Of a DNA stretch of 41,182 bases, positions 1 through 41,182 are shown piece by piece (the stretch's first letter is position 1; each line of letters opens with the position of its first letter). Where the stretch lies: contig JAHELC010000012.1 of assembly GCA_024644405.1 (NCBI GenBank), forward strand, positions 1-41,182, given 5' to 3'. A program made the position numbers and the translations under genes. The notes beneath the pieces were generated by a model. The model was not told where the DNA came from. It did no database searches and saw nothing but the letters and a program-made list of their open reading frames with translations. This stretch comes from Nitrospinaceae bacterium (GTDB taxonomy: Bacteria > Nitrospinota > Nitrospinia > Nitrospinales > Nitrospinaceae).

Positions 1-456
1 GTTTGCGGTAACCGCCGGTGGTGCCCTTCGAGGAGCGGCGGTGAAAAGGAAGCTTGCTTAAAAAGGAAGGTACGTATCCCTCGGTGGCAGGCGGTGTGCG
101 GGTGTCAAATTGCGCGAACGGAAAAGCCACGGGTCCCCCTTAAAGTGTCATAACGACATTGCTGGCAATTGAACTATTTTTATTGGAGCAACGACTGCTA
201 CCAGATTGAATGTACTTTGTCGGGAAATATAGCATTTACGAATGGGCTGTCAATACAATTACAATATCAATAATAATTGTAAATCTTTAGTTTTTTACTT
301 GATTTAGGGTATCTAACTTAGAGTGACGGGTAAGTATTTGTTATAGCTGATTTTGAATCCTTAGATCTGAAGTGAGAAAGGTGGCTGAGGTGAACGGCGG
401 ATGTTATGTACCCCTTAAATACCCCATTTGCAAAGTTTTTTGGAAAATACGCCGAA
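1..456. other. Intergenic stretch, no supported gene
   Basis: The first ~170 bases are GC-rich and the rest is AT-rich. Positions 2-61 could be the last 19 codons of a gene entering from the left (open frame ending TAA at 59-61), but this is too short to support. A 7-bp inverted repeat, TTACAAT (259-265) and ATTGTAA (276-282), lies in the AT-rich part and could be a protein-binding site. No tRNA or recognisable riboswitch was seen. Confidence 0.5.
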
Positions 457-484
457 TTGACAAACCGGGGTGGGGTGTCATAAT
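457..484 (+). promoter_or_regulatory. Sigma-70-type promoter for the 543-1550 gene
   Basis: A perfect -35 box TTGACA (457-462) and a -10 box CATAAT (479-484, five of six consensus bases) are separated by 16 bp. The pair sits 58 bp before the start codon. The downstream leader also holds a small hairpin, GAGAG/CTCTC (518-533), just before the ATG. Confidence 0.65.
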
Positions 485-542
485 TGGTTTTCAGTTTTCA
501 AACCAGTAATCTCACCAGAGAGGGTCATCTCTCCTAACCGAA

Positions 543-1550
543 ATGCTTTTTGTAATCAAAAAGCTATCGAGCTTAAAGCACAGGACATCCTTTTGGCTGG
601 GGATTTTTCTTATATGGGTTTTGCTCTTTCATCTACAGGCAGCCATCGCCGGTGCTGTTGAAAAATCCGTCGAGGTCAATTCCAAGGTCCCGCCTCATCG
701 CTGGTCGGCGATTCAACTGTCCAACGTGAACCAGGGCGCCACTTTAGAAGTCAAGTTGTACCTGGATGGTCAAGCCACGGTCATTCTGGTGAGCGAATCC
801 CAGCTGAAAAATTATCCAAACGTAGCCCGGCCGTTGTTTCGCACGGTAACCCGCAGTCGCGCTATGTTCTCCATCGTCGCACCGAGGAGTGGTAACTATT
901 TTCTGATCGTCGACAACCGCAAGGGCGCCACCAAACGAAAATATTCCCTGTCGATCACAGCCCGGCTGGATCTTTCCGGGAATCGATCGTTGGGTGCGGG
1001 CAGGTTGACCGGCCACAACTCTTTAAAGTTGTTGAGCCAGGCGATTCAAAAAGCGTTTGAGGGCGATCCCCTGAAATTCAAACTGACCACCTGTGAGTCC
1101 TCCAATACCATAACCCGCGGGGTTACCATTTACCTGTGCCAGGAGTATTTAAAAAGAATCAATGAACGGTTCAAGGAGAAGCAGGACATCAACGCCATCG
1201 TTTTATACGAATTGATGAAGGAAGCGGGATACGCGTTATTACGCCGTTGGCATTACCCACTGATCAACAGCCCGAAGGTGAAGGACGAATTTGCCACGAC
1301 GTTGTTGCTGATGTTCGGCCGCGAGGATGCGGTGGAAGCTCAGGTGAAGTATTCAACGGTATTGGAACCCGAGAAGGAGGAACGTTCCGAAACTATAAAG
1401 AAGTGGTTGGACGATCCAAGATTGGTCAAAAAGTGGCAGCCCTACCTGATTCCCAAAATGCAAACCAGTTATTTACGTTTTCTAAAAAAAGAAAGGCCCT
1501 CCTGGGCCTCCCGTAAACTCATAAACCGGGAACTCATCCGCAGGCAATAA
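543..1550 (+). CDS. Exported protein, DUF4344/metallopeptidase-like fold with degenerate zinc motif
   Basis: A 335-aa protein with a basic N-terminus and a hydrophobic segment (about residues 18-36), so probably exported. Residues ~45-140 look like a beta-rich domain of the kind found in bacterial pre-peptidase modules. Residues ~165-265 resemble DUF4344-type putative metallopeptidases: a stretch ending in an 'ITLCYE'-like segment (here IYLCQEYL, 196-203), then the helix that normally carries HExxH, then a [DE]xFAT segment (DEFAT, 248-252). Here the zinc motif reads KEAGY (226-230), so both histidines are gone and only the Glu remains. Family resemblance is from memory of the motif layout. 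If it is right, this is a catalytically dead member. No good Shine-Dalgarno is visible before the ATG; the start is chosen because it gives a sensible signal sequence. The gene appears to be transcribed alone. Confidence 0.6.
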   Translation: MLFVIKKLSSLKHRTSFWLGIFLIWVLLFHLQAAIAGAVEKSVEVNSKVPPHRWSAIQLSNVNQGATLEVKLYLDGQATVILVSESQLKNYPNVARPLFRTVTRSRAMFSIVAPRSGNYFLIVDNRKGATKRKYSLSITARLDLSGNRSLGAGRLTGHNSLKLLSQAIQKAFEGDPLKFKLTTCESSNTITRGVTIYLCQEYLKRINERFKEKQDINAIVLYELMKEAGYALLRRWHYPLINSPKVKDEFATTLLLMFGREDAVEAQVKYSTVLEPEKEERSETIKKWLDDPRLVKKWQPYLIPKMQTSYLRFLKKERPSWASRKLINRELIRRQ

Positions 1551-1803
1551 AATTCGCTTCTCCCAAGCCTGTGTTCAAACCCTATCGCAGAAATTCTTGA
1601 GGACTGATCGGAGTGATCCTTTGCCGATACGAAACCTGGTGGGCGATGATTCCGGATGAATTACAGGGGAAATTCTTTATCCATGAGTTGATAATATTTC
1701 AATGGGTTAGCGTCTTGAGGGGCAGGTCGGATGGGGAGTCCCTTGTAAATGAAGCGGTCGGGCGATATCCTGTTAACTTGCGGGGGCAAAAATGGAGGAG
1801 GTT

Positions 1804-2706
1804 ATGAACCAGGAGCAAAGGAAAAACGAAATTGGCAGCGCACTCCAGTGGAGAGTCAGCGCTTTTTTATTGCTTATATTATTTACATTTTCAATATTTG
1901 TAAATCAAAGTGACGCTGGATGGATTCATACCGAGGGCGAAGATCTGGCCGTGAAATTCATTCATACGCTTCAACAGGGAGACCTGGCGGCGGTCAACAA
2001 GTATCTGGACCCTGTGCTGCTGAGCGAGGCAAATCAGAAAGAGGTCCAAAAGGCGATGGACGCATTTCCCAAAGGCGCCATCAGGGAGATTACCCGCACC
2101 CAGATCAACGTGAATTACAACCTCGGATCCGAGGGCAAGCAGGAAATATTAGAATTTTATATCGAACTGGACAACATGGCCCTGTTGATGGAAGAAGTGC
2201 TCCAGCAAAGGGGCGATCAATTTGTGATTCAGGGGTTTCACTTCAATCAAGCGCCGATGAACCTGATGAACCAATTTCCATTCACTACGATCCAGTGGAT
2301 TCAACCCAAAAATGTTTTCTTGGCTGCCGGGGTGTTCAATGTCGTTTTCATGATCGTGGTGCTGGTGTTGTGGTTCATCAAACCCATCAAAATGAAAATC
2401 CTGTGGTTACCGGTCATTTTTGCCGGAATCATGGAGGCTTCCGCGCAGTGGGTGGATGACGGTCCCTGGGCGTTCAATCTTCTTGCCTTGAGATTCCCCC
2501 CGGTATGGATCGAGTCCGCCGGACAGGACCCCTGGAGCATTGTCGTCGCCCTGCCGCTGGGTGCTGTGGTGGTTTTGTTTCTGGCCTTAACCGCAACCCC
2601 GGAACCGGAGGAATTAACAACCTCCATCCGACCGCAAAATGGAATGCCGCGGCGAACTCAGGTCCAGCCGAGGAAACGGCCTCAGCCGACACGGGTTGGA
2701 AAATAA
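1804..2706 (+). CDS. Membrane protein of unknown function, N-terminal signal plus C-terminal membrane segments
   Basis: About 300 residues from the ATG at 1804. That start has GGAGG (1794-1798) at 5-nt spacing; an in-frame ATG at 1792 would add four residues and has only a G-run before it. A hydrophobic segment near residues 18-34 (AFLLLILFTFSIFV) is a signal peptide or anchor. It is followed by a soluble alpha/beta domain of about 130 residues (GEDLAVKFIHTLQQGDLAAV..) that resembles NTF2-like or DUF4878-type small domains in general layout. Three hydrophobic segments follow (VFLAAGVFNVVFMIVVLVLWF, a second around LWLPVIFAGIMEA, and IVVALPLGAVVVLFLALTA). The tail is short, basic and proline/arginine-rich, probably cytoplasmic. 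I do not recognise the family. Confidence 0.7.
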   Translation: MNQEQRKNEIGSALQWRVSAFLLLILFTFSIFVNQSDAGWIHTEGEDLAVKFIHTLQQGDLAAVNKYLDPVLLSEANQKEVQKAMDAFPKGAIREITRTQINVNYNLGSEGKQEILEFYIELDNMALLMEEVLQQRGDQFVIQGFHFNQAPMNLMNQFPFTTIQWIQPKNVFLAAGVFNVVFMIVVLVLWFIKPIKMKILWLPVIFAGIMEASAQWVDDGPWAFNLLALRFPPVWIESAGQDPWSIVVALPLGAVVVLFLALTATPEPEELTTSIRPQNGMPRRTQVQPRKRPQPTRVGK

Positions 2707-2859
2707 CGCGACGGAGTTTTAATATGCGTGCGCAAAAAAAGAGGCAGCTCCCGTTGGGGAACCGCCTACTTTATAATATTAATTTACTGTATTAATCCGG
2801 AGCGCCAATTGCCTTGGCCGGGTTTAAGTCTTCAATCAAGTGTTGGATCAAACACCAAT

Positions 2860-2875
2860 CACTCCTACCGGAGTG
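2860..2875 (-). terminator. Hairpin downstream of the cold-shock gene, possible weak terminator
   Basis: CACTCC (2860-2865) and GGAGTG (2870-2875) form a perfect 6-bp stem with a 4-nt loop, 10 bp past the stop codon of the minus-strand csp gene. The following minus-strand sequence is only moderately T-rich, so termination is uncertain. Confidence 0.3.
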
Positions 2876-2885
2876 GGAAAAGGAT

Positions 2886-3089
2886 TCAACCCTTGGGCAA
2901 CACGTTGTAGGCCTGGGGTCCTTTATCCCCAACATTCATTTCATATTCAACGGCCTGGCCCTGTTTCAACGTCTTGAAACCATCCTGCTGAATCTGAGAG
3001 AAATGAACAAACACATCTTTGCCTTCATCCGTTTCAATAAAACCATACCCTTTACTATTGTTGAACCACTTCACTTTTCCCTCTGCCAT
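2886..3089 (-). CDS. cspA: Cold-shock protein, CspA family
   Basis: A 67-residue single cold-shock domain, the usual length. It binds single-stranded RNA and DNA and acts as an RNA chaperone in the cytoplasm. The protein begins [19 protein letters not shown], containing RNP1 (KGYGFIE), and continues with RNP2 (VFVHF), both hallmarks of the family. The start at 3089 is preceded by GGGGGAG at about 8-nt spacing; a longer reading frame from 3125 adds residues that do not belong to the fold. The gene has a long AT-rich upstream region (3090-3300), consistent with the long 5' leaders common in this family, though I could not identify a cold-box. Several paralogues usually exist, so cspA is a family label. 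Confidence 0.95.
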
Positions 3090-3428
3090 AGCGAAATCTC
3101 CCCCAAAATGTAAATTGAAAGGCACATCCTACCACAAGTCGGTTTTTTTTCCAGTAGGGACCCGACAAAAAAGGGTGGAATTTTTTCAGGCTTTAAATAT
3201 ACGCAACTCAATATACATAATCTATTGAATTTAATAGCAGTACGTATTTTATGAAGACTTGAGCAGGCGGCAAATTTCGTTTGATTCAAATCTTATTGTG
3301 CTCTGTGCAGGGTTGCGGGTTGATGCTCAATCCGGAAATTGATTCCTCCGCCGCCGGTTGTTTCCTTATATAATTTGCGGGTACTGTCTCGCTAAGGTTT
3401 CCCTCTTTGGTCATAGGAGTGAGTTCGC

Positions 3429-4076
3429 ATGACTCTCCAACTGGGTGCTCAAAACTATTCCGCGCAACGCATTTTCTGTATCGGCAAGAATTATGCGGAG
3501 CATGTCAAAGAACTGGGCGGCCGTGCCCCCGGTCAGCCGGTCGTGTTCATGAAACCTGCAACCTGCCTGGTGTCTCCCGGAGAGACGATTCGAATGCCGG
3601 CTCATGGCAACAACCTGCACCACGAGGCGGAAGTGGTCGTGTTGATCGGGACGCCGGGAAAAGATATTGCCGAGTCCGACGCCGCATCGCATATTGCCGG
3701 GCTGACTCTGGGACTGGATCTGACCCTGCGCGATGTGCAGTCGGATCTGAAGAAGAAAGGCTGGCCGTGGGAAATATCCAAGGCTTTTGACCAGAGCGCC
3801 CCGCTTGGAACACTGACACCCTATGGCGATACACTTCCGCTCGATAACATACCGTTTCAATGTTCGGTCAATGGCGCCGTGCGTCAAACCGGCAACAGTG
3901 GAGAGATGTTATTTGCGATCCCCTATTTGATCCACTTCCTGAGCGGGATCTGGGAACTCAAGGAAGGGGATTTGATATTCACCGGAACACCGTCGGGAGT
4001 CGGGCCTTTAGAGATGCGCGACCGCGTCACCCTGCACAGCGACCTGTTGGGGACTTTCGAATGGACCTTGGCTTGA
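3429..4076 (+). CDS. Fumarylacetoacetate hydrolase (FAH) family protein, FAHD1/YcgM-like
   Basis: A 215-aa protein of the short FAH-domain class, whose members are metal-dependent acylpyruvate hydrolases or oxaloacetate decarboxylases. The FAHD1-type pattern is complete: CIGKNYAEHVKELG (17-30), PVVFMKPATCL, the metal ligands in HHEAEVV (E66, E68) with D97 in GLDLTLRDVQ at the family's spacing, KKKGWPWEISKAFD, and the C-terminal FTGTPSGVGPL. The 2- and 29-residue spacing of the acidic ligands matches human FAHD1 as I recall it. The start has AGGAG (3415-3419) at 9-nt spacing, and a TATAAT-like sequence lies near 3369. Oxaloacetate decarboxylation would connect it loosely to the oad genes at 26.5-29.8 kb, but the substrate cannot be read from sequence. 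Confidence 0.88.
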   Translation: MTLQLGAQNYSAQRIFCIGKNYAEHVKELGGRAPGQPVVFMKPATCLVSPGETIRMPAHGNNLHHEAEVVVLIGTPGKDIAESDAASHIAGLTLGLDLTLRDVQSDLKKKGWPWEISKAFDQSAPLGTLTPYGDTLPLDNIPFQCSVNGAVRQTGNSGEMLFAIPYLIHFLSGIWELKEGDLIFTGTPSGVGPLEMRDRVTLHSDLLGTFEWTLA

Positions 4077-4263
4077 ACCCGGCCCTCTTCCGCGGTCCTC
4101 CTGGCCTTACCCTCAAAAAGGGTTCTAAATTATTGAAATTCAATCTCCTGGCTTTAAGGAGGTCAGGAAATATTGAGGATGGACGTTGGGAGTGTTGGGT
4201 TTTCCCTTGATATGCCTGCCGCAGGGGAGCATATTTAGAAGGAAACAAAGGGGGATAATAATT

Positions 4264-4800
4264 ATGAAAAAGCTTTTAATCGTTTTGGCGGGTTGCTTGT
4301 TTTTTGTGGGGTCGATTTCCATGTCCTGGGCGCATGGTCCGAAGGGCAGTGGCTCCGGTTATCGGAGTCTCGGTTCCACGAAGCCATACTTCACGAGATC
4401 TCCCCGATCCGGTATAGGCCACCGGCACCTCGGAAAATCGAATATACGCTCACGTCGCAATTTCGGGCGGCGACCTTTGTCACGCCGGGGAGTATCCCCG
4501 CAATCGCGTCGATTGCCGCGGATCGAGCGCGGAGTCATCCTCAGCAAACCCAGTCCCCTGCAGAAAAAGTTCTTTTACAGTCCGGTGGCAAAATCCTATG
4601 AACGGGGTTTCGGCGTCAGTCCGTTCAGGAAATCTTTGGAAAGACAACGACCGTTGCGGATCCCGCGGCACTCACATGCGCCTCGTCCATCCTATTTCAA
4701 TAACAATCCTGACCCCTGGTTCCTGTATGGCAAGGGCAAAGAGTTCCGGCAGATGGGTTTGCTCCCACCGCTTCCACAAACTTCTCGAAAATTGAGATAA
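4264..4800 (+). CDS. Secreted Arg/Ser/Pro-rich basic protein, unknown function
   Basis: 178 residues. The ATG at 4264 follows GGGGGAT and opens a classic signal peptide (MKKLLIVLAGCLFFVGSIS..SWA), with likely cleavage after SWA. An LAGC sequence at residues 8-11 looks like a lipobox but lies too close to the N-terminus, with hydrophobic residues continuing after it, so signal peptidase I cleavage is more likely. The mature part is strongly basic and rich in Arg, Ser, Gly and Pro (for example NIRSRRNFGRRPLSRRG), with little predicted globular structure. I do not recognise a family. It could bind an acidic partner such as polysaccharide or nucleic acid, but that is only inferred from charge. 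Confidence 0.75.
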   Translation: MKKLLIVLAGCLFFVGSISMSWAHGPKGSGSGYRSLGSTKPYFTRSPRSGIGHRHLGKSNIRSRRNFGRRPLSRRGVSPQSRRLPRIERGVILSKPSPLQKKFFYSPVAKSYERGFGVSPFRKSLERQRPLRIPRHSHAPRPSYFNNNPDPWFLYGKGKEFRQMGLLPPLPQTSRKLR

Positions 4801-5223
4801 TCCCTTCGAACCGGTTGACGGGCCGCCGGCATTTCCTGCAACGGACATTCGCAAAGTGTTGCCCAGGCCCTTCAGCGCTGGCGTATCCCCAAATCAACTC
4901 CCAGCCTCATTAACTTCCGAATTACAAGAATTCACAACAACTGACAAAAATCGTCATTTTGTTCCCTAATTATATACATCATTGGGTCACTCCATTTAAG
5001 GGCTGATAATTGAACAATTTTCACCGATTTATGGAGCAAATATACGGATTTTCATATAAGGATTTGTTTCAATTGACCAAGATTTCGTACAGTTACACTC
5101 GTTGAAAATTTTTGAGGATTTTTAAAACGCTGTTAACAAAGGGTTTAGGGGAATGTTAAATTCACCATCTAAATGGCACAGGGATTGCTTTATTAATAAC
5201 ATCCATTAAGTAAAAGATTTACC
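4801..5223. other. Intergenic region, no gene supported
   Basis: Roughly the first 100 bases are GC-rich and hold only shadow reading frames. The rest is AT-rich. No tRNA-like fold, clear promoter or repeat was recognised. It ends at the structured leader of the 5336 gene. Confidence 0.5.
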
Positions 5224-5280
5224 GGGTTTTCGAGAGAACCCTTCTTTGCTTTCCCCCCAACTATAAGAGGGGTTTTCTCG
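5224..5280 (+). promoter_or_regulatory. Structured 5' leader with two mutually exclusive hairpins
   Basis: Positions 5231-5244 pair with 5267-5280 as a 14-bp stem with two G-U pairs and a 22-nt loop. The segment GAGAACCC (5234-5241) can instead pair with GGGTTTTC (5224-5231) in a compact hairpin (7 bp, one wobble). The two pairings exclude each other. No T-tract follows the large stem, and the AGGAGG of the next gene lies about 42 nt downstream. This could be a regulatory leader, a transcript-stabilising structure or a protein-binding palindrome. Confidence 0.45.
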
Positions 5281-5335
5281 GACCGGTTTAATGACAGCGT
5301 ACTGAAATTAAACGAGCAACCTGAGGAGGTAAGGC

Positions 5336-5554
5336 ATGTTTTACCAAGTTCGCATCAAAAGAGCAGATGGAACCGTAAAAAAGGTAGTTTCCGAAAAAAA
5401 GTTAAACCGTATGCACTGGGAAAATTTCCAGAAGAGTGAAGAGGAAATCGGATTGGTAACCGCTTCCAAACAACAGGTTCCGACCTGGGTCAAGCAGAAG
5501 CTGGATGTGGAGTATCCGGAAACCTATTCGGATCTACTGAACTATAACGGTTAA
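5336..5554 (+). CDS. Small 72-aa protein, unknown function
   Basis: A 72-residue soluble protein (MFYQVRIKRADGTVKKVVSE..) with a strong Shine-Dalgarno (GAGGAGG) before the ATG. The first ~20 residues suggest a beta-hairpin with the pattern 'YQVRIKRADGTVKKVVS', and the remainder is mainly helical and charged, ending PETYSDLLNYNG. There is no signal peptide or membrane segment. It has its own structured leader and a strong terminator, so it is a monocistronic unit, which supports it being a real and probably well-expressed gene. I do not recognise the family. Confidence 0.75.
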   Translation: MFYQVRIKRADGTVKKVVSEKKLNRMHWENFQKSEEEIGLVTASKQQVPTWVKQKLDVEYPETYSDLLNYNG

Positions 5555-5646
5555 TTGCAGTTTATTTGATGATGTAGAAAGCCCGCGCCTTGCCTCAACG
5601 CAATTGGGCCCAGCTTGATTAAGAACCCCTTAGGTTTTTAATTTAG

Positions 5647-5673
5647 AAAATCCCCGGAAACGGGGATTTTTTT
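5647..5673 (+). terminator. Rho-independent terminator after the 72-aa gene
   Basis: AAAATCCCCG (5647-5656) pairs perfectly with CGGGGATTTT (5661-5670) around a GAAA tetraloop, and a run of seven T ends at 5673. It lies about 90 bp after the stop codon. Confidence 0.9.
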
Positions 5674-5814
5674 GGTTTGAGCACCGAATCACGGTGCCGG
5701 AATCTCAATAAATCCCCCTGCCCACTAAATTTGTATCCAACCTCTCTATTTTAAGTTATTATTGGTGGTAATACACCAGTTCAACAGCCTCCGGTTTTGC
5801 TCGAAGGAGGACCT

Positions 5815-5865
5815 GTGTTTTCATCTATTGTTTTGGATCGAGGGAGCCATGTCAAAAATCAATAA
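5815..5865 (+). CDS. Possible 16-codon leader mini-ORF overlapping the next start
   Basis: A GTG at 5815 has the best Shine-Dalgarno nearby (AGGAGG, 5805-5810, 4-nt spacing). It opens a 16-codon frame ending TAA at 5863-5865, which runs across the ATG (5849) of the secreted-protein gene in another frame. It could couple or tune translation of that gene. No homology can be judged at this length. Confidence 0.25.
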   Translation: MFSSIVLDRGSHVKNQ

Positions 5866-6190
5866 ATGTCTGATTTTCGTGAGTGTTTTATTTTTAGGGC
5901 TGAATTTAAATCCCGCCTATGCCGGGAATGAGGATCCAGTCTTCCCTGCCCGGAAAGTGGATTCATATCTGGTGATGCAGGATCTTTTAGGGATGAAACC
6001 GCACATAGCCGTACGCGGTACTCTTGCCGCTACTGACAGTGCAAGGTCAAAGGATCCGTTTGAGACGATCCCTGTCCTGAATCGGATCAGGCATACTTTT
6101 ACGCGGGATTTGAATAAATTCGGACCTCTCTTAACGGATCTGGGACTGGATAAAATCAAAGGATTTCCTGATAATAAACGTCCCCGCTAA
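5849..6190 (+). CDS. Small exported protein, unknown function
   Basis: 113 residues from the ATG at 5849. The N-terminus is a clear signal peptide (MSKINKCLIFVSVLFLGLNLNPAYA), with cleavage predicted after AYA. The mature ~88 residues are soluble and mixed in charge (VFPARKVDSYLVMQDLLGMKP..), with a short basic tail. A purine-rich AGGGAG (5841-5846) is only 2 nt from the ATG, while a stronger AGGAGG further up serves an overlapping mini-ORF, so translation may be coupled. An upstream in-frame ATG at 5762 would bury the signal peptide and is less likely. It ends 30 bp before the TPR gene and may be cotranscribed with it. No family recognised. Confidence 0.65.
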   Translation: MSKINKCLIFVSVLFLGLNLNPAYAGNEDPVFPARKVDSYLVMQDLLGMKPHIAVRGTLAATDSARSKDPFETIPVLNRIRHTFTRDLNKFGPLLTDLGLDKIKGFPDNKRPR

Positions 6191-6220
6191 CATCTTCGTT
6201 ATCCATACTGAAAGTAACCC

Positions 6221-6706
6221 ATGACTGATCAGCGAGCGGATGACACCATAAAATCTCTTAAAGAGGTCGCTGAAAAAAATCCCAAGGACATTCAGGCTCA
6301 CCTGAATTTAGGCAATGCCTGTCTCCAGGAGCTGAACGGCACCGAAGCCCTGGACGCCTTTCAAAATGCGGCACGTCTGCAACCGGACAGTGCCGAGGCC
6401 TATTTTGGCCTGGCCAAATCTTTCGATGCGCTCCAGCGGTATGAAGAGATGCTGGACGCTTTCAAGGAAGCCTGCTGGCTTAAACCCGATTGGCCGGAAG
6501 CTCATTACAATCTGGGATTGGGGTACATGGTGGTGGGTCAGTACGAAGACGCCCTGGAACCTCTCAAGGAAGCCGTCAAAGTGAAACCGGACTATGCCGA
6601 GGCCCATCGCGTTCTCAGTCTGGTGTTCAAGCTGACCGGTTTTACCGAGCAATCGGAATTTCATAAAAAAGAAGCTGGTCGCCTCAATCCTGATTTTGCG
6701 GGATAA
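6221..6706 (+). CDS. TPR-repeat protein
   Basis: A 161-residue cytoplasmic protein (no signal sequence) made almost entirely of about four tetratricopeptide repeats. Repeats show the W/L-G-Y-A-F-A-P pattern: AHLNLGNACLQELNGTEALD, AYFGLAKSFDALQRYEEMLD, AHYNLGLGYMVVGQYEDALE and AHRVLSLVFKLTGFTEQSE, each closing with 'PD' or 'P'. TPR arrays are protein-binding scaffolds; the partner is not evident. It follows the small exported protein by 30 bp. Its stop codon lies within the terminator of the convergent gdh operon. Confidence 0.9.
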   Translation: MTDQRADDTIKSLKEVAEKNPKDIQAHLNLGNACLQELNGTEALDAFQNAARLQPDSAEAYFGLAKSFDALQRYEEMLDAFKEACWLKPDWPEAHYNLGLGYMVVGQYEDALEPLKEAVKVKPDYAEAHRVLSLVFKLTGFTEQSEFHKKEAGRLNPDFAG

Positions 6707-6741
6707 AAAAACCGGTCCCTCCTCCCCCCGGAAGGAACCGG
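6705..6741 (-). terminator. Terminator of the por-acd-gdh operon
   Basis: Read on the minus strand, CCGGTTCCT pairs with the segment ending GGGACCGG (one wobble pair, 9 bp) around a G-rich loop and is followed by seven T. It lies just past the gdh stop and overlaps the stop codon of the convergent TPR gene. Confidence 0.75.
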
Positions 6742-6769
6742 CACCCTTTCTTTTTCAAAACATTCACCG

Positions 6770-7876
6770 TTAAACAATCACGTTACGGCCCATGGCCGCT
6801 TCAATCGGTTCGCGCGCCATGTCCAAAGCCGCTTTATGCGGAAATGTCTTTTCTTCGCGAACCCGCCGGAGAACTTCCTTTGTGTTGCGCCCGATGGTTT
6901 CGCGAATGGCGGCAAAGGCATCATCCGCCGTCAGGCCCTGGTACTCCGTGGCGGCGCAAATCACTCCACCGGAGTTGGCGATGATATCGGGAATGATCCA
7001 GACACCCCGGTTATGAAGTTTTTCAGCCGCTTCACGGGTGATCGGAATATTCGCTCCCTCCAGTACCAATTGGGTGTTCAACAAATGTTGATTCAACTCC
7101 GTGAACACGTCCGGCCGTGCGGCGGGAATGAAGAGTTCCGATTCCATGGCCAGCAGGGCATCCCGCTCCATCGATTCACCCAACCGGGAGTCCGCGACTT
7201 TCCCTCCCGTTGCAACGAATTTAATCAGGGAAGGAATGTCAATTCCTGCGGAATCGTGAAGCGTTCCCTGGGAATCATTAACGGCAATCACCTTGACGCC
7301 CCGCTCCAGCAGGAATTTTGCCGCAGCTTTACCGACATTGCCAAATCCCTGGATGACCGCACGCGCATCTTTGAGCGATAAACCGATGGCATCGCTGGCG
7401 ACATCCGCCGCCACCGCGACGCCGTAGCCGGTCATACCCAACTCATCCAGCGGCAGGCCCCCGAGCATTCGCGGCAGGCCGACGGCGCGTCCGATTTCTT
7501 CATGCACCCAGGCCATGCTCTGCTCGTCGGTTCCCATGTCGGGACCCGGGATGTAACTCTTGAGTTCCCGAATGGCCCGTGCAAAAGCCCGCACCAGCGT
7601 CTCCTTCTCGGGGGATCGCGGGTCCGCCAGGATGCCGGACTTGGCGCCGCCGTGCTTCAGACCGTTCACGGCATTCTTCAGCGTCATGGCGCGTGCCAGA
7701 CGGAACACCTCGCGCGTGCTGACGTCCGTTGCCATACGGGTACCGCCGATAGCGGGACCCAGAGCCAGGTTATCGATCGCGACAATGGCCCGTAACTGGG
7801 TCTTGGGATCGTAAATGTGAATAATTTGTTCCGGGCCGAATTCATCGGCGAAGTTGTCTATGTATTGCGTGAACAT
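6770..7876 (-). CDS. Glu/Leu/Phe/Val dehydrogenase family, NAD(P)-dependent
   Basis: About 368 residues; it interconverts an amino acid and its 2-oxoacid plus ammonium. The N-terminus (EQIIHIYDPKTQLRAIVAID, then LGPAIGGTRM) resembles leucine dehydrogenases. The catalytic pair of lysines is present (MTLKNAVNGLKHGGAKSG; 12 residues apart), as are the catalytic Asp in PDMGTDE and the dinucleotide loop QGFGNVGKA. The later EGANIPIT..IIPDIIANSGG stretch is more like glutamate dehydrogenases, so the substrate is ambiguous. The ATG at 7876 has AAGGGG at 7-nt spacing and gives an N-terminus aligned with LeuDH; an ATG at 7894 overlaps the acd stop (ATGA) but has no SD. It is the last gene of the por-acd operon, suggesting it feeds or drains the oxidoreductase's 2-oxoacid. 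Confidence 0.88.
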   Translation of the reverse strand: MFTQYIDNFADEFGPEQIIHIYDPKTQLRAIVAIDNLALGPAIGGTRMATDVSTREVFRLARAMTLKNAVNGLKHGGAKSGILADPRSPEKETLVRAFARAIRELKSYIPGPDMGTDEQSMAWVHEEIGRAVGLPRMLGGLPLDELGMTGYGVAVAADVASDAIGLSLKDARAVIQGFGNVGKAAAKFLLERGVKVIAVNDSQGTLHDSAGIDIPSLIKFVATGGKVADSRLGESMERDALLAMESELFIPAARPDVFTELNQHLLNTQLVLEGANIPITREAAEKLHNRGVWIIPDIIANSGGVICAATEYQGLTADDAFAAIRETIGRNTKEVLRRVREEKTFPHKAALDMAREPIEAAMGRNVIV

Positions 7877-7890
7877 GTCCTCACCCCTTT

Positions 7891-10026
7891 TCATGAATTA
7901 GGAACCTGAGTGATTTTGGCATCCAGAACCACCAGTTCCTTTTCGTAAAGCCGGACTGGATTGAAATCCAGCGACAGGATATCGGATTCGGAGATCATCC
8001 AGTGCGCGGCCCATTTCAAAAAGGCCAACAGTTTTTGGGAGTCCAGTTGGGGTTTTCCGCGAAACCCCTGAACGATGTTCCATACTTTCGTTCCCCGGAC
8101 GGCTCTCAGAATTTCTTCATCCGTAGCGGGAAGGACCCGCCGCACGATGTCCTGATACAGTTCGACGTAACTGCCGCCGGTTCCGAACAGGAGTACCGGG
8201 CCGAACTGCGGATCGCGGTGGGCGCCCACCATTAAGTCCAGGCCGGGCGGCATTTGCTGTTCCGCCCACACCTTCCCCGGCCAATCCGCGTAAAAAGCCT
8301 CCCACTCGCGGAGTAGATTTTTCTCGTCATTCAGATCGAGTCGTATCCCTTTCATCTCGGTTTTGTGTTGGATGTCCGGTCCCACTGCCTTCAACGTCAG
8401 AGGAAACCCGATACATTCAGCCGCCCAGTGAATGTCTTCTTCACTATTCACATGGATATGTTGCGGAACCGAAATATTGCACCGGCTCAACAGGTTTTTA
8501 ATTTGCATTTCGTGCGGATTTCGGTCCACGGACCGCAGCCAGTGCAGAGCCGGCGAAGTGTCAAATGGAATCTGGGGTTCCGTGGCGGTTGCAGGAGATT
8601 CACGCATCCACCGCGATTGCTGGACCAACAGTTCCAAACCGTGCGCCGCACGTTCACCGGTGGGGAACACCGGAATGCCGCTTTCCTGCAAACCCGAACC
8701 CAGCGAGTCGAACAAAGAACCGTAGGCGCCGACCGCGACCGGCAGATTTTCCGGCAACCGGGATTTCAGCAGCGGGCCGATGTCCGCAGTGATGCCTTCC
8801 GTGCCCGGCATCAACACCAGGAGCAGTGCGTCGTGCTCTCCGGTCTTCAGCAGATATTCCACGATAGAGACGCATTGCTCGTTGGTGCCGGAACCGGTCA
8901 GGTCAATGGGATTGCGGAACGAATAATAAGAGGGATACTGTCCCTTCAGGATGGATTGGTATTTCGGTGAAGGTTCAGGGATCCGGAGTCCTGCCTGTTC
9001 GCACAGATCGGTCAACAATACTCCCATGCCCCCGCCGTTGGAGACCACCAGAACGCGGTCTCCCCGGGCTTTCGGTTGCCCGCTGAACAGTTGCAGGGCA
9101 TCGACCATTTGTTCCAGGCCGTTCACTTCGATCATCCCGGTCTGTTCGCAAGCCGCCTTGAAGACGGAATACGATCCCGCCAGCGAAGCGGAATGGGCGA
9201 GGGCGGCCTGCCGGCCCCTTTCGGCTTTACCTCCCTTGAAGACCACAACCGGTTTTCGGCGGGCAACGGCGCGCGCCGTTTCCATAAACCGGGGACCGTC
9301 CTGCACGCTTTCCAGGTACAGTCCAATGACACGTACCTGTGGATCCCGTGCGAACTCTGCGAGTAATTCGCATTCACCGATGTCGATGCGGTTGCCGAAA
9401 TTGACCGCGCGATGCACGCCGACTCCGCGTTCCCCGAGATCACTCAGCATGTGCATCAGGAAGGCTCCGCTCTGGGAGATGAAAGCGACCGAACCCGGAT
9501 GCGGCAAGGTCAGCTCTTCCGGTTTCAAAAAGAAACTGTTGAATCGATCCAGCGCGCTGAACACCCCCATCCCATTGGGACCGATGATGCGAATGCCCAG
9601 GTGTTGTGCTTCTTCCTGAATTTGATGTTGCAGAATTTCTCCCGCTTCACCCGTTTCCGAAAATCCCCCGCTGATGATGATCAGGTGGTGGATCCCTTTG
9701 GCCGCCAGCGGTTTCAGAAGAGGTAAGACTTTTGAGGACGAAACCGCAACGATCGCGAGATCCACCGTTTTGGGTAAACCTTTAATATCTTTCACCACCG
9801 GGCAATCAGACACGGCGCTCCCTGTGGGATGAACTGTTGTAACCGTTCCGCCGTATTTTTGGTGCAACAGGCTTTGAACGATGTATTTTCCCAGGTTCCC
9901 TTGTTTGGGCGAAGCGCCGATGACCGCCACCGACCGGGGAGCAAAAAAAGGACGCAAATCCAATTGTTCATCCCTGATCTCAGGGTGAGGGTGTTCATGG
10001 GTTTCTTTAACAAGAAGTTCACTCAT
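7891..10026 (-). CDS. NDP-forming acyl-CoA synthetase (acetyl-CoA synthetase, ADP-forming type), alpha-beta fusion
   Basis: 711 residues. The enzyme couples acyl-CoA + ADP + Pi to acid + CoA + ATP through a phosphohistidine. Domains in order: CoA-binding Rossmann domain (VAVIGASPKQGNLG, 33-46); two succinyl-CoA-ligase-like flavodoxin domains (GPNGMG 149-154; FISQSGA 182-188); the phosphohistidine motif HSASLAGS with H278; then an ATP-grasp domain (about 505-711) with FPLTLKAVGPDIQHKTE, GPVLLFGTGGSYVEL and LDFNPV. This is the alpha-then-beta fusion found in many bacteria and archaea. The ATG at 10026 overlaps the end of porB by 8 bp (ATGAGTGA), implying coupled translation; the frame upstream of it reads shadow sequence. 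Neighbours suggest its acyl-CoA comes from PorGDAB. Substrate breadth (acetyl, branched or aryl) cannot be read. Confidence 0.92.
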   Translation of the reverse strand: MSELLVKETHEHPHPEIRDEQLDLRPFFAPRSVAVIGASPKQGNLGKYIVQSLLHQKYGGTVTTVHPTGSAVSDCPVVKDIKGLPKTVDLAIVAVSSSKVLPLLKPLAAKGIHHLIIISGGFSETGEAGEILQHQIQEEAQHLGIRIIGPNGMGVFSALDRFNSFFLKPEELTLPHPGSVAFISQSGAFLMHMLSDLGERGVGVHRAVNFGNRIDIGECELLAEFARDPQVRVIGLYLESVQDGPRFMETARAVARRKPVVVFKGGKAERGRQAALAHSASLAGSYSVFKAACEQTGMIEVNGLEQMVDALQLFSGQPKARGDRVLVVSNGGGMGVLLTDLCEQAGLRIPEPSPKYQSILKGQYPSYYSFRNPIDLTGSGTNEQCVSIVEYLLKTGEHDALLLVLMPGTEGITADIGPLLKSRLPENLPVAVGAYGSLFDSLGSGLQESGIPVFPTGERAAHGLELLVQQSRWMRESPATATEPQIPFDTSPALHWLRSVDRNPHEMQIKNLLSRCNISVPQHIHVNSEEDIHWAAECIGFPLTLKAVGPDIQHKTEMKGIRLDLNDEKNLLREWEAFYADWPGKVWAEQQMPPGLDLMVGAHRDPQFGPVLLFGTGGSYVELYQDIVRRVLPATDEEILRAVRGTKVWNIVQGFRGKPQLDSQKLLAFLKWAAHWMISESDILSLDFNPVRLYEKELVVLDAKITQVPNS

Positions 10027-10972
10027 CGTACTGCTCCCAGTAAGCATCCACGTTGCTCTGGATCTGCGCGATGATGTCGTCGCGCCGTTTTGGAGCAAAC
10101 AGGTGATGGAACCGTTTTTGCCGTTCCAGATATTTTTCCACCGGCAGGCGTTTGTGCGGCCGTTTCGTATGAGTGACTTTGCCGTCCACAAACTCCTTGA
10201 TCGGAAAGATACCGGTATCCACCGCCAGTTTGGCGATGAGGTGCGTGTCTTTCGGATCGAATCCCCAACCGGTCGGGCAGGGGGACAGGCAGATGAACAG
10301 CCGCGGCCCTTTCATGGCCTTTGCCTTTTTAAATTTGTTGGACAGGTCGATCGGCTCGCGCGGCGATACCGTGGCGATGTATGGCGGATTGTGCGCCATC
10401 CAGATGCCGAACAGATCTTTCTTGGTCCGCTCGGAACCCGCCGGATGTTCCGGCGTGTCCGGACTGGTCATCGTGTGACTGCCCAGAGGCGACGCGCCGG
10501 ATTGCTGGAACCCGGTGTTGCCGTACGCCTCGTTGTCATAGCAAAAGTAAATGAAATCGAGGTTGCGGTGAATCGCCGCTGAAGTGGGGCTGAGGCCCAT
10601 ATCGTTCGTCGAGCCGTCTCCCGCGACCACGATAACCTGCAGGTCTTCCTTTTCAGGCAGTCCGTGTTTGTGCATGCGGATGTCCAGGGCATCGCGCACC
10701 CCCTGGGCCGCCGGCACCGGACCGCTCATGGTGGTATACAGCCACGATCCCTTCAGCGGCGTAAACGGGTAGACGGAGATCAGTGTGAAGCACCCCGCCG
10801 CGTTACACGTCAACGTGTTTTCGCCCAGGACTTTCATGGCGAGACGCATCCCTTCCAGACCGCCGCACCCGGCACACAGGGCGGAACCCGGTGCGATTTC
10901 CTCTTCAGGGTTCAAGTCGGTAACTTTTTTATATTTGGATTCCTCAAGGGAATCGGGAATGGTGGCCGTCAT
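10019..10972 (-). CDS. porB: 2-oxoacid (pyruvate-type):ferredoxin oxidoreductase, beta subunit
   Basis: 317 residues; binds thiamine diphosphate and the proximal [4Fe-4S] cluster. Seen: cluster cysteines in LCAGCGG (C33, C36), NAAGC (C61) and CLSPC (C228/C232), the ThDP/Mg motif AGDGSTNDMGL (117-127), and NEAYGNTG (147-154), all typical of PorB/VorB. The extended C-terminus (from about residue 250; RPHKRLPVEKYLERQKRFHHL) is like PorB rather than the shorter OorB. The reaction is oxidative decarboxylation of a 2-oxoacid to acyl-CoA with reduction of ferredoxin, or reductive carboxylation in reverse. Start overlaps the porA stop by 4 bp (ATGA). Pyruvate is the most likely substrate, but 2-oxoisovalerate-type use is possible given the neighbours. 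Confidence 0.93.
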   Translation of the reverse strand: MTATIPDSLEESKYKKVTDLNPEEEIAPGSALCAGCGGLEGMRLAMKVLGENTLTCNAAGCFTLISVYPFTPLKGSWLYTTMSGPVPAAQGVRDALDIRMHKHGLPEKEDLQVIVVAGDGSTNDMGLSPTSAAIHRNLDFIYFCYDNEAYGNTGFQQSGASPLGSHTMTSPDTPEHPAGSERTKKDLFGIWMAHNPPYIATVSPREPIDLSNKFKKAKAMKGPRLFICLSPCPTGWGFDPKDTHLIAKLAVDTGIFPIKEFVDGKVTHTKRPHKRLPVEKYLERQKRFHHLFAPKRRDDIIAQIQSNVDAYWEQYDE

Positions 10973-12213
10973 TGGACGCGAGCCTCCCTGGAAAATCCGG
11001 CAATTTGCCGGAGTTGATCGAATTGTTTAAGATCCTTTTCATCAAACAGGAACAGCGGATCGTCGCCGGGTTCCTCATCCAGTCGCTGCAGGATATTCAT
11101 GAAATCTCCTGCCCGAATATCCCGGCCGCCCAAACCGCCGATCACCGAAAGCAGATGCTGTGGACGGTCCTCCCGCCGGTAGACCGCTTTCAAAATTTCC
11201 GGATAGAGGATGCCGCCCATACCCGGCGCCAGGTTCTGATCGATCACTGCGACTTTGGGCCTCTGCGCCAGGGCCTCCGCAATGATCTGGGACGGGAACG
11301 GACGCAGGAGGCTCAGTTTGAGCAGGCCGGCTTTGATGCCGTTCTTGCGCAGATGCTGTACCGCGGCCTTGCCCTTGGTGGCAAAAGAGTTGCTCATGAC
11401 GAAAACATATTCCGCGTCATCCAGCCGGTAGCGCTCCACGGCATCGTAAAAGCGTCCGAACCGGTCGCTGAATTCCTGAGTGATCTTCCGGTAAATGTTC
11501 ACCACGTTTTGTGCGGCCAGGTGATGCTGAATTTTGAAGTAGGAATAATTGCCGCCCCCGAATACCGCCGAAGCACGTGCCATGGGCTCCGAGGCCTGGA
11601 ACACCGGCTGCGACGGTTTGAACAGCGGCAGAAATTCTCTCACTTCCGCTTCATCCGGTATCACCACCGGTTCGCGGGTGAAGGACAGGTAGAACCCGTC
11701 CAGGTTGACCAGCACCGGCAGGCACACCTCGGGATCTTCCGCGATGCGGTAGGCCATCAGGATATAATCGAATACTTCCTGGGCGGTTTCCGCGTGCAAT
11801 TGAATGATGCCGGTGTCGCGCAGACTCAACACGTCATTGTGATCCGGTTCCAGCGTAATCGGCGTCGCCAGCGCGCGTGACACATTGACCAGAACCAGCG
11901 GCACACGCCAACCGGCGATGGTGTGCAGGGCTTCCAATCCATACAAAATTCCCTGACTGGAGGAAGCGGTGAACACGCGCACACCGGAAGCGGCCGCCGC
12001 ACCTGCCGCCATGAACATCGAATGTTCGGAATCCATGTTGGTGTACTTGCCGTGCATGTGGCCATCGGCAAACCATTGCGACAGGGTTTCGACGATTTCG
12101 GTTTGCGGGGTGATGGGAAATGCCGGCACATAATCAACTCCTGCCAGCCGCGCACCCCAGGCCGCCGCTTTATTCCCCGTTAACATGATTTGTTTTTTGC
12201 CGGTCAGTTCCAT
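10969..12213 (-). CDS. porA: 2-oxoacid (pyruvate-type):ferredoxin oxidoreductase, alpha subunit
   Basis: 414 residues. The N-terminal pyrimidine-binding domain carries AFPITPQTEIVE (31-42), with the conserved substrate-contacting TP; DSEHSMFMAAGAAAASG (61-77) has the catalytic Glu that activates thiamine; and TASSSQGI follows. The domain II/III part (from about 240) holds the typical FVMSNSFATKGKAAVQHLR and KLSLLRPFP segments seen in PorA. It pairs with PorB to complete the active site. It overlaps porGD by 10 bp at its start and porB by 4 bp at its end, so the three subunits are almost certainly co-translated. No frameshift or missing motif is visible. Confidence 0.94.
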   Translation of the reverse strand: MELTGKKQIMLTGNKAAAWGARLAGVDYVPAFPITPQTEIVETLSQWFADGHMHGKYTNMDSEHSMFMAAGAAAASGVRVFTASSSQGILYGLEALHTIAGWRVPLVLVNVSRALATPITLEPDHNDVLSLRDTGIIQLHAETAQEVFDYILMAYRIAEDPEVCLPVLVNLDGFYLSFTREPVVIPDEAEVREFLPLFKPSQPVFQASEPMARASAVFGGGNYSYFKIQHHLAAQNVVNIYRKITQEFSDRFGRFYDAVERYRLDDAEYVFVMSNSFATKGKAAVQHLRKNGIKAGLLKLSLLRPFPSQIIAEALAQRPKVAVIDQNLAPGMGGILYPEILKAVYRREDRPQHLLSVIGGLGGRDIRAGDFMNILQRLDEEPGDDPLFLFDEKDLKQFDQLRQIAGFSREARVQ

Positions 12214-13112
12214 GATTCCACCTCTCGTATAATTTCAATGGCGTGCTTGGGACACTCCTCCACACAAATCAGGCACCCTTTGCAGTGATCGTAATCGATC
12301 ACCGGTTTATCGTTGGCATCCATCCGGATATCCCCTTCCGGGCACCGGGCGTAACAGATGCCGCACCCGTTGCATTGTTCGTTGTGGACGACCGGACGGT
12401 GAGTCCGCCAGTTGCCGGTTTTGCGTTGGGCCATGTTGCCCGTGGCAAAAATGAGCGGAGCCGAATCGACCGGAGGCCGGCGCTCCAGGATAACCAACCG
12501 GCTGGCCGAGAATCCGTTGTCGGATTCGCTGAATTCCAAATCAAACGAAGGCGCTTTTTGAAAGACCTCCTCGGCCAGTGTCAGGTTGGCGGCAATTTTT
12601 TCGGGGTTGATGCGTCCCTGCCCCAACTCCTCCCGAATCGCCTGAAGCAGATGATGCAGATCGATATGGCCCATCAAACGCACACCTACGGCCGCAAGCG
12701 CCGTGCTGAGAATCATCGGTTTCTGGATGTATTTCTGGCACAGCTCGGAAATGTCCAACTGAACCGGAAGCGACTCTAAGTGGTAATGTTTTTTGAGATC
12801 CTGCGACGTGTGCCGGGAATTGATAAAGATAAGAGTGGACGCGTCGGTGCCCTGGGTGACTGCGGCCATGGGGTCGGACAACAAAGTTTCATCGCCAATC
12901 AAAAGAATATCCGGCTGGGCGACGGGACCCCGCTCCAACACAATATTTTTGCTGAACCGCGCATAAGCGACAATGGGGGCTCCCCGACGTTCCGCACCGT
13001 ACAAAGGAAAATCCTGGGCCTGAAATCCGGCCAGGTGTGCCGCCGTACCCAGAATCTGGCTGGCAGTTTTGATCCCCTGTCCGCCGCGACCATGTAATCT
13101 TATCCGAAGCAT
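12204..13112 (-). CDS. 2-oxoacid:ferredoxin oxidoreductase, fused gamma-delta subunit
   Basis: 302 residues joining two subunits that are often separate. Residues 1-190 are the gamma domain (MLRIRLHGRGGQGIKTASQIL, YGAERRGAPIVAYARFS). Residues ~240-302 are the delta ferredoxin domain with two [4Fe-4S] motifs, C247xxC250xxC253xxxCP and C277xxC280xxC283xxxCP. A ~50-residue linker separates them. The ferredoxin domain relays electrons from the ThDP site to external ferredoxin. It is the first gene of the operon; AGGAT lies upstream of the ATG at 13112. The likely role is electron output (or input, for CO2 fixation) of the PorAB complex. The gamma-delta fusion is known in other bacteria. Confidence 0.92.
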   Translation of the reverse strand: MLRIRLHGRGGQGIKTASQILGTAAHLAGFQAQDFPLYGAERRGAPIVAYARFSKNIVLERGPVAQPDILLIGDETLLSDPMAAVTQGTDASTLIFINSRHTSQDLKKHYHLESLPVQLDISELCQKYIQKPMILSTALAAVGVRLMGHIDLHHLLQAIREELGQGRINPEKIAANLTLAEEVFQKAPSFDLEFSESDNGFSASRLVILERRPPVDSAPLIFATGNMAQRKTGNWRTHRPVVHNEQCNGCGICYARCPEGDIRMDANDKPVIDYDHCKGCLICVEECPKHAIEIIREVESWN

Positions 13113-13481
13113 GTGATCCTACTTTCTTTAGTTTTTAACTCCTGGGCCGGGTTATTCAGCTTTCCAGTCCAGGAAATGAAGCTTTTAAAATCAATTGTTT
13201 AATTAAAAAACCGCAAAGTTTCAAAACAACTGCCTATTTATAATATGAAACCGTAGAAGAGATTTTTCCATCAATTCGGATACGGGAAAAGTGCCAATTT
13301 TGGGAGATAAAAAGGGGAAAATCAGGAGTTCGAGAGGGGACCCATATATAAATTAGCCAATTTCAGACCTTTTGGTTGGGAAATGTTTTGCTTTAAACCC
13401 AGCCTTCGGGGCTCTTGAGGGATTCGAAATCCAGGATTGCCTGAACTGAGAAACTCAATATTTTTGAAGCAATTAAAGAAG
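13113..13481. other. AT-rich intergenic region upstream of the por operon
   Basis: This is the upstream side of the minus-strand por operon and of the plus-strand coiled-coil gene. TATAAA-like hexamers are present on the minus strand (around 13230-13240) but none has a convincing -35 partner. A short AGCC-TTCG-GGCT hairpin occurs near 13401-13412. No gene or RNA was recognised. Confidence 0.45.
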
Positions 13482-13509
13482 TTGACTCCTCAGTAATATG
13501 CGTTAAAAT
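13482..13509 (+). promoter_or_regulatory. Sigma-70-type promoter for the coiled-coil/TPR gene
   Basis: TTGACT (13482-13487) and TAAAAT (13504-13509), each five of six consensus bases, are 16 bp apart. They lie about 200 bp before the start codon, implying a long leader. Confidence 0.5.
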
Positions 13510-13572
13510 TTTTTTATACCTGTTTGTATAAGAGTAGAATCTAGGGAAAGTGCGTTGAGATTTCATCGCTTA

Positions 13573-13592
13573 TATACCCGTCTTGGGGTATA
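13573..13592. promoter_or_regulatory. Palindrome in the leader, possible operator or hairpin
   Basis: TATACCC (13573-13579) and GGGTATA (13586-13592) form a perfect 7-bp inverted repeat with a 6-bp spacer. It sits between the promoter and the start codon of the 13708 gene. A further imperfect hairpin (CCTGT/ACAGG, about 13644-13661) overlaps the purine-rich segment just before the mini-ORF. Confidence 0.4.
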
Positions 13593-13672
13593 CTAATTAA
13601 TTCTGTCTCCCTATAGTGAAATCAACGGTTTTTTTTTCGAGCCCCTGTATTCATAAACAGGAGGGGGGCCGC

Positions 13673-13708
13673 TTGACCCACTCAATTTTTGTTTTCGGAT
13701 CAAATTAA
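13673..13708 (+). CDS. Possible 11-codon leader mini-ORF ending on the start codon of the coiled-coil gene
   Basis: The strong Shine-Dalgarno (AGGAGGGGGG, about 13659-13668) precedes a TTG at 13673 rather than the ATG at 13708. The TTG frame reads MTHSIFVFGSN and stops in TAATG, sharing one base with the ATG of the next gene. The ATG itself has only a weak GGA upstream, so initiation there may depend on re-initiation. Confidence 0.3.
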   Translation: MTHSIFVFGSN

Positions 13709-15189
13709 TGGCCAACGCTCCATCCAAAGGTATTGCCCAAACGCTCCAAGATGTTCTGAACAACCTTCAAAAGCAGGTGAAGGAGAAGACCCAGGCGTTG
13801 GACGCGGCGAACAAGAAAGTTGCGGCCCTGTCCGGTGGCAAGGGAGGGGATTTTACCGTCGAACTGGACGAGGAGAAGGAGAAACGAACCGAGGCCGAAA
13901 AACTTTTCAAAGAAGCCAAAGCTGAAATTTCCAAATTAAAAAAACAATTGAGCGAGGGTTCCTCAAACGGTAAAGGCGCTTCTTCCGCCGAGTTGACTCA
14001 GGAGATAGAAAAGCGGACTAAAGTAGAAAAAGACCTGGCGGGGCGGACGGCTGAACTGCTCGAGGTCAATAAAAAGCTGCTGGCCGAAACCCAGGCCCGA
14101 CGGGAAGTGGAGTCTGAACTTAACAAAGCCGGCCAGGCCGGGGGCGGCATATCCGAAGCCGAACATCAAAAAGAGATTGCCCGGCGTGAAAAGGCGGAGG
14201 CGGCTCTCAAGGAGTTGCAATCGAAGCTGGAAGCATCTCAGTCCAAACTGAAGGAAGCGGAAGGCAAGCAAGGACTGGGTTCCAGCGATATGGAGATGTT
14301 GGAAAAGGAAATGGTCTCTCTTCTGCAATCCCAGGAATTGCTCCAGCAGGAAAAAGCGAGTCTCGAAACTCAGGTGAAAGAAACTCAGTCTCAGTTGTCA
14401 GAGCTACAGAATCAACAGGGTCAGGTGGGCGCTGAAACCAAGAGCCTGCAAAAAGAGCTGGATGAAGTCAAAAAAACCCGTGACAAACTGGAGGATACAA
14501 AAACCCACCTGGAAGAGGATAAGGCTCACCTCGAAACACGGGTCAAGGAACTGCAATCCCAACTGTCAGAGGCCAAAAAAGCCTCCGAGGACCCGGCAGC
14601 GGTGAATGCCCTCAAGGCAGAGCTGAACGAGATCCGCAAGTCCAAGCAGGCCTTAAAGACCGAAAAATCAAAACTTGAAGCGCAGGTCAGGGATCTGGAA
14701 GCGAAATTGTCATCTGTTCCGAACGCCACTGCGGCTTCAACGGCAAGTAGCCCGGCGGCACCCGCAAAGGACAAAGGCGCCGCTCCGCCACCTCCCAGGG
14801 CGGTTACCGCTCAGGATAAGGAAATCGAAAAGTTGCGGCAGGTCATCGCAAAAAATCCAAAGGATGTCAAAAGCATGATCCAGATGGCGCAGGTGGCATT
14901 CGAAGCCAGCCGTCCTCAGGATGCCATTGAAGCTTTGACGAAAGCGATCAAACTCCAGCCGAAAGACGCGGAACTCTATTTCATGCTGGGGGAAGCGCAT
15001 TACAAGGCCCAGCATTATCATGATGCCCTGACTCCCTTCAACCAGGCCATCCGGGTCAATCCCAAAATGGCCAAGGCGCATTACAATTTGTGTCTGATCA
15101 ATGAACTGGTGGGCAATGAGGATGCCGCACAAAAACATTATCAACTGGCCATCAAAATCGATCCGCAAATCGAACAGAAAATGAGCTGA
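13708..15189 (+). CDS. Long coiled-coil protein with C-terminal TPR repeats
   Basis: 493 residues. Residues about 5-333 are an almost continuous heptad-patterned, Lys/Glu/Gln/Leu-rich coiled coil with recurring phrases (ETQVKETQSQLSELQNQ, ETRVKELQSQLSEAKK, EAQVRDLEAKLSS) that suggest internal duplication. A flexible Ala/Pro linker (about 334-365, with APPPPRA) leads to about three TPRs (IAKNPKDVKSMIQMAQVAFE.., AELYFMLGEAHYKAQHYHDAL, AHYNLCLINELVGNEDAAQ). There is no signal peptide or membrane segment, so it is probably cytoplasmic and scaffold-like. It may be cotranslated with a short leader ORF. The start follows from the end of the open frame and the TAATG junction. No named family recognised. 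Confidence 0.85.
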   Translation: MANAPSKGIAQTLQDVLNNLQKQVKEKTQALDAANKKVAALSGGKGGDFTVELDEEKEKRTEAEKLFKEAKAEISKLKKQLSEGSSNGKGASSAELTQEIEKRTKVEKDLAGRTAELLEVNKKLLAETQARREVESELNKAGQAGGGISEAEHQKEIARREKAEAALKELQSKLEASQSKLKEAEGKQGLGSSDMEMLEKEMVSLLQSQELLQQEKASLETQVKETQSQLSELQNQQGQVGAETKSLQKELDEVKKTRDKLEDTKTHLEEDKAHLETRVKELQSQLSEAKKASEDPAAVNALKAELNEIRKSKQALKTEKSKLEAQVRDLEAKLSSVPNATAASTASSPAAPAKDKGAAPPPPRAVTAQDKEIEKLRQVIAKNPKDVKSMIQMAQVAFEASRPQDAIEALTKAIKLQPKDAELYFMLGEAHYKAQHYHDALTPFNQAIRVNPKMAKAHYNLCLINELVGNEDAAQKHYQLAIKIDPQIEQKMS

Positions 15190-15231
15190 CTGACGGCTCC
15201 AGCCCGACCATTCCCCATTTCCAACCGTTAC

Positions 15232-16332
15232 TCAATATTCCTCTATTTCGTGAACCATTCTGACCGCCTTTACGGTGGCGTAGACTTGCATTCCGGGTTT
15301 CAATTTCAAGTGGGCCAGTGATTTGCGGGTGATAGTGGCGAGTATCGGTTCCCCGACGTCCAGCTTGAGATTCACCGAGCTTCCCCTGGAATCGGTCGGT
15401 CCGATTTCCAGAACGGTGGCGGGGAGCCGGTTCAACACGCTGGTCGGTGTCTCGGGTTTCCCCAGCGTGATGCTGATGTCCTGTGCCAGCAAATGCACGC
15501 GCAACGAACTGCCCACCGCAAGCGGTTGCTCGGGAATGTACAACGACTGGTCCCGGTACTGCACGCGCGTGAGACCGTACTCGCTTTCATGGTCGGCAAC
15601 GGTGGTCGTCAACACCGATCCCAATGTTGAAGGCCCGGTTTTTCCCGCCAGATCCAGACGCGACAAGACTTCGCTGGCGGAACCTGATGCAACACTCTTG
15701 CCTTCCTGCAGTAAAATAAGCGTGTCGACCAGTTGCAGGACTTCGCCCAGGGAGTGGGTGACGTAAACGATGGGCAGTTTCATTTCCCGGCGCAGGCGGA
15801 TCAGGAACGGCAGAATGTCCTGCTTGCGTTGCGCATCGAGGTTGGCCAGCGGTTCATCCATCAGCAACAATTGCGGGCTGGTCAAGAGCGCCCGTCCGAT
15901 CGCCACGCGTTGCTGTTCACCGCCGGAAAGTTTCTGCGGCCGCCGATCCAAGAGAGGATGCAGGTCCATCAAATCGGCCACCTGATTGAATGTGATTTTT
16001 CTATGCTCGGGAGCGATCCGCCGGTATCCATAATTCAGGTTGTCCCGCACGGTTAAATGAGGAAACAACCGGGCTTCCTGGAAAACCATTCCGATGGGCC
16101 GATGGTGCACCGGAACGAACAGGTTGTGCGATGCGTCCTGCCACACGTGGTCACCGAATTTCAGGTAGCCGGTGGGCGATCGTTCCAGTCCGGCCAGACA
16201 ACGCAGGAAGGTGGTTTTACCGGACCCGGATCGACCGAAGACCACGGTGACCCCTTCATCCGGAAACTCCAGTTCGGTGTCCAATAGAAATTGCTGGTAT
16301 TGAACCCGGAACCGGGATTGGATCGTACTCAT
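15232..16332 (-). CDS. modC: Molybdate ABC transporter, ATP-binding protein
   Basis: 366 residues; energises molybdate import at the inner membrane. Walker A GRSGSGKT (33-40), signature LSGGEQQRVAIGRAL, Walker B LLLMDEP and the switch His in VYVTHS are all present. The C-terminal portion (about 290-366) is a TOBE/Mop domain (TVLEIGPTDSRGSSVNLKLDVG..), which in ModC binds oxyanion and senses it. The ATG at 16332 overlaps the modB stop by 4 bp (ATGA); an upstream in-frame ATG at 16419 reads modB shadow sequence and is not used. Third gene of modABC. Confidence 0.93.
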   Translation of the reverse strand: MSTIQSRFRVQYQQFLLDTELEFPDEGVTVVFGRSGSGKTTFLRCLAGLERSPTGYLKFGDHVWQDASHNLFVPVHHRPIGMVFQEARLFPHLTVRDNLNYGYRRIAPEHRKITFNQVADLMDLHPLLDRRPQKLSGGEQQRVAIGRALLTSPQLLLMDEPLANLDAQRKQDILPFLIRLRREMKLPIVYVTHSLGEVLQLVDTLILLQEGKSVASGSASEVLSRLDLAGKTGPSTLGSVLTTTVADHESEYGLTRVQYRDQSLYIPEQPLAVGSSLRVHLLAQDISITLGKPETPTSVLNRLPATVLEIGPTDSRGSSVNLKLDVGEPILATITRKSLAHLKLKPGMQVYATVKAVRMVHEIEEY

Positions 16333-17012
16333 GAGACGTGCACCGGCAGACGGCGGTTGAACGCGTACACCATCACCAACACCGCAAATGAAAACAGCAA
16401 CAGACCACCCGAGAGCCAATGCGCCTGCGAGTATTCAAGACTTTCGACGTGATCGTAAATGGCGATGGACACCACCTTGGTTTTGCCGGGAATGTTGCCG
16501 CCCACCATCAACACCACTCCAAATTCACCCAGCGTATGGGCAAAGCCCAAAACGATCGCGGTGAGATAACCCCGTACCGCCATGGGCGAGGCGACACTGA
16601 GAAACGCATCCCACTTCGACGCACGCAGGGACCAGGCGGCTTCCAGATAGGTTTTGCCGGACGCTTCAAAGGCACCCTGCAACGGTTGCACAACAAACGG
16701 AAACGAATAGAGGGTGGAGGCGATCACCAGGCCGGCAAAAGAAAACGCGAGGGACGCACCGGTCATGGATTGAAACGGTCCGCCGATCACGCCGTTGGCG
16801 CCGAGGGCGATCAGCAGATAGAATCCCAGCACCGTCGGCGGCAACACGAGCGGCAGGGCGACCACCGCTTCCACCCAGACCCGTGCGCGCGAGGGCGTAT
16901 GCGCCAGCCACCAGGCAACCGGCGTTCCGATCAACAGCAAAACGCTGACCGTAGTAGCTGCCAGCTTCAGCGTGATCCAGATCGGTTGCCAGTCCATGAT
17001 TGAAGCGTCCAT
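16329..17012 (-). CDS. modB: Molybdate ABC transporter, permease
   Basis: 227 residues with five to six hydrophobic helices; the inner-membrane channel. The EAA loop contacting ModC is visible (YLEAAWSLRASKWDAFLSV), followed by the typical GFAHTLGEFGVVLMVGGNIPG segment of ModB/CysT-type permeases. The length is normal. Starts 16 bp after modA and overlaps modC by 4 bp, so all three form one operon. The GNIPGKT motif is more typical of ModB than of sulfate or thiosulfate permeases. Confidence 0.93.
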   Translation of the reverse strand: MDASIMDWQPIWITLKLAATTVSVLLLIGTPVAWWLAHTPSRARVWVEAVVALPLVLPPTVLGFYLLIALGANGVIGGPFQSMTGASLAFSFAGLVIASTLYSFPFVVQPLQGAFEASGKTYLEAAWSLRASKWDAFLSVASPMAVRGYLTAIVLGFAHTLGEFGVVLMVGGNIPGKTKVVSIAIYDHVESLEYSQAHWLSGGLLLFSFAVLVMVYAFNRRLPVHVS

Positions 17013-17028
17013 CGTAAAGTTCCTTAAT

Positions 17029-17802
17029 CTATTTCAGGCCGTAGCCGTAGGATTGAATTATGTTTCGTGCCGGTTCCGATTTTAAGAATTGCAGGAGCGC
17101 CCGCGCCGCCGGCCGCGATTGACCCCGCTTTAACAACACGGCGTCCTGGTCGATGGCGTCGTAAAGATGCTCCGGCACGATCCACCGGCTGCCCTGAATC
17201 TTCATGCCGGGATCCATCAACTGGGACAGGGCGACAAACCCGACCTCCGCGTTGCCGGTGGCGATGAACTGGAACGTCTGGCTGATGTTTTCACCCTGAA
17301 CAAGGACGGGCGCTATCGATTCCCACAGGTTCAATCGGTTCAACGTCGTGTAAGCGGCTTTGCCGTAGGGCGCGGTTTTGGGATTGGCCAGGGCGAGGTG
17401 CTTGAAATTCCGGCGATGTAAAGTGCTTGTGCCATCGCCGATGATGCGCCCTGGATCGGCGCTCCATAAAACAATTTTACCCCGGGCATAGGTAAACCGC
17501 GTTGCGGGTACCGCCTGTCCGCTTTGTTCCAGAATCCGGGGACGTTCGCTGTCCGCCGCCAGCAAAACATCGAACGGAGCACCGTGTGTAATCTGAGCGT
17601 ACAGTTTTCCGGTGGACCCGGACACCGTGCGCACGCGATGCCCGCTCTGCTTTTGAAAAACCGGGATCAACTGTTTGAAGGGGCTTAGAAAATTCGAAGC
17701 CACCGCCACCGTCACCTCCCCGGCAAACGCGGAAGACGCGGCACCGATCAGGAAGGCGAAGGCCGATCCCAGTAGCCATCGTTTTAACATTGAAACCGTC
17801 AT
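17029..17802 (-). CDS. modA: Molybdate-binding periplasmic protein
   Basis: 257 residues from the chosen ATG at 17802. Cleavable signal peptide (LKRWLLGSAFAFLIGAASSAFA), then the mature start EVTVAVASNF, the standard ModA opening, with conserved segments GSTGKLYAQI and GAPFDVLLAADSERP that carry oxyanion-binding serines. Later segments LANPKTAPYGKAA and AEVGFVALSQL are also ModA-like. It captures molybdate or tungstate for ModBC. An alternative ATG at 17790 (MLKRW) is equally plausible. The gene is preceded by a promoter overlapped by a ModE-type palindrome, so repression by molybdate is expected. Confidence 0.92.
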   Translation of the reverse strand: MTVSMLKRWLLGSAFAFLIGAASSAFAGEVTVAVASNFLSPFKQLIPVFQKQSGHRVRTVSGSTGKLYAQITHGAPFDVLLAADSERPRILEQSGQAVPATRFTYARGKIVLWSADPGRIIGDGTSTLHRRNFKHLALANPKTAPYGKAAYTTLNRLNLWESIAPVLVQGENISQTFQFIATGNAEVGFVALSQLMDPGMKIQGSRWIVPEHLYDAIDQDAVLLKRGQSRPAARALLQFLKSEPARNIIQSYGYGLK

Positions 17803-17846
17803 GCTTTTTGTTTCCGAACAAGATTCGTGTGGAAGCGGTGCTGTGC

Positions 17847-17881
17847 ATCGATATATACCATAAAACATATCGATGGGTCAA
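17847..17881 (-). promoter_or_regulatory. modABC promoter with overlapping ModE-like operator
   Basis: On the minus strand, TTGACC (17876-17881) and TATATA (17852-17857) are 18 bp apart and 50-80 bp before modA. Overlapping them, 17847-17857 reads ATCGATATATA, then 6 bp, then AACATATCGAT (17864-17874). This matches the Mo-box form I recall, ATCGnTATATA-N6-TATATAnCGAT, perfectly in the left half and largely in the right. A repressor bound here would block the promoter, as in E. coli. No modE gene is in the window. Confidence 0.75.
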
Positions 17882-17893
17882 ATCCAAATAAAC

Positions 17894-17990
17894 GGGGAGG
17901 GGTGGTTTTAAAATCGCTCGATGAATCGAGCAACTACAAAAAAAGGAAAGGAGTATCAACCACCCCCAGCCCCTCCTTTGGAAGGAGGGG
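17894..17990. repeat. Nested palindromic intergenic element (REP/MITE-like)
   Basis: Three nested structures lie within about 100 bp: GGGGTGGTT (17899-17907) pairs with AACCACCCC (17958-17966); GCTCGAT/ATCGAGC (17916-17922, 17925-17931) is a tight hairpin; and CCCCTCCTT/AAGGAGGGG (17970-17978, 17982-17990) is a perfect 9-bp stem with a 3-nt loop. The last resembles dispersed GC-rich palindromes seen in many bacterial genomes, whose shadow translation gives 'RRGWGW'. No transposase is present. Only one copy is visible here. Confidence 0.6.
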
Positions 17991-18102
17991 AGTGACCTAT
18001 GAAAAGGTTTCCTTGAAAAGGATGGGAGCCGCAGGACATTGGACCCATTTTTAAATTGCGCCCAGAGACCACCGGTAGTCGTCAAATGTAAGCCAGTTGC
18101 CT

Positions 18103-18118
18103 CCAGGCGCCAGCCTGG
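18103..18118. repeat. Short perfect palindrome
   Basis: CCAGGC (18103-18108) and GCCTGG (18113-18118) form a 6-bp stem with a 4-nt loop, between the palindromic element and the 78-aa gene. Its role is unknown. Confidence 0.35.
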
Positions 18119-18164
18119 GGAAAATTCGTTGCAAAGGGATTTTTGGGGAGCTACCCTGTTAGTC

Positions 18165-18401
18165 ATGGAGAAAAATTTCGAACCCTTGAAAGACCGGTTG
18201 CGCATCATCTGCGACCGGCTGGATCCTGAGGAGCAGGCGTCTTTCCGTCCGTTGATCGACAACTTTACCGGGGCGACCTCGGAGTTTCAGAGAATCATGC
18301 GCGATCTCGGGAAATTCGGCGGGAAAATCGGTGAGGGCTCGACCTTCGGTATCTACCGGGAGGTGCAAAACCTGTTCGATCAGGCCAACCGCGGGGAGTG
18401 A
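18165..18401 (+). CDS. Small helical protein, unknown function
   Basis: 78 residues (MEKNFEPLKDRLRIICDRLDPEE..), soluble and probably helical, without signal or membrane segment. The ATG at 18165 is chosen because the preceding in-frame sequence (18039-18164) looks non-coding and contains the palindrome; the only upstream purine-rich segment, GGGGAG, is about 15 nt away, so the SD is weak. It ends 6 bp before the acylphosphatase gene, so the two, with the ABC ATPase 10 bp further, probably form one operon. No family recognised. Confidence 0.6.
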   Translation: MEKNFEPLKDRLRIICDRLDPEEQASFRPLIDNFTGATSEFQRIMRDLGKFGGKIGEGSTFGIYREVQNLFDQANRGE

Positions 18402-18407
18402 TTCTTC

Positions 18408-18683
18408 ATGAGTGATGCCGCGGCGGTACACTTAATTGTCCACGGTCGCGTTCAGGGTGTGTTTTTCCGGGCCAGCACGCAAAAAATCGCGGAAGGTCTG
18501 GGGCTGACCGGGTGGGTGCGAAACTCACGCGACGGATCGGTCGAGATTCACGCCGAAGGCGACAAGGAACAATTGGAAGCGTTGATTGTGTGGTGCCGGC
18601 AGGGACCCCCGATGGCTTCGGTTTCCAATGTTGATCAGAGCTGGATCGAGGCCGAGGGCTTAAGCTCTTTTGATATTCGTTAG
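18408..18683 (+). CDS. acyP: Acylphosphatase
   Basis: 91 residues, the normal size. It hydrolyses acyl phosphates such as acetyl phosphate or carbamoyl phosphate in the cytoplasm. The signature VHGRVQGVFFRAST carries the phosphate-binding Arg (R21), and GWVRNSRDGSVEI carries the catalytic Asn (N39), at the 18-residue spacing typical of the family. It ends 10 bp before the ABC ATPase. The link to that transporter is unclear. Confidence 0.95.
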   Translation: MSDAAAVHLIVHGRVQGVFFRASTQKIAEGLGLTGWVRNSRDGSVEIHAEGDKEQLEALIVWCRQGPPMASVSNVDQSWIEAEGLSSFDIR

Positions 18684-18693
18684 AAAGGGAGTC

Positions 18694-19461
18694 ATGTTAC
18701 ATATTCAAAATCTGGTCAAAAGTTATCAGGATCTGGAGGCCGTGAAGGGCGTGAACCTGACAGTGCTTAGGGGCGAGCTCTTCGGGTTTCTGGGACCCAA
18801 CGGCGCCGGCAAAACCACCACCATCAAAATGATCGTGGGACTGCTCAAGCCCACCTCCGGAACCATTTCCATCGGCGGGTTTGATATCGGCCGTCAATCC
18901 ACCGAGGCCAAATCCATCCTGGGATACATCCCGGACCGCCCGTTCATTTACGAAAAGCTGACCGGGCGCGAATACCTGGCGTTCATCGCCGATTTGTATG
19001 ACATGGATGCCGCCGACGCCACTGAAAAGGCCCAGAAGTACCTGGATTTTTTCGATCTCACCGAGGCCGGGGACAAACTGGTGGAGGGCTACTCACACGG
19101 GATGAAACAGAAGCTGATCATCTCCGGCGCCCTGCTTCACGATCCGAAACTGGTGGTGGTCGATGAACCCATGGTGGGACTGGACCCCAAGGGCGCGCGG
19201 CAGGTCAAGCAGTTATTCCGCGACCTGTGCCAAAAAGGGACTTCCGTTTTTATGTCCACCCATTCTCTCGGTATCGCGCAGGCGATGTGCGATCGGATCG
19301 GCATCATTCAAAAAGGCGAGGTCATCGCTCTGGGGACGCTCGACGAATTACGGCAACAGGCGGATCACGAACATCTGGAAGATATTTTCCTGGAGCTGAC
19401 CGGCGACACACATCTCGAACAATTAAGCGGCATGATGGCCGCGGCTTCACCCTCCCCATAA
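18694..19461 (+). CDS. ABC transporter ATP-binding protein (ABC-2 type), no permease nearby
   Basis: 255 residues. Walker A GPNGAGKTTTIKM, the signature variant YSHGMKQKLIISGALLHDP, Walker B LVVVDEPMVGLDP and the switch histidine in STHSLGIAQAM are all present, as in the CcmA/DrrA-like exporters or gliding-type ABC-2 systems. SD AAGGGAG precedes the ATG at 18694; an in-frame ATG at 18670 lies inside acyP. Such ATPases are normally followed by an ABC-2 permease gene, but here the next gene is a short AT-rich lipoprotein, so the permease lies elsewhere or was lost. Confidence 0.9.
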   Translation: MLHIQNLVKSYQDLEAVKGVNLTVLRGELFGFLGPNGAGKTTTIKMIVGLLKPTSGTISIGGFDIGRQSTEAKSILGYIPDRPFIYEKLTGREYLAFIADLYDMDAADATEKAQKYLDFFDLTEAGDKLVEGYSHGMKQKLIISGALLHDPKLVVVDEPMVGLDPKGARQVKQLFRDLCQKGTSVFMSTHSLGIAQAMCDRIGIIQKGEVIALGTLDELRQQADHEHLEDIFLELTGDTHLEQLSGMMAAASPSP

Positions 19462-19508
19462 GTGGAAAGTATTTAAGAAACCCTACTCCAATAACTCACA
19501 AGAAAATT

Positions 19509-19970
19509 ATGAATTTTAAGTGGGTTCTCTATTTGATTTTTTTGTGTGTTGTTTTATTAGTCTTGGGAGGATGTCCGCGCCAGTATTATGTTCATATGAA
19601 AGATTCATCCGATTTAATGCGTCCAGTTTTTTGTGTCACAGAAAACTCTATTTGGTGTGGAAGCTCTGGAATTCAAAGAAGTAGTTTTCATGTTGACGAA
19701 TTAAGCGAGGATGGAAGCATTATCAATAGTATATGGATGATTCAACATGAGAGCGGTCCGGGAAAAATAAATGAAATTAAGTATGGAGAAACTCCCGAGG
19801 GATATCGAGTAGTTTATAAAGCAAAAGAGTTTAAGTTAGATACTTTTTATTTGATTGGTAACCTTTCTGTATATAAGTTATTTAAAGATGAAAGTAGCAA
19901 TAAACTTGAATTTGTTTTTATGAGTTATTCGGATTTTTACTCAATGTTGCGAAAAAAAGGTTTTAAGTAG
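19509..19970 (+). CDS. Small lipoprotein, AT-rich, unknown function
   Basis: 153 residues. The N-terminus is a lipoprotein signal (MNFKWVLYLIFLCVVLLVLGGC) with lipobox LGGC, Cys at 22, so it is probably lipidated and envelope-anchored. The mature part is a beta-rich globular domain (FHVDELSEDGSIINSIWMI..), not recognised. Codon choice is visibly AT-rich (many TTT, TTA, AAA), unlike the GC-richer genes on both sides, which suggests recent acquisition. The SD is weak. It lies where a permease gene would be expected for the upstream ATPase. Confidence 0.7.
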   Translation: MNFKWVLYLIFLCVVLLVLGGCPRQYYVHMKDSSDLMRPVFCVTENSIWCGSSGIQRSSFHVDELSEDGSIINSIWMIQHESGPGKINEIKYGETPEGYRVVYKAKEFKLDTFYLIGNLSVYKLFKDESSNKLEFVFMSYSDFYSMLRKKGFK

Positions 19971-20012
19971 AATCAAATTAAGGAGAAAAGGGCTTTAGAT
20001 CTCTTCCAGCTA

Positions 20013-21218
20013 CTATTTGGTTTTTGGGGTTTCCTGTAATACTCCCGATACCTCTTGTTCGGAATTGCCGCGCTGGATTTTGAGGCGCACCGTGTCTCCC
20101 AATTGATGCTTTTGCAGTCGCGTGGCCAGGTCTTCCACGTCACTCAGCTCGTTGCCATCCAGCGCTATTAGCACGTCGTCTTTTTGCAGGTTCATTCTCT
20201 CGGCGTTGGAATCCTTTTCCACTTTCAGGACCTTGAGCCCGTTCTCCAACTCTTCCAGATAAACCCCGAGCCGGATACGGTTGGGCGGCGGGACGATGTA
20301 GTTTACCTTCCAACCGAAGTCGGAGGCGTACAGGGGAATCGAGACGCTTTTCATTTTCATTTCACGGTTCTTCAATTCTTTGGGAATTTCCGTGACCGCG
20401 GGCAGGATGATCGAATAGGCATGCGGCACGCGCCGGAAGGCACGCTTGGGAATGCCGTAACCGTATTGCACATGAAACCCCCCGGCCAGCACGATCAGTT
20501 TGCGGTCCCGGTTGGCCTCATTCTTTAAAAAGTTTGCCACGGTTTCAGCCATCGATTCCTCCCACAGCAGGAGCATCTGATAGGGTTTGGAGACCACTTC
20601 GGTATGCGTGTCGTTGCCGCCGAACAGGGACATCGAATAGGCCCGGTGATAATCGTCCCCCGTATCGATTTCCGGCATTCCTTCCTGGTCGGGTCCGCCG
20701 TCGCGGAATTGTTGCTCCAGGTCGCGCGAGGATTTCAATCCGATCAGCGGGATGGAGTTTTCCTTTAAGTACTCGAAGATGGGCTGGTACAGTCCGTAGC
20801 CCCGGCCCCAGTTCTTGCGGAACAGTTTACGGAAATGTTTATCCGTCAGGTTGCCCCGGTGCCAGCGGTCGAGATCGTCCTGGGCAGAGCGGCGGAACAT
20901 TTCCATGCCGACGGAAATCCGGCCGGGAAATTTTTCCTGCAGGCGGCGGATGATTTCCAGCTGAATCCGGTGCGCTTCGAGGTTGTCGTGGGTTTCCCCG
21001 ACATAGATGACGCGCGACCCGGAAACGGTATCGATCATCTGCTCTACCGAAACCGTCAGTCCGGTCGGCAGGTGCAGAATTTCTCCTTCCTTCAATTCGC
21101 CCAAATCCTTATAGGGAGAGCCCAGATTGGGGACGGCGTAGTCCTCCGCCCCGGCGGTGAGAGCAAAGCTTCCGGCCCAGAGGACCAGAAAAATGCCTGT
21201 CAGGGATATCGTTTTCAT
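20013..21218 (-). CDS. ChaN-family (haem-binding uptake-like) protein with C-terminal PDZ domain
   Basis: 401 residues with a signal peptide (MKTISLTGIFLVLWAGSFALTAGA). Residues ~50-280 are a ChaN/DUF399-type domain: GETHD (74-78), EMF (106-108) and GGFHVQYGYGIP (246-257) are the conserved segments. Campylobacter ChaN binds haem; the broader Tiki-related superfamily includes metal-dependent peptidases, so the activity here is open. Residues ~313-395 form a PDZ domain (LGVYLEEL..GLKVLKVEKDSNAERMNLQKDDVLIALDG). The PDZ fusion suggests recognition of C-terminal peptides in the periplasm. It is divergent from rpsU. Confidence 0.82.
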   Translation of the reverse strand: MKTISLTGIFLVLWAGSFALTAGAEDYAVPNLGSPYKDLGELKEGEILHLPTGLTVSVEQMIDTVSGSRVIYVGETHDNLEAHRIQLEIIRRLQEKFPGRISVGMEMFRRSAQDDLDRWHRGNLTDKHFRKLFRKNWGRGYGLYQPIFEYLKENSIPLIGLKSSRDLEQQFRDGGPDQEGMPEIDTGDDYHRAYSMSLFGGNDTHTEVVSKPYQMLLLWEESMAETVANFLKNEANRDRKLIVLAGGFHVQYGYGIPKRAFRRVPHAYSIILPAVTEIPKELKNREMKMKSVSIPLYASDFGWKVNYIVPPPNRIRLGVYLEELENGLKVLKVEKDSNAERMNLQKDDVLIALDGNELSDVEDLATRLQKHQLGDTVRLKIQRGNSEQEVSGVLQETPKTK

Positions 21219-21317
21219 GGGGTTTCAGCTCAGCCTCCGGAATAGAACAGGTATTCAGGGTATTAAATCATAGTACCAAAGGTTTAGGGAGAACTCCTCC
21301 GCTTGGGAAAAGGCGTC

Positions 21318-21346
21318 TTGACATCAATTCGGACATGGTCAATAAT
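21318..21346 (+). promoter_or_regulatory. Promoter upstream of rpsU
   Basis: A perfect TTGACA (21318-21323) and an AATAAT (21341-21346) are 17 bp apart, about 100 bp before the TTG start. A TAATAC two bases on is an alternative -10. Confidence 0.6.
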
Positions 21347-21443
21347 ACCAGATTCGTGCCAAATCCCAATGTGTTGTCCTTTATAAAAGAGGGTTTCATG
21401 AGGGATTTCATTTTAAACGCTCTTGAAAGGGGTTGTTTTACTT

Positions 21444-21635
21444 TTGGAAGTTACCGTACATCAAAACCAGGTTGATAAAGCACTCAAAGCGCTCAAGCGG
21501 CAAATGACCAAGGAAGGCTTGTTGAAGGAATTAAAGCGCCGCCGGTTTTACGAAAAACCTTCGGTTAAAAAGAAGCGCAAACAGAAAGAAGCCAAAAAGA
21601 AAAGAAAATCGGCCATGCGCCGCAGTTTTTCTTAA
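21444..21635 (+). CDS. rpsU: 30S ribosomal protein bS21
   Basis: 63 residues in the usual bS21 size range, with the family's core: EVTVHQNQVDKALKALKRQM, LLKELKRRRFYEKPS, then a run of Lys/Arg. The chosen start is TTG at 21444, which yields the standard 'MEVTV' opening; AAAGGGG (21426-21432) precedes it at ~11 nt. An earlier TTG at 21423 would add seven unusual residues. No ATG is available. It is monocistronic, with its own promoter and terminator. Confidence 0.93.
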   Translation: MEVTVHQNQVDKALKALKRQMTKEGLLKELKRRRFYEKPSVKKKRKQKEAKKKRKSAMRRSFS

Positions 21636-21658
21636 CTTGCAATCCGGCTGAATGATTC

Positions 21659-21691
21659 AACGGCAGAGGGTTTCCCTCCGCCGTTTTTTTT
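21659..21691 (+). terminator. Terminator of rpsU
   Basis: AACGGC..GAGGG pairs with CCCTC..GCCGTT around TTT, with one mismatch, followed by an unbroken T-run to 21691. The T-tract overlaps the stop codon of the convergent rlmB gene. Confidence 0.9.
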
Positions 21692-22463
21692 ATGGTTTCG
21701 AGTGCGAACCGCCCGCCGCCCGTTGCTTGTGTATTTCGTAGAACACGATGGCCGCAGCGTTCGATGCGTTTAACGAACCCAGCTCCCCGGCCATCGGAAT
21801 GGACACGGTGAAGTCGCAGGTTTTTTTCAGTATCGGCCGCACCCCTTTTTCTTCGCCACCGATGATCAGGGTGACCGGGGTGTTGAAATCAAATTCATAA
21901 CAGGCGCGGTCCCCTTCCATATCCACTCCGACGATCCAGAAACCTTTTTCTTTTAAAGTTTCCGCTGCCTGTTTCAGGTTGGACACACAGGCGATGGGCA
22001 GCGATTCGATCGCGCCGGCGGAGCATTTGGCGACGGTTTCGTTGAGCGGCGCCGACCGGTGTCTGGGCAGTACCAGTCCCTGCAATCCCAGCACCCACGC
22101 CGAGCGGATCAGGGCACCCAGGTTTTGCGGGTCCTGAATTTCGTCTGCCAGCACCAGCGCCGGGTGGGAACAGGACTGATAGGCCTGTTCGATCAATGTC
22201 TCCAGCTCAAGGGTTGGGAGGGGAGAAAAATAACCGACGACGCCCTGATGATTGAGCTTTCCATATTTTTTGCGGAAAGCTTCAGGCGGCAGGGTCTCCC
22301 TGCGGGCCCCATGGGTTTCCGCCAAATCCAGGAGAGACGCCAGCCGGGCCGGCGGTTTGCCTTGTTCCAGGATGATTTTGTAGCATTCCCGCTTTCCCCG
22401 TGTCAGAGCCTGCTGGAGCGGGTGAACGCCGTAAACCATTTCCTGCTTGTTTTTTGCACTCAT
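21690..22463 (-). CDS. rlmB: 23S rRNA (guanosine-2'-O-)-methyltransferase, RlmB/SpoU family
   Basis: 257 residues. An N-terminal substrate-binding domain (about 8-80, YGVHPLQQAL..) is followed by a SPOUT knot. Motif 1 DPQNLGALIRSA (111-122) has the catalytic Arg (R120) and Asn (N114); motif 2 GGEEKGVRP (202-210) and motif 3 SIPMAGELGSLNASNAAAI (221-239) bind AdoMet in the knot. It methylates G2251 of 23S rRNA in E. coli. The start lacks a clear SD. TrmH-family members methylating tRNA exist, but the N-terminal domain favours RlmB. Confidence 0.92.
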   Translation of the reverse strand: MSAKNKQEMVYGVHPLQQALTRGKRECYKIILEQGKPPARLASLLDLAETHGARRETLPPEAFRKKYGKLNHQGVVGYFSPLPTLELETLIEQAYQSCSHPALVLADEIQDPQNLGALIRSAWVLGLQGLVLPRHRSAPLNETVAKCSAGAIESLPIACVSNLKQAAETLKEKGFWIVGVDMEGDRACYEFDFNTPVTLIIGGEEKGVRPILKKTCDFTVSIPMAGELGSLNASNAAAIVFYEIHKQRAAGGSHSKP

Positions 22464-22678
22464 GGGGTTCGAAAGCCGGTGGATTGATTTCTTGCGCGGT
22501 ACCCCAAACAGGTTTGCAAGCCATTAAACCTTAATGATATAGTTGAAGTTAACAAAATCCTCGCGCAACAGGGCTTGCCGTTCGATAAGAAATTACCACA
22601 ATCCTTCCACAATGTGGTCTTCTAACTGAGAGATTTAAAGGGTTTTGAAGCGTGTAACCCCGGTTTTCCATAAACTAC

Positions 22679-25600
22679 ATGGCCATTTCCAAAAGAAAAC
22701 TGATTTATCCGATATTTGTCACCCTGGTACTTCTGAGCCTGATGGTGATCGCGGTGGGTTACGTCCAGTTTAAGGATTTTGAAACTCTGCGCAATGCGGT
22801 GGCTGAGGAAATCCACGCGGAAACCCAACGGGAGGTACTGATCGGCAAGGCGCGACTGGATTTTACGGAAGGCATCGGAGTAGAGTTGGGGGAGTTGACG
22901 CTCAAGGGTTCCACCGCACAACAGCCTGATTTTACCTGCAAACAGGTTCTGGTGCTGTTGCATTGGCTTCCCCTGTTGAAAGGGGAAGTCAAAATCCGCA
23001 AGGTCATTTTTGAAGGCCTGATCGTACAAGTCACCCGCGACGACCAGGGAACTTTTAGTTTTGGTGATCTTTCCGCCGTAGAGGCAACCGGTTCCGGGGC
23101 CACCTTGACCGGTTTGGTCCGGGCGGCGCTGTTGCACAGTGTGTCGGTTCGGGAGAGTGAGTTGTGGCTGGTCGATCATTCGATTGCTTCCGGTTCCAAG
23201 CCTTTGGTCACCAAGATCAAAAACCTCTCCCTTTCACTCAACAAACATTTTATGAAGTCGTCGCTCCGGGTACATCTGGATGGGGATGTGCCGTTTGCGA
23301 AACAGGAAAGCGGAAGAGTTAAAGTGGACGGTAAACTGCAAATGCCTGAGGACTGGTCCCAAAACCTTTCCCAGGTGAGCCTGGAAGGAACTCTGCAGTT
23401 CAAGGATGTGGGAACGGAACCGTTTCAGCCCTATCTGGCAAAGGTGTTCGAGCAACATCCGGGCGAACATCTCGTGACTCTCGACACCCAGTTTGCAGGC
23501 ACGCTGGACGGCCACGTCCAGTTGTCCGGCTCTCTGAAGCATACGCCACGGGCGCCGACCCTTCAATCCGGTCTTCCCAGAACATCTTTGCCTGCTCCCG
23601 GAAGCCTCGACTATAACTTTGTTTTCAGCCGGGACACCGTGGAGTTCAAACAATTGGATTACCGGTCAGAGGATTTTTTGTTGATGATCAATGGAACCTA
23701 CGCCAGTTTTCTTTCCGACAAGGCCTGGTTGACGGTTACCCTGAAATCGGCTCCCTTCAAAATTGAAAACAGCACAGAATATCTTCCCTTGAAAGTCTTC
23801 AGCCGGGAGATTCACGATCGATTGCACGGCTTTTTAAAAAAGGGTGATATGGAGTTCGTCTCCCTGCATATTGAAGGACCCCGGACAATTTTTGAAGGCA
23901 GGCCCAGTGCGGAAATTGAAGCCTATGATTCGGGATCGATTCACCTGAACCAGGTGGAACTGGGTGAGGAAGCGTTGCCGCTGGAAGACGTGACCGGGGA
24001 TATCCAGTTTAAGGACGGGGTGGTGAAAGTAAAGGTTCAGGACGCCCATTATGAGCATATCGCAATCAAAAATTTAGAGGGCACGGTAACGCACCCGTTG
24101 ACAGATCCCTGGGTTGCGGGAAGCCTGGAAGCTGAGGGGGCATTGGCGCCGCTGGCACTTTTGATCGAAAAGAAATGGACTCTGCCTGAGGGATTGGCCT
24201 TTCTAAAAGATTTCAAACGCATTCAAGGAGTCGGTTACGGCAAACTCGTTGTCCTGGGGCCGTTGCATCAAATGGAAAAACTCAAGTGGTCGGGAAACGT
24301 TATCCTCGAGCGTGCCGGCTTTGTCACCAGGAGATGGCCGGCTCCGGTGCGCAATATCAATGGAAAAATTCTGTTCTCCCGGATGACCGGACCGACTGGC
24401 AAATCGATAAAAAATGTAAAACCGCAACCCGTTTGGAGTCTCTGGTTTGAAAAATTCAGTGGAGAGCTGGGAAGCCACACCTTCCGGGAAATCCACGGGA
24501 AGTCAATTGTCGTGAAGGGTGTCCCGATAAAGGAGGTGCAGGGTAAAATTCAGCTGGGCGAGTTGAAGGCCGAGCAGGTGATTGCCGCGCCGTTTGAAGG
24601 CAAATACGAATCATTTTTCAAGCCTGTTCTGGTGGAAAGCGGGGAGGTGGGTTTCAAGTTTCAAAATACAGGACCCGGGCCGGGGAGAAAACAGTCTCAT
24701 AACAAAGGTTCTTTGAAAATCAGAAAATTGTTTATGAAGCATTCCAAAGGATTTCGTCCACTGAAAAACCTGAGCGCCACCGTGTTGTTTGATGACCACA
24801 ACATTAACCTGGAGACCACCGGTGGCTGGTATGGCGACTCTCCCCTCAAGCTCAAGGGCCATTTCAAAAACTATTCCGAAGCCGATCCGGAGCTGGTTGT
24901 AACCGCCCGTTCCACGGGTTTTTTGAGACAGGATTTTGCCGGTTTTCCTTTTTTGGAAACTCTGGAGTACCAGGGGCCTGCAAAAGTGGATTTGAAATTC
25001 CACTACACCGACCAGTTCATGAAGCTGGATAAGAAAGTGGACTTGACCCGGGTTTCGTACCGGTACAAAAATTTCCTGATCAAACCCGAAAACGTTGCAA
25101 ACTCAATCGAAGCTTCCGCCACGCTGGATCCTGAAGGGAGAGTTGAATTTAATAAAGTGATCTTCGAGTTGGAGGGCAGCAGGGTAAACGGAAAAGGGAA
25201 ACTGAAAAGCTTTGACGACCCCCAGTTTTCCATCCAGTTGGGATCGGACCATTTCAAAACCTGGCCCGCTTCGCAATACATTCGCCCGCTTCAAGGATCT
25301 TTGGGAGGCGATGCTCATTTTCATATATCGGCGCAAGGCAACTTCAGAAACCTGGCAGAGGCAGTGCTTCAGGGAAGTGTCCAGTTGAAAGGAATCGAAT
25401 ACAAACCCGATGATTTTCTCGTGCCCATCAAATTCAACGCGGATATGAAATTCAAGAACAAGCATTTTCAAATTCATAATGGGAAGCTTGAGGCGAAAGG
25501 TTCCAAGATTTTTTTCGATGGGGATTATCAGGGGGGAGAGGCCCCTCATGTGCATCTCCAGCTGGTCGGACCCGGCTTGGATTTGAATCAGATGGTTTCC

Positions 25601-26527
25601 CAGGAAGGCAAACCCTCGAAAGGATTTTTGCACTGGTTGGGTGAAACCCGCGTGTTTTCCAAGGGGTCGGGGGAAATTAAAATCAAGCTCAACCGGTTTG
25701 CCCAGAAATTCTGGACTCTACCCAAAATAAACGGAAAGCTTACGTTCAAGGATCAAATCCTGCAAACCAACAACCTGACTCTCGGTCAACCCAAGATCGA
25801 TCAGGTGATGATCATGGGTAAATTACGTCTGACCGATCTTCAAAATCCCTCGTTTGATGCGGTCCTGATCTCCCGCGGGGTTCCGGTAGAATCATTATTT
25901 GCCAAGTTCGGAGATATGTTTCATGCGTCGTTGACGGGGCAAACCGTCTGGTTGAAGGCTCATCTGCAGGGGCAGGGCGGAGATCTCAAACAAATCACCC
26001 GGAGTTTGAAAGGCCGGTTGTCTTTTGACTTGAAGGACGGGCGTATCAATACGGGAAGGCTTTTGAACGGCGTGGTGAAACTGTTTGGAATTACCGTCGA
26101 CCCGGCGACGGTCGCGGAAAGAGCTCGCCAGCACAATACGGGTTATCTACAGATTTTCGGGGATTTTAAGGTTCTCAATGGAGTGGCGCGTACGGAAAAC
26201 TTTTTGTACGAGGAAAAGGGACAACGCATGACCCTGGTCGGGGCCTTCGATCTCAACACCAGCCGAATGGGAACCGTGGTCGGCGTCGCTCCATTTCGCC
26301 GGGTGGGACGCGTGATCGAACAGATCCCGATCCTGGGGCACATCGTGACCGGCGGTAAAGAGGGGAGTTTGATCACCAGCTATTACAAAGTCGAAGGTCC
26401 CTTCAACAATCCCCAGGTCGAATCGGTGCCTTTCAAATCGATCAGTGAAAAAATACTGAATACGATGGAAAGCATCATCACCGCGCCGAGCGACCTTTTT
26501 ACCGAAAAGGAACCGGCCCATCCCTGA
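22679..26527 (+). CDS. Large AsmA/YhdP-like envelope protein
   Basis: 1282 residues. One N-terminal transmembrane anchor (about 9-29, YPIFVTLVLLSLMVIAVGYV) is followed by a very long, beta-rich repeat architecture with the alternating G-x-h-h pattern seen in AsmA, TamB and YhdP proteins. The C-terminus has the AsmA-like segment FDLKDGRINTGRLLNGVVKLFGITV, followed by LQIFGDFKVLNGVARTENFLYEEKGQRMTLVGAFDL and a PFRRVGRVIEQIPILGHIVTGG motif recognisable in DUF3971/AsmA_2 proteins. Such proteins are thought to bridge inner and outer membranes and carry lipid. No SD is visible before the ATG. The gene is isolated, with a minus-strand operon downstream. Subfamily is uncertain. Confidence 0.85.
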   Translation: MAISKRKLIYPIFVTLVLLSLMVIAVGYVQFKDFETLRNAVAEEIHAETQREVLIGKARLDFTEGIGVELGELTLKGSTAQQPDFTCKQVLVLLHWLPLLKGEVKIRKVIFEGLIVQVTRDDQGTFSFGDLSAVEATGSGATLTGLVRAALLHSVSVRESELWLVDHSIASGSKPLVTKIKNLSLSLNKHFMKSSLRVHLDGDVPFAKQESGRVKVDGKLQMPEDWSQNLSQVSLEGTLQFKDVGTEPFQPYLAKVFEQHPGEHLVTLDTQFAGTLDGHVQLSGSLKHTPRAPTLQSGLPRTSLPAPGSLDYNFVFSRDTVEFKQLDYRSEDFLLMINGTYASFLSDKAWLTVTLKSAPFKIENSTEYLPLKVFSREIHDRLHGFLKKGDMEFVSLHIEGPRTIFEGRPSAEIEAYDSGSIHLNQVELGEEALPLEDVTGDIQFKDGVVKVKVQDAHYEHIAIKNLEGTVTHPLTDPWVAGSLEAEGALAPLALLIEKKWTLPEGLAFLKDFKRIQGVGYGKLVVLGPLHQMEKLKWSGNVILERAGFVTRRWPAPVRNINGKILFSRMTGPTGKSIKNVKPQPVWSLWFEKFSGELGSHTFREIHGKSIVVKGVPIKEVQGKIQLGELKAEQVIAAPFEGKYESFFKPVLVESGEVGFKFQNTGPGPGRKQSHNKGSLKIRKLFMKHSKGFRPLKNLSATVLFDDHNINLETTGGWYGDSPLKLKGHFKNYSEADPELVVTARSTGFLRQDFAGFPFLETLEYQGPAKVDLKFHYTDQFMKLDKKVDLTRVSYRYKNFLIKPENVANSIEASATLDPEGRVEFNKVIFELEGSRVNGKGKLKSFDDPQFSIQLGSDHFKTWPASQYIRPLQGSLGGDAHFHISAQGNFRNLAEAVLQGSVQLKGIEYKPDDFLVPIKFNADMKFKNKHFQIHNGKLEAKGSKIFFDGDYQGGEAPHVHLQLVGPGLDLNQMVSQEGKPSKGFLHWLGETRVFSKGSGEIKIKLNRFAQKFWTLPKINGKLTFKDQILQTNNLTLGQPKIDQVMIMGKLRLTDLQNPSFDAVLISRGVPVESLFAKFGDMFHASLTGQTVWLKAHLQGQGGDLKQITRSLKGRLSFDLKDGRINTGRLLNGVVKLFGITVDPATVAERARQHNTGYLQIFGDFKVLNGVARTENFLYEEKGQRMTLVGAFDLNTSRMGTVVGVAPFRRVGRVIEQIPILGHIVTGGKEGSLITSYYKVEGPFNNPQVESVPFKSISEKILNTMESIITAPSDLFTEKEPAHP

Positions 26528-26535
26528 CTTTCGGG

Positions 26536-26817
26536 TTAATAGTCCGTGATGTTGACGATGTGCAGGTCCTGTGGAACCTTGCCCAGGTGATGGGCGAGCG
26601 CGGCATGAATGGCAGCGACGTGGTCCTCTTCGGGAACGGCCCCTGTGGCCGATGCAGGCGCGACCGGGGCCCGAGCCCGCGACGCAGGCGCGGGCGGAGC
26701 TGAGTAGGGCAGGAAATGAACGAGCGCCCGGATCACCCCGATCAAAATCCCCAGCACCAGGAAAATGACTCCCATGGCCAGTATGGAAACTTGGATGGAT
26801 TCAATGATCAGTGACAT
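26536..26817 (-). CDS. oadG: Na+-pumping decarboxylase gamma chain (OadG-like)
   Basis: 93 residues. One transmembrane helix near the N-terminus (about 8-33, SIQVSILAMGVIFLVLGILIGVI), an Ala/Pro linker (YSAPPAPASRARAPVAPASA) and a C-terminal helical segment (EDHVAAIHAALAHHLGKVPQ). This is the common layout of OadG-like chains, in which the helix anchors OadA to OadB. The context settles the assignment: it lies 3 bp after oadB in the oad operon. The C-terminal tail ends in HIVNITDY rather than the His/Asp-rich zinc-binding tail of classical OadG, as far as I recall. Confidence 0.8.
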   Translation of the reverse strand: MSLIIESIQVSILAMGVIFLVLGILIGVIRALVHFLPYSAPPAPASRARAPVAPASATGAVPEEDHVAAIHAALAHHLGKVPQDLHIVNITDY

Positions 26818-26820
26818 GGT

Positions 26821-28020
26821 TTATTGACCCAGCGAAGCTGTGACCGTTTTAAGGGTTTCCACCGCCGCATGCCCGGAGCCGGCATCGCCCGACCCGAACA
26901 GGGATAAAAAAACACCCGCCGCGACGGCACTGCCAATCACACCCGCCACGTTGGGGCCCATAGCGTGCATGAGCAGGAAATTGGTTTTGTTGGTTTCCTG
27001 TCCCACTTTTTGCGACACCCGCGCGGCCATGGGAACAGCCGACACTCCCGCCGATCCGATCAGCGGATTGACCTTGCCTCCCGAGGTGATATACATAATT
27101 TTGCCGAACAACACCCCGCCGGCGGTTGCCATGCAGAATGCCAGCAGGCCCAACACAATGATCTTGATGGTATCCGAGGTTAGAAACGTTTCCGCCGTCA
27201 TCGAAGAACCCACCGCCAGCGCCAGCAGGATAGTCACTATATTGATCAAATGGGTCTGCGAGGTTTCATGCAGACGCGCCGTGACTCCGGATTCCCGGAA
27301 CAGATTGCCCAGCATGAACATTCCCATTAACGGTGCGACTCCCGGAAGCATCAATACAATCACGAGGGTCGAAGCGATGGGAAAAATAATTTTTACCGTC
27401 GGCGAAATCGGTTTTAATTGCTCCATTTTGACGGCGCGTTCTTTTTCCGTGGTCAGCAGGCGCATGATGGGCGGTTGAATCATTGGCACCAGCGACATGT
27501 AGGAATAAGCCGCCACCGCAATTGGGCCCAATAAGTGAGGCGCCAGTTTGGCCGCCAGGAAGATCGATGTCGGCCCGTCGGCGCCGCCGATGATACCGAT
27601 AGCAGCGGCTTCCTGCAGGTTGAATCCCAGCGCCACCGCCCCGATGAGGGTCGTATAAACTCCGATTTGTGCCGCCGCGCCCAACATCAGGGTCGAGGGA
27701 TTGGCCAGCAGGGGACCAAAATCGGTCAACGCCCCGACACCCAGAAAGATCAGCGGGGGCAGAATTTCGTGCCGCACTCCAAAATAAAAAAAGTTGAAGA
27801 GCCCGCCTTCATTGGTATTGGCCATCATGCTGAGCGGCAGGTTGGCCAGCAGGCAACCGAATCCGATGGGGAGCAGGAGCAGGGGCTCGAACTTTTTCCA
27901 AATGGCGAGATACACCAGAACCAGAGAAATGACGATCATCACTCCCTGACCGGGCGCGATTGCGATCAGCCCGGTGGAGTGGAAAATTTTGCTGAGTGCT
28001 TCCTGAAAACTAAAATCCAT
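26821..28020 (-). CDS. oadB: Na+-transporting oxaloacetate decarboxylase, beta subunit
   Basis: 399 residues, about eleven hydrophobic segments; the Na+ channel and carboxybiotin decarboxylase. Conserved segments include [35 protein letters not shown] (written here across two pieces; the Asp of GGADGPT couples Na+ and H+), and [15 protein letters not shown], then [19 protein letters not shown]. Its start codon shares one base with the oadA stop (TAATG), so the two are co-translated. It could also serve a methylmalonyl-CoA decarboxylase, but OadA nearby supports oxaloacetate. Confidence 0.93.
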
Positions 28021-29816
28021 TATGCAATATGAATGAGTTCATCGCCGGTCTGGACGTTCGCGCCTTCTTGCACCAGGATGGAGTTGACAGTTCCACTGTG
28101 AGGAGTGTGCACCTCAGTTTCCATTTTCATGGATTCCAGAATCATGACTGTGTCCCCTTCATTCACCTGATCGCCCACTTTGCATTTCAGCGCAAACACG
28201 GAGCCGGGTAATGGAGAGGTGACGGCTTTGTTGGATCCGTTCGAGGAAGGCGCCGGAGCCGCCGCAGGCGCGGGTGCCGCTGCGGGTTGAGGGGCGGCCA
28301 CAGGAGCCGGGGCTCCCGCACCGGTTCCAACTTGTACCGAATAGGGTCTGCCGTTCACGGTAACCGTATAGACGGCTGGGCCACCGGCGGGTGCGGCGGC
28401 CGGGGCCGACGGCGCAGGGGGCGGAGCCTTGGCTGGTTGTGCCTGAGGAGCTGGAGATTCCGGCTCGGTATACGGTTTGCCGCGGGTTTCAAAAAATTTC
28501 AACGCGACCTTCGGAAACATGGCATAGGTCAGCCGGTCCTCATCATTCTTGGCCGCATCCCCCGCTTCTTCGACAATGGTATCCCATTCCGGCACCAGCA
28601 GATCGGCGGGACGGCAGTCGATCACCTTCTGGTCCTTCGCCACTTTCTCCAGCAGTTCCGGATCGATTTCCCCGGGCAGCTTTCCGTATTTTCCCAGCAC
28701 GCATTCGCGCGTTTCCTTGGTGATGATTTTATAACGCTCGCCGGTCAGTATGTTCAGGGTGGCCTGCGAGCCGACAATCTGGCTGGTGGGGGTGACCAAC
28801 GGCGGGTATCCTAAATCTTTCCGCACGCGAGGCACTTCTTCCAGCACTTCATCCAATTTGTCGAGGGCGTTCTGGTCCCGCAACTGATTTTCCATATTGG
28901 AGATCATGCCACCGGGGATTTGCGATTTGAGAATATTGATGTCCACGCCGACAAAATTACTTTCGAACCGGGCATAACTTTTGCGTACTTCCTTGAAGTA
29001 ATTGGCGATTTCTTCCAGGGCCTCCAGGTCGAGCCCGGTATCCCGGGGCGTACCCTTCAGGGCCGCCACCACACACTCGGTGGCGTAGTGGGAGGTTCCC
29101 ATGGACAGGGTGGAAATTGCGGTATCGACCATATCCAATCCCTCATCGATGGCGCACTGGATGTTCATTCCCGCCAGGCCGGTGGTCGAGTGGGTGTGAA
29201 GATGGATGGGAATCTTGATGGTTTTCTTGAGTTCACGGATCAGAGGTGTAGTGACCTGCGGGGTCAGCAGGCCCGCCATGTCCTTGATACACAGTATATC
29301 CGAGCCGAGGTTCACCAAATCCTTCGCCATTTTGATGTACAGCTCGATGTTGTGTAGCGGGCTGACGGTGTAGCTGATACACCCTTCCACGATGCCGCCG
29401 CATTTTTTGGCGGTTTTGACCGCGACTTCGATATTACGCAGGTCGTTCAATGCATCAAATATCCGGAAAATTTCAATTCCCACATCGTAAGATTGTTTGA
29501 CAAACCGTTCGACGATGTCGTCGGCGTAGTGCCGGTAACCGACACAATTCTGCCCGCGCAGCAGCATCTGGAGCGGGGTATTGGGTATTTTCTTCTTGAG
29601 TTGCCGGGCCCGTTCCCACGGATCCTCGTTCAAAAAGCGGATACAGGTGTCGAAGGTGGCTCCGCCCCACGCCTCTAGCGAGAAAAAACCGACGGCATCC
29701 AGTTTTTCCGCGATCGGGAGCATGTCCTCCGTTTTCATGCGAGTGGCTAACAGCGACTGATGGGCGTCTCTTAAAACCACTTCCGTAACTTTAAGAGGAT
29801 TCGGTGTTTTGTTCAT
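28020..29816 (-). CDS. oadA: Na+-transporting oxaloacetate decarboxylase, alpha subunit (biotin carboxyltransferase)
   Basis: 598 residues. The N-terminal HMGL-like carboxyltransferase domain has the metal Asp in [17 protein letters not shown], the catalytic Lys in CIKDMAGLL and metal histidines in [17 protein letters not shown] domain follows, then an Ala/Pro linker, then a biotinyl domain with ESMKMET carrying the biotinylated Lys near the C-terminus. It transfers CO2 from oxaloacetate to biotin; OadB then releases it while exporting Na+. The start at 29816 has AAGGA about 10 nt upstream; the in-frame ATG at 29849 lacks an SD. Pyruvate carboxylase subunit B is the other option, but oadB and oadG adjacent make OadA more likely. 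Confidence 0.92.
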
Positions 29817-29924
29817 TCCGAGTCTATCCTTATGGTAAAGCTTCCCCATTACAGGGGAACCCTGATTGTGTGAAATTAGGCTTTTCTATCTATTTGAGGA
29901 ATTGGAAAATCGAGTCTTTCCGAT

Positions 29925-29963
29925 GAATAGCCGCACCAAGGAATGCCATTCGTCCGGCTATTC
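29925..29963. promoter_or_regulatory. Nested inverted repeat upstream of oadA
   Basis: GAATAGCCG (29925-29933) and CGGCTATTC (29955-29963) form a perfect 9-bp inverted repeat. Its 21-bp spacer contains a smaller GAAT/ATTC palindrome. It lies about 110 bp before oadA and about 60 bp before the trkH stop end. An operator or mRNA hairpin is possible. A second hairpin, GAAATAG/CTATTTC, spans the trkH stop (30014-30030). Confidence 0.4.
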
Positions 29964-30013
29964 TTCACAAAGGAAACAGGTGAATACTAATCAATTGAAA
30001 AGGCAAAATCAAT

Positions 30014-30030
30014 GAAATAGTGGCTATTTC
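30014..30030 (-). terminator. Weak terminator-like hairpin at the trkH stop
   Basis: A perfect 7-bp stem (GAAATAG/CTATTTC) with a 3-nt loop overlaps the stop codon of trkH. The minus-strand sequence beyond it is T-rich but interrupted, so it may end the trkAH transcript only partly. Confidence 0.35.
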
Positions 30031-31493
30031 CGCCAGGTCATGGGCAGGAACAGCAGGAGAATACCGAAAACTTCCAGGCGGCCCATTAACATCCATAAAA
30101 TAAGGATCCATTTGCCCCCTTCCGGCAGGCCGGCGTAATCGGCCGCAGGCCCGACATTCCCCATGCCGGGACCGATATTGAACAGGCAGGCGATGGACGC
30201 ACTGAAGGCGGTGGTCAGATCGACTCCCATAAACGCCAGTGCAATAAAGCCCACCCCGGTCAAACCGAGAAACAATCCCGACAACGCCACCACGTTCATC
30301 ACATAATCCGGCGGCAGGGGTTTTTGTCCCACTTTGATGCTGACCACCGAGCGCGGATGGATCAATTTCTGGAGTTCGCGGAGGATGACTTTGAACAGAA
30401 TGATGACGCGGATGATTTTAAACGATCCACTGGTGGAACCGGAGCAGCCCCCCACCATCATGATGATCACCATGAGGATTCTGAGGTAATCGGGCCACAG
30501 GTTGAAGTCGTCGGTGGCATACCCGGTGGTGGAATTGATGGAGACTACATTAAACGCCGCGCGTCGGAAGGCATGCTCCAGGGTGTCGCCGTTGGCATAA
30601 GCCAGGCCAAGGGTGGTCACCGCCACGGCGATTACAATCATGGTCACGTAGAAGCGGAATTCCGGATTTTGAAAGACGACTTTTAAATTTCCCTGGATGA
30701 GGTGGTAATGCAATGCAAAGTTCATCCCGCCGAGAAACATAAACAAGATGATTACGGTTTCAAAGTACAGGTTGTTGAAATGGCCAACACTGGCCTGGTG
30801 CGGAGAAAAGCCGCCTGTCGCCACCGTCGAGAAGGTGTGGCAGACCGCGTCGAACAGTCCCATTCCTCCTACCTTCAACAGAGCGATTTCCGCCAGGGTC
30901 AGCACCAGATAGGTTTTCCATAAGACTTTGGCCGTTTCCGCGAGGCGCGGTTTCATGCGTTCCACGGTCGCGCCGCCCGGTATTTCCGCCTTGAATAACT
31001 GGAAACTGCCGATGCCCAGTGCCGGAAAGATGGCCAGCGACAGGATGATGATTCCCATGCCCCCCAACCATTGCATCATGTTGCGCCAAAACAGAATGCC
31101 GTGGGGTACCGCGTCGATGTGGGTGAGAATCGACGCCCCGGTGGTGGTGAAGCCGCTCATGCTCTCAAAATAGGCATCGACGAATTCGGGACAGACCCCG
31201 GTCAGATAAAACGGCAGGGCGCCAAAAAAGGTGATGGTGATCCAGGCCACACCGACGATGACGAAACCTTCGCGTTCCCGCAATTTTTCAATGCCGGAAG
31301 GCAGCAGTCTCCACAACAGCAAACCGGTAACACCCGAGCTGATGCAGGAAGTGAGAAAAGCGTTGAGGGGCGTCGGGTGGTCGGGTAAAGCGGGGTCGGC
31401 ATAAAACAGGGAAATAGCCAACGGAACCAGCAGGATCCCGGAAAGCAGAATCAGCAGAATGCCGACGACATTGAAAATCGCTTTAAGGTTCAT
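30024..31493 (-). CDS. trkH: K+ uptake protein TrkH
   Basis: 489 residues, inner-membrane K+ channel-like subunit with many hydrophobic segments. All four selectivity-filter loops are present: FTTTGASIL, FSTVATGGFS, INSTTGYATD and FNIGPGMGNVGP, as in TrkH/KtrB. The length suits TrkH. The start shares one base with the trkA stop (TGATG), so channel and regulator are made together. In Trk systems uptake is gated by TrkA binding ATP or NAD(H). Its place beside the Na+ pump suits a saline habitat. Confidence 0.95.
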   Translation of the reverse strand: MNLKAIFNVVGILLILLSGILLVPLAISLFYADPALPDHPTPLNAFLTSCISSGVTGLLLWRLLPSGIEKLREREGFVIVGVAWITITFFGALPFYLTGVCPEFVDAYFESMSGFTTTGASILTHIDAVPHGILFWRNMMQWLGGMGIIILSLAIFPALGIGSFQLFKAEIPGGATVERMKPRLAETAKVLWKTYLVLTLAEIALLKVGGMGLFDAVCHTFSTVATGGFSPHQASVGHFNNLYFETVIILFMFLGGMNFALHYHLIQGNLKVVFQNPEFRFYVTMIVIAVAVTTLGLAYANGDTLEHAFRRAAFNVVSINSTTGYATDDFNLWPDYLRILMVIIMMVGGCSGSTSGSFKIIRVIILFKVILRELQKLIHPRSVVSIKVGQKPLPPDYVMNVVALSGLFLGLTGVGFIALAFMGVDLTTAFSASIACLFNIGPGMGNVGPAADYAGLPEGGKWILILWMLMGRLEVFGILLLFLPMTWRK

Positions 31494-32860
31494 CAGGAAA
31501 GGAACGAGGACTTTTTACCGAATATTTTTTCGATTTTACCGATGCAATCCGGCAGGGTCACGACAATCACCGTGTCTCCTTCGAGGATTTCGGTGGACCC
31601 GCCGGGCACCACCATTTCGCCGTTCTTTCTCAAAATGGCGCCGATGATGGACTGCTCCGGTATATTCAGTTGATTGATGCGCCTGCCGATGGCGGCGCTT
31701 TTTGAAGTAGCAACAATTTCCAGCACTTCGGCTTCGCCCTCGATCAGTTTGTACAGATTGACAACCTGGCCCTTGCGGAGGTGTTTGAGAATTTCCGAAA
31801 CGGTGATCAGCCGCGGGTTGATGGTGATATCCATCCCAATAGAATCCAGGATGGGCAGGTAGTCGGGATCGTTGGTGATGACGACAGCCCGTTTAGCGCC
31901 GTGCTTCTTGGCCAGCAGAGCCGACAGGATATTCATTTCATCATCATCGGAAAGCGAAAGAAAGAGATCCGCGTCTTTCATGTTGATGTCGTTGAACAGG
32001 TCCGGGTCCGTGCCACTGCCGTGCAGAATAGTGGTGTGTTCCAGGATATCCGCCGCTTCGTTGGCCATTTCCATTGAAGGTTCGATGATGGAGACATCGC
32101 TGATAAATTCATCCAGTTCCCGCGCCAGATTGATGGTCACGGAATTGGCCCCGAAGATGATCACCTTCTGGATTTCGTTCGCCTGCTTGTTGAGCATGGG
32201 CAGAACCAGCGGCAGAAAATCGTGGTCGACCAGAACGTAAATTTTGTCTCCCGCGCGAATCCGGTTTTCGTATTTTGGAATGATCATTTTGCCTTCGCGT
32301 ACGATCGCCACCACCAGAAAGGCGTTGAGTTCGCTCACTTCGCGGATTTCTTCGATGGTTTTTCCGGCCAGTGGAGCGTCCTCCGGCACGTCGAACCCGC
32401 GGAACAAAATCTGGCCGTCGGCAAATTCGGCGACGTTGACCGCACCGGGAGTTTTGATGATCTTGAGAATGGAGTCGATGATGATCTCCGCCGGATTGAT
32501 GGCGTGATCGACAAACAGTTCCTTCGGTTTGAAGACCTGGCTTTCGCCGGTGAGTTCCATATTGCGCAGCCGGGCGAAGGTTTCCTTCACTTCAAACTTA
32601 TGGGCCAGAAAACAGACCATCAGGTTGATCTCGTCCTTGTCGGTGACGGCGATGACCATTTTCGCATCCAGGATACGTCCCTGGATCAGCGTGCTGGGCA
32701 GACAGCCGTTGCCGCGGATGGCGAGCACATCCAGTTTTTCGGAAATGCGCTGGATTTTTTCGGCATCGGTATCGATGATGGAAATGTCGTGGCCTTCGTG
32801 AGAAAGTTCCTGAGCCAGGTTGAAGCCCACAATGCCGGCGCCGACAATGAGAATATTCAT
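31493..32860 (-). CDS. trkA: Trk system K+ channel regulator TrkA
   Basis: 455 residues with duplicated RCK_N-RCK_C architecture. The first Rossmann NAD(H) motif is GAGIVGFNLAQEL (7-19), ending with the conserved acidic IIDTD; the second begins IFGANSVTINLARELDE, near 235. Each is followed by a TrkA_C ligand-binding domain (for example GAPLAGKTI-like and AIGRRINQLNIPEQSIIGAI). The duplication is typical of TrkA rather than KtrA. It is cytoplasmic and gates TrkH. The gap to hflC upstream is 52 bp, so it may be cotranscribed with hflKC. Confidence 0.95.
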   Translation of the reverse strand: MNILIVGAGIVGFNLAQELSHEGHDISIIDTDAEKIQRISEKLDVLAIRGNGCLPSTLIQGRILDAKMVIAVTDKDEINLMVCFLAHKFEVKETFARLRNMELTGESQVFKPKELFVDHAINPAEIIIDSILKIIKTPGAVNVAEFADGQILFRGFDVPEDAPLAGKTIEEIREVSELNAFLVVAIVREGKMIIPKYENRIRAGDKIYVLVDHDFLPLVLPMLNKQANEIQKVIIFGANSVTINLARELDEFISDVSIIEPSMEMANEAADILEHTTILHGSGTDPDLFNDINMKDADLFLSLSDDDEMNILSALLAKKHGAKRAVVITNDPDYLPILDSIGMDITINPRLITVSEILKHLRKGQVVNLYKLIEGEAEVLEIVATSKSAAIGRRINQLNIPEQSIIGAILRKNGEMVVPGGSTEILEGDTVIVVTLPDCIGKIEKIFGKKSSFLS

Positions 32861-32912
32861 AGGAATGGGGCTGGGCTGGAGGTCGGGATCATAACGGTGG
32901 AATGACCCTGGT

Positions 32913-33761
32913 TTAACGGGATTTGTTCAGGTATTTCAGAAAATCAGATTTTTCAGAAAGAATGACAGTGGTGTCTGTTTTCAGGGAATTCTTGTACGCC
33001 TCCATCGAGCGCATGAACGCGTAAAACTCCCGGTCCCTGTTGAATGCATCCGCATAGATTTTAGTGGCGCGGGCGTCGCCATTACCGCGAATTTCCTGCT
33101 CTTTTTTGTATGCTTCGGCGACCAGAATTACTTTTTCTTTATCGGTTTCCGCGCGGATTTTGGTGGCTTCCTCGGCCCCTTCCGAGCGGTATTTTTTAGC
33201 GATTCGTTCACGTTCAGAGCGCATGCGGCCGAATACTTTCTGAGCGTTGTCGCCCGGCAAATCGGCCCGTTTGATGCGCACGTCCAGCACTTCAATACCA
33301 TATTGTACGGACTTGAGATTAGCTTCCGTAGTGACCTTCTCCATGATCTCCTCGCGGGTTTTGGTGACAACGTCGATCAGGTTATGGGTTCCCAGTTCCA
33401 CCCGCAGTTCCGATTTAACGATATCGTCCAGCCGCGACTCGCCAGCGGGTTCGGTCCGCAGGGTTTGCAGGAACAACAGGGGATCCTTGATGCGCCACAT
33501 GGTGTAATTATCGATCAACATGGTCTTCTTGTCTTTGGTGATGATGTCAGCGGGCGGCGCATCCAGAACCAACAGCATTTTGGTGAAATACCGGACTTCC
33601 TGGAAAAAAGGGATTTTAAAATACAAACCCGGTTCGGCCACAGTTTTCTTGTATTCCTGGAACTGCAGGACGATGGCGTTCTGGGTCATGTTGACGGTAA
33701 ACAGCGATCCATAAAGTACAAGAACCACTGCCACCAGAAGAAATAATTTAATAGGTTTCAT
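32913..33761 (-). CDS. hflC: HflC, SPFH/prohibitin-family regulator of FtsH
   Basis: 282 residues. An N-terminal membrane anchor (about 5-25, KLFLLVAVVLVLYGSLF) is followed by the band-7/SPFH domain (QNAIVLQFQEYKKTVAEPGLYFKIPFFQEV) and a long charged helical region (RSERERIAKKYRSEGAEEATKIRAE). This is the HflC layout. With HflK it forms a large membrane cage around the FtsH protease and limits its activity. It starts 16 bp after hflK, so they are one operon. The length is slightly below E. coli HflC (334). ftsH is not in the window. Confidence 0.94.
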   Translation of the reverse strand: MKPIKLFLLVAVVLVLYGSLFTVNMTQNAIVLQFQEYKKTVAEPGLYFKIPFFQEVRYFTKMLLVLDAPPADIITKDKKTMLIDNYTMWRIKDPLLFLQTLRTEPAGESRLDDIVKSELRVELGTHNLIDVVTKTREEIMEKVTTEANLKSVQYGIEVLDVRIKRADLPGDNAQKVFGRMRSERERIAKKYRSEGAEEATKIRAETDKEKVILVAEAYKKEQEIRGNGDARATKIYADAFNRDREFYAFMRSMEAYKNSLKTDTTVILSEKSDFLKYLNKSR

Positions 33762-33777
33762 AACCGTATCCCGCGTT

Positions 33778-34854
33778 TTATTTATTGGAACCGGAAGACA
33801 ACGCTTCCCCCAGGTTTCTATTCAGCGGCAGAATGGGCAGCACGCCGCTTTTGTCACCGGACGTGATCACCTTGTTCATGCCGGGATAAATTTTTTCCAT
33901 CGTTTCCAGATAGATCCTCTTTTTGGTGACCTCCGGAGCTTTTCTGTATTCTTTGTATTGCGCCAGGAACCGGTGGGCGTCACCCTCAGCCTTGTTGATC
34001 ACTTCTTCTCGATAACCTTCAGCCTTGGCAATGATCTGGGCGGCTTTACCGCGCGCCTCCGGAATAATGGAATTGCTGTAGCCTTTGGCTTCATTGATCA
34101 GTCGGTCTTTGTCCTCTTTGGCGCTTTGCACGTCTTTAAAGGCAAAGTCCACCGCTTGCGGCGGGCTGACGTTTTTCAGTTGAGTGTTCAATATTTGAAC
34201 GCCCGAGGCATACTTATCCAGGAGCGCCTGCATGGCTTCTTTTACCTGAATCTGGATTTCCGCCTTGCCGGTGGTCAACACATCGTCGATCGGACGGTTG
34301 CCGATAATGCCGCGGAGTGCGGTTTCCGCGACGTCGTGAACCGCTTGGGCTTGATTACGGATATTGAATAAATAATTTTTGGCATCAATGATGTGATATT
34401 GGACCACAAGGTCGATATCGACAATATTTTCATCTCCCGTCAACATCAGGGATTCATTAGGGACGTCCTGCTCCTGAGTCCCCCTCTGGCGAAAACCGAC
34501 CGTCGCGGCCCGGACCTTTCGCACCATCGGTGTCTCTACATGCTCAATGGGTGAGGGGAGTTTGAACTGCAACCCCGGCGGGGTGGTCCGCACATATTCT
34601 CCAAACCGCGTCACCACGCCGACTTCATCCTGCGCCACGGTATACACCACGCTGGGCACAATCCAGATCGCGAGCAGAACAATGACTCCGATCAGAATGG
34701 TGGAGGGGGTCAACTGCGGGATTTTGATCGGCGGCATTTCAAACTGGGGACCCGGTGCGCCGCCCCGGCCACCTTTGCCTCGATCCCGGTTGCGGTCCCG
34801 GGGTGGATCTGGATCCTCAATATCATCCCAGGACATGTCGTGTTTATCGCTCAT
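33778..34854 (-). CDS. hflK: HflK, SPFH/prohibitin-family regulator of FtsH
   Basis: 358 residues. The N-terminus is hydrophilic, Gly/Arg/Asp-rich (DIEDPDPPRDRNRDRGKGGRG) as in HflK, followed by a membrane segment (about 54-72), then the SPFH domain (VAQDEVGVVTRFGEYVRTTPPGLQFKLPSPIE) and a helical C-terminus with the QIIAKAEGYREEVINKAEGDAHRFLAQY segment typical of HflK. It is first of hflKC. The upstream gap (34855-34929) holds a CCGGT/ACCGG hairpin (around 34867-34883), and no strong SD is seen. Confidence 0.94.
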   Translation of the reverse strand: MSDKHDMSWDDIEDPDPPRDRNRDRGKGGRGGAPGPQFEMPPIKIPQLTPSTILIGVIVLLAIWIVPSVVYTVAQDEVGVVTRFGEYVRTTPPGLQFKLPSPIEHVETPMVRKVRAATVGFRQRGTQEQDVPNESLMLTGDENIVDIDLVVQYHIIDAKNYLFNIRNQAQAVHDVAETALRGIIGNRPIDDVLTTGKAEIQIQVKEAMQALLDKYASGVQILNTQLKNVSPPQAVDFAFKDVQSAKEDKDRLINEAKGYSNSIIPEARGKAAQIIAKAEGYREEVINKAEGDAHRFLAQYKEYRKAPEVTKKRIYLETMEKIYPGMNKVITSGDKSGVLPILPLNRNLGEALSSGSNK

Positions 34855-34929
34855 GAATTCGTAATCCGGTGAAAGTTACCGGGAAATGGGCTCACCTCCC
34901 GGATCAAGCTGGAACAGTTTAACACGCTT

Positions 34930-35796
34930 TCAATGCTTTGAAAGCTTTTCGATTTCACTGACCACCGATTCGGCATCCTGTTCGGACAAACCCTTGAGCT
35001 GGTGGGAGAGAAAATAGGAATGATCGATCAGGCATTCGCCATCCATAAAGCCTTCCTCGGAGGCGGTGTCGTACAAAAATTCGTAGATGGGGTTTTCGGC
35101 TGAAGTGTAAAACAATTCCAGGTCCTTCTGGTCAACAGTTTTGTTCGACAAAATGGTAACCGCGTCTTCCTCGATGTTAAATTCCCTGGCAGCCGCTTCT
35201 ATCGCCTCTTTGCGGGATTTTCCCGAATCGATGTTCTTTTGAATGGAATTCTCGATGGCTCGGTTGCGCTTGCGGAAAGTGAAGTGCACATAAGGCAGAG
35301 GCTGTCCGATCAAAAAATCCAGATCATGAAAAAACAAACGGACCCAGTCGTCGAAGTCGATCTCCAATTGGTCGGTGATGCCGTACGCCTCGCTTTTTTC
35401 CGGCGCTTCACTCACCAGGCGATTGTAGATCTGGACGAACCGGTTCATGGCGTCGTACACCAGGCCAAAGTAAAAGCGGTTGAGTCGATACCAGTTGTTG
35501 GTGGCGTTGTGCGCATTCAACAATTTTCTCAACATCAGCATCACCGTATCGGAATCCGCATAGCGGTGGCATACCGGGAACGCCTGCTCCAGGTATCCCT
35601 TTAATTTGTTTTCATCCCCCCGCATATCATTGATGGTTTTCTGCAGGTAGTTTTTGGCATGGTCCAGAGAATGGTAGATCAGCTTTTCGTGGTTGATCTT
35701 CCGCTGGTAGTCCATATATTCCTTGAGTTTGGCGTTTTGGGCTTCCTCGGGATGGTTTGGATCTTTTTGGGTGATGTCCTTGGCAAAAGCGAGCAT
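34930..35796 (-). CDS. Unknown cytoplasmic protein, 288 aa
   Basis: 288 residues, soluble, mainly helical and acidic, without signal or membrane segment. A notable aromatic-rich stretch reads NNWYRLNRFYFGLVYDAMNRFVQIYN. The rest contains a FDDWVRLFFHDLDFLIG segment and an IEAAAREFNIEEDAVTILS segment near the C-terminus. I do not recognise the family. It lies 75 bp upstream of hflK on the same strand, separated by a hairpin, so cotranscription is possible but not certain. The start is the first ATG after the AT-rich upstream region. Confidence 0.75.
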   Translation of the reverse strand: MLAFAKDITQKDPNHPEEAQNAKLKEYMDYQRKINHEKLIYHSLDHAKNYLQKTINDMRGDENKLKGYLEQAFPVCHRYADSDTVMLMLRKLLNAHNATNNWYRLNRFYFGLVYDAMNRFVQIYNRLVSEAPEKSEAYGITDQLEIDFDDWVRLFFHDLDFLIGQPLPYVHFTFRKRNRAIENSIQKNIDSGKSRKEAIEAAAREFNIEEDAVTILSNKTVDQKDLELFYTSAENPIYEFLYDTASEEGFMDGECLIDHSYFLSHQLKGLSEQDAESVVSEIEKLSKH

Positions 35797-35898
35797 GATT
35801 TTCCTGGAAAATTTAGAGTTCGGTCATTGTGTACAAAATAGCGTTTGATTTCAAGATATTTTGTTTTTTCCTCGAACGGATATTGTGGCCCACCTAAA

Positions 35899-35915
35899 CC
35901 CTTGTTTTTCAAGGG
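35899..35915. repeat. Short hairpin in the divergent intergenic region
   Basis: CCCTTG (35899-35904) and CAAGGG (35910-35915) make a perfect 6-bp stem with a T5 loop, between the 288-aa gene and the 36005 gene. It may be an operator; no function can be assigned. Confidence 0.3.
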
Positions 35916-36004
35916 AAATTTCGACAATTTTTGGGTGCTAAAAGGCCTCTCAGCTCTTATACTATTAATAATTGCTTGCGTAACAATAAGCTGGAGAAAA
36001 CGTG

Positions 36005-37027
36005 ATGTGGCATTCTAGGTTTTTGGGAACATGGGTGGCGGTCCTGGTACTCCTGGGTTTTATGGAGGGCGCCCCCCTGGCCGCTTATCCTGCTCCGCCA
36101 GAATTTTCCATGAATCAACCGCAGGAGACCCAGGGTCTTGAGGGGTCTTTTCAAGAGGGGTCTTTTCAAGTCGCGGTCATGGGAGGCAGCGCGATTCCTC
36201 TCGATATTCCAGTAGAGAAATCCTCTGAAACGATTCAACCTGAAAAGCCGGCGGTCGAAAAACCGAAAGCAACCCGAAAAGTCTCCAAACCCAAAAAGAA
36301 AAAAGTAAAAAAAGCACAAGTTCAAAAAGCCCCGGCGAAAGAACCGGTTGAGGAAGAGGAAGGATTCCTTTCCAAAACCTTCAGACAGCTGGTGGGTAGC
36401 GATGACGAGGAAAAGGAAGCCACCTCAAAGCCCCAACTGCAAAAAACGGCTGGGACGGAACCTGAAAAGGAAGAGGAAGGTTTGCTCACCAGAACCCTCA
36501 AAACGCTGGTGGGTGATGATAAGAAGGAAGATCAGAGCTCCAAAAAAGATGTCCTGAATCCGATCAATATGGCTCCGACCGGAAGTGCGACCCAGAAGAA
36601 AGAGGTCCAGCCCAAGACAGCCAAATCGGAGACCAAACAAACCCTCAAAGACTCCTTTGAAAAACTGATTGGAGTGGGGGCGGTGAATGACGATGGCGGT
36701 TCTCCTTCCGCCAAGACAGACACTCCGGCTGGAGAAACAAAATCGGCCAAGAAAGAAGAGTCCGGTGGTCTGCTGGATGGTATACTGGGAGGCAGCGAAA
36801 CCAAGAAGGATGTATCGGCCAAGCAACAGGCCAAAGCGCAGGATACGGTTGAGAAAACATCCGCTCCCGCGAAACCCAGAAAATTCACTGCCCGGAAATA
36901 CCCCGGCGACGAAGGGGAAGGGCGATCGGATAAAAACTACGGCGGTGCTCAAAAAGGTAAAAACGTTCTCAAGGAATCCTTCAAAACCCTGGTTACCGAT
37001 GACAAGAAAAAGGAAGACGAAGAATAA
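36005..37027 (+). CDS. Exported Lys/Glu/Pro-rich protein with repeated amphipathic motif
   Basis: 340 residues. A hydrophobic N-terminus (FLGTWVAVLVLLGFMEGAPLAA) looks like a signal peptide. The rest is low-complexity, rich in Lys, Glu, Pro and Thr. Embedded in it, a short motif of the form L/FLxx[ST]FxxLVGxDDxxxE recurs: GFLSKTFRQLVGSDDEE (121-137), GLLTRTLKTLVGDDKKE (160-176), QTLKDSFEKLIG (213-224) and NVLKESFKTLVTDDKKK (321-337); GGLLDGILGGSETKK (255-269) is a weaker copy. GGAG (35993-35996) precedes both the GTG at 36002 and the ATG at 36005. It is the first gene of a likely two-gene operon with 37058. No family recognised. Confidence 0.75.
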   Translation: MWHSRFLGTWVAVLVLLGFMEGAPLAAYPAPPEFSMNQPQETQGLEGSFQEGSFQVAVMGGSAIPLDIPVEKSSETIQPEKPAVEKPKATRKVSKPKKKKVKKAQVQKAPAKEPVEEEEGFLSKTFRQLVGSDDEEKEATSKPQLQKTAGTEPEKEEEGLLTRTLKTLVGDDKKEDQSSKKDVLNPINMAPTGSATQKKEVQPKTAKSETKQTLKDSFEKLIGVGAVNDDGGSPSAKTDTPAGETKSAKKEESGGLLDGILGGSETKKDVSAKQQAKAQDTVEKTSAPAKPRKFTARKYPGDEGEGRSDKNYGGAQKGKNVLKESFKTLVTDDKKKEDEE

Positions 37028-37057
37028 TTCCTGTCTTCTGATGAGGGGGGCCTCCCG

Positions 37058-37453
37058 GTGAAAGACATTCCTTTAAAGCAAGCAGGGCCGTTCTTCCTGG
37101 CCTTGACCGCCCTGTTGCTGATACTGGCCCAACCCCTGTGGGCTGTTGAAGATAATCCCACCCCGCAAGGCCAACAGGAAGAATCCTTTTTTGAATCGAT
37201 CAAGCGGAAGACCCAGGAATGGTGGAACGGGGACAACAAAACCGAAAAGATCCAACCGGAAACTTCCGGGCAAACCGAAGAAAAACCTCAAGCCCCGGCC
37301 ACTAAAGGATCCGAACAAAAATCCGATGGACGCAAGGCGATCGACACGGTTAAAAAAGAAATGAACAAAATTTCCGATAACGTGTCCGAGTCCGTCGAGC
37401 GCGACAAAAAGCACCTCAAGAAAAAACTCGAAAAGCTGCTCGACAAAAAATAA
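37058..37453 (+). CDS. Exported charged protein, partner of the 36005 gene
   Basis: 131 residues from a GTG with GAGGGGGG 7 nt upstream. A signal peptide (LKQAGPFFLALTALLLILAQPLWA) is followed by VEDNP.. and a Lys/Glu/Gln-rich region. One segment, ESFFESIKRKTQEWWNGDNKTEK, resembles the repeated motif of the upstream protein (hydrophobic pair, Ser/Thr, aromatic, basic, then acidic). The C-terminus is a basic helix (DNVSESVERDKKHLKKKLEKLLDKK) that could form a coiled coil. The 30-bp gap to the 36005 gene implies cotranscription. No family recognised. Confidence 0.7.
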   Translation: MKDIPLKQAGPFFLALTALLLILAQPLWAVEDNPTPQGQQEESFFESIKRKTQEWWNGDNKTEKIQPETSGQTEEKPQAPATKGSEQKSDGRKAIDTVKKEMNKISDNVSESVERDKKHLKKKLEKLLDKK

Positions 37454-37548
37454 TCCTGTTTCCAGCCCCCGGTTGAAAACTTCAATAAAAACGCATCGCT
37501 CTCCTTTTGAATTCTGTTTCTCGGCAGATATCTGATCGCCTGCTTTTA

Positions 37549-38409
37549 TTAAACCTTTGGATCGATCAGGTATTCGGCCAACCCGGCGCAGATCTCGCGG
37601 ATGAAATCGATGTCCAGCGTCTCCAGCGTATCGGTGGCCTGATGGTAATGCGGATTCCGGAAAAACGCGGTGTCGGTCAGCATCGCGGCTTTGAAATCCT
37701 GTTCCCAGAACGCACAGTGATCGCTCAACTGCACTTCCACAAACTGGTCGCCCCGTCCGGGAAGCACCAGGGACTCCACCCCCAGTTCAGGCGTCGTTTG
37801 TTTCAGGACTTTCGCCAGGCCGAGGGTTAAAGCCTGTGACGGCCCGTTACCCACCACCGCGATGAAATCCCCCGTATCCGGGTACCGGTCGGCGGGTACG
37901 TAAGGCGGGTAGGTTTGCGAGCCGGGCTCTCGGGTGCGGTACCCCAGCATCTCCAGGGAAATCATGCCGGAGACGGATTCGCCGGATTCTTTAATGCGGG
38001 CCGCCATTTGGCGGCTTCCGATGAAACCGTACTCCTCCAACGTGAAGGCGGCAAACAGAATCGGAGCCTTCACGGATGTCCCCTCCAAACATCGCGCCAC
38101 CTCCAGCAATGCCGCGACGGCGCTGGCGTTGTCGTCGGCGCCCGGTGTGCCCTGCACCGAATCGAAGTGCGCCCCGAGGATGAATGTATCCGCCGAAGGG
38201 TCCATCCCTTCCTTCAGCCCGAAAATATTATGCGAGGTGATTCCTTCAAACGGCACCGCCTCCCGCGAGACCGCCAGACCCGTCGATTGAAACTGATGGG
38301 CGATGTAACCCGCGGCTTGTTCCAGGGGATCCGGCGTGCTGAACGGGTTGCGTTCCCCGACCAGAGTCTGCAAGTGTTTCAGGATGTTTGCATTTTCGGG
38401 TTGCGGCAT
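37549..38409 (-). CDS. M28-family metallopeptidase
   Basis: 286 residues, a bare M28 peptidase domain without signal peptide, so probably cytoplasmic. The dizinc site is readable: GAHFDSV (H81, D83), the bridging Asp in GADDNASA (92/93), the catalytic and ligand pair in TLEEYGF (E125, E126), SLEMLGY (E153, replacing the commoner Asp) and PHYHQATDT (H254/H256). The Glu in SLEMLGY is, I believe, usual in one bacterial subgroup. M28 enzymes are aminopeptidases or carboxypeptidases; the substrate cannot be read. The gene stands alone. Confidence 0.88.
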   Translation of the reverse strand: MPQPENANILKHLQTLVGERNPFSTPDPLEQAAGYIAHQFQSTGLAVSREAVPFEGITSHNIFGLKEGMDPSADTFILGAHFDSVQGTPGADDNASAVAALLEVARCLEGTSVKAPILFAAFTLEEYGFIGSRQMAARIKESGESVSGMISLEMLGYRTREPGSQTYPPYVPADRYPDTGDFIAVVGNGPSQALTLGLAKVLKQTTPELGVESLVLPGRGDQFVEVQLSDHCAFWEQDFKAAMLTDTAFFRNPHYHQATDTLETLDIDFIREICAGLAEYLIDPKV

Positions 38410-38509
38410 CTGGGCTCTTGGATTGGGTGCGACGGTTGGGACGTTTTCACCCTTTAATTGTAGGATAAAAAGGGTTTACAAATAACGGTTATAGGCCTAA
38501 GATACCGGC

Positions 38510-38839
38510 ATGGTCAAGGTGGAATGCTATTCAGGTTACAGGGTAAACGAACGGCCGGTGGCTTTTACCATTAACGAATTTGATTATACGCGTTCGTTCC
38601 AGATTCGGGAAGTCATTGACCGCTGGTTCGGCGAGACCGCGGATTACTTCAAGGTGATCGCCGACGATGAAAATATTTACCTCCTGAAATACGATAGCCG
38701 ACAAGATGCCTGGGACCTGGTTTTTTATCAGGACCCGCACCGCATCCAGGCGATACAACCTCCGGAACGGGGGGTCAAGGGGCCTTCCGAATTTTTTCCC
38801 AGGGAAGGCGGAGCCCGGCCGTCCTTTCCGATTCATTAA
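38510..38839 (+). CDS. Small conserved-looking protein, unknown function
   Basis: 109 residues, soluble. The pattern VKVECYSGYRVNERPVAF, then FQIREVIDRWFG..YFKVIADDENIYLLKYD, suggests a compact beta-rich domain (about 1-75) with a disordered Pro-rich tail. I have a vague recollection of similar short bacterial proteins, but cannot name one. The SD is weak. It is 81 bp before pcm on the same strand. Confidence 0.7.
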   Translation: MVKVECYSGYRVNERPVAFTINEFDYTRSFQIREVIDRWFGETADYFKVIADDENIYLLKYDSRQDAWDLVFYQDPHRIQAIQPPERGVKGPSEFFPREGGARPSFPIH

Positions 38840-38920
38840 CCCTAATCAGCAGACGTTCTGGAAACCCTTCACCCGCTCCGCAAAACCCGGCGGGTGAGAA
38901 ACGCAATCCACTTGTAGATC

Positions 38921-39589
38921 ATGAACCTGCCCACACACACTTTTCAGCAATACGCCGGCCACCGTCAAAAGATGATCGAAGAGATCATCAACCGCGGCAT
39001 CAAGGACCTGCGGGTGATCGAAGCGATGAACCGCGTGCCGCGTCATTTGTTTGTGCGCGATTCGTTTCAGCACAAAGCCTACGGCGACCATCCGCTGCCC
39101 ATCGGCGAAAGCCAGACCATTTCGCAACCCTACGTGGTCGCCGCCATGTCCGAGGCCCTGCAGTTGACCGGTGAAGATCGGGTGCTGGAGATCGGCACCG
39201 GTTCCGGTTACCAGACGGCCGTGCTCTCCGAGTTGGCGGCGCAGGTGTTTACCATCGAGCGGGTGAAATCGCTCGGTCAGCAGGCGAAACAACTGCTGGA
39301 CAAGTTGGGGTACACGCATATCAATTACAAAATATTCGACGGCACCTACGGCTGGCAGGAGCTGGGTCCGTACGACGCAGTGCTGATCACCGCCGCCGGT
39401 CCTGAAGTGCCACCGGCCCTGATCGAGCAGGTGAAAGACGGCGGACGCATTGTCGCCCCCATCGGCGATGACCAGGGCCAGGAACTGAGGGTCTATACCA
39501 AGCGCGGTAAACGTCTCAGCATGAAACGCATGGGCGACTGTTTTTTTGTTCCCCTGATCGGCAAGTACGGTGTACCGGAAGGGGAATAA
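38921..39589 (+). CDS. pcm: Protein-L-isoaspartate O-methyltransferase
   Basis: 222 residues, the usual length. It methylates L-isoaspartyl residues in damaged proteins, starting their repair. Class I AdoMet motif VLEIGTGSGYQTAVLSELAAQVFTIERV is complete, with the post-motif acidic residue; the active-site Ser lies in ESQTISQPYVVA; motif II is DAVLITAAGPEVPPALIEQ and the C-terminal FVPLIG is present. No good SD precedes the ATG. Confidence 0.95.
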   Translation: MNLPTHTFQQYAGHRQKMIEEIINRGIKDLRVIEAMNRVPRHLFVRDSFQHKAYGDHPLPIGESQTISQPYVVAAMSEALQLTGEDRVLEIGTGSGYQTAVLSELAAQVFTIERVKSLGQQAKQLLDKLGYTHINYKIFDGTYGWQELGPYDAVLITAAGPEVPPALIEQVKDGGRIVAPIGDDQGQELRVYTKRGKRLSMKRMGDCFFVPLIGKYGVPEGE

Positions 39590-39650
39590 AACCCGACGGT
39601 CCGGGGTCATTGATAACGGAGTCCACAACTGAAATCAGGAGATTGAAACG

Positions 39651-40196
39651 GTGTTTTCCAGAATCAAAAAAGACGGCAACTACGTGTTCGGGCCGGGCAT
39701 CCGGTCCACCTACGATTATGATTACGCATCGTTGTCAGACACGATGAACGACGCCTATTGCACCCAGTTGCACCGCAAGCTGGAGGATTGGCAGAAACAG
39801 CACGGCAAGTTCGACGTGGTGGTGGGCATCGAGACCGAGGGCATTCGCATCGGTTACCGCCTGGCGCAGATGATGAACCTGCCATTTTACATCATGCCGC
39901 ACAAACGCACCGAGCTCGAACAGTTGGACATCCCTGCCTTGCCGGCCGACACCCACTGGTTGATCGTCGACGACATCGTCACCACCGGCACTCATTTCAT
40001 AAACGCGGTGAGCCGCCTGGAAATCGAGGAAGAACCGGAGACCATAACCTATGCCTGCATGATCAAGCGCAACCCGCACAACCTCGACTTCTCCGCCGTT
40101 GCGGGGAGCCGCGACAAAGAACAGCAATGGGTGCGCACCGAACGCTTCGACTTCATCGACAAACGCCTGGTCGCCCTCTACTCCGAACCGGAGTAA
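39651..40196 (+). CDS. Phosphoribosyltransferase family protein
   Basis: 181 residues. The PRPP-binding loop of type I phosphoribosyltransferases is clear: HWLIVDDIVTTGTHFINA (102-119), with the hood-like GIETEGIRIGYRLAQMM segment before it. The start is a GTG with AGGAG 9 nt upstream. It may belong to the orotate/adenine-type or to non-catalytic regulatory members; the substrate cannot be told. It follows pcm by 61 bp. Confidence 0.85.
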   Translation: MFSRIKKDGNYVFGPGIRSTYDYDYASLSDTMNDAYCTQLHRKLEDWQKQHGKFDVVVGIETEGIRIGYRLAQMMNLPFYIMPHKRTELEQLDIPALPADTHWLIVDDIVTTGTHFINAVSRLEIEEEPETITYACMIKRNPHNLDFSAVAGSRDKEQQWVRTERFDFIDKRLVALYSEPE

Positions 40197-40371
40197 GCTT
40201 CAATTCCCCTCTTGCCCTTGATAAACCCTTTGAAATCAATGTCATTTTTAGGGTTTCATTTGCGCGGTGAACGGCGGTAAGCTAAGGGAAGACAGCAAAT
40301 GGATTGGCACCGTGTTCCATAAGTTACCATGTTAATTAAAATGTGAGCCCAACCCATTGGAGGACCGGATT

Positions 40372-41106
40372 ATGCGATGGATGGTTTTGATTCTGGGATT
40401 GTTCCTGTCAGGATGTTACGCCCAATACCAGGGCCGGTATCAAACTCAAGGTCCGCCGCCTTTGCTGTCCACCAGCATGGCGCAGGTGGATGACATGGTC
40501 GGCGTGCAACAATCGGCAGCTTACAAGGTGGGTTTTATGGAGGGTTGCGACAGCGGGCACCTGTCCGCAGGCAACACTTCCTATATCTTCAAAAAAGACA
40601 CGAACCGCTTCGAAACCGACGACGTGTACAAGCAGGGATGGAACGACGGCTTCAACCGCTGCGTCTCCGGCGCCGGAGCGACTGCCGGTAATTCTTACTA
40701 TCAAAACTATTACGACAATTATTATTATCCCGGTAATTTCTCCGCGGGTTTTTATTATCCCGGTTACTATTATGCCCCTGGTTACTCCCTCTGGCTGGGC
40801 TACTATGGATATCCCCGCTACGGCTATTTCGGACACCGCCATAATTATTACTACACTCCCTGGTACGGCGGGCACAGACATCGGCGTGGCGGTACGTATT
40901 ATTCAAACCGGGGGGCTTATCGAGGTTACCGCGGCAGCCCCTACGTCGGGAGACCTTACCGCGGCGGTGGCGGGCATTACAAAGGTTATAAAGGAGGGGG
41001 TGGAGGCCGTGGCAAAAGCTATAAAGGTGGACGTGGAAATGGCGGCGGCAGAAAGGGCGGCGGCGGTAGAGGCGGTGGCGGTAGGCCTTACATCGGCAGA
41101 CGTTAA
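40372..41106 (+). CDS. Lipoprotein with Tyr/Gly-rich and Arg/Gly-rich low-complexity C-terminus
   Basis: 244 residues. The ATG at 40372 has GGAGG 8 nt upstream and opens a lipoprotein signal (MRWMVLILGLFLSGC; lipobox LSGC, Cys at 15). After a globular region (about 16-110, with VGFMEGCDSGHLS and YKQGWNDGFNRC giving two conserved-looking Cys), the protein turns Tyr-rich (YYQNYYDNYYYPG..) and then Gly/Arg/Lys-rich (GGGGGRGKSYKGGRGNGGG), ending YIGRR. The tail is likely disordered and positively charged, so it may bind acidic polymers or self-associate. I recognise no family; the globular part resembles small outer-membrane lipoproteins only in layout. Confidence 0.75.
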   Translation: MRWMVLILGLFLSGCYAQYQGRYQTQGPPPLLSTSMAQVDDMVGVQQSAAYKVGFMEGCDSGHLSAGNTSYIFKKDTNRFETDDVYKQGWNDGFNRCVSGAGATAGNSYYQNYYDNYYYPGNFSAGFYYPGYYYAPGYSLWLGYYGYPRYGYFGHRHNYYYTPWYGGHRHRRGGTYYSNRGAYRGYRGSPYVGRPYRGGGGHYKGYKGGGGGRGKSYKGGRGNGGGRKGGGGRGGGGRPYIGRR

Positions 41107-41182
41107 CACCGGCGGCGAAAGAGCTGGCTGCTACTGGACTTGTTGATTCAATTGAAATTTAAAAAAAGGCGTCCCGTTCCGG
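41107..41182. other. Window end, possible cut terminator
   Basis: No gene is seen in the last 76 bases. The final AAAAAAAGGCGTCCCG could be the left arm of a terminator whose right arm lies outside the window; this cannot be verified. Confidence 0.25.

Follow-up and report, generated by a model that had tools for sequence, protein, structure and literature searches.

In Pyrococcus and Thermococcus, peptide fermentation proceeds through deamination of amino acids, followed by the oxidoreductases POR, VOR, IOR and KGOR and by ADP-forming acyl-CoA synthetases (PMC3942289). The operon analyzed here shares with these archaea the chemistry of a 2-oxoacid:ferredoxin oxidoreductase followed by an ADP-forming acyl-CoA synthetase, but it differs in gathering every step, a dedicated non-glutamate dehydrogenase included, in one operon, in its fused porGD and fused acd, and in residing in an aerobic bacterial phylum. 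Nitrospina and Nitrospira contain a POR and an OGOR of the five-subunit type (PMC3578206), which share superfamily and genome with the operon enzyme. The operon alpha subunit, however, is 28–32% identical to these reductive TCA (rTCA) cycle enzymes, belongs to a porGD-A-B clade, and is linked to acd and a dehydrogenase. Leucine and phenylalanine dehydrogenases, members of the ELFV family of about 370 aa with a hydrophobic residue at the K89 position, resemble the operon dehydrogenase in these traits, although the latter is overall nearer to glutamate dehydrogenase (GDH) and displays an I49/G117/V311/A314 combination that is absent from the aligned solved enzymes. The porGDAB-acd clusters of ANME-1 and of Scalindua/Anammoxibacter share the PorA/PorB clade and the por-linked Acd clade, but in these groups acd is split in two, the dehydrogenase is absent, distant or divergent, and no islands of the Nitrospinota kind were seen. 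Six ANME-1/Methanophagales loci (L036, L037, L048, L060, L071, and L072) present a porGD-porA-porB-acd(alpha) arrangement, in contrast with the report of no acd for ANME-1 in the metagenomes studied (PMC7414198). In the literature searched, which took in few subscription papers, the operon has not been described in Nitrospina or Nitrospinota, and no precedent was found there for amino-acid-to-acid chemistry in one operon with its own non-glutamate dehydrogenase, kept in an aerobic nitrite-oxidizing order.

The window, that is, the whole stretch of 41,182 nucleotides analyzed, is contig C37 of a Nitrospinota MAG (2.98 Mb, 96% complete) whose named relatives are Nitrospinaceae/Nitrospinota. Profile matches assign the five genes to their families with E-values from about 1e-26 to 7.2e-115, and the features of the locus are as follows:

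13113–13707, AT-rich intergenic region of 595 bp upstream of porGD, which is divergent from a TPR gene
12204–13112, minus strand, porGD, 2-oxoacid:ferredoxin oxidoreductase gamma (POR) and delta (2x[4Fe-4S] ferredoxin) subunits fused in one chain (TIGR02175, 1.2e-34; TIGR02179, 9.8e-27; all 71 homologs retain the eight cysteines of the clusters)
10969–12213, minus strand, porA, alpha subunit (NF040682, 2.1e-106)
10019–10972, minus strand, porB, beta subunit with ThDP and proximal [4Fe-4S] (NF008819, 9.5e-76)
7891–10026, minus strand, acd, fused alpha-beta ADP-forming acyl-CoA synthetase of 711 aa (TIGR02717, 7.2e-115; PF13607; PF13549)
6770–7894, minus strand, "gdh", ELFV-family dehydrogenase of 374 aa (PF00208/PF02812)
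6742–6711, minus strand, intrinsic terminator after the last gene, "gdh" (12-bp stem and T6)

An earlier note on this DNA had read the five genes as one operon on one strand, followed by a terminator, and both the reading frames with their overlaps and the strong intrinsic hairpin are borne out. The overlaps amount to 10 bp between porGD and porA, 4 bp between porA and porB, and 8 bp between porB and acd, which starts at the ATG at 10026; a longer acd frame from a TTG, reaching 10191, is an artefact. The TGA of acd shares 4 bp (ATGA) with the first ATG of the dehydrogenase gene. The gene more likely starts at the next in-frame ATG (7876), leaving a 14-bp gap after acd; this codon is preceded by the ribosome-site-like sequence AAGGGGTGAGGA and coincides with the start of the homologs. 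The region at 13113–13707 presumably holds the promoter, and a sigma-70 consensus scan upstream of porGD returned matches no better than shuffles. Against two congeners, Ka/Ks ratios of 0.05–0.16 denote purifying selection on all five genes.

The earlier note had also proposed comparing gene order across related genomes, and conservation is extensive. The order porGD-porA-porB-acd-dehydrogenase is unchanged at 22 other Nitrospinales loci in four families (20 with the five genes whole, the remaining two running off a contig end), and it is hence not due to chance. The flanks of the operon in the window (TPR genes and modABC) are common to the closest congeners only, those of other relatives being different. 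Across 64 Nitrospinales genomes, porA and the dehydrogenase gene are both present in 26, both missing from 34, and discordant in four (two plus two). The two discordant genomes that were read contain eroded operons: one (G023, L170) retains only the dehydrogenase gene and the tail of acd, and in the other (G057, L171) porGD is missing, as is the 5' portion of porA.

The fifth gene had been taken for a deaminating glutamate dehydrogenase, and of that label only the superfamily stands. In E. coli GDH, the gamma-carboxylate of glutamate is held by a lysine and a serine, K92 and S380 (PMC8784811). The K89 and S380 equivalents in the operon enzyme are I49 and A314, and orthologs, archaeal and proteobacterial MAG copies included, carry I, L or V at the first position and A at the second. 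The resulting I49/G117/V311/A314 pocket is hydrophobic and of the leucine/phenylalanine type, with I49 aligning with a leucine of 6acf and 1leh, and the length of 374 aa falls within the range of about 350–375 expected of leucine, valine and phenylalanine dehydrogenases. The N-terminal substrate domain is best matched by leucine dehydrogenase (77 bits, vs. 46 for GDH), whereas the whole sequence and, less decisively, the predicted fold are nearer to GDH than to leucine dehydrogenase: an AF2 model (pLDDT 90) matches GDH with Z up to 48 and phenylalanine dehydrogenase with Z 41, and there is no leucine dehydrogenase among the 50 matches listed. The host genome encodes two K-bearing glutamate dehydrogenases elsewhere, and these paralogs, together with the pocket residues, are the grounds for rejecting the glutamate dehydrogenase label. 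The first reading of the operon, in which glutamate is deaminated, 2-oxoglutarate oxidized, and succinyl-CoA cleaved, can appeal to the ELFV fold and to glutamate dehydrogenases as top structural matches among those 50, but it has become highly improbable, given that both gamma-carboxylate ligands are gone in every ortholog read and that OGOR and succinyl-CoA synthetase are found together elsewhere in the genome. The host genome also encodes another ELFV dehydrogenase that lacks the lysine of GDH (GPGLGGIRM), in a 429-aa open frame (G000:C28:124510, L120).

The pocket and the leucine-dehydrogenase-like N-terminal domain point instead to a hydrophobic amino acid, and there is about an even chance that the operon constitutes a catabolic module for one or a few such amino acids. 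The fifth gene product would deaminate the amino acid oxidatively with a pyridine nucleotide, PorGDAB would decarboxylate the 2-oxoacid to an acyl-CoA while reducing ferredoxin, and Acd would convert the acyl-CoA, with ADP and Pi, to a free acid and ATP. A branched-chain or aromatic substrate appears more likely than alanine, and the module would probably operate in the catabolic direction, under oxygen limitation.

PorGDAB presents the features of a POR/VOR-type 2-oxoacid:ferredoxin oxidoreductase, with gamma, delta, alpha, and beta domains, a ThDP motif and three [4Fe-4S] clusters. The cluster cysteines are intact and invariant (the eight of PorGD and C33, C36, C61, and C232 of PorB), in agreement with the ferredoxin-reducing role initially proposed. 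Its substrate class is less sharply drawn. Pyruvate models outscore ketoisovalerate models for both PorA and PorB, but all scores lie far under the cut-offs, be it those of the pyruvate synthase (POR) equivalogs (PorA 356 of 550 bits, PorB 255 of 405) or those of 2-ketoisovalerate oxidoreductase (VOR; alpha 263 of 646 bits, beta 230 of 405). In the PorA and PorB trees, the Nitrospinota sequences group, with full support, with those of Nitrospira, anammox planctomycetes, and ANME-1 in a clade that is parted by a very long branch from 9bt4, the solved POR. One Nitrospira MAG (L044) carries two such porGD-porA clusters, separated by about 8 kb.

An alternative in which alanine is deaminated, pyruvate is oxidized by a catabolic POR, the second POR of the genome, and acetate and ATP are made from acetyl-CoA finds its best arguments in this enzyme. 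The solved structure nearest to PorA is 9bt4, a POR, and PorA retains the PITP threonine (T35) and R113, as in pyruvate-type enzymes and unlike oxalate oxidoreductase, which has an arginine in place of that threonine. Furthermore, in two ANME-1 genomes of unstated completeness the sole PorA-type oxidoreductase found belongs to the clade of the operon, suggesting that the clade includes pyruvate synthases and arguing against a hydrophobic substrate. Set against this, the dehydrogenase pocket is widened (G117, A314) rather than narrowed for alanine, the host already has another POR-type enzyme, and the otherwise invariant APAG core of the PorB loop at 83–88, which homology would place near the cofactor, has become PVPA in the Nitrospinales only. 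On balance, the alanine route is possible but doubtful. At one ANME-1 locus (L048), ilvC immediately precedes porGD, an arrangement as compatible with a supply of pyruvate as with branched-chain 2-oxoacids; in the same stretch (L048:3328-6800), two ORFs of ilvB/ilvN size accompany the confirmed ilvC directly upstream of porGD.

Acd combines CoA-binding, ligase, and ATP-grasp domains with both phospho-histidine positions conserved and, judged by these domains and residues, it is predicted to be an ADP-forming acyl-CoA synthetase, as the earlier note had held. The Acds encoded beside por genes in Nitrospinota, in ANME-1, and in anammox bacteria cluster together, but this grouping is weak evidence for a shared origin because the sequences were sampled by por neighborhood. 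In a proteobacterial relative, the dehydrogenase-porGDAB genes are followed by an AMP-forming fatty-acid-CoA ligase.

The remainder of the host genome bears on both role and direction. A heme-copper oxidase is encoded, in line with the aerobic or microaerobic bacterium supposed from the outset. An OGOR adjoins sucCD, another POR-type enzyme is encoded just outside the window, and an ATP-citrate-lyase locus is present, a set that fits the rTCA cycle reported for Nitrospina (PMC3578206). That cycle is thus served separately, making PorGDAB a third ferredoxin-dependent 2-oxoacid oxidoreductase. A fused PFOR on contig C22 was set aside as a fourth, being a likely contaminant: the contig (G000:C22, L116), of 9 kb, carries this 1645-aa protein and PEP-CTERM-like proteins and looks like contamination from another phylum. 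A search of the host genome for a genuine E1 2-oxoacid dehydrogenase found none, the best match reaching 29 bits. The genome also contains ilvC, and branched-chain synthesis therefore needs no reverse route through the operon.

In many relatives, the operon is part of a larger island: a formate-THF ligase gene precedes it, genes for carbamate kinase (arcC) and for a conserved protein without a name follow it, NfnAB is encoded divergently upstream, and subunits of a 3b (NiFe) sulfhydrogenase are also near. Fisher tests on the 64 Nitrospinales genomes, which ignore phylogeny and genome incompleteness, associate porA with arcC (p = 4e-5), NiFe hydrogenase (3e-6), and NfnAB (2e-4). With three ATP-forming enzymes and two reductant outlets, the simplest reading of the island is a fermentation kit, favoring a catabolic, fermentative operon. 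A conserved anaerobic energy island in Nitrospinota can accordingly be proposed, although tentatively and at less than even likelihood, in which fermentation through Acd, formate-THF ligase, and carbamate kinase would consume amino acids and perhaps also C1 and carbamoyl compounds, with ferredoxin passing electrons through NfnAB to NADPH and on to the 3b hydrogenase for release, allowing cells to survive in anoxic water and sediment. Hydrogenase and NfnAB are absent, at the thresholds used, from the window genome and its two closest relatives, so that the full island applies more to other relatives, where electrons could exit through NfnAB and the 3b hydrogenase, than to the window lineage, which lacks that sink. 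In the window genome, arcC and its partner lie on another contig (C1:94 kb; L163:8377-10665), beside putative membrane protein genes.

The island also weighs on the opposite direction, in which Acd would activate a free branched-chain or aryl acid, PorGDAB would carboxylate the product by means of reduced ferredoxin, and amination would then give an amino acid. In known families, all three reactions can run either way; moreover, the host, an autotroph of the rTCA type, has low-potential ferredoxin chemistry, and ilvC adjoins porGD in ANME-1. This route is nevertheless unlikely, because ilvC makes ordinary branched-chain synthesis available and the island neighbors in relatives are ATP-forming and reductant-disposing. 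The islands, the separate rTCA oxidoreductases, and ilvC together favor the catabolic direction for the operon.

A catabolic unit of this kind could help explain how the oxygen-dependent cells of Nitrospinota, a phylum known for marine, autotrophic nitrite oxidizers, survive without oxygen. Nitrospina-type nitrite oxidizers persist in anoxic sediments, and nitrite oxidation without oxygen is not known for them (PMC10060263). In N. gracilis, the genome analysis revealed a 3b hydrogenase whose role its authors called unclear; that stored glycogen is fermented was among the options named, as an unlikely one (PMC3578206). The operon, often near a 3b hydrogenase, NfnAB, and two ATP-forming enzymes, offers a concrete and testable energy route for such cells. 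Elsewhere in the window, two adjacent ORFs (26821–29849) resemble, by eye, a sodium-pumping decarboxylase beta subunit and a biotin-domain protein of the oxaloacetate-decarboxylase/pyruvate-carboxylase B-like kind.
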